Below are positions 1 to 25,016 of a DNA stretch of 25,016 nt, piece by piece (within the stretch, counting starts at the first letter, position 1; every line of letters begins with the position of its first letter). Both the position numbers and the translations under genes were made by a program. The stretch is taken from the IMG/VR virus record IMGVR_UViG_3300017963_000719, positions 1-25,016 of that record. The stretch is one strand, 5' to 3'. The notes beneath the pieces are model-generated. The model searched no databases. It had not been told where the DNA came from and worked only from the letters and a program-made list of their open reading frames with translations. Source of the stretch: a virus.

Positions 1-2109
1 CGCGCCTCGAAAATCAACGTCCCGCCATTGTCCGCCGCCCAGTGCGTCCCCAACGCAAAGCCCTCGCAGCTCTCCGCGCACCCGCCGGCGTTATTGTCCC
101 CGGTCGAAAAAGTCAAGACCCCGCCCTCTTGGTTCGACTCGATCGCCGGCGTGACCTTCTCGGCATCGTTGCCATCCAGCGCCAGAATCTCGTCCGGAAT
201 CGCGTCCCCAAAGAAATCCTCAAACCACGTCATACTGCGGTTGACGATCGGCACCTCCCCCGTGTTCACCGCCACGTCCCAGTCCGTGTCATCCACCAGG
301 ATCGCCTGCTCCGTCACCTGCGCGTCTGCTGTAGTCAGGTCCGCGTCGATCGCAACCAGGCTGTTCCCGGTCCCCGCGTGATCCGCCCCCGTCAGGTTGA
401 TGTCGATCCCCAGGCTCGTGTCGCTCCCATCCATCGCCAAACGTCGCCGTCACGTCCACCAGGTCCCCGCCGCTCCCCGCCGCCGCCGGATCGGCAAACG
501 TCGCCACCGTCGTATCATCCACCGCCAGCACCAGGTCCGTCGCCGCATTCAGGTCCGCGTCCCAGTTGTCCGTGAAATAGATACCCGACTCAGTCTGGTC
601 CGCCTGCGCCGACGCCAGCCCCACCTCGATCCCGCGCGTCGTGTTGCTCCCCGACCCCGAGGTATTCGTCACGTTCAGGTCGATCCCCACAAACGCGTCC
701 GACCCATCCCCGCCCAGATTCGTCGCCGTCACGTCCACCAGGTCCCCGCTCGCGTTCACCGCCGGCGGATCCGACAACGTCATCACCACCGCGTCGTCCA
801 CGCTCAACTCCAGCGACGTCGCCGCGTCCAGGTCATTGTCCCACCCGTCGCTGAAATAGATCGCCGACTCCTCCGCGTCCGCGTCCGCCGAGCTGATCCC
901 CAGGCTCACGCCATTGATCACGTTCCCCGTCGAACCGTGGTTCGCGCTCGTCAGGTTGATATCGATCACCTCCAGCGTGTCCGAGCCATCCATCACCCCC
1001 GACGTCCCCGTCCAATCGAACGGATTCGCGCTCGCCCCCGCCCCGTTCACCTGCGTCAGCGTCACCGCCCCCGCAAAATCCGCGTTCCCATCCGCGTCCA
1101 GGTTCCCGTCCAGGTACGTAACCCCGTCCACCTCCAACAGCCCCTCCACGTACGCATCCTCCCCGTTATGCGTCTCCGTTGGGCTGCCATCCCCCACCGA
1201 CAGGTTCCCCCCCGCGATATCCAGCGCCCCCGACGAGTCCACCGTCACCGTGATCGTCCCGTCCATCGAATTCACGATCGTCTCGTCATTCTCCAGCGTC
1301 AGCGTCCCATTGCACTCCGCCCCCCCGTTCATCACCGCCAACCCCCCGCTCGAGACCGTCAACGCCGTCCCCGACCCCTTGCTAAAAGTCGCCGTATCCG
1401 CGAAATCGCTCGTGCTATCCGCATCCAGCGCCCCGTCCAGCTCCAGCTCCCCGTCGACCTCGACGTACCCCTCGATAAACGCATCCTCCCCGTTCAGCGT
1501 CCCGTCCGCCGCCCCGTTCCCCACCTGCAAGTTTCCCGTCACGATCGAGAACTTCCCCGCCCCCGCTCCCAACGTCACCGAGATCACGTCATCCGAGCTC
1601 GCCGCGATTGACGAATCATCGTCCGCGTCCAGGTACAGCGTGTTTCCCTCAAAATACCAGTCGTAGGCATTCGAGATACGCGCCACCGGCGTCGCGTTCG
1701 CATTCCGCACCTCCACCGGCGCCCCCGCCCCCACATCCTGGATCAGCAACTGCGGCGTCGCCGTCGCCGCCGCCGTCGCCGCCACCTTCACCGCCCCGTT
1801 AAACGTCTCCACCCCGCTGTGCGTCACCGAGCCGCTAAACGTCGTGTTTCCCCCCTGGCCCACCACCACCACCCGCGTGCTCGCGTCCTCGATCACCACG
1901 GCCTCCGCCGCCGCTGAATTGTTGTTCACCTTCAGCAGCGGCTGGTTCGTCGCCGCCGCCGTCGCCTTCAACTCCAACCGCGTCAGATTCGACACCCCCC
2001 CCGCCCGCGTCGAAAACTCCGGCTCCTCCTCGCACCCCCCCAACACCAGCACCAACGCCGCCAGCAGCAGCGCCACACCGGCAACACCCAACACACCCCG
2101 TCTCTTCAC
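1..2109 (-). CDS. Repetitive secreted lipoprotein-like phage protein, 3' end outside window, one frameshift
   Basis: The N-terminus has basic residues (KRR), a long hydrophobic stretch and a lipobox LGGC followed by acidic residues, which is a typical lipoprotein signal. I chose the GTG at 2109 because AGGAGG (2115-2120) sits 5 bases upstream; the longer ATG frame lacks this. The mature part is low in Cys and built of degenerate repeats with motifs such as NGEDAF/YVEG, LEVDG and IYFxDxWD, the kind of beta-rich module seen in phage fibre or surface proteins. The reading frame breaks near 434-442: after VDVTATF the homologous repeat continues one frame over as MDGSDTSLGIDINL and stays open to base 1. 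One extra G would explain it (sequencing error or true mutation). The gene follows the major capsid gene directly, so a virion or lysogenic-conversion role is possible. The exact function is unknown. Confidence 0.7.
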
Positions 2110-2181
2110 CTCTACCTCCTCACGCACCGACCACAAGTCGGCCACGCAATACGCAATACGCACCACGCAACACATCTTAGT

Positions 2182-2205
2182 CCATCGTGTATTTCCCGTG
2201 GTTTA
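2182..2205. repeat. Dispersed repeat family C, copy 1
   Basis: Short copy of the family whose plus-strand core is ATCGTGTATTTCCC followed by CCGTGGT. It overlaps the stop codon (2203-2205) of the major capsid gene. All copies in the window have the same orientation relative to the minus-strand genes. Confidence 0.8.
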
Positions 2206-3165
2206 GCTCTTCCCCATCAGCGCCAGCCGCCAATCCCCATAGAACCCCACGTACCGCGCCTGCCACTTGTAATAGCGGATCCCCTGGTTCTCGTCATCCC
2301 ACTGCACCAGGTGCGGCGCCTCCCGCTCCTGGATATAGATCGGCTTCTCCGGCAGGTTCGAGCACACCAGCGCCCACGCCGTCGAGTCAAACCAGCCGCC
2401 CGGCGCCTGCAAGCGCCGCACCTCGCCGCTGTACGGGTTCACCGCCCGGTTCGCCGTCTCCCCATCCTCTGGGTTATCCGTGATCTGCGCCGCAGTCCGC
2501 CGCAGATTGATCGAATGCACCAGCAGGTCATAGATCAACCCCGTCGGCTGCCCTCGGTCATCCAGCAGCCCCCCCGCCGCCACGTACACCGTCTCGAAAT
2601 TGTCCATCGACAACGCCAAGTCGTACTTGTTATCCTGCGTCGTCTGGTACTCTGCCCCCGGATCCACGTGCGAATCGTTGAAATAGCTCAGCCCGTCATA
2701 CGCCTCACCGTACGTCGTCCCGTCCCCGCCATTCAACATCGCAAACGCCACATAGTCCTTGTGCTGCTCGAACCGCGTCCCCGCGTTCCGCGCCCACGCC
2801 TCCAGGCTCCCCACCCGGTTGTCATTGATCGCGTTATGGTAAATCCCGATCGGGATATCCCAATCCTGGTTGTACACGATCATCCCCCGCTCGTTCCCGC
2901 CCAGCACCGTGATCGGCCCCCCCTCGTGCAGCCCGCCCACCACCTGCTTGTTCGTCCGGCTGTCCACCGCCGTCCCCGCCGCCTGCCCGCCATTCTGGCT
3001 CGGCCACGGCACCGTCCCCATATCCGCGTACGTCTCAAACGCCCCGTCGCTCTGCGTCACCCCGCAAAACGGCGCCCGCAGCGCCTGGTACCCCTTCTGA
3101 GCCGTCAAAAAACCCTTCCGCATCCCATACTCCAGATGCGCCAACACATCCGTCCTCGTGATCAT
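2203..3165 (-). CDS. Mu gpT-like major capsid (head) protein
   Basis: This 320-residue protein matches the Mu-like major head subunit (gpT) family in length and layout. Supporting features are an N-terminal helix followed by a fold rich in Asn, Gly and aromatic residues, and a C-terminal block with WQARYVGFYGDWRLALMG, close to the 'gYGDWRLAyrG' ending I associate with gpT proteins. It would form the icosahedral shell after cleavage or maturation by the gpI-type protease encoded two genes upstream. The ATG at 3165 has AGGAG 7 bases upstream. The context (protease/scaffold, then decoration protein, then this gene) is the standard order for this head module. The family call rests on recalled motifs and synteny, not on an alignment. 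Confidence 0.85.
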   Translation of the reverse strand: MITRTDVLAHLEYGMRKGFLTAQKGYQALRAPFCGVTQSDGAFETYADMGTVPWPSQNGGQAAGTAVDSRTNKQVVGGLHEGGPITVLGGNERGMIVYNQDWDIPIGIYHNAINDNRVGSLEAWARNAGTRFEQHKDYVAFAMLNGGDGTTYGEAYDGLSYFNDSHVDPGAEYQTTQDNKYDLALSMDNFETVYVAAGGLLDDRGQPTGLIYDLLVHSINLRRTAAQITDNPEDGETANRAVNPYSGEVRRLQAPGGWFDSTAWALVCSNLPEKPIYIQEREAPHLVQWDDENQGIRYYKWQARYVGFYGDWRLALMGKS

Positions 3166-3206
3166 CTCTCATCTCCTCGTTCTTCTCTCTGCTTCCCTCT
3201 TCCCCC

Positions 3207-3250
3207 CCCTCTCCCATTCCGATGGGAGAGGGGTCGGGGGTGAGGGCCTC
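3207..3250. repeat. Dispersed repeat family A (REP-like hairpin), copy 1
   Basis: CCCTCTCCCAT and ATGGGAGAGGG form a near-perfect hairpin, followed by GTCGGGGGTGAGGGC. Part of the tail (TACGTCGGGGGTGAGGGC) is repeated once more to about 3276. It lies between the decoration and capsid genes. Confidence 0.85.
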
Positions 3251-3272
3251 CTACGTCGGGGGTGAGGGCTTC

Positions 3273-3770
3273 CTACGTCGCGCTATTCGCCCGCATCCAC
3301 GCCGGCGCGATATCCACCCACACGTACGTGTCGTCCACGTCCACAATGTACCCGCACCAATAGTTGTTCGTACTCGTCGTCGTGATCGTATCGTCGTCGC
3401 TCAAATACGCCGCCGCCCCGATGTCCGTGATCGCCAGGCTCCCCTTCGCGAATCCCCACAGCCCGTTCCGGTACACCGTGCACTTTTTCGACCCGTCCGA
3501 CGTATCCGTGCTCTGGACCTTCACCTGCTCCGCCGCGATCCCCCCGAAAACGTCCCCCGCCGCCGAGTTTACACTCGACCCCGCCGGGCACGCCCGGAAA
3601 TACCCATCCGTATCGCTCACGTCACAGATCACCCCCGAGCCCTTGTACACCGTGTGCGCCGTCGTCCCGCCCCCAAAATTCGTATACCCCGCCAGCCGCA
3701 CCACCGCCGTCTTCAACCCACCCGGCGGCACCTTCACCGGTCGGTTCTTGTCCGCACTCAAAACCGTCAT
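3273..3770 (-). CDS. DUF2190-like capsid decoration/stabilisation protein
   Basis: A 165-residue, Gly/Thr/Val-rich, all-beta-looking protein with GDVFGGIAAEQVKV and NGLWGFAKGSLAITDIGAAAY. The second resembles the 'G.a..aai.iGalvy' region of DUF2190 and related head-decoration proteins, which bind the outside of the capsid. It sits between the protease/scaffold and major capsid genes, where Mu-like and lambda-like phages usually encode the decoration protein. The ATG at 3770 is preceded by GGAGG with 7 bases between. It carries Cys residues (VICDV, RACPA, KKCTV, YWCGY), unusual but not organised as a metal site. An alternative is a minor head or fibre protein. Confidence 0.6.
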   Translation of the reverse strand: MTVLSADKNRPVKVPPGGLKTAVVRLAGYTNFGGGTTAHTVYKGSGVICDVSDTDGYFRACPAGSSVNSAAGDVFGGIAAEQVKVQSTDTSDGSKKCTVYRNGLWGFAKGSLAITDIGAAAYLSDDDTITTTSTNNYWCGYIVDVDDTYVWVDIAPAWMRANSAT

Positions 3771-3805
3771 CTCAAATCCTCCATCTTTCTCTCTGGTCTG
3801 CCTCT

Positions 3806-3855
3806 TCCCCCCCCTCGCCCGTGGTTTGTACGGGAGAGGGGTCGGGGGTGAGGGC
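3806..3855. repeat. Dispersed repeat family A, copy 2
   Basis: A divergent hairpin (CCCTCGCCCGT and ACGGGAGAGGG around TGGTTTGT) with the same GTCGGGGGTGAGGGCC tail. It ends directly next to the stop codon of the protease/scaffold gene. Confidence 0.8.
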
Positions 3856-4335
3856 CTATTCTTGCCACCTGCTCAGATCATACTCCTCCGGCTTCCCCTC
3901 CAACCCCAGCATCGGATTCGCCAGATCCCCCAGCTCCAACTCCCCGCTATCCAGCCCCTCCGCGTACTCTGCCGGCAACTCCCGCAGCTCCCCCCGCCCC
4001 TCCCGCTCGCTCCCGATCTCCCCCATCGGCGCCCGAGCCGCGCTCAACAGCCGTTCCACATCTCCCCGCACCTCTGCCGGCACCCGCATCAACACCTCCA
4101 CCACATCCTCCGGCCGCTCGCTCAGCGCCTGCTCCCCCGAGCACACCTGCGCCGCAAACTCGACCGCCGCCTGCCGCTCCGCCATCTCTGCCAGCACCCG
4201 CTCCCGCTCCTCCGCCCGCACCCGCTCCCGCAGCTCAGCCTCCCGCTCCCGCTGCTCCGCCAGCTCCGCCTCCAACCGCCCCCGCTCCTCCTCTCGGATC
4301 CGCGCCTCCAACGCAGCCCTCTCCTCTTCGCTCAT
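3856..4335 (-). CDS. Internal in-frame start: stand-alone scaffold (Mu gpZ-like)
   Basis: Inside the protease gene, the ATG at 4335 (residue 244, MSEEERAALEAR) is preceded by a full AGGAGG at 4341-4346 with 5 bases of spacing, far stronger than chance inside this frame. It would give a 159-residue product made only of the charged coiled-coil scaffold. In phage Mu, gene Z is the in-frame 3' part of gene I and makes the scaffold, so this is a direct parallel. I see the ribosome binding site; expression is inferred. Confidence 0.6.
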   Translation of the reverse strand: MSEEERAALEARIREEERGRLEAELAEQREREAELRERVRAEERERVLAEMAERQAAVEFAAQVCSGEQALSERPEDVVEVLMRVPAEVRGDVERLLSAARAPMGEIGSEREGRGELRELPAEYAEGLDSGELELGDLANPMLGLEGKPEEYDLSRWQE

Positions 4336-5064
4336 CTGGACCTCCTCTGTCCCACTCTGCTCTCCCCCCTCGCTGTACATATAAAACTCTGGCACCGGCA
4401 CCCGCAGCAGCCGCCCCATCGCCTCGCCCGCCCCCTCCCCGGCCACCTCGACAAAACGCCCCAGCGCCTCGCCGATCGCCCCGCTCAACGCGACCCGCTC
4501 CTCTGTGCTCAACCATCCACTCGCCGCCAGATCATCCGCGATATCCGAAAACACCTTGTGCACCCGCGCCTGCAGATACTGCCCCACCTCCACCGACCCC
4601 GGCAGCCCGTTCGCCAGCTCCACCGGCTGCAACCCCTTGATCGCCGGAAAATTCACCAGGCTCACCGCCTTGAACACTTGGCTCACTACATCCACCGTCG
4701 CGCTCACATAGCGATACAGCCGGTCCCCCACCAACTCCCGCCCCAGCTCGTTCCAATCCGGCAAAAACTGCACCACATCCCCCACCCGCCGCAAACCTCG
4801 CACCCACCCCGCCGCCTCCTTCCGCTCGTGATCCCGATCGATCGGAACCTCCTGTCCCGCAGCCCCCGCCTCGAAATTCGCCACATACGCGTCCAGGTCC
4901 TCGCTCGAGATCTCGACCGCCCGCCCGTGCCGGTCCTCAAATCGCCCCACCCGCAGCACATCCACCCACCGCCCCTCCCCCTCCCCGGCCTCCCCCAACT
5001 CTGCCAGCACCTCGATCACATTCCCCCATCCCAACCAACGCCTCACACTCCGCCCGATCCCCAT
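3856..5064 (-). CDS. Mu gpI-like prohead protease with C-terminal scaffold
   Basis: 402 residues with the layout of Mu-like I proteins. The N-terminal part (about 15-190) contains WVDVLRVGRFEDRHGRAVEIS, DLDAYVANFEAG and VPIDRDHERKEAAGWV, the pattern of phage capsid proteases. The C-terminal part (from about 244) is a highly charged Glu/Arg coiled coil, as expected for a scaffold. The protein would template the prohead and cleave the scaffold before DNA packaging. The start at 5064 has AGGAG 9 bases upstream, and that leader lies in a family C repeat. The next gene downstream is the decoration protein. Catalytic residues cannot be assigned with confidence without alignment. Confidence 0.75.
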   Translation of the reverse strand: MGIGRSVRRWLGWGNVIEVLAELGEAGEGEGRWVDVLRVGRFEDRHGRAVEISSEDLDAYVANFEAGAAGQEVPIDRDHERKEAAGWVRGLRRVGDVVQFLPDWNELGRELVGDRLYRYVSATVDVVSQVFKAVSLVNFPAIKGLQPVELANGLPGSVEVGQYLQARVHKVFSDIADDLAASGWLSTEERVALSGAIGEALGRFVEVAGEGAGEAMGRLLRVPVPEFYMYSEGGEQSGTEEVQMSEEERAALEARIREEERGRLEAELAEQREREAELRERVRAEERERVLAEMAERQAAVEFAAQVCSGEQALSERPEDVVEVLMRVPAEVRGDVERLLSAARAPMGEIGSEREGRGELRELPAEYAEGLDSGELELGDLANPMLGLEGKPEEYDLSRWQE

Positions 5065-5143
5065 CGTCCATTTCTCCTATCCCCGAGGTCCCATCGTCCA
5101 TTTCCCCCGCTATACTCAGCGGAATCCGTGGTTTCCCGCCATC
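5061..5143. repeat. Dispersed repeat family C, two adjacent copies
   Basis: A short copy (5061-5090) abuts an extended copy (5091-5143). The extended copy contains the extra hairpin CCGCTATACTCAGCGG, and its end provides the last residues (NHGFR) and stop codon of the gene ending at 5116. Confidence 0.8.
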
Positions 5144-5556
5144 CACTCCACCAACCCCGTCCCCTCCACCCCCAAAATCCGATCCAACTCCTCCCCCTTC
5201 TCCTCGATCACCTCCTCCGCCGTCCGCCACCGCCCCCGGTGCACGCTCGCCTGCTCCCCCCCTTTCTGCACACTCACCACCCCCGGCCGCCGGTTCACGA
5301 TCCTTCCCCGCAGCGCCCCCACGCTATGCCGCCAGATCACCGGCCGCGCCGCCCCCCACTGCCTGCCCAGCAGCCCCGTCCGCACGTACCGGCTCCCCGG
5401 AATCGCCGCCGGATACTCCCCCAGCTCCCCCCCGATCAGCAGCAATCCCTCCCCCAACACCCGCCGCATCCCCTCCTCACTCCGCCGCCCCACCCCCCCC
5501 ATCCGCCGCACCAGCTCCCCCAACCCCTTGATCTCCACCCTCGCCTCAAACGGCAT
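5116..5556 (-). CDS. HK97 gp10-like / Mu gpG-like head-tail connector protein
   Basis: A basic 146-residue protein with VEIKGLGELVRRMGGVGRR near the N-terminus and a mid-region with PGSRYVRTGLLGRQW and ALRGRIVNRRPGVV. This is the layout of HK97-gp10-like and phage virion morphogenesis (gpG) proteins, which complete the neck or tail joint. It lies between the portal/gpF fusion and the protease gene, the place of gpG in Mu. GGGGGAG precedes the ATG at 5556. The last five residues and the stop come from a family C repeat, so the native C-terminus may have been changed. Confidence 0.6.
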   Translation of the reverse strand: MPFEARVEIKGLGELVRRMGGVGRRSEEGMRRVLGEGLLLIGGELGEYPAAIPGSRYVRTGLLGRQWGAARPVIWRHSVGALRGRIVNRRPGVVSVQKGGEQASVHRGRWRTAEEVIEEKGEELDRILGVEGTGLVEWMAGNHGFR

Positions 5557-5571
5557 CGCTCCCCCATCCTC

Positions 5572-7737
5572 TCATTCTCCCAATCCTGCTCTGACCTCCC
5601 CCGCCACCTCACTAAACCGCCTCCCCAGCCACGGCCCCTCGCTCACAATCACCCCCTGCAGCGCCCGATCCCCCGCCACCACCCCCCACGGCGTCTCCAA
5701 CGGCCGCGTGCTCACCCGGTCATCCCGCGCCGTCTGCCACACCACCACCCACTCCCCGTTCGGCAGCACCCTCTCCACCGTCCAACACCGGCAATTCGTC
5801 CGCGTCGGCGGGCTGAACGCCGCCCGAGGCACCCCCACACTCTCCCTCACCAGGTCCGCCACCCCCTCATACATCCTGGTCACCTCCGTCCTGGCGATCG
5901 CCCGCCCCCGCGCCTCCCCAAACAGCGGCCCCAACATCCGCGCCAGGTCCTCCACCTCCCCCCCCACCTCCAACCACCCCCTCATCGCCTCCACCACCCC
6001 CCGCCGCGTCCGCTCCACAATCCCCCCGATCAACTCGTACGTATACTCCCGCGCCCACTTGAGCGCGTCCGCCGTCACCTCTTCCCAGTCACCGCCCACC
6101 ACCCCCCCGTCCCCCGCCTCCCCCCGCAGCAACCCGATCCCGCTGATCACCCCCACCACCACCGGCAGCAGCACCTTCATCCCCCGCTCCCGCATCCCCC
6201 GCCACAAATCCTCCCCCTCCAACTCCCCCATCGTGTATTTCCCCCATCCGTGGTCCTCCCCCTCCTCCCTCAACCACCCCCCCACCGCGTCCACCAACTC
6301 TTCCTCCCATTCCCCCCGCTCAAACCCCTCCAACGGCGGCCCCTCCCCCAGCTCCCCCAGCTCCCCCAGGTCCCCCAGCTCCCCCAGCTCCCCCAGCTCC
6401 CCCCCTCCCATCCTATCATCCTCTTGATCCTGCTCTTGATCCTGCTCTTCCCCCTCCCCCTCCGCCCCTCCGCCCCTCTGCGTTTCCTCCCCCTCCTCCT
6501 CCGTGCCCTCCGTGGTCAGGTTAATACTCGGCATCCCCGCCCGCACCCGCAGCCACTTCTCATCCTCCGGCCCCCACTGCAGCAAATCCCGCACCTGGCT
6601 CAACCATACCCCCAACACCCCCATCGAAGGCTTCTCCACCTTCTTGTGCGCCAACCGGGGCAGCTCACCCGTCACCCCCAACCGCTCAAAATACCCCCTG
6701 TTGTACCCCATCAACCGCGCCACCCCATACCGGTTGATCACCGAGGCCATCCGGTCCAACACCCCATCCACCGCCATCAAAAACAACTGGCTCTTATCCT
6801 GCCCCAGCGCCCACGAGCCGCTCCCCCCGCCCAACTCCATAAAATCCGCCATCAACGTCTGCAGCATCCACCGCCGCTCCGTCCGGATCTGTTCCAGCAG
6901 CGCCGCCGCCCCCGTATTACTCGCCGACTCCAACCGAAATTTCACCGAGTCCGGCACACTCACATACTGCTTCTCGTCGACGATCAACCCCTCCCCCACA
7001 CTCTGCACCGCCAACAAGTCATCCGCCTGCGGCTGCGACTGAAACTCAAACACCGGCAGCCCCACAAACGTCCGCTGCCACCCGATCCCGCTGATAATCG
7101 CCAAATGCTTCACTCGGTACCACGACTCGTACAGGCTCTCCCCCAGAGCCCACCCCTCCGGATTCCCCCCATCCCGCTGCCCCCGAAAATGCAAACTCTT
7201 CCCAATCGGCACCTCGATCTCCTCATACACCGGCGCCGGCCGCTGCACCATCCCCGCCACCCCCCCCGTCTCATCAAAATTCCACCGCTCAAAACTCCCC
7301 TGCCGCCTCGGCGCCCACTTCCGCCACCCGATCAACCCATCGTCGTACCGGCTCCCCGGACCGCCGGCGTCCCGCCGGCTCCTCCGCTTATAACAGATCT
7401 CCGCCCAACTCCATCCGAACCACACGCAGCTCAACGCATCCTCGATCCCATCCTCCACCGTGTGGCTCATATCCCCCAAGCAACCCTCCACAAACTCCGC
7501 CGCCGCCCGGTCCCCCGCCCCATCGCTCCCCGGCTCCACGTACCAGCTCGCCGTCCGCGCCAGCATCACCAACGCGTTCAACGCACTCCGGATCGTCGGA
7601 TCCCGCCGCCGCATCTCATCATACACGCTGTACGCCCCCGGCCAATGCAGCGCCGACGTATACCCCTCCTCCACCATCCCCCCCCACTGCGCCAACCCAC
7701 TCCGCCCCCGCTCCCCCAGATTCACTCGCTCAGGCAT
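5572..7737 (-). CDS. Portal protein (Mu gp29-like, DUF935) fused to Mu gpF-like head morphogenesis protein
   Basis: 721 residues, two phage head proteins in one chain. Residues about 1-395 look like the Mu-type portal: HWPGAYSVYDEMRRRDPTIR, ALNALVMLARTASWYV, a WFGWSWAEICYK segment and the GIGWQRTFVGLPVFEF region. Residues about 545-660 look like the gpF/SPP1 gp7 minor head family: RARGRAIARTEVTRMYEGV and a C-terminal RTNCRCW. Between them (about 400-535) lies low-complexity linker: acidic Glu/Gln runs, a 9-bp tandem repeat encoding Gly-Glu-Leu units (about 440-465) and an in-frame family C repeat (about 494-503). A family B repeat sits in frame near residue 120. The portal forms the dodecameric packaging and ejection channel, and gpF is a minor head component. 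In Mu these are separate genes. The ATG lies 3 bases after the terminase stop codon. Confidence 0.8.
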   Translation of the reverse strand: MPERVNLGERGRSGLAQWGGMVEEGYTSALHWPGAYSVYDEMRRRDPTIRSALNALVMLARTASWYVEPGSDGAGDRAAAEFVEGCLGDMSHTVEDGIEDALSCVWFGWSWAEICYKRRSRRDAGGPGSRYDDGLIGWRKWAPRRQGSFERWNFDETGGVAGMVQRPAPVYEEIEVPIGKSLHFRGQRDGGNPEGWALGESLYESWYRVKHLAIISGIGWQRTFVGLPVFEFQSQPQADDLLAVQSVGEGLIVDEKQYVSVPDSVKFRLESASNTGAAALLEQIRTERRWMLQTLMADFMELGGGSGSWALGQDKSQLFLMAVDGVLDRMASVINRYGVARLMGYNRGYFERLGVTGELPRLAHKKVEKPSMGVLGVWLSQVRDLLQWGPEDEKWLRVRAGMPSINLTTEGTEEEGEETQRGGGAEGEGEEQDQEQDQEDDRMGGGELGELGELGDLGELGELGEGPPLEGFERGEWEEELVDAVGGWLREEGEDHGWGKYTMGELEGEDLWRGMRERGMKVLLPVVVGVISGIGLLRGEAGDGGVVGGDWEEVTADALKWAREYTYELIGGIVERTRRGVVEAMRGWLEVGGEVEDLARMLGPLFGEARGRAIARTEVTRMYEGVADLVRESVGVPRAAFSPPTRTNCRCWTVERVLPNGEWVVVWQTARDDRVSTRPLETPWGVVAGDRALQGVIVSEGPWLGRRFSEVAGEVRAGLGE
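6228..6254. repeat. Dispersed repeat family C inside the portal gene
   Basis: A 27-bp copy in frame within the linker of the fused portal/gpF protein; it encodes residues HGWGKYTMG. Confidence 0.8.
6342..6412. repeat. 9-bp tandem repeat in the portal linker
   Basis: About eight units of AGCTCCCCC (variants AGGTCCCCC), encoding repeated Gly-Glu-Leu/Gly-Asp-Leu in the linker of the portal fusion. Likely prone to slippage in steps of three residues, so length could vary without loss of frame. Confidence 0.85.
7358..7379. repeat. Dispersed repeat family B, copy in portal gene
   Basis: Family B core: GGACCGCCGG then CGTCCCGCCGGC on the plus strand, with a 6-bp palindrome CCGGCG/CGCCGG. It is in frame in the portal gene and encodes RRDAGGPG. 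Confidence 0.8.
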
Positions 7738-7740
7738 AAC

Positions 7741-9483
7741 TCACCTATATCCCCCTGGACCGCTGGCGTCTCGCCGGCCCCCCGACTCCCCATCGTGTAT
7801 TCCCCCATCCGTGGTATACTCCCCAAACAAATCCCACCTACTCGCCCTCCCCCCATCCTGCGGCACCTCGCTCATCCGCGCCATCCCCGGCAGCATCTGC
7901 ACCGCCCCGCTCACCGCATCCACCATATCATCGTGCACCCCATTCGGAAACGCCAGGCACTCCGCCACAAACGCATCATTCCACGCCCCCCGCACCAGGT
8001 GCACCAACCCATCCTCGATCCGGCTCGCCCACACATTCGCCCGCACCAACTTGCTATCCCGAGGCGCCACCCCCTCCAGCGCCAGGTGCGCCAACGAGTC
8101 CGCCTCCGCCCACTCCTGATAATACCCCCCCTGCTGCCCGCTGATCTCCACCCCCTGCGTCACCGTTGGCCCATCCCGCAGCATAACCTCCTCGATCTTG
8201 CCCTTCGCCTTGCTCCACGGACCCGGAAACCGCGCCACATCCTCGATAAACCACTGCCCATCCACCCGCGCCACCCGCGCCCCCGCCAGCCAGTCCGCCC
8301 GCCGCTTCCCACTCACCGCCAGGTCCCAATACCGCGCCCGCCGCGCCCCCTTTCCCACCACCTCCGCATCCACCACCCGCATCCCGCTCACGTCGATCAC
8401 ATCCCCCTTTGGCTTCCGCGCCCGCTGCTGGTACAACGCGTCAAACTCATACCCCCCCACATTCGCCCGGATCCCCAGCAACACCTCCACTCCCGCCTTC
8501 TCTGGCCACAACGCCTCCCCCGGCGCCCGCCCCAACGGGTCCGCCCCCAACCACCACCCTTCCCTCAGCGCCTGTATCACCCGCTCCCCCCACGATTCCC
8601 CCTCCTCCTCCTGGACCGCTGGCGTCCCGCCGGCCTCCCCCTCCACCCACTCCCTCCCCGCCGCCCACTCCTCCGCCAGCGCCGGCATACACAACACCAC
8701 CCACTGATCCGCTCCCCCCTCTCCCATCGGAATGGGAGAGGGGTCGGGGGTGAGGGCCTCCCCCACCATCGCCCGCAACAACCGCCCGCTCAAATCGTCC
8801 AAATGCCACCGCGTCTGGATCACGATCGCCGCCGCCCCATCCTCCAGCCGCGTGTACGCCGTACTCGTCCACCACGACCCCACCCGGTCCCTCGCCACCT
8901 GGCTCTCCGCCTCCGCCCGGTCCTTGTGCGGATCATCCACGATCAACACATCCGCGCCCTTCCCCGTCAACCCTCCACCCACCCCCGCCGCCACCATCCC
9001 CCCCCTGTGCCCCTCCAGATTCCACTCCTCCACACTCCGGCTCTCCCGCGACACCCCCACCCGCTCCGTCGACGCACTCAAATCCCCAAACAACGCCCGA
9101 TATGCCGTCGTCGACAACAAATCCCTGCACCGCCGGCTAAACCCCATCGCCAGCGAACCATTATATGACGACACGATCACCCGCTTCTCCGGCATTCGCC
9201 CCAGCACAAACGCCGGAAACAACACACTCGCCGACGTGCTCTTCCAATATCGTGGCGGCATATTCACCATCAACCGCCCAATCCCCTCCCGCCCCCTCGT
9301 CTCCACATACCGCGCCACCCCATCCAGGTACTCCCCCAGCAACCCCAAATGCCGCGCCCCCGCCGGCCACCCTGGCTCCACATACTCCGCAAAACGACAA
9401 AAAGCGCGCCGAGCCCGCTCCCTCCGGATCCGCTCCCGCCGCGCCTGCTCCCCGATTCCCATCCGCCCAATCCCCATCCTCAC
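7741..9483 (-). CDS. Phage terminase large subunit (ATPase and nuclease)
   Basis: 580 residues. ATPase domain: a Walker A-like PPRYWKST (76-83), Walker B VLIVDDPHKD (179-188) and the coupling segment QTRWHLDDLSGRLL (223-236). Nuclease domain: RYWDLAVSG (384-392), GVEISGQQGGYYQEW (444-458) and HDDMVDAVSGAVQM (517-530), with the acidic residues expected of the RNase H-like fold. It drives DNA into the prohead and cuts concatemers. Oddities: the Gly normally before the Walker A Lys is Trp. A family A repeat is inserted in frame at residues about 243-257 (LTPDPSPIPMGEGG), a family B repeat at about 285-293, and the last ~30 residues are made of family C and B sequence. The insertions fall between the ATPase and nuclease domains or at the tail, where they may be tolerated. 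The start is GTG 9483 or ATG 9477. Confidence 0.92.
   Translation of the reverse strand: MRMGIGRMGIGEQARRERIRRERARRAFCRFAEYVEPGWPAGARHLGLLGEYLDGVARYVETRGREGIGRLMVNMPPRYWKSTSASVLFPAFVLGRMPEKRVIVSSYNGSLAMGFSRRCRDLLSTTAYRALFGDLSASTERVGVSRESRSVEEWNLEGHRGGMVAAGVGGGLTGKGADVLIVDDPHKDRAEAESQVARDRVGSWWTSTAYTRLEDGAAAIVIQTRWHLDDLSGRLLRAMVGEALTPDPSPIPMGEGGADQWVVLCMPALAEEWAAGREWVEGEAGGTPAVQEEEGESWGERVIQALREGWWLGADPLGRAPGEALWPEKAGVEVLLGIRANVGGYEFDALYQQRARKPKGDVIDVSGMRVVDAEVVGKGARRARYWDLAVSGKRRADWLAGARVARVDGQWFIEDVARFPGPWSKAKGKIEEVMLRDGPTVTQGVEISGQQGGYYQEWAEADSLAHLALEGVAPRDSKLVRANVWASRIEDGLVHLVRGAWNDAFVAECLAFPNGVHDDMVDAVSGAVQMLPGMARMSEVPQDGGRASRWDLFGEYTTDGGIHDGESGGRRDASGPGGYR
7755..7778. repeat. Dispersed repeat family B, copy at terminase C-terminus
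   Basis: In-frame copy with the core GGACCGCTGG, encoding GGRRDASGPGG just before the terminase stop codon. Confidence 0.8.
7790..7815. repeat. Dispersed repeat family C, copy at terminase C-terminus
   Basis: In-frame copy encoding YTTDGGIHDG; with the neighbouring family B copy it forms the C-terminal tail of the terminase. Confidence 0.8.
8611..8634. repeat. Dispersed repeat family B, copy inside terminase
   Basis: In-frame copy encoding AGGTPAVQE between the ATPase and nuclease domains. Confidence 0.8.
8714..8760. repeat. Dispersed repeat family A, copy inside terminase
   Basis: CCCTCTCCCAT/ATGGGAGAGGG hairpin plus the GTCGGGGGTGAGGGC tail, read through in frame as LTPDPSPIPMGEGG within the terminase gene. 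Confidence 0.88.
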
Positions 9484-9506
9484 ATTCTCCCTACCCGGGA
9501 TCCCCC

Positions 9507-9533
9507 CATCGTGTATCTCCCCTATCCGAGGTC
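9507..9533. repeat. Dispersed repeat family C, terminase gene junction
   Basis: Variant copy (CTATCCGAGGT end) that encodes the final residues and the stop codon of the small terminase gene. Confidence 0.75.
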
Positions 9534-10157
9534 CTCCTCCAGCGCCGCCAGCTCCTCGTCGCTCAACCCGCTCAAATCCTCCGGCTCCGGCTGCCCCTGC
9601 CGGATCGTCAACCCCACCTGCGGGTCATAATCCCCCAACATCTCCAACGCTAGCTTCCGGTCCGCGTGCGCCCTCGGGCTCGGATTACTCGCACTCTCGA
9701 TCAACGCCCGGTAAATCGCCGGCCGGTGCCTCACCAACGCCCCCGACGCCACCTTCGCCACCTCCGCATCCAGCGCCCGGTTCTCCGCCTTCCACCCCCG
9801 GATCACCCGGTCGCTCGCCAACCCCAGCACCTGCGTCGCCAGCTCAGCCTGCGTCTGTGGCCACCGCTGCCCCCGAGGCAGCGCCGCCCAGAGAATATAC
9901 ACCGCCTGCCGCCACGGCCACCCCTCCCCGATCAACCGCCAATACTCCCCCATATCCACCGCCTCATACGGTAAATCCCCCTCCTCCCCCGTGATCGGCG
10001 CATCCCTATGCGCCGAAACCTCAAACACCCGCCGCGCCTCCGCGCTCCTCAACTGCGCCTCATCCAGCGCATTCCCCACCGCCCCCTCCATCCCCGGCAA
10101 CGTCTGGACCGCCGGCATCCCGCCCGTCCTCTCCTCCGATCCTACCATTCTCCCCAT
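9522..10157 (-). CDS. Putative terminase small subunit
   Basis: About 211 residues from the ATG at 10157; an in-frame ATG also exists at 10235. The upstream extension is rich in Pro/Gly/Arg over repeat-like DNA and is probably not translated. The central part (WRQAVYILWAALPRGQRWPQTQAELATQVLGLASDRVIRGWKAEN, split here by function) reads as a helical DNA-binding region with a helix-turn-helix around 'TQAELATQVLGLASDRVIRG', like phBC6A51-type small terminases. A helical block and an acidic tail (LSDEELAALEEDL) follow. It would recognise phage DNA and recruit the large subunit encoded immediately downstream. A family B repeat lies near the N-terminus (GGMPAVQ), and a family C copy supplies the stop. 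The start site remains uncertain because several ATG codons follow one another. Confidence 0.6.
   Translation of the reverse strand: MGRMVGSEERTGGMPAVQTLPGMEGAVGNALDEAQLRSAEARRVFEVSAHRDAPITGEEGDLPYEAVDMGEYWRLIGEGWPWRQAVYILWAALPRGQRWPQTQAELATQVLGLASDRVIRGWKAENRALDAEVAKVASGALVRHRPAIYRALIESASNPSPRAHADRKLALEMLGDYDPQVGLTIRQGQPEPEDLSGLSDEELAALEEDLG
10104..10124. repeat. Dispersed repeat family B, copy in small terminase gene
   Basis: Slightly diverged copy (CTGGACCGCCGGCATCCCGCC), in frame near the N-terminus. Confidence 0.7.
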
Positions 10158-10265
10158 CCTGCTCCCACACCCTCGGGGCTGCCTCGGACCCCCCTTCCGG
10201 GGGGCGGGTATCCTGGGGGGAAGGATGTACCCCATCCAGGAGGTCCTCAGCAGCCCCCAGCGTGC

Positions 10266-10586
10266 TCAATCGTCCCGCTTGATCAACGCATCCGTCCCCA
10301 CGCACGGTCGCCGTGCCAGCAACGTCCGCAATGCGCTCAAATCCTGCGCATTCCGGCTCGAACACTCTGCGATCTTGGCCATCGTCGTCGTCGCCGCGCT
10401 CCACGCCGCCGTATTCGCCTTGATCACCTCCAGCAGCCGCGCCCGATCCTCCCGGTCCTGCTCGCGGCGACCATCCTCCTCCGCCGCGTGCTCTCGCCAC
10501 GTCCGCTGCAGCACCGCAATCACAAAAATCGCCAGTCCCAACGTCCCCCCCGTCCCTGCAACCAACTCCACCAACGACACATCCAT
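10266..10586 (-). CDS. Small single-pass membrane protein with coiled coil (lysis or holin-like)
   Basis: 106 residues. The N-terminus has one membrane span (about 3-26, LVELVAGTGGTLGLAIFVIAVL), followed by a basic residue cluster and a charged helical region (REHAAEEDGRREQDREDRARLLEVI) and a Ser/Ala/Thr helix. This one-span plus coiled-coil layout is common for phage lysis accessory proteins (holin or spanin types), and the gene sits between a three-span membrane protein and the terminases. No catalytic motif is visible. The ribosome binding site is weak (CAGGG next to ATG), and the gene starts 23 bases after the upstream stop, so translational coupling is likely. Confidence 0.5.
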   Translation of the reverse strand: MDVSLVELVAGTGGTLGLAIFVIAVLQRTWREHAAEEDGRREQDREDRARLLEVIKANTAAWSAATTTMAKIAECSSRNAQDLSALRTLLARRPCVGTDALIKRDD

Positions 10587-10609
10587 CCCTGTGATCGACT
10601 CCGAGCTCC

Positions 10610-10954
10610 CTAACCCCGCGATCGCCGCTGCTCCACCAACGCCATCCCCACATCCCGCGCCACCTGCCCCGCCCCGCCCAGCACCCGCCGCCCCAACTCA
10701 TACAACCCACACGTCGTCGGCCCCAACACCCCCCCCGCCAACGCCACCACCCCCACCCGCACCCACGGCAGCGCCAACTCCGGGATCAACCCCTCCCCGA
10801 TCGCCCCCGCCGCCCCCGCCATCACCCCACCCAGCACAAACGCCAGCACGATCAACCCCCGCCCCTTCAACCCCAACTGCTTCGAAAACTTCACCAGCCC
10901 CGTGATCACCGGCACCAACACCACACCGCCAATCGCCAACTCGCCCACGTCCAT
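10610..10954 (-). CDS. Putative holin (three membrane spans)
   Basis: 114 residues starting at the ATG at 10954, chosen because AGGAG lies 7 bases upstream; the open frame continues upstream only through repeat sequence. Three hydrophobic segments are visible: about 3-22 (VGELAIGGVVLVPVITGLVKF), about 32-52 (LIVLAFVLGGVMAGAAGAIG) and about 63-88 (VRVGVVALAGGVLGPTTCGLYEL), with a short basic C-terminus (EQRRSRG). Size, three spans, charged tail and place just before the terminase genes fit a phage holin, which makes the timed membrane lesion for lysis. No endolysin gene is in the window, so this is a context call. Confidence 0.5.
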   Translation of the reverse strand: MDVGELAIGGVVLVPVITGLVKFSKQLGLKGRGLIVLAFVLGGVMAGAAGAIGEGLIPELALPWVRVGVVALAGGVLGPTTCGLYELGRRVLGGAGQVARDVGMALVEQRRSRG

Positions 10955-11001
10955 CTCCCGCTCCTCTCTCTCCCCCCCTTCCCTTGCCCCCCCTGCACCC
11001 C

Positions 11002-11027
11002 AATCGTGTATTTCCCCCATCCGTGGT
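11002..11027. repeat. Dispersed repeat family C, upstream of holin-like gene
   Basis: Full short copy lying between the terminator hairpins and the holin-like gene. Confidence 0.8.
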
Positions 11028-11035
11028 TTTCCCCC

Positions 11036-11074
11036 CAAAAACAAAAGCGGGCTGCCCCCGAAAGGACAGCCCGC
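11036..11074 (-). terminator. Intrinsic terminator, minus strand
   Basis: GCGGGCTG (11047-11054) pairs with CAGCCCGC (11067-11074). On the minus strand the hairpin is followed by TTTTGTTTTT. It would stop transcripts coming from the replication-side genes before the late (lysis, packaging, head) genes, implying a separate late promoter or antitermination. Confidence 0.7.
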
Positions 11075-11077
11075 CTA

Positions 11078-11121
11078 TAAAAAAAGCACCCTGGGCGGCC
11101 TGCCGCGCCGCCCCCTTTTTT
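11078..11121. terminator. Second hairpin with U-tracts on both sides
   Basis: GGGCGGC (11093-11099) pairs with GCCGCCC (11107-11113). Six T follow on the plus strand (11116-11121), and seven T follow on the minus strand after a short spacer (11078-11084). It could work in either direction. Confidence 0.55.
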
Positions 11122-11382
11122 ATCCTACCCTACTCCCCCTACCCCCTCCCCCCTACTCCCTACTCCCTACCCCCTACTCCCTATTCTGTGTGGGGGGCGA
11201 GCCGGCTTCTGGGGGGGGAAAAGCCCGGCCCGCCTCCTCCCAGCACGTCCCCATCATACCACACAGAACAACCGTTCGTCAAGCAGACCGCAAAAACAGA
11301 CCGCCCCTATCCCTCCCGCTACAAACAACCTGTCAGGTCTCCCTCCCCCTCTCCCTACTCCCCTCCTCCCAGTAGCACGATT
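11122..11382. other. Gene-free stretch with CTACTCCC-type tandem repeats
   Basis: About 260 bases without a convincing gene. The part up to about 11190 is a degenerate tandem repeat of CTACTCCC/CTACCCC. The rest is a mixed GC region with no recognisable signal. A late-gene promoter would be expected somewhere between here and 10955, but I cannot identify one. Confidence 0.6.
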
Positions 11383-11670
11383 CTAGGACCCCCATCGTGT
11401 ATTTCCCCCATCCGAGGTCTTCCCCCATCGTGTATTTCCCCCATCCGAGGTCCTCCCCCACCGCTCCCACCCCCAATCCCCCCCCAGCTCCCGCACCTCC
11501 CCCCGCCGCCCCAACACCAAACGCTCCTCCCCCCCCGGATACACCGCCACCACCCGCCTCGGCGCCGCCATCACCCGCCCCCCCGCCACCCCCACCACCT
11601 CGTACACCCGCCGCACCCCGCACCCCCTCCTCGCCACCAAATCCCCCCTCCCAAACCGCCCCACACCCAT
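11383..11670 (-). CDS. Small hypothetical protein with repeat-derived C-terminus
   Basis: 95 residues starting at the ATG at 11670, which has GGAGG 5 bases upstream. The body, GRFGRGDLVARRGCGVRR then VYEVVGVAGGRVMAAPRR then VVAVYPGGEERLVL, is basic and beta-rich and looks like a small SH3-like barrel, but I do not recognise the family. The last ~25 residues (RTSDGGNTRWGK and so on) are translated from two tandem copies of family C repeats, so the native protein probably ended near residue 70. Confidence 0.55.
   Translation of the reverse strand: MGVGRFGRGDLVARRGCGVRRVYEVVGVAGGRVMAAPRRVVAVYPGGEERLVLGRRGEVRELGGDWGWERWGRTSDGGNTRWGKTSDGGNTRWGS
11392..11452. repeat. Dispersed repeat family C, two tandem copies
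   Basis: Two head-to-tail copies (11392-11419 and 11424-11452), both with the CCATCCGAGGT ending, read through in frame at the end of the small gene. Confidence 0.85.
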
Positions 11671-11687
11671 CCACACCTCCCACCCCC

Positions 11688-11715
11688 CTCGTGTGTTTCC
11701 CCTATTCAAAATTCC
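11688..11715. repeat. Dispersed repeat family C, degenerate copy
   Basis: Diverged copy (CGTGTGTTTCCCCTATTC). It covers the stop codon of the gene ending at 11702. Confidence 0.5.
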
Positions 11716-11995
11716 TCCGCCGATACCTCACCAACGCCCCGTGCCACACCCCCGGCCGGAACACGCACACCGGTGTCTCCCTCCGCCACAACAGCAGCCA
11801 ACCCTCCACCACACTCACCGCCGTCGCCAGCACCGCCGGCGCCGCCACCGCACACTCCACATACACCGACCACTCCTCCGCCTCCGCCGAATGCCGCTCT
11901 GGAGGAGGAGGCACACACAACGGCGCCGGCGCACACAACGGCAGCACAAACCCTATCTCTCCCTCCTCCTTCCCCATCATCCCCCACTTGTTCAC
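11702..11995 (-). CDS. Hypothetical protein, small, membrane-associated possible
   Basis: 97 residues from a GTG at 11995 that overlaps the stop codon of the upstream gene (GTGA), or about 92 from ATG 11980. It contains EEWSVYVECAVAAPAVLATAVSVVEGWLLLW, partly hydrophobic and perhaps one span or an amphipathic helix pair, then a basic end (VRYRRRNFE). A Pro/Cys-rich stretch near the start (LCAPAPLCVPPPP) is unusual. Tight coupling to the upstream gene suggests a shared operon. I do not recognise the family. Confidence 0.45.
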   Translation of the reverse strand: MNKWGMMGKEEGEIGFVLPLCAPAPLCVPPPPERHSAEAEEWSVYVECAVAAPAVLATAVSVVEGWLLLWRRETPVCVFRPGVWHGALVRYRRRNFE

Positions 11996-12255
11996 CGCAC
12001 CATCTCCCGCAGCGCCCGCATCAAATCCGGCAGCCGCTCCCTCCGCACGTGGATCGCCCTCAAAAACCCCCGCAGCGTGATAAATTCCCTTCCCTCCTCC
12101 GTCCGCCACAGCTCCACATCCAATCCAAACGTCTCCACCCGCGTCCAAAACGCCGCATCCCGCGCCCCCTCCTCCACATCATACAGCGCAGTCCGCTCCT
12201 CTAGAAACTCCCGCCACGTCATCGCATCCCCCTCCCCTATCGCCCTCCTAGTCAT
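11992..12255 (-). CDS. Small hypothetical protein
   Basis: 87 residues, mainly helical, with WREFLEERTALYDVEEGARDAAF (split into helices) and a C-terminal RRERLPDLMRALREMV. Its start overlaps the stop of the upstream gene (ATGA at 12252-12255), and GGAGGGG lies just upstream. A second good start is at 12222 (MTWREF). No known domain is recognisable. Overlaps on both sides show it belongs to one transcription unit with its neighbours. Confidence 0.6.
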   Translation of the reverse strand: MTRRAIGEGDAMTWREFLEERTALYDVEEGARDAAFWTRVETFGLDVELWRTEEGREFITLRGFLRAIHVRRERLPDLMRALREMVR

Positions 12256-13058
12256 CGATCCCCCTCCACGTCCCTGTCTTGCCTTGACTTGCCTGACTGA
12301 CTAGACCCCCCAAACCGCGCCAGCGCGTCAGCGTACTCCCTCAACTCATTATTCCAACTCAACGCCTCCTCCAGCGTCGAGCAAATCGCCCACCTTCCCC
12401 CCTCCTTCTCAATCACCCCCGCCCGGTCCAGCAGCCCCCGCCCGCTCTCCGTCCCCCGCTTCCGCTTCGCCCGGCTCCCCCCAATATACCGGTCCCACCA
12501 CCTGCGCGTAAACCCCATCCGCTCGCAATTCGCCTGCGTAATATCCCCCGTCGGCCACATCACGCTGATAAACCGGCACAAATCCTCGATCTCCCGCCGC
12601 GCGCTCGGCCCCGCCCTCTCCACCCCCTTCTCCACCCGCGCCGGCAGCAGCGACATCGGACCCCGCCCCAACTGCGGCCGGATCACCCGCCACGGCTCCT
12701 CCTCCTGGACCGCCGGCGTCTCGCCGGCATCCTCCCCCCACCCGCCCTGCTCGATCTCCGCGATCCGCCCTGGCCCCTTCCAACCCGTCATCGCGTAAAA
12801 ATACGTCACCAGCGGCACCACCACCAGCAGCCCGCACCCCACCGCCCCCCCCCAGATCCCCGCCCCTGGCCACCCCGCACCCGCCAGCCCCGCCAACCCC
12901 ATCACCCCCAACCCCACCACACCCCCCAACCCAATCCCCCCCACCACCGCCCAACCCACGTACACCACCAGGTGCTCATTCACCCCTGGCAGCGTAACCG
13001 GCCGCCCCTCCACCCGCTGCAGGCCACCCGGATCCCGAAACTCATCCCCTGCCCTCAT
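12252..13058 (-). CDS. Membrane protein with C-terminal DNA-binding-like region, unknown function
   Basis: 268 residues. Residues about 27-90 form two to three Gly-rich membrane spans (VVYVGWAVVGGIGLGGVVGL; AVGCGLLVVVPLVTYFYAM). Residues about 110-118 are an in-frame family B repeat (GETPAVQEE). The rest is soluble and includes IEDLCRFISVMWPTGDITQ and ERMGFTRRWWDRYIGG, which reads like a winged-helix segment with a bulky recognition helix. Hydrophobic N-terminus plus DNA-binding-like C-terminus could suit a membrane-anchored regulator or a DNA-tethering protein, but this is speculative. Family not recognised. Confidence 0.55.
   Translation of the reverse strand: MRAGDEFRDPGGLQRVEGRPVTLPGVNEHLVVYVGWAVVGGIGLGGVVGLGVMGLAGLAGAGWPGAGIWGGAVGCGLLVVVPLVTYFYAMTGWKGPGRIAEIEQGGWGEDAGETPAVQEEEPWRVIRPQLGRGPMSLLPARVEKGVERAGPSARREIEDLCRFISVMWPTGDITQANCERMGFTRRWWDRYIGGSRAKRKRGTESGRGLLDRAGVIEKEGGRWAICSTLEEALSWNNELREYADALARFGGSSQSGKSRQDRDVEGDR
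12705..12728. repeat. Dispersed repeat family B, copy in membrane protein gene
   Basis: In-frame copy encoding AGETPAVQE between the membrane and soluble parts. Confidence 0.8.
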
Positions 13059-13317
13059 CCTACCCGCCTCCCTCCGGCCCCACCGGCCCCCTCCGGCCAG
13101 CCCCCGGCCGTCCCCCTATTTCAATCCTGAGCCCAAAAACCCGTTCCGGACCATTTATACCCGCACAACCGCAACCCCACTACCCTATAGACTACCCTAC
13201 CCCCTACCCTACCCCCTACCCTAGACTACCCTACCCCCTACCCTAGACTACCCTACCCCCTACCCGCCCCCCACCCTCCCATCTCCATCCACAGATCCGC
13301 CGCAAAAACCGTCACCT
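13059..13317. repeat. Gene-free stretch with TACCCTA-type tandem repeats
   Basis: About 260 bases with no gene. From about 13176 to 13265 the plus strand repeats CTACCCTACCCCCTACCCTA with a GACTA linker, units of roughly 22 bp. On the minus strand this reads as runs of GGGTAGGGGG, which would lie in the 5' leader of the gene starting at 13058 and could fold into G-quadruplexes. Similar shorter repeats occur at about 11120-11190. Confidence 0.75.
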
Positions 13318-13340
13318 CCGCTAATGTGTGTTAGGGGACC
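13318..13340 (+). other. dif-like recombination site S2
   Basis: Left arm CCGCTAA, 6-bp centre TGTGTG, right arm TTAGGGGACC. It overlaps the stop codon of the gene ending at 13331 and is the left boundary of the first cassette. Confidence 0.5.
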
Positions 13341-13570
13341 TGTGGACCTTTCGGGCTTTCTGGTACATCTGGCCCTAGTATCCCGATCCTTAACCGTTCA
13401 GGCATATCGTCATAACGATCAATAGCCGCAAGGGTCACGATTGCGCCATTGTCTAAGAGTATATGGCAGTTACCGTCCTTCTCATATAGATTGATGGAGA
13501 GAATCGACGCTCCTGCATACAAATGATTTACTGATTCCTCGGCGTGTTCATCATCCAGCCATCCAAGCAT
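13331..13570 (-). CDS. Hypothetical protein of cassette 1
   Basis: 79 residues with ordinary, less GC-biased codon use: acidic N-terminus (LGWLDDEHAEESVNHLY), then two beta-like segments (ASILSINLYEKDGNCHILLDNGA). GGAGG precedes the ATG with a spacing of 6. It is the second gene of the low-GC pair and starts 30 bases after its partner, so the two are probably co-transcribed. Small acidic paired genes in such cassettes are often toxin-antitoxin or defence partners, but nothing in the sequence proves this. Confidence 0.65.
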   Translation of the reverse strand: MLGWLDDEHAEESVNHLYAGASILSINLYEKDGNCHILLDNGAIVTLAAIDRYDDMPERLRIGILGPDVPESPKGPQVP

Positions 13571-13600
13571 TTCTACCCTCCAGACTATCCTTCCGAGTAG

Positions 13601-13888
13601 TCAACTTATCGGAACCGACTGATCCACGTTCAGTTCTGTCCAACTCATTGAACTGTCGCTATAGAATGCCAAAAATCCGGGCTTAGGAAATGAACAATCT
13701 GGTGCCTCCCAGTCGTACCAGTGCACCTGCGTGCCAAAAACGAACCGATCACCAAGATTCTCCTCAAACCACTGAAGCCAGGCATCTTTGACACCTTCCG
13801 AGCAACATAACCGAATCTGTGTTACGAATGGAGGCAGATCTGCTATTCTGGACTGCACGTCCAAAAGATCACTCACTATGTCATTCAT
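13601..13888 (-). CDS. Hypothetical protein of cassette 1
   Basis: 95 residues, acidic and rich in aromatic residues: MNDIVSDLLDVQSRIADLP, then AWLQWFEENLGDRFVFG, HWYDWEAPDCSFPKPGFLAFY. GGAGG with 6 bases of spacing precedes the ATG at 13888. The codon use is clearly different from the G-rich phage genes on both sides. I do not recognise the family. It is first in the two-gene cassette, so both proteins may act together. Confidence 0.65.
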   Translation of the reverse strand: MNDIVSDLLDVQSRIADLPPFVTQIRLCCSEGVKDAWLQWFEENLGDRFVFGTQVHWYDWEAPDCSFPKPGFLAFYSDSSMSWTELNVDQSVPIS

Positions 13889-13930
13889 TTCGTCCTCCGC
13901 GTATCCACATTATGAGAGCCTGGCTGCCCA

Positions 13931-13953
13931 GGTCCCCTAAGAGTCATTATCGG
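13931..13953 (-). other. dif-like recombination site S3
   Basis: On the minus strand: left arm CCGATAA, centre TGACTC, right arm TTAGGGGACC. It is inverted relative to S2. The stop codon of the upstream gene (13937-13939) is inside the right arm. Confidence 0.5.
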
Positions 13954-14401
13954 CCGACCTCCCCCCATCGTGCATTTCCCCCATCCGTGGTTCCCACCCC
14001 AACTCCACCCCCTCCCCGCTCCGCTGCCAATCCCGCACCTCACCCCCCGGCCGCCCCATCCCCCCCTCCACCGCCGCCATCAAATGCGCCACCGCGAACA
14101 CCAGCACATCCCCCGGCCGCCACCCCCACCGCTCCGCCAAACCCCGCACCGCATCCGGCCACGCCGCGCTCGGAAAACTCACACTCATCTGCCGCCCCGC
14201 CCGCTCCCGGCTGTGCGGTGACCGCCTCTTCTCCCCCTCGCCCCGCTCCCGGCTGTGCGGCGACCACCTCTTCTCCCCCTCTCCCGGAAGCCGGGCGAGG
14301 GGGTCGGGGGGTGAGGGCCCCCCCTCCTCCCCACCAATCACCGCCGCCACCGCCGCATCCAACCCCCCCGGCAGCCCCTCCACATCCCGCCACTCACCCA
14401 T
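13937..14401 (-). CDS. Ribbon-helix-helix-like protein interrupted by repeats
   Basis: 154 residues from ATG 14401 (GGAGGGAGGGG upstream). Residues about 72-112 read as a ribbon-helix-helix DNA-binding unit: strand MSVSFPS, helix DAVRGLAERWG, turn RPGD, helix VLVFAVAHLMAAVE. Residues about 28-70 are translated repeat DNA (family A hairpin plus a duplicated ~45-bp segment giving EKRWSPHSRERG twice). The C-terminus (EPRMGEMHDGG) is a family C repeat. The native gene may be just the central domain, starting at ATG 14188. It lies directly after parA, so a partition regulator is possible. Confidence 0.5.
   Translation of the reverse strand: MGEWRDVEGLPGGLDAAVAAVIGGEEGGPSPPDPLARLPGEGEKRWSPHSRERGEGEKRRSPHSRERAGRQMSVSFPSAAWPDAVRGLAERWGWRPGDVLVFAVAHLMAAVEGGMGRPGGEVRDWQRSGEGVELGWEPRMGEMHDGGRSADNDS
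13965..13992. repeat. Dispersed repeat family C, next to cassette 1
   Basis: Short copy, read in frame as PRMGEMHDGG at the end of the ribbon-helix-helix-like gene. Confidence 0.8.
14185..14320. repeat. Dispersed repeat family A with duplicated side segment
   Basis: The family A hairpin and tail (14275-14320; GTCGGGGGGTGAGGGCC) are preceded by two ~45-bp direct repeats containing GCTCCCGGCTGTGCGG and CTCTTCTCCCCCTC. Confidence 0.75.
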
Positions 14402-14425
14402 CACTCACCCCTCCCTCCCCCACAT

Positions 14426-14488
14426 CCATCGTGTATTTCCCCCGCTGTACTCAGCGGCATCCGTGGTTTATCCGTGGTTTATCCGAGG
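14426..14488. repeat. Dispersed repeat family C, extended copy after parA
   Basis: Extended form with hairpin CCGCTGTACTCAGCGG and a duplicated ATCCGTGGTTT. It supplies the last two codons and the stop of parA. Confidence 0.85.
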
Positions 14489-15279
14489 TGCATCTCCCGC
14501 CGCAACCGCCCCATCACACTCCCATACCCCCCGATCACCTCGTACCGCTCCTCCTCCCGGTCCACCATCACCTCCGCCCCCTGCACCACCCGGCTATCGA
14601 TACAATACTCCCACACCGTCTCCCCCCGCCGCGCCGCCTCCGCCGCCTTCACATCCACCGGTACCGGCGGCCACACCAGCCGCTTGAACCCCCGCGCCAA
14701 CGCCTTAAACTGCCCCCGGCCCTCCCGGCTCCGCTGGTCCCACATCGTCGGCAGCACCCCCAACCACTTCCCCTTAAACGCCCCCACCTGCCGCAGAGAC
14801 GCAACCGTCCCCAGCAGGTCTCCCGCACCCACAACCGCCAGGTGCTGCAGCCCCACCGGCGTCAACACCCAATCGCACGCGATCAACGCCCCGATCTGCA
14901 AAACGTCGACGCCGGGAGCAGTATCGAGAACGCACAGATCATACCGCTCGCCGAACCCTCCCAGCCTGTCCCGCAGCTTGTACTCTCGGAAATTCTCCGT
15001 CACCAGCCGGCTCTTCGCCTCCACCGTCGAATGATCCGACAGCACCACATCCAACCCCTCCCGCCTCGACCCGCACACCGCCCCCCGCTCCGACCCGTAT
15101 AGCAGCTCCCGCCCCCCCCCCCGCTTCTCCAACCCCAAACTATCCGCCACATTCCCCTGCGCGTCCAGGTCCACCAGCAACATCCGCTTCCCTTCCCTGG
15201 CCAGCCCCGAAGCAATCGTCACCGCCGTCGTCGTCTTGCCCACCCCACCCTTCTGATTAAAAATCCCCAACACCTTCAT
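14479..15279 (-). CDS. parA: ParA-family partition ATPase
   Basis: 266 residues with all deviant Walker signatures of ParA/Soj: KGGVGKTT (10-17, with the signature Lys10), VDLDAQGN (36-43) and CVLDTAPG (116-123). There is no N-terminal DNA-binding extension, so it is the short, Soj-like type. With ATP, such proteins form a gradient on the nucleoid and move ParB-bound DNA, keeping a plasmid or plasmid-prophage stable. A ParB-like gene lies about 2.8 kb upstream in the same orientation, separated by the helicase gene, which is not the usual adjacent parAB layout. GGAGAGG precedes the ATG. Confidence 0.93.
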   Translation of the reverse strand: MKVLGIFNQKGGVGKTTTAVTIASGLAREGKRMLLVDLDAQGNVADSLGLEKRGGGRELLYGSERGAVCGSRREGLDVVLSDHSTVEAKSRLVTENFREYKLRDRLGGFGERYDLCVLDTAPGVDVLQIGALIACDWVLTPVGLQHLAVVGAGDLLGTVASLRQVGAFKGKWLGVLPTMWDQRSREGRGQFKALARGFKRLVWPPVPVDVKAAEAARRGETVWEYCIDSRVVQGAEVMVDREEERYEVIGGYGSVMGRLRREMHLG

Positions 15280-15330
15280 CCCGCCACCTCTCCTTCTAGC
15301 TCCAAGGGGATCGCCAGATCCCCGTCCACC

Positions 15331-15383
15331 AATCGTGTATTTCCCCCGCTGTACTCAGCGGCATCCGTGGTTCATCCGTGGTT
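15331..15383. repeat. Dispersed repeat family C, extended copy upstream of parA
   Basis: Extended form with hairpin CCGCTGTACTCAGCGG and two CATCCGTGGTT units. It supplies VNHG and the stop of the gene ending at 15372 and lies in the parA leader. Confidence 0.85.
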
Positions 15384-15662
15384 CACCGCCGCCACCGCTC
15401 GCCGCACCTGCCCCTCCAACCCCTGCTCAAACCCCGCCACCACCCCCTCCGCCCGCCCCCGCAGCCGCCATCGCTCCAACGTCCCCGTCCGCTCCCACCG
15501 CAGCCGCCAATACTCGCACGGCGCCTCCCCGTACGCCCTCAAAAACGATCGCGCCTTCTGCTGGTCCGGCCACCTGCAATCCGGCAGCGTGCACCCCAAG
15601 CACACCTCGATCTCCCCCTGCGGAACCTCGCCAAAACACCCCACCGGCCTCCCTCGCCCCAT
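15372..15662 (-). CDS. Small Cys-containing hypothetical protein
   Basis: 96 residues with a Cys cluster CLGCTLPDC near residues 21-29 that could bind a metal, then a basic helical region (RSFLRAYGEAPCEYWRLRW). It ends in repeat-derived VNHG. GGGGGGAGAG precedes the ATG. It precedes parA in the same operon. A small nucleic-acid-binding or replication accessory role is possible, but the family is not recognised. Confidence 0.6.
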   Translation of the reverse strand: MGRGRPVGCFGEVPQGEIEVCLGCTLPDCRWPDQQKARSFLRAYGEAPCEYWRLRWERTGTLERWRLRGRAEGVVAGFEQGLEGQVRRAVAAVNHG

Positions 15663-15683
15663 CTCTCTCCCCCCTCTTCGCGG

Positions 15684-15711
15684 TTATCGTGTATTTCTCA
15701 ATCCGTGGTAA
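15684..15711. repeat. Dispersed repeat family C, copy
   Basis: Slightly diverged copy (ATTTCTCAATCCGTGGT) that supplies the final ITTD and stop of the gene ending at 15698. Confidence 0.75.
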
Positions 15712-16096
15712 TCCCCTGCAGCTCCCCCGTCCTCCCCTCGATCCGCCCCACCAACACCTCCCCCCCCTCATCCAACCCATCCCACGGCCCCCACTCCCCA
15801 ACGCGCTTGTGCCCAAACCACCCCACCACCCGCCCCGCACCCACCATCCCCACCGGCCTCCCCACCTCGCCCAAACCATCCACCCCCAGGTGCCCCGGTC
15901 CCCCCAACATCGCGCACCCGTGCCCGTTCACCGTCAGCCACCACCCCTCCCCCAGGTCGCACTCCCAACACCCCGGCCGCCACCCCAATCCCCGCACCCC
16001 CGCCGCCTCCAGGAGTTCCGCCACCGCCACGTACACCTCACTCAACAACCCCCCTCCACTCCCCTCGCCCGTGGTTCTCCCCTCACCCTGTACCAT
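15698..16096 (-). CDS. Hypothetical protein
   Basis: 132 residues starting at ATG 16096. The earlier ATG at 16105 touches the AGGAGG directly, while 16096 has it 9 bases away, so 16096 is the better start. The body contains LSEVYVAVAELLEAAGV, GCWECDLGEGWWLTVNGHG and a Gly/Val-rich half (GRVVGWFGHKRVGEWGPW). It looks like a small globular alpha/beta protein. No family recognised. The gene lies between the heptamer array and parA. Confidence 0.5.
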   Translation of the reverse strand: MVQGEGRTTGEGSGGGLLSEVYVAVAELLEAAGVRGLGWRPGCWECDLGEGWWLTVNGHGCAMLGGPGHLGVDGLGEVGRPVGMVGAGRVVGWFGHKRVGEWGPWDGLDEGGEVLVGRIEGRTGELQGITTD

Positions 16097-16139
16097 CTCA
16101 CACATCCTCCTCTTCTCCGCGCTCTCCGATCTCCGTGGT

Positions 16140-16307
16140 TAAATTTGGCAAATCTGTCAATTGCCATTTGCCAGAATTTGGCAGTCATTTTGACCCCCAT
16201 TTGCCACTTGCCATTTGCCATTTTGAAATTTGGCAAATGGCAATTGTCAAAACCACTTGCCAAATGATACATTAAAATGGCAAATGGCAACTTGCCACAT
16301 TGCCAAA
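16140..16307. repeat. Heptamer repeat array (TTTGCCA / TGGCAAA)
   Basis: An AT-rich island with about 14 copies of TTGCCA or its complement in 165 bp, many in exact 7-bp steps (for example 16200-16220: three heptamers in tandem). Copies come in both orientations, so the region can form hairpins. It has no convincing gene. It lies between the helicase gene and parA, where an origin or a partition site would make sense. It also resembles the short tandemly repeated heptamers known from several bacterial genomes. Confidence 0.85.
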
Positions 16308-17978
16308 TCACCGATCGACCGTCCTCGACCGGCCCTCCATCCGTAACTGCTCCTCCACCTCATCCCCCTCCTTCAACAACCGGAACACCCGCCGCTTTGC
16401 ACTCACCTGCTTCTCCGCCACCAACCCCGCCTCCACCAGATCCTGCAGCACCACCTTCCCCACCGCCGGCTTCATCCCCAGCGAATGGTACACATCCCGC
16501 GCGCTCGCCCAACTCGGGTACAACGTTTTCAACTTCCCCAGCACCCGGTTCTCATCCTCCCGATCCTGATCCCCCTCCAGCAACCCCGGCAGCCGATGCG
16601 CGCTCACCCTGGACCGCTCCACAAACAACTGCGCCCGCGCCCAATGCCCCAGCTCCACCACCGGCGAGCCCACCCCTCCACTCTCCCCCTCTGCGCTAAT
16701 CCTCCCCGCCCCACACCAATCCAACGTTGCCAGCAGCATCGCCACCTTCAACGCCTGCTCCGCCAGCCGCCCGTACGTCCCCCACAACCGCCCGTCCACC
16801 GTCGACCCCTCCCCATCCAACATCCCCACCGTCGCCAGCCAGTAACTCTGGTAGCACTCAAACACCCCCCGCCCCAGCCCCGCCCCGATCGGCAACGTGC
16901 TCTTTCCAAACGACGCCTCCGGCAGTGCCTGGAGCAGCCGCTGCAGGCCCGCCACCAGACCCTCTGGCAAATCCGCCCGCTCTCGCCGAGGAGGCCGCAC
17001 CGGCGGACGCCCCTCCGGCGTCAGCAGCAAGAATCGTGGCCACAACCCCGTCCGCCACAAACTCTCGCAATCCGCCGACTTTAAATGCCACGGCGTCGTT
17101 GCCCCCAAATAACTCCAGTACGCCTCCCGCACCACCACCCGTCCCAGCGCCCGCGTTTGCCGCGCATCATACCGCGTGCAATCGTACAGCCGGCACAACT
17201 GCTCCACCAGCCCCACGTTGTAATCCCTCTTGAACCCCCCGAATAAGCTGCTCGCCTCATCCTGCGCCACCCCCCGCTGGCCAGCAAACGCCCGCCCCCG
17301 GTTCCAATCCTCCACGTCATTCGGGTCCAACTGCGTCGGCTGCTGCCCGCTCAACTCGCTATAGATCTCCTCCGGCGTCATCGCCCCCGGCAGCAGCAAG
17401 AACCGCATCAAGTCCATCGCCAACCCCCGCGCGATATCCAGCCCCGTCGACTTTGCATACCGCGTCGTCTGCGCCACCCACAACACCGCCAGATTCGGGT
17501 ACAAGTCCTTGTGACTCAGCCGCAGCACCACCCGCCGCGCCACCCCCAGGCTCGCCAGCCACAACCCCGCCGAAACGTGAAACAACGGCGGCGTCAAAGG
17601 ACTCACCGCCTCCGCGTACGACGTGTACACGTCCAGCCACCCCCCCACCTCCTCCCCCGCCCGCAGCGCCTCCTCACTCAACCGCCCCCCCTTTGGCAGT
17701 TCCGGCGCCACCGTCCCCTCCGGCGCCTCCACATCCGCCGGCCGCCGCCTCGGATCGCACCCGATCACCGCCTGCATCAACCCCTCCCGGTCCGGCGCAT
17801 CCGCGATCACCCGTTGAAACGCCCCCCACGCCCCCTCCCCCTCCTCCCTCCCCGCCACCCCCCGCGCGATCTCCCCCCAGCGCCCGTTCAGCCCCCCCAG
17901 CTCCCCCTCACCCACCTCGAGCTGCGCGCACAACCGCGCCACCACCCACGGACCCAGCACCTCATTGTCGGCCACCAC
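16308..17978 (-). CDS. DUF3987-type replication helicase/primase-like protein
   Basis: 556 residues. A P-loop-like WVAQTTRYAKSTGLD (167-181) is followed by the acidic pair in GVAQDEASSLFGGFKRDYN (237-255), with RFLLLTPEGR beyond. This matches the order in the DUF3987 (YfjI-like) family of mobile-element replication ATPases. The Gly before the P-loop Lys is Ala, so the motif is degenerate. The C-terminus (YPSWASARDVYHSLGM and the following helices) looks like a winged helix. The GTG at 17978 has AGGAGGGC just upstream. It probably unwinds or remodels phage DNA with the primase encoded 4 kb upstream. Confidence 0.65.
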   Translation of the reverse strand: MVADNEVLGPWVVARLCAQLEVGEGELGGLNGRWGEIARGVAGREEGEGAWGAFQRVIADAPDREGLMQAVIGCDPRRRPADVEAPEGTVAPELPKGGRLSEEALRAGEEVGGWLDVYTSYAEAVSPLTPPLFHVSAGLWLASLGVARRVVLRLSHKDLYPNLAVLWVAQTTRYAKSTGLDIARGLAMDLMRFLLLPGAMTPEEIYSELSGQQPTQLDPNDVEDWNRGRAFAGQRGVAQDEASSLFGGFKRDYNVGLVEQLCRLYDCTRYDARQTRALGRVVVREAYWSYLGATTPWHLKSADCESLWRTGLWPRFLLLTPEGRPPVRPPRRERADLPEGLVAGLQRLLQALPEASFGKSTLPIGAGLGRGVFECYQSYWLATVGMLDGEGSTVDGRLWGTYGRLAEQALKVAMLLATLDWCGAGRISAEGESGGVGSPVVELGHWARAQLFVERSRVSAHRLPGLLEGDQDREDENRVLGKLKTLYPSWASARDVYHSLGMKPAVGKVVLQDLVEAGLVAEKQVSAKRRVFRLLKEGDEVEEQLRMEGRSRTVDR

Positions 17979-18033
17979 GCCCTCCTCGCCCCACTCAACC
18001 GGCCCGCCGCCGGCTCAAACCCTCATTCACCAC

Positions 18034-18105
18034 ACGACACGCCGGGACTCGAACCCGGCCACCCAACCGACGTCCCCGCCTGCTGAGCTGCCCCTGGCCG
18101 CGCCG
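18034..18105 (-). tRNA. tRNA-like element (intact T-arm and acceptor, no canonical anticodon arm)
   Basis: The 72-base unit has a perfect T-arm (CCGGG, loop TTCGAGT, CCCGG) and a fully paired 7-bp acceptor stem with two G-U pairs (CGGCGCG with CGTGTCG), joined without gaps as in a tRNA. The 40 bases between do not form recognisable D and anticodon stems, and no CCA is encoded. It starts 6 bases after the parB-like stop codon. It may be a decayed tRNA, a tRNA mimic or an attachment-site remnant. Confidence 0.3.
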
Positions 18106-18111
18106 CTCAAC

Positions 18112-20202
18112 CTATCCCCTCAACCACGGCTTCCCCCACCCCGTCGGCCAGGAATCCCGCCCCCAATACCTGTTATCCTCCCCCCTTTGCCAGTTCTCCC
18201 AGCTCACCGCCGCCCACCGCTCCTCCACCCCCGTCGACGGGTCCAGCAACTTGAACGGCATCCGCATTCGGTTCCCTGCCTTCACCTCCGAGCACAATAC
18301 CGCCAGCAGCGTCGCCACCCGTTCGTCCCCCAGCTCCTTCCACACCCGCCGCACGAATCGCCGCAGCCGCTGCACGTCGTACACCTGCTCCCGATCCTCC
18401 CGCTCATACGGCAGCCAGGCCAGCGGCCCCCCCAGCGTGTAATTGTGCGTCGTCTGGTTCGTTCGCCCCGTCGCCATCCGCCCCATCCACTCCAGCACCA
18501 TCGTCCGGTCCGGCAGCGCGAACCCCGCGCTCGGCAGCAGCACCCCCTTCAACCACTCCCAATTCGCCCGGAACTGCACGCACCTCGGCAGCATCCGCCC
18601 CCCCTCGTCCACCAGCACCCCATACTCTGGCGCCTTCGGCCGGTTCCCATATTTCTTCTTCAGCGGCTCCACCGCGTACTCACACGGCGGCAGCCCCGCC
18701 TCCAGCAGCCCCTTCCGGTACGACGTGCACCGCTCGCACAAATGCGCCTGAAACGACGTCGTCTCGACGAGACCCTCGCGCTGCGCCCCCCAATACGCCT
18801 CCATTGGCCCCAGGTGCGCCCGGTTCTCCTCCTCCTGCGCCTGGCGCATCTGCTCCGCCCTGGCCGCCATCGCCGCGTCGATCGCCGCCGCGTACAACCC
18901 CGCCTCCGTAAAATGCGCGAACGGCTCTGTGGCCATCCCCTCCAGCCCCAGCCTCTCCACCCATCCCTGAAACGCGCGGTCCGTCGCCGGCAGCACCAGC
19001 GCTTCATCCTTCCCCTGCCACGCCTCGCACGTCGTGATCCCCGCCTCCTCCGGGTCCTCCCCCTCCGACAGCGACTCCCATCGCACGCACTGGCACTCGT
19101 ACCTGTGCACCCCCGGCCCGGGCAATCCGCACAGCCGGCACGATTCGCACGTCCACCCCCGCTCCCCCGCCGCCTGGCGCCACAATGACCCAAAGTCCGC
19201 CTTTTTCGTCCCCATCAGCGCGCTCAGCACCGTCGCCAGGTGCCGGCCCTCCACGATCGTCTCCGCCCGCTTCCCCAGCAAATTATCGCGGCCCCATCCC
19301 GTGTCCCGCAGCCCCAGCAGCCGCTCCCCCAGCTCATCATCCAGCGCGAGCTGGCCCACCAGGTGCCGCATCAGCCGGTACCGGTTCCGCAGCCGAGGCT
19401 TCTCCAACCGGCCGTCCCCGGTCGGCACCCACCGCTGGGGCTTCACAAACTCCCGCACCTCCCGCGCCAGGTTTGCCACCTGCCGCACCGTCGCGCTTTG
19501 GTCCCCCGCCCGCTGCACCTGGCTCACCACCTCCCGCGTCACCGCCCCCTGCAGCGCCTCCGGCACCTGCGCGATATGCCGCAAATGGCTCGCGCTGATT
19601 ACACGTGTATTCAACGCCTCCCGCGCCTCCTCCACCGTCCCCAGCAGGCTCAGCCGCTGCTGCACCTTCCCCTGGCTCCAGCCCATCATCGTCGCCACCT
19701 CGCGCTGCGTCAACTCATACTCATCGATCAACCCCTGCAGCGCCCGCGCCTCCTCCAGCGCGCTCAAATTCTTCCGCTGGATGTTGTCCGCCACCGCCAG
19801 CTCGTGCAGCCGACGGCGGTCCCCATCCGCCTCGATCCGCGCCTCGATCTCCCCCTCCGCCATCCCCACCAGCTCGACCTGGACCTCCTCCCCCAGCGAC
19901 GTCCACCCCTCCCGCGCCACGTGCTCGATCGCCTTCCGCAGCCCGTTCCCGTGCCTGGCCACCCACGATCGCGCCTTGATCAGCGCCAGCGCCGTCATCG
20001 CCCGCGTCCGCCGCTCCCCCGCGATCAGCTCATTCTCCCCCCGCTCGTTCACCCACACGATCACCGGGTACATCAACCCGTGATCCCGGATGTGCTTCGC
20101 CAGCTCCAGCAGCTCCTCAGCGTCGAATGCTTCCCGAGGCTGCCACCGGCTCGGCGCCATCGTTGATATCGCGATCCGATGCAAAACCAATTGCTCACTC
20201 AT
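18112..20202 (-). CDS. parB: Large ParB/Srx-domain protein with added Cys-rich domain
   Basis: 696 residues, over twice a usual ParB. N-terminal ParB domain: ELIAGERRTRA with the GERR motif at 62-65 and ADNIQRKNLSALEEA (138-152). HTH: LTQREVATMMGWSQGKVQQR (164-183). Between these lies an unusual ~65-residue insertion. The C-terminal half holds two Cys sets, CESCRLC (354-360) with CQC at 372-374 and CERC (491-494) with Cys509, probably zinc-binding. ParB binds parS and, with CTP or not, loads ParA-driven partition complexes. Alternatively this is a ParB-like replication or transcription regulator of the phage. The C-terminal domain is not recognised. Confidence 0.82.
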   Translation of the reverse strand: MSEQLVLHRIAISTMAPSRWQPREAFDAEELLELAKHIRDHGLMYPVIVWVNERGENELIAGERRTRAMTALALIKARSWVARHGNGLRKAIEHVAREGWTSLGEEVQVELVGMAEGEIEARIEADGDRRRLHELAVADNIQRKNLSALEEARALQGLIDEYELTQREVATMMGWSQGKVQQRLSLLGTVEEAREALNTRVISASHLRHIAQVPEALQGAVTREVVSQVQRAGDQSATVRQVANLAREVREFVKPQRWVPTGDGRLEKPRLRNRYRLMRHLVGQLALDDELGERLLGLRDTGWGRDNLLGKRAETIVEGRHLATVLSALMGTKKADFGSLWRQAAGERGWTCESCRLCGLPGPGVHRYECQCVRWESLSEGEDPEEAGITTCEAWQGKDEALVLPATDRAFQGWVERLGLEGMATEPFAHFTEAGLYAAAIDAAMAARAEQMRQAQEEENRAHLGPMEAYWGAQREGLVETTSFQAHLCERCTSYRKGLLEAGLPPCEYAVEPLKKKYGNRPKAPEYGVLVDEGGRMLPRCVQFRANWEWLKGVLLPSAGFALPDRTMVLEWMGRMATGRTNQTTHNYTLGGPLAWLPYEREDREQVYDVQRLRRFVRRVWKELGDERVATLLAVLCSEVKAGNRMRMPFKLLDPSTGVEERWAAVSWENWQRGEDNRYWGRDSWPTGWGKPWLRG

Positions 20203-20219
20203 CCCACACCCGCCTTTCT

Positions 20220-21044
20220 TTATCCCCCGCCAGCATCCCCCGCTGGCCTGTGTGCATTCTCAACCTCGATCAGCGTCCGCAGCCCCTCCTTCTCGTACAC
20301 CTCCACCCCCGCCGCCGCGCACATCCCCCCCACCCGCTCCGCGAAATCCGTCCAATTCACGGGCCGCAGCGCGTACCTCAACCCCGTCGGCAGCCGCCCC
20401 GCGTAATTCAACGGCCCCACCTTCACCTCCCTGATCCCCACCGAGATCGCCTGCTCCAACAGCCGCAAACTCTGCTCCGGAAAAATCACCGGCTCCAGGC
20501 TCACCCACGTCCGCGCCCCCGTCAGCCAGTCCGCCCGCCGCAGTCCCTCCAACCGTTCCCACGGCAGCGCCGCGTTCGGCTCCCACAGCCGGCTCTCCAC
20601 CTCATTCTCCAGCGTCAGCGTCGCCGCGTACTCATCCCCCTCCCCCAGCAAGTCCAGGTCCCGCGTGCTCTCCCGTCCCCCCTTTGTCAAAATCTGCACC
20701 CGGTGCCCGTGCCCCTTCAGCACCTCGATCGCGTGCCGCGTCAGCAGCCGCTCCACCCCCACCGCCCCCGCGTGCACCAGCGGCCGGGGGTACGGATCGC
20801 ACGAAAAACACAGGTGCACCAGCAAACTCTCCCCCCGCGCCTCAAACCACACCGCATCCCGCTCCAACCTGGTCAGAATGTCCTTGCGCGCCCTCGCCTC
20901 CGTGTGAAACGCGTACTTGGCCATCCGCAACACCCCCGGTCCATAGCAGTAGGCGCACCCGTGCGGGCACCCCCGGTACAAATTCACCGCCCAATCCGCG
21001 TACTCCGCCGCCCGTCCCCTCGGCCGATAAATCACCCTTGCCAT
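20220..21044 (-). CDS. Radical SAM protein, spore photoproduct lyase-like (SPL family)
   Basis: 274 residues. NLYRGCPHGCAYCYGP carries the CxxxCxxC iron-sulfur motif (Cys26, Cys30, Cys33), with the surrounding sequence of the SPL/Rv2578c-like branch. Later segments such as LLVHLCFSCDPYPRP, VQILTKGG and WVSLEPVI fit the SAM-binding barrel. The family includes DNA repair and uncharacterised enzymes that use SAM radicals; the substrate here cannot be told. It sits between the ParB-like and primase genes, so a DNA repair or DNA or nucleotide modification role for the phage is an inference. The ATG abuts the stop of the small gene upstream, with AGGGAGGG in front. Confidence 0.85.
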   Translation of the reverse strand: MARVIYRPRGRAAEYADWAVNLYRGCPHGCAYCYGPGVLRMAKYAFHTEARARKDILTRLERDAVWFEARGESLLVHLCFSCDPYPRPLVHAGAVGVERLLTRHAIEVLKGHGHRVQILTKGGRESTRDLDLLGEGDEYAATLTLENEVESRLWEPNAALPWERLEGLRRADWLTGARTWVSLEPVIFPEQSLRLLEQAISVGIREVKVGPLNYAGRLPTGLRYALRPVNWTDFAERVGGMCAAAGVEVYEKEGLRTLIEVENAHRPAGDAGGG

Positions 21045-21215
21045 CTAACCCTCCCTCTCCCCGCTAATGTATTTGGCGGACCGCCTCCGCATTCGCTCCG
21101 CCGCCACAATCCCCTGCCACTCTCGATATACCTCCCTCAGCTCGATCATCGCCCCCCTCAGCACGCGCCGGTACATCCGTACCAGTAATCGCCACTCCTG
21201 CACAATCGCCCGCAT
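21045..21215 (-). CDS. Small basic helical protein
   Basis: 56 residues, starting at ATG 21215 after GGGGAGAGGG and ending directly before the radical SAM start codon. The sequence MRAIVQEWRLLVRMYRRVLRG and IELREVYREWQGIVAAERMR forms one or two long amphipathic basic helices. Its C-terminal codons contain dif-like site S6. It is bounded by two directly repeated sites (S4 and S6), so it could itself be a small cassette. Unknown function. Confidence 0.6.
   Translation of the reverse strand: MRAIVQEWRLLVRMYRRVLRGAMIELREVYREWQGIVAAERMRRRSAKYISGEREG
21061..21082 (+). other. dif-like site S6
   Basis: Left arm CCGCTAA, centre TGTATT, right arm TGGCGGACC. It is in direct orientation to S4, 168 bp away, and both share the flank CTCTCCCC on the left. 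Confidence 0.4.
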
Positions 21216-21228
21216 CTCAACCCTCTCC

Positions 21229-21251
21229 CCGCCAATGTGTGCTCGCGGACC
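21229..21251 (+). other. dif-like site S4
   Basis: Left arm CCGCCAA, centre TGTGTG (identical to S2), right arm CTCGCGGACC. It is the left boundary of the second cassette, 4 bp beyond the stop of its gene. Confidence 0.45.
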
Positions 21252-21254
21252 TAG

Positions 21255-21503
21255 CTAGCCCAGCACGATCTGCCGTGCCTGTTTCAACGTTGATCCTCTC
21301 TCTAGTAATTCCACAATCCGCTTGCACTTGGCACAATTACACGCAGCCGGCGGACCGCCGCCAACGGCCTGAATCGCCGTCAGACTGTCCCGGATGCTGT
21401 CGCCGTCCTCGGCCAAACAGAGAATTTCAACACTCGGTTTCTTATCGAGTACATAGGCCATCGACTCGCTAAGCCCTATGTCCACGTGTGTGATTATGTC
21501 CAT
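21255..21503 (-). CDS. Hypothetical CNCAKC protein of cassette 2
   Basis: 82 residues. The first half is acidic alpha/beta (ITHVDIGLSESMAYVLDKKP), followed by a Gly/Pro hinge, CNCAKCKRIVELLERG (Cys55, Cys57, Cys60; possible metal site) and a basic helix. Codon use is less GC-rich than the phage genes. A small regulator or an anti-defence protein would be plausible, but the family is unknown. Confidence 0.6.
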   Translation of the reverse strand: MDIITHVDIGLSESMAYVLDKKPSVEILCLAEDGDSIRDSLTAIQAVGGGPPAACNCAKCKRIVELLERGSTLKQARQIVLG

Positions 21504-21558
21504 CTAGCCTATCTCCTGATACTGGTTCTCATTCGCAGAACCGGCAAAGTGTCTCATA

Positions 21559-21582
21559 GCTCCCCTACGAGCCATTATGCGG
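21559..21582 (-). other. dif-like site S5
   Basis: On the minus strand: left arm TGTCCGCATAA, centre TGGCTC, right arm GTAGGGGAGC. The left arm has the CGCATAA of classical dif sites. The TAA is also the primase stop codon. Confidence 0.45.
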
Positions 21583-22681
21583 ACACTCCCACCCGCGCCA
21601 GCTCCCACTCCACCCACCCTCGCACATCCCCTCCCCCCTGCAAAAACCCGTTCGGATCCCCTCCGCTGGGCGCCTGCACCCGTCCCCCTCGCGCTCCCAG
21701 CAGCTCCCCCCACGCCCCCCACGCCCGCCCCCCCGCCTCATCCCCGTCCATCCGCACCAGCACCCGCTCGTACCCCGCCAGCTCCCCCCACCACCGCCGC
21801 CACGCGTGCGGCCTCACGGATGCGCTCCCACTGCTCAACACATCCACCAACGGCGCCTCGCTCCCCCCGCCCGCCTCCTGCCAAATCGTCAAATGATTCC
21901 ACTCCCCCTCCTCAATCATTAGCACCCGCTCCCCCCGCAGCTCCTCATACCCATATAGCCCTCCCTTGCTGCCGGCCACCTTCACGTACTTCTTCTCCCC
22001 CTTTGCCCGCCCCGCCGCCGTGTATCCCTCCGGCCGGCAAATCTTCACGCTCCACAACGCTCCATCCCCCCAGCACGGCATCACGATCCCCCTCGGCAAC
22101 CACACCCGCCGGCTCCCCTCCGCCTCCAACCCCCACGCCCCCCTCGCCTCATACCGCGTCCTCGCGTTATACCCAATCCGAAAAAACGCCACCCCGTGCG
22201 CCTGCAGCCCGCGCGTCTCGCACAACCACGCCAACGCCTGCTCTCCCTGCCGCTCCCATAGCGCCCGCTGGCACCGTTCCACAAACTCCCACCCCCGCGC
22301 CTGCCACTCCTCCCCCGGCGGCTCCACCTCCGGCAGGGCAGGGGAGAAGGGCGGCGCCGGTCTCACCTCTGGCCCGCGCTCCATCGCCGCCCCCGGCCCA
22401 TCCACCACACTCGGCGCCAGTTCCCTACACGCCTCCACAAACCCCACCTTCCGCCGTTCCATCACAAACGAAATCGCGTCGCCGTGCACACCGCACCCGT
22501 AGCAATGATACGTCCCCGTATCCGGCGTCACCCCAAAGGATGCCGTTCTCTCCTCCCCATTCGCGTGAAACGGGCACCGCCAAAACACCCACCGGCCGCT
22601 CTGCCTCGCCGGCGGCCCCAACTCCCCCTCCACCAGCTCCACCAGGTTCACCCTGGCCAGCACCGCCGCCCGCTCAATCAT
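21575..22681 (-). CDS. DnaG-type phage primase
   Basis: 368 residues. The N-terminal CHC2-type zinc finger has Cys36, His39, Cys60, Cys63 (CPFH ... YHCYGCGVHGDAISFVM). The TOPRIM-like domain has LMIEEGEWNHLTIW (254-267) and VRMDGDEAGGRAW (309-321, acidic pair D312/D314). The third acidic position of the EGxxD motif appears to be Asn. It would make RNA primers or act with the DUF3987 protein in phage replication. There is no C-terminal helicase domain, which fits a separate helicase gene. GAGAGGGG precedes the ATG. The stop codon is inside dif-like site S5. Confidence 0.88.
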   Translation of the reverse strand: MIERAAVLARVNLVELVEGELGPPARQSGRWVFWRCPFHANGEERTASFGVTPDTGTYHCYGCGVHGDAISFVMERRKVGFVEACRELAPSVVDGPGAAMERGPEVRPAPPFSPALPEVEPPGEEWQARGWEFVERCQRALWERQGEQALAWLCETRGLQAHGVAFFRIGYNARTRYEARGAWGLEAEGSRRVWLPRGIVMPCWGDGALWSVKICRPEGYTAAGRAKGEKKYVKVAGSKGGLYGYEELRGERVLMIEEGEWNHLTIWQEAGGGSEAPLVDVLSSGSASVRPHAWRRWWGELAGYERVLVRMDGDEAGGRAWGAWGELLGARGGRVQAPSGGDPNGFLQGGGDVRGWVEWELARVGVSA

Positions 22682-22905
22682 CGCCCCTCTCTATTTCGTG
22701 TAGTCAATTCCCTACACCACCCATCAGAACCACCAATCCCAAAACCCCCCGCACCGTCTCACCGGGCAGGGGAGGCACCCCCACAAACAGCATCCCCCGA
22801 CCAATCCGCTACCTCTCGGTTTCCCAACTGCTGCAATTACTCGCAGCCTAGACAGCGCCCCCCGTCGAATCGCGAATTTTAACCAGGGTACCCCCCCTGG
22901 GCATC
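22682..22905. other. Gene-free leader of the primase gene
   Basis: About 220 bases without a convincing gene. It includes a small GC-rich hairpin (CCAGGG/CCCTGG, 22883-22900). No clear promoter is visible. Confidence 0.55.
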
Positions 22906-22939
22906 CCTATGTCCGACAACCTACATTATCGGACATAGG
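22906..22939 (-). other. Palindromic dif-like site S1 (candidate attP or resolution site)
   Basis: On the minus strand: left arm CCTATGTCCGATAA, centre TGTAGG, right arm TTGTCGGACATAGG. The arms are inverted repeats of 14 bp with one mismatch. Arm-6-arm spacing and the core ATAATGTA match classical dif sites (E. coli core CATAATGTATATTATG). Confidence 0.55.
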
Positions 22940-23030
22940 ATAAAATGAACATAATAAACATGATAAAAGAACTGACACCAATAATAATGAAACACATCAA
23001 ACACAAAACCACTGAGCGCACAGCTCGCAC
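22926..23030 (-). CDS. Small hydrophobic peptide gene (possible)
   Basis: 34 codons from GTG 23030, with GGAGGGGG about 12 bases upstream. One membrane span (CLMCFIIIGVSSFIMFIMFI) flanked by basic ends. The stop lies in dif-like site S1. AT-rich, unlike its neighbours. Could be a membrane toxin or holin-like peptide, or a chance hydrophobic frame in T-rich DNA. Confidence 0.25.
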   Translation of the reverse strand: MRAVRSVVLCLMCFIIIGVSSFIMFIMFILSYVR

Positions 23031-23130
23031 ATATCCTATACCCCCTCCAAAATCGAGCGGGTGGGGGGCCTACGTCCACGCCAGGCGCAGCCACACCACA
23101 GCGGCAAAAGGGGAATCTCTTGTTGATAGC

Positions 23131-23409
23131 TCAAGAGTCTGTATTGTCGTTGGTCCCCACTATACGAAATATCGCAGGTGCCAACCGTCGCAATAGCGCC
23201 ATCCATCTACCGATCACCCCCAACCCCAGGTCCACCCGCTGCAGATGCCCCGCCAGGGCCTCCGTATCTGCACTCGTAGGCCGCCGGCCGGACACGTCAT
23301 ACCACAGCAGCCGCACGTCCTCCACAGCATGCACCGCATCCAACACCGCAGCCGTATCCGTCTCAATTAAGACTTTCCACCCCTCGAGCCCTCGCCTCGG
23401 TTTCCCCAC
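23131..23409 (-). CDS. Hypothetical protein
   Basis: 92 residues from GTG 23409. Segments VLIETDTAAVLDAVHAVEDVR and LLWYDVSGRRPTSADTEAL are predicted helices, followed by a semi-hydrophobic end (LGVIGRWMALLRRLAPAIFRIV) that could lie on the membrane. The start overlaps the end of the upstream membrane protein gene by about 43 bases, a sign of coupling. Unknown family. Confidence 0.55.
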   Translation of the reverse strand: MGKPRRGLEGWKVLIETDTAAVLDAVHAVEDVRLLWYDVSGRRPTSADTEALAGHLQRVDLGLGVIGRWMALLRRLAPAIFRIVGTNDNTDS

Positions 23410-23711
23410 AAGATCCCCCTTGCCACCGCCCCCGCCCGCAGCCCAAACAGTTTATCCACCCCATACGCCAGCGCCACCGCCGCCCCCGCCAGCGCCGTTA
23501 TCACCCACGCTCCGATCGCCGCTTCCTGTCCCGTCAATCTCCGCCGCCGAATCGCCCAAATAGAAAATGACCCCAAGATCGGCGCCATCCCGACCACGTA
23601 CGTGGTCGGGGGCTGCATCTCATCCCCGAGGCATTTAGGCCACGGCGCCCAATGCAGGATCATCTCGACCAGTCCAACCGTCACACCCGCGCGCACAACC
23701 TCCCGATCCAT
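23367..23711 (-). CDS. Small multi-span membrane protein
   Basis: 114 residues starting at ATG 23711 (AGGAGG 9 bases upstream); the longer frame lacks such a site and crosses a terminator-like hairpin. Three hydrophobic segments are visible: about 9-22, about 37-52 (YVVGMAPILGSFSIWAI) and about 63-82 (AIGAWVITALAGAAVALAYG). It has a Trp/Cys-containing loop (HWAPWPKCLG). Its place early after the regulators suggests a superinfection-exclusion or host-takeover membrane protein, but the family is unknown. Confidence 0.6.
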   Translation of the reverse strand: MDREVVRAGVTVGLVEMILHWAPWPKCLGDEMQPPTTYVVGMAPILGSFSIWAIRRRRLTGQEAAIGAWVITALAGAAVALAYGVDKLFGLRAGAVARGILWGNRGEGSRGGKS

Positions 23712-23739
23712 CTCTGTCCACCTCCTGACAAGAGAACCT

Positions 23740-23913
23740 CTATTTGGTAGAATGAGTGGTAGAATGAAAAGGCTGGGATCGGACATCCCAGCCGCCCGAC
23801 GCCACAACGTGCCACGCCAGGGTGACGACCAGACCACAGCGTCGTTCCAACCAGGCCAGCAGCCGATCACCAAATTCAGTTTCAAACAACAATCGCCGCA
23901 ACAACATTTCCAT
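23740..23913 (-). CDS. Possible small protein
   Basis: 57 residues from ATG 23913 (AAGGGG 4 bases upstream): MEMLLRRLLFETEFGDRLLAW and WLERRCGLVVTLAWHVVASGGW. The first part looks like a genuine amphipathic helix. The frame crosses the terminator hairpin at 23771-23793 and ends 28 bases before the next gene. Moderate to low support. Confidence 0.35.
   Translation of the reverse strand: MEMLLRRLLFETEFGDRLLAWLERRCGLVVTLAWHVVASGGWDVRSQPFHSTTHSTK
23767..23793 (-). terminator. Terminator-like hairpin, minus strand
   Basis: GGCTGGGAT (23771-23779) pairs perfectly with ATCCCAGCC (23785-23793) around a 5-base loop. On the minus strand four T follow. It could attenuate the early operon between the regulator genes and the membrane protein genes. 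Confidence 0.55.
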
Positions 23914-24114
23914 ACGCCCCTTTCATATCGCCCCGAGGAAGGAGGCCCGCCGCCTCCCTCCTCTCTTGTGGAACCAAAACAGGCTCCCGCCTGCGAAGGC
24001 CATTACCGGCCGGGACCGCATCCGACGGCCCCGGCCTCAAGGAGGAAAACAATGAGGAGCGGCTCGCCACACCGCCCCCGCCTGAGCCCTATCGCTCACG
24101 CGGGGACTTTGCGC
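23914..24114. other. Structured non-coding stretch
   Basis: About 200 bases with no clear gene, but with GC hairpins: GGAGGC/GCCTCC (23941-23957) and a nested GGCC-rich fold (23997-24042), then a perfect AGGAGG and ATG on the plus strand (24043-24054) that opens only an antisense frame. A leader RNA is possible; nothing firm. Confidence 0.35.
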
Positions 24115-24300
24115 CTACCGCTCCTCTATTTCTGCCGTCGCGCACGGCTGTGCCTTCCGGCGCAGCGCCTCTTGCGCGTGATCCCTCTCGATCATTGTCG
24201 CCAACTGCGAACTCATATCCCGCCGTTTCCAATCGGCCAGCTCCCGCAGCTTCGCCACTATCGTCTCATCCAAACTGTACGTCCGCCGGATCTTCGTCAC
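24115..24300 (-). CDS. Ribbon-helix-helix transcription regulator
   Basis: 61 residues from a GTG at 24300 with GAGGGG upstream. Strand KIRRTYSLD, helix ETIVAKLRELADWK, turn RRDMS, helix SQLATMIERDHAQEALRRK: the classical ribbon-helix-helix layout (MetJ/Arc/CopG type), with a basic C-terminus. It lies directly downstream of a full-consensus promoter that is divergent from the repressor gene, so it is the first gene of the early operon and may act as a second repressor or a Cro-like switch. No toxin partner is visible next to it. Confidence 0.8.
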   Translation of the reverse strand: MTKIRRTYSLDETIVAKLRELADWKRRDMSSQLATMIERDHAQEALRRKAQPCATAEIEER

Positions 24301-24330
24301 CGTCCCCTCTTCTCTATAGAGTGTGTATCA

Positions 24331-24342
24331 CTCACTGGTGAG
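24331..24342. promoter_or_regulatory. Operator candidate at the early transcription start
   Basis: CTCAC and GTGAG form an inverted repeat around TG, just downstream of the -10 box. ATAGAGT also occurs twice (24317-24323 and 24354-24360) flanking the -10. Binding by the HTH or RHH protein is inferred. Confidence 0.4.
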
Positions 24343-24345
24343 AGT

Positions 24346-24374
24346 ATTATACCATAGAGTATTTACCGTGTCAA
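24346..24374 (-). promoter_or_regulatory. Full-consensus sigma-70 promoter for the early operon
   Basis: On the minus strand: TTGACA (24369-24374), 17-base spacer, TATAAT (24346-24351). Both boxes match the consensus exactly. It points into the ribbon-helix-helix gene and the early genes. Confidence 0.88.
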
Positions 24375-24419
24375 TACCCAAGTGGGCAAATAATTCTCCT
24401 GAGAGAGCGGTTGATCACG

Positions 24420-24425
24420 TATAAT
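24420..24425 (+). promoter_or_regulatory. -10 box of the repressor gene
   Basis: TATAAT on the plus strand ends 10 bases before the likely start codon at 24436, with only a poor -35 upstream. Transcription would begin about at 24432, giving an almost leaderless mRNA, and the need for an activator is possible. Confidence 0.55.
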
Positions 24426-24435
24426 GTTCTCTACA

Positions 24436-24939
24436 ATGAGCGATTTTTCCGGTTGGGTGAATGCAGAATTAGGAGCTCGGGGCTGGGGATACAACGAACT
24501 GGCTCGCCGTTCTGGGCTGTCATCTAGTGGCATCTCGTCTGTAATGACGGGCGTGCGCAATCCAGGTCTCGATTTTTGCGTCAGCGTCGCCCGCGCCTTC
24601 AATATGCGCCCCGAAGATGTACTCTATCGTGCCGGCCTCCTCCCCTCCCCACCACCGCCCGTCCGAGAAGAGGAACAAGCCCTGCGATTCTTTCGCCGCC
24701 TGGGCACCCAGGCCCGCAACTACATCCTCACCACCCTCGCCGCTCTCGCTGGCCAGAACCGATCCGTCATCGCCGACATGCGTGCAGAATATCAGACTGA
24801 ATCAGGTTATACTCCGGGAGACCAGCTCGCCCAACAGAGCGAGCTCGAGTTGGCATTGATGCCAATCGAAGAGCAAGATTCATTTTGGAATACAATCACC
24901 GAGAAACGTGAGAAGAGGAAAAACGCAAAGGAGACATAA
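24436..24939 (+). CDS. cI-like HTH (XRE) repressor
   Basis: 167 residues from ATG 24436 (an earlier in-frame ATG at 24424 overlaps the -10 box). Residues about 5-65 form a five-helix HTH_XRE domain: WVNAELGARGWGYNELARRSGLS, then SGISSVMTGVRNPGLD, then FCVSVARAFNMRPEDVLYRAG. A Pro hinge (SPPPPVREEE) and a helical acidic C-terminal part follow. There is no LexA-like peptidase motif, so induction would not be by RecA-driven self-cleavage of the lambda type. It is divergent from the early operon and probably represses it and controls its own promoter. Confidence 0.85.
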   Translation: MSDFSGWVNAELGARGWGYNELARRSGLSSSGISSVMTGVRNPGLDFCVSVARAFNMRPEDVLYRAGLLPSPPPPVREEEQALRFFRRLGTQARNYILTTLAALAGQNRSVIADMRAEYQTESGYTPGDQLAQQSELELALMPIEEQDSFWNTITEKREKRKNAKET

Positions 24940-25016
24940 TGCCATTCTGTCAAAAATGCGGGGCCGAGCTGCAAGAAAACGCCAAATTCTGCCCCGAATG
25001 CGGGCAGCCAACCGGA
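24939..25016 (+). CDS. Zinc-ribbon protein, 3' end outside window
   Basis: The first 26 residues are a double CxxC zinc ribbon: FCQKCGAELQENAKFCPECG. The start codon overlaps the repressor stop (TAATG), and GGAG lies 6 bases upstream, so it is coupled to the repressor. Such N-terminal ribbons occur in many regulators and membrane proteins, so the rest of the gene is needed to call a role. Confidence 0.8.
   Translation, partial: MPFCQKCGAELQENAKFCPECGQPTG

Follow-up and report, generated by a model that had tools for sequence, protein, structure and literature searches.

It has long been asked how single accessory genes can pass so precisely from one phage to an unrelated one, and the usual answer is rare illegitimate events. 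The low-GC block at positions 13318-13953 of the virus record IMGVR_UViG_3300017963_000719 raises the question whether a more specific mechanism may operate. An earlier note on this DNA had described the block as a two-gene cassette of foreign composition between two inverted dif-like sites, S2 and S3, and had likened its layout to the Xer-dependent dif modules of Acinetobacter plasmids. We asked whether this picture holds, and whether sites of this kind recur at the ends of genes in other phages. The whole 25,016-base record is called the window below.

The gene content of the window is that of a phage, as the earlier note had it: a Pfam scan detected a Mu-like portal, protease and head genes, a terminase, ParA, ParB and a primase, and nearly all genes lie on the minus strand. 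The foreign composition of the block was also borne out, the GC content of 13331-13940 being 0.485 versus 0.655 for the whole window, which places it at the 0.4th percentile among windows of equal length. S2 and S3 are indeed an inverted pair of 23-bp repeats matching at 19 of 23 positions, and their inward-facing 10-bp right arms are identical (TTAGGGGACC, present exactly twice in the window). As claimed, each contains a stop codon, the TAG of the upstream ORF (13937-14404) in S3 and the TAA of the last cassette gene in S2. The arms found here (CCGNTAA / TTRGSGGACC, TACKMGGAGG and TACTCGGAA) are unlike those of Acinetobacter pdif sites, again in agreement with the note.

The proposed dif-module layout stood only in part. 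Arms around a 6-bp core, a dyad at the core, low-GC genes bounded by sites and an inverted outer pair are all present; however, the block also holds a second pair of sites in direct orientation. The two-site picture had missed these inner sites, termed delta and beta, as well as a second low-GC block at 21061-21582 and a palindrome, epsilon (Table 1). On the coding strand, the order is alpha (S3), delta, gene 1, beta, gene 2 and gamma (S2). Because the direct pair lies within the block, the block is a nested or composite array and not one simple dif module. The cassette proteins had no match in Pfam and PHROGs, and no Rfam family match was found.

Table 1. Sites and cassette genes of the two low-GC blocks, and the palindrome, in the window.
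Feature	Position	Strand	Sequence and remarks
Site alpha (S3)	13931-13953	-	CCGATAATGACTCTTAGGGGACC = CCGATAA-TGACTC-TTAGGGGACC; 5' end of the block; stop codon of the upstream gene inside
Site delta	13894-13918	-	CTCTCATAA-TGTGGA-TACGCGGAGG; directly 5' of gene 1; inner arm gives the Shine-Dalgarno GGAGG
Cassette gene 1	13601-13888	-	95 aa; no known family; terminal PIS* encoded by site beta
Site beta	13591-13615	-	GTTCCGATAA-GTTGAC-TACTCGGAA; 3' end of gene 1
Cassette gene 2	13331-13570	-	79 aa; 63% identity to a protein of the unrelated phage G413 (22633-22938)
Site gamma (S2)	13318-13340	+	CCGCTAATGTGTGTTAGGGGACC = CCGCTAA-TGTGTG-TTAGGGGACC; 3' end of the block; inverted relative to alpha
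Alpha-type site, second block	21559-21582	-	CCGCATAA-TGGCTC-GTAGGGGAGC; stop codon of the primase gene inside
Cassette gene, second block	21255-21503	-	82 aa; no known family; local GC 0.545
Gamma-type site, second block	21229-21251	+	CCGCCAA-TGTGTG-CTCGCGGACC
Degenerate gamma-type site	21061-21082	+	CCGCTAATGTATTTGGCGGACC; near the 3' end of a 56-aa ORF (21045-21215)
Site epsilon	22906-22939	.	34-bp palindrome CCTATGTCCGACAA-CCTACA-TTATCGGACATAGG; arm type as in the other sites

In a gap-free alignment, all sites share one layout, a left arm close to TTCCGATAA and a right arm close to TTATCGGAA, which is nearly the reverse complement of the left, with a 6-bp core between them. The core is specific to each type of end: TGACTC in alpha, TGTGGA in delta, GTTGAC in beta and TGTGTG in gamma. 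None of these cores is symmetric, and each is 94-100% conserved within its class. The arms are symmetric about them: over 24 sites, complementarity reaches 61% about the middle of the core, versus 13-36% on neighbouring axes. The conserved stretch in each arm is only ~8-10 bp long. The arm that faces into the cassette tends to be better conserved than the one outside it, as in beta (0.99 versus 0.84), delta (0.89 versus 0.82) and alpha (0.95 versus 0.86); gamma, with three copies, shows the reverse trend. An asymmetric core that stays constant between symmetric arms points to strand exchange across a fixed overlap and away from an operator. The sites are also tied to translation signals: most copies of delta have a Shine-Dalgarno sequence in the inner arm, and beta is located at the stop codon or encodes it (in genes with the ending ...PIS*).

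A position-weight matrix for the arms, trained on the sites of other phages with the cores ignored, placed S2 and S3 among the six places in the window scoring at least 13.9 (top places 13.9 to 25.8 bits), when sequences generated from a dinucleotide model would give 0.2 places of at least 13 per window. Across the phages, matches to arms-only matrices concentrate on cassette ends; in the window they fall on cassette ends and the palindrome, with few elsewhere. The test is not fully independent, since patterns derived from the window had led to the other phages; site partners that turned up unsearched are the stronger argument.

Such partners were found in several phages. Scanning 2.9 million viral contigs for gamma gave one match, in phage L004 (CCGTTAA-TGTGTG-TTGGCGGACC), whose nucleotide similarity to the window is confined to the site. 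L004 nevertheless carries an exact alpha, absent from the query, 544 bp from gamma across an adenine-methylase-like gene, and a beta that adjoins gamma; L006/L019 is a close relative, and the alpha 19-mer TAATGACTCTTAGGGGACC is identical in L004/L006, where it is a cassette boundary. The beta scan revealed new copies in L025, L029, L031 and L020/L030. Three of these phages (G003/L020, G004/L025 and G006/L031) have a delta, equally unsearched, at the start of the gene or genes preceding beta, and G005/L029 has a delta variant (ATTGAGGATACGCGG). When delta was used as the query, L088 (G413) was found, and there the next gene ends in the beta left arm and core (GTTCCGATAAGTTGAC). In total, beta has nine more copies in other phages, with none expected from shuffles, and delta recurs in G003 (twice), G004 (three times), G006 and G413/L088. 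Neither beta nor delta occurred in shuffled sequences of the same composition at the thresholds used, and when seven contigs were compared all against all by blastn, beta ranked with the strongest of the short matches that link otherwise dissimilar phages.

All together, five or more phage lineages that are otherwise dissimilar carry the sites, in one to five copies per genome, always at the ends of small accessory genes. Thus, the search for S2/S3-type sites in other phages that the earlier note had proposed showed recurrence at cassette boundaries and not at random scattered places. The phages compared are uncultivated contigs, several of them fragments. Single matches without partners (L005, L027, L028, L032, L033 and most of the delta-scan matches) were discarded. 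A broad gamma/alpha pattern matched 11 times in 84,980 bacterial and archaeal genomes, each time as an isolated site without partner, which we judged to be chance. Beta, with up to 3 mismatches allowed, was absent from 400 genomes of one phylum (taken to be Chloroflexota), and plasmid and cultured-phage records gave nothing beyond weak partial matches to it. The literature searched, with most subscription papers outside reach, contained no account of such sites in phages.

The genes between the sites behave as a shared and variable set. All 12 cassettes compared have a lower GC content than their carriers (range 0.485 to 0.623), and homologues of cassette genes are shared by otherwise dissimilar phages in which the flanks are unshared. 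The ASCH-type gene of G005 has a 68% identical relative in G006, with a DNA match that runs up to beta, and the Zn-ribbon gene of G413 has a 57% identical relative, also in G006. Homologues are likewise found without recognisable sites, namely window gene 2 in G413 and the Zn-ribbon gene in G006. Different contents in one place are seen in the slot between a VWA and a primase gene: G001 and G002 have an alpha-methylase-beta-gamma cassette there, and their relative G003, with 68-69% protein identity in the two slot-flanking genes, has a tRNA-Thr and a delta-PAPS-reductase-like-beta cassette. The tRNA-Thr(TGT) gene (L020 6579-6652) lies within the slot, directly 5' of delta. Where G006 has ~60 bp, its relative G004 has an insertion of ~620 bp that holds two ORFs and has its left edge at a delta; no clear beta was found at the right edge. 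Tandem units also occur, as two delta-gene-beta units in G004 and as three sites after successive genes or gene pairs in G006. The contigs examined showed neither a recombination event nor a circular cassette nor an exact empty site, and no close relative without exactly this cassette was found. Searches of viral contigs with ParB and the gene 1 protein returned no relatives of the window phage, and a viral scan for relatives of the G004/G006 locus no closer ones.

The second low-GC block of the window has the same end types as the first, alpha and gamma. It adjoins a radical-SAM gene (20220-21044) with 45-47% identical relatives in G004 and G006. The palindrome epsilon lies in an intergenic control region, and its heart reads ATGTCCGACAA-CCTACA-TTATCGGACAT. 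Counterparts of 34 bp, of the form CTATGTCCGAYAA-N6-TTATCGGACATAG, were found once per phage in G004 (42432-42465), G413 (22280) and, in a weaker version, G001 (37772), the phages that carry them being otherwise dissimilar. Epsilon is possibly a master recombination or resolution site, or else an operator.

If the sites are recombined, a tyrosine recombinase would be the candidate enzyme. Tyrosine recombinases are encoded in five of the eight phage records (G001, G002, G003, G004 and G006), and none was found in the window fragment, G005 and G413; the eight records gave no match to serine recombinase or resolvase families. The recombinase of G001, the one that was typed, scored best against the XerC, XerA and XerD models, yet below their equivalog cut-offs, and is Xer-like on these profile scores. 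No dif-like site was found beside the phage recombinase genes. An ORF beside epsilon in G413 was considered as a recombinase relic and dropped, as it had no Pfam match. On the bacterial side, epsilon-like sites occur in 3 of 400 genomes of the sampled phylum (taken to be Chloroflexota). Two genomes of this phylum, at L096 7540-7567 (G047) and L097 8102-8129 (G115), have related palindromes of the form ATGTCTGATAA-N6-TTATCAGACAT with surrounding repeats common to both, and one of the two lies 760 bp from a tyrosine recombinase gene, a proximity that is only suggestive in its bearing on the phage sites. No host dif site was found, and the arms, the right arms in particular, are unlike the textbook XerD arm of E. 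coli.

Could the sites instead be expression or regulatory signals, carried along when late-acquired genes spread by ordinary homologous or illegitimate recombination? The signals would be a promoter (-10) element and ribosome binding site at delta, processing or silencing elements at beta, and operators akin to epsilon. Indeed, delta has TAAT/TATAAT-like bases and GGAGG just 5' of start codons, beta is found at stop codons, and epsilon, built of the same half-site in a control region, could bind a repressor. A precedent is provided by the SAS/ESAS of cluster K mycobacteriophages, which are short motifs repeated at gene starts, contain inverted repeats and overlap translation signals (PMC3203893). 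However, these occur in related phages and at gene starts only, without a paired 3' site or a class-specific 6-bp core, and SAS are confined to one phage cluster, whereas the sites described here are paired at starts and stops and link dissimilar phages with one to five copies each. Moreover, operators are not expected to keep asymmetric constant cores within symmetric arms, a conserved -35 element was not seen upstream of delta on inspection, and the beta hairpin of G004 and G005 is not kept in other copies. A regulatory or boundary-motif origin of the sites is possible, but we consider it unlikely that signals of this kind explain them.

Both window blocks, and the methylase gene of L004, are enclosed by imperfect terminal inverted repeats of 23 bp, which would fit a non-autonomous transposon or MITE, alpha and gamma being its ends and a transposase mobilising it in trans. 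This is very improbable, as the passenger genes are wholly different, the arm type is also found in direct-orientation delta/beta pairs and in the palindrome, and inspection of the few alpha/gamma insertions examined showed no consistent target-site duplication; nor was there a serine recombinase in the eight phages or a transposase among the Pfam-scanned window genes. An integron-like system with beta as the attC analogue is likewise very improbable, even though small gene units with a 3' site stand in tandem and in one orientation as integron cassettes do (G006, G004), and the G004 beta copies fold as GTTGACTACT-CGGC-AGTAGTCAAC. This hairpin is not conserved among beta copies, the attC consensus pair RYYYAAC...GTTRRRY is absent on inspection, a distinct 5' site exists too, and in place of an integron integrase there is the G001 recombinase, with 107.8 bits against the integron-integrase model (cut-off 265). 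By the features tested, the block is not an integron array, a MITE or a SAS system.

The closest likeness in layout is to the pdif modules. A pdif site of Acinetobacter is 28 bp long. It has 11-bp arms with conserved inner parts around a variable 6-bp centre (PMC6449649), and the modules of Acinetobacter plasmids, which hold one or a few adaptive genes, are bounded by such XerC/XerD sites in inverse orientation, many per replicon, shared by unrelated replicons and with two described classes of centre (PMC6449649, PMC9455709, PMC7399989). Similarly, one or a few genes lie between inversely oriented alpha and gamma sites in the window and in L004, the 6-bp centre separates palindromic inner arm parts, and homologous cassette genes are found in different genomic contexts. 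In contrast, the carriers here are phages, the arm sequences differ, the delta/beta pair is in direct orientation, and the cores are constant for each end type and different between the two ends. The block thus resembles an Acinetobacter dif module in layout without being classed as one, and any role of XerCD is putative.

The best explanation, which we hold to be reasonably probable, is that the block consists of mobile phage gene cassettes in an array, delimited by dif-like (Xer-type tyrosine recombinase) sites and swappable by cassette exchange. Each cassette would bring its gene, often together with a ribosome binding site (within the 5' site) and a stop codon (within or close to the 3' site), and would drop into a phage operon in the transcribed direction. 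With the ribosome binding site in delta and the stop codon at beta, an exchanged cassette should be translated at once. Because the two ends of a cassette differ in core (delta from beta, alpha from gamma), recombination between its own ends should be blocked, and with it ready self-excision. Two crossovers by a tyrosine recombinase, phage-encoded or the host XerCD, would then swap it with another cassette of the same end pair; exchange rather than simple insertion may be the usual reaction. Within the window, an alpha-gene2-gamma cassette seems to have taken up, or to stand next to, a delta-gene1-beta cassette.

The overall reaction would be a natural form of recombinase-mediated cassette exchange. 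That term denotes a laboratory design, in which a cassette between heterospecific lox or FRT sites is swapped without excision; the present arrangement shares the cassette between two incompatible sites, but it is natural sequence, and both its exchange and its recombinase are putative. The wider proposal is more doubtful and we offer it tentatively: phages may possess a natural cassette-exchange system, in which a shared pool of accessory genes between incompatible dif-like site pairs is swapped in co-infection or at prophages by an Xer-like recombinase, independently of integrons and plasmid pdif modules. This may be an undescribed route of gene swapping among phages, and fixed-core site pairs around the swapped genes would supply a specific mechanism for phage mosaicism. 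If so, the sites would provide a sequence signature by which accessory genes of phages could be found, among them those for methylases, for ASCH-type and PAPS-reductase-like proteins and for many unknowns, and possibly a new orthogonal set of recombination sites.

Other repeated elements were noted in the window. A family of ~30-bp repeats (CCCCCATCGTGTATTTCCCCCATCCGTGGT, reading GGGGGAAATACACGATG on the coding strand) occurs in and around gene junctions, at 2181, 5091, 6225, 7788, 9503, 10998, 11389, 11422, 13962, 14426 and 15332, and may be a phage-specific start-associated sequence. Telomere-like tandem repeats (CCCTACCC / CCCCCTA) are located in intergenic DNA at 13180-13277 and 11128-11183, where the coding strand is G-rich. 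Finally, the arms matrix gave one other strong match, at 11365-11390 (GGTCCTAGAA-TCGTGC-TACTGGGAGG), which overlaps the stop codon of the ORF 11383-11709 and is a possible further, degenerate site.

Follow-up and report, generated by a model that had tools for sequence, protein, structure and literature searches.

Small genes in a viral genome lie between recurring two-arm sites with end-specific centres: likely dif-module-like cassettes in phages

It is a long-standing question how phage genomes acquire single accessory genes without the help of transposases, and a case in point is an 82-codon gene wedged behind a primase gene in the linear, 25,016-base IMG/VR virus record IMGVR_UViG_3300017963_000719 (GC 65.5%), the whole of which is called the window here. 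The neighbours of this gene, both recognised by family match and both on the minus strand, are a DnaG-type primase gene with a CHC2 zinc finger (21575–22681) and, downstream, a radical SAM protein gene (20220–21044). Family searches found terminase-like, portal-like, ParA, ParB-like, primase and repressor genes in the window, and therefore the record, which is probably incomplete, may be a phage-plasmid; that its lysogenic state is plasmid-like is suggested by the presence of ParA and of a large ParB-like protein (14479–15279 and 18112–20202) in the genome of a tailed phage. The window gave no match to the tyrosine recombinase family PF00589, and a search for close relatives of the phage through its primase reached 35% identity at most. 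Its host might be a member of the Chloroflexota, a guess that goes by the style of the repeats and the type of the repressor. Dispersed repeats of the CATCGTGTATTTCCCCCATCCGTGGT type and of the GAGAGGGGTCGGGGGTGAGGGCC type run through the window, at positions 6224, 9502, 10997, 11388, 11421 and 13961 and at 3204, 3812, 8714 and 14275, and these are possibly host repeats.

The 82-residue gene (21255–21503, minus strand) lies between two sites of a kind that we call type A, both of them profile matches. On its 5' side, S5 (21559–21581, minus strand) reads CGCATAA TGGCTC GTAGGGGAGC, and on its 3' side S4 (21229–21251) reads GGTCCGCGAG CACACA TTGGCGG in the sense of the gene, that is, on the minus strand, and CCGCCAA TGTGTG CTCGCGGACC on the plus strand. 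The original prediction had enclosed the gene between these two sites, inversely oriented to one another and with the stop codon of the upstream primase inside the site, and so they are: the coordinates agree, S4 reads on the plus and S5 on the minus strand, and the primase TAA occupies 21575–21577, within S5. The centre TGTGTG said to be shared by S4 and a site of a second cassette, S2, is indeed identical in both, while the likeness of S5 to the other site of that cassette, S3, put at 18 of 21 core bases, is in fact 18 of 23. A profile built from S2, S3, S4 and S5, with 40 first-order Markov copies of the window as background, scored 26.8–34.1 on its four sites, which are the four best matches of the window; the next window match reached 14.5 and the Markov copies 16.6 at most. 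When each site was left out of the profile in turn, it still ranked second, third, fourth or fifth in the window, and with S5 omitted the sole non-site scoring above it was a palindrome at 22910, called P below.

The protein itself is an orphan. It carries the motif ACNCAKCKR, around the core CNCAKC; searches of Pfam, PHROGs and PADLOC gave no match to it and NCBIfam an insignificant one, and its single-sequence AlphaFold model (pLDDT 51) is too poor for use. Homologues between the same ends, which the original prediction had proposed to look for, did not turn up, as no relative was found in IMG/VR or among GenBank phages, and mobility of the gene itself is therefore read solely from its ends.

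Cassette 1 of the window, whose features all lie on the minus strand, has ends of two kinds. The 5' type A site S3 (13931–13953), CCGATAA TGACTC TTAGGGGACC, again holds the stop codon of the upstream gene, and the 3' type A site S2 (13318–13340) reads GGTCCCCTAA CACACA TTAGCGG in the cassette sense, its TGTGTG centre reading on the plus strand. Nested between them are ends of a second kind, type B: a 5' site, 5B (13894–13916), CTCATAA TGTGGA TACGCGGAGG, and a 3' site, 3B (13590–13615), GTTCCGATAA GTTGAC TACTCGGAAG. A 95-aa cargo gene (13601–13888) runs from one to the other, its end VPIS* falling inside 3B, and the cassette has a further cargo gene, of 79 aa (13331–13570). Near the 82-aa gene there is a third type A 3' site, Sx (21061–21082, minus strand), GGTCCGCCAA ATACA TTAGCGG, with a centre of 5 bp and a GGGGAGAGGG continuation in common with S4; it immediately precedes the radical SAM gene and follows the 56-aa ORF found between S4 and Sx (21045–21215, minus strand), for which family searches found no protein family and which is possibly a second small cargo. 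The GC content is 0.55 for the 82-aa gene and 0.47–0.49 for the genes of cassette 1, against 0.64–0.71 in the remaining genes of the window; the small cassette genes look like foreign cargo.

A pattern scan of IMG/VR with the type A sites found exactly two records besides the window, G001 and G002, two versions of one phage with about 91–99% identity over aligned pieces. In both, a 168-aa methyltransferase-like gene lies between a 5' site, CCGCTAA TGACTC TTAGGGGACC, and a 3' site, GGTCCGCCAA CACACA TTAACGG, and neither has any DNA in common with the window except the site. The asymmetry of the centres is the same in both genomes, TGACTC or TGGCTC before the gene and TGTGTG (CACACA in gene sense) after it. 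Recurrence of the site in other phages, named beforehand as the point on which the idea could fail, was thus found, with the same ends flanking a methyltransferase elsewhere and a related end type flanking other genes in several more phages. Beyond L008/L009 and the window, relaxed type A patterns in IMG/VR gave chance matches or sites without a partner; the five GTDB matches of the pattern, outside which TGTATA-type centres fall, were all judged chance, no real cassette site was found in plasmids or GenBank phages, and a methyltransferase relative of 62% identity (L036/L037) had no clear sites. The cassette ends of the window are a real, shared cassette boundary system. The original prediction had taken matching ends to imply a shared mobilisation; the common cassette system stands, since the ends recur around other genes, and mobilisation itself and its enzyme do not follow from it. 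The picture is also wider than predicted, as it takes in the direct half-sites of type B, the third type A 3' site Sx and arms resembling P.

Inverted ends of about 23 bp around foreign DNA of lower GC are what a non-autonomous, MITE-like transposon with terminal inverted repeats would show, and we give that account the faintest of chances. The outer flanks of S2/S3, of S4/S5 and of the G002 sites differ by eye, with no target duplication, and the direct transposon reading was dropped because that test failed; moreover, the conserved centre changes from one end to the other, type B has direct ends, and insertion is at gene 3' ends and not random. A phage attL/attR pair was also discarded, given that an identical overlap is absent and the centres differ between both ends of every cassette.

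The type B ends proved more widespread. The word TCCGATAAGTTGACT at the gene 3' end is common to the methyltransferase cassette and cassette 1, and a scan of IMG/VR for it returned chance matches together with a set of phages in which 3B follows a gene, this gene being mostly preceded by AATGTGGATACGCGGAGG, that is, by 5B. The 3B centre was included in the search pattern, so that its conservation is partly due to selection; 5B was absent from the pattern. Units with both ends hold the 95-aa gene of the window, two genes in tandem in G003, two in G005 (PAPS-reductase-like and Cys-rich proteins), one in G006 and one, with a weaker 5B, in G004, type B ends enclosing unrelated genes in G003, G004, G005 and G006. 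The 319 kb of these phages contain eight copies of 5B, six of which head a unit closing with 3B, and in several cargo proteins 3B encodes a C-terminal (V/L/D)PIS followed by the stop. A blind 15-mer comparison of the window with seven other phages likewise returned the cassette ends as the longest common words, of 29, 20 and 19 nt, one of which occurs in six of the seven.

Cargo varies while the ends persist, and two comparisons make this plain. G002 and its relative G005 have a VWA protein (68% identical) and a D5/primase-like protein (69% identical) in common, and the slot between these two genes holds the methyltransferase cassette in G002 and a tRNA-Thr with the PAPS-reductase-like gene in G005; 3B closes both, and the 5' ends differ in type. 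G004 and G006 share an ASCH-like gene, about 70% identical, at whose 3' end 3B is conserved better than the gene, similarity falling to background beyond it. The sample comprises about ten cassettes in seven records, in which G001 and G002 are one phage and G003 and G006 are related, and in it no empty site, circle or junction was seen. The tRNA-Thr of the G005 slot lies at L060:5579-5652, before the PAPS-reductase-like gene.

Such turnover is also accounted for by the main rival, short-homology mosaicism, in which phage or host proteins would join genomes by homologous or annealing recombination at boundary microhomology, with no site-specific enzyme. Phage mosaicism at short conserved boundaries is well known; 3B, as the best-conserved part of the G004/G006 junction, is what one expects of a homology handle, and the stops and ribosome binding sites inside the sites could be retained for expression. 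Nonetheless, this account predicts neither the exact 6-bp spacing of two inverted half-sites, nor the end-specific centres, nor the likeness to P, which adjoins tyrosine-recombinase genes, and we consider it rather improbable.

The spacing came from a search for two half-sites across centre sizes, which at a score above 11 gave 20 matches at 6 bp and 0–7 at any other size; with an arm profile derived from P and the cassette arms, what counts is how the centre sizes compare. Half-sites are inverted in the type A sites of both window cassettes and of G002, and direct in type B. Palindrome P (22908–22937, without strand), near-perfect and reading TATGTCCGACAA CCTACA TTATCGGACATA, is classed by its arms and its plasmid context as a site of the tyrosine-recombinase core type. 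It is conserved around a variable 6-bp centre at L105:7935-7964 and L107:4629-4658 as well; in G003 the arms are identical to those of the window, with the centre CAAACG, and adjoin the cassette array, and G006 has a diverged copy, with GCGACC as its centre, in the equivalent place. A BLAST search of plasmid sequences returned P from many alphaproteobacterial ones (best E 1e-3), and in pTiBo542 and in Yoonia and Sphingomonas sanxanigenens plasmids it lies just upstream of, or overlaps, the start of a tyrosine-recombinase gene. The exact pattern occurs in 2 of 296 Sphingomonadales genomes (reversed control, 0), abutting in one of the two a recombinase of the plasmid P-linked family, and a literature search for the P sequence gave nothing relevant. 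Because it adjoins recombinase genes in plasmids and Sphingomonadales, P is, judged by sequence, most likely a tyrosine-recombinase core site, although in that position it could be an operator and not a crossover site. Among 52 cassette-site arms, which are not mutually independent, 28 resemble the P arm at p<0.01, the right arm of 5B being weakly P-like; the likeness points to the cassette-site arms belonging with P and hence with a tyrosine recombinase. Such recombinases are encoded by G001, G002, G003, G005 and G006, and those found are not close relatives of the plasmid P-linked ones.

If P were an operator, the cassette sites might likewise be operators, terminators or mRNA-protecting hairpins which travel with the cargo for its expression. 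A GGAGG ribosome binding site closes 5B, strong hairpins extend some 3B sites (L105, z -4.3; L106, z -2.4), and P gives a good fold (z -7.4) and lies against the start codons of recombinase genes, all of which such a regulatory role would explain. It leaves the 6-bp geometry and the change of cargo between the same elements unexplained, however, the hairpin of the window 3B is absent or weak (z -1.1), and an Rfam search gave no family match, so we hold it to be unlikely.

We therefore return to site-specific recombination, and regard the chances as evenly balanced that a tyrosine recombinase acting at dif-like sites moves these cargo cassettes, in the manner of pdif modules and with centres that differ between the two ends. 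The 82-aa gene would be a cargo cassette, or "moron", inserted behind the primase gene, and its ends would be dif-like, each a 6-bp centre between two inverted half-sites of the GTCCG.TAA kind; several temperate phages, unrelated to one another, would have slots for such cassettes at the 3' ends of genes. The centres would name the ends, TGRCTC (5') and TGTGTG (3') in type A and TGTGGA (5') and GTTGAC (3') in type B, and an Xer-like recombinase, which could come from the host (Xer proteins) or from a phage (tyrosine recombinases), would swap one whole cassette for another whose ends match, 5' end for 5' end and 3' end for 3' end. Simple inversion or excision between a cassette's own ends would be disfavoured, and exchange with the same pair of ends allowed, because the two ends carry different conserved centres. 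That a recombinase works at the sites is inferred, as is the route of exchange. The window system would then be a variant of dif-module-like cassettes found in phages, by a mechanism that is likely but unproven.

Among the closest known systems are the pdif modules of Acinetobacter plasmids, small accessory genes flanked on either side by a dif-like site. A pdif site has a central region of 6 bp and, to its left and right, an arm of about 11 bp (PMC6449649). The cassette sites share this geometry, with the 20 matches at 6 bp, and the inversely oriented ends (in type A only) and the difference of centres between the two ends are also alike. In contrast, the window cassettes occur in phages, their centres are fixed by end, 5' or 3', type B ends are direct, and the arms are of the GTCCG.TAA/TTAGGGGACC kind and not of the Xer consensus. 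The left arm of S5 ends in GCATAA, as XerC arms do. The right arm of E. coli dif is TTATGTTAAAT, and by eye the right arms TTAGGGGACC and TACGCGGAGG have no resemblance to it.

In laboratory recombinase-mediated cassette exchange, a cassette is flanked by two sites for the same recombinase with incompatible centres, and exchange is favoured over excision and inversion. One slot with different cargo between homologous flanks, as in G002 and G005, is what this would leave, and the phage system would differ in being a natural case. A natural cassette exchange of this kind in phages, in which a pair of heterospecific tyrosine-recombinase sites flanks the cargo, the centre of each site marks its end, 5' or 3', and whole genes pass between slots of unrelated phages with no part for integrons or transposons, is put forward tentatively, as a possibility that we do not favour; as far as we have found, such a cassette system is apparently undescribed. 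If it is true, the recurring pair of sites is a mechanism testable with short synthetic sites, cargo genes can be found by their ends alone, and phages have a counterpart of plasmid dif modules.

Integrons and clusters of attC sites have been reported in phages (PMC9892861), and like them the units described here are small genes that bring a start region of their own, stand in tandem (in G003) and have recombination sites. The 3' site and the next 5' site might accordingly form a folded attC hairpin for an integron integrase, and type A 3' sites do read close to RYYYAAC. Yet the region between the G003 cassettes does not pair the outer boxes, other parts pairing on folding; the GTTRRRY/RYYYAAC core triplets are not retained in type B, a site stands at both ends of each unit, and the G002 recombinase scores 107 bits against an integron-integrase cut-off of 265. 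The direct integron reading was dropped on the failed fold, the missing cores and the lack of an integron integrase (the window being without PF00589), and we leave it a slight chance.

Phage morons and mosaic boundary sequences also place extra genes of deviating GC between conserved phage genes, but boundaries of the window type have a defined two-arm, 6-bp geometry common to unrelated phages. The plasmid tyrosine-recombinase loci (pTiBo542, by DUF1403, ScpB and repC; Yoonia; Sphingomonas sanxanigenens) are alike in having P beside or overlapping the recombinase start, and differ in that no cassettes of the window kind were noticed alongside.

For G003 and G006, P was considered as the phage attP and rejected, as a common tRNA-Asn core fits better. 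This tRNA-Asn-like 3'-end core lies at L121:318-371, L129:4615-4657 and L133:7801-7854, and the two copies in G006, some 75 kb from each other, give that record the look of a prophage with attL, attR and host flanks. On the short contig L085, at about 4079-4105 and 4214-4255, 3B gives way directly to a type-A-like 3' site, and a further P-like site is present, as though several types of site were stacked. Finally, long hairpins (GTTGACTAC with GTAGTCAAC; GACTTC with GAAGTC), in which a change on one arm is matched on the other, extend some 3B sites, at L105:7157-7190 and 7841-7874 and at L106:2409-2445.
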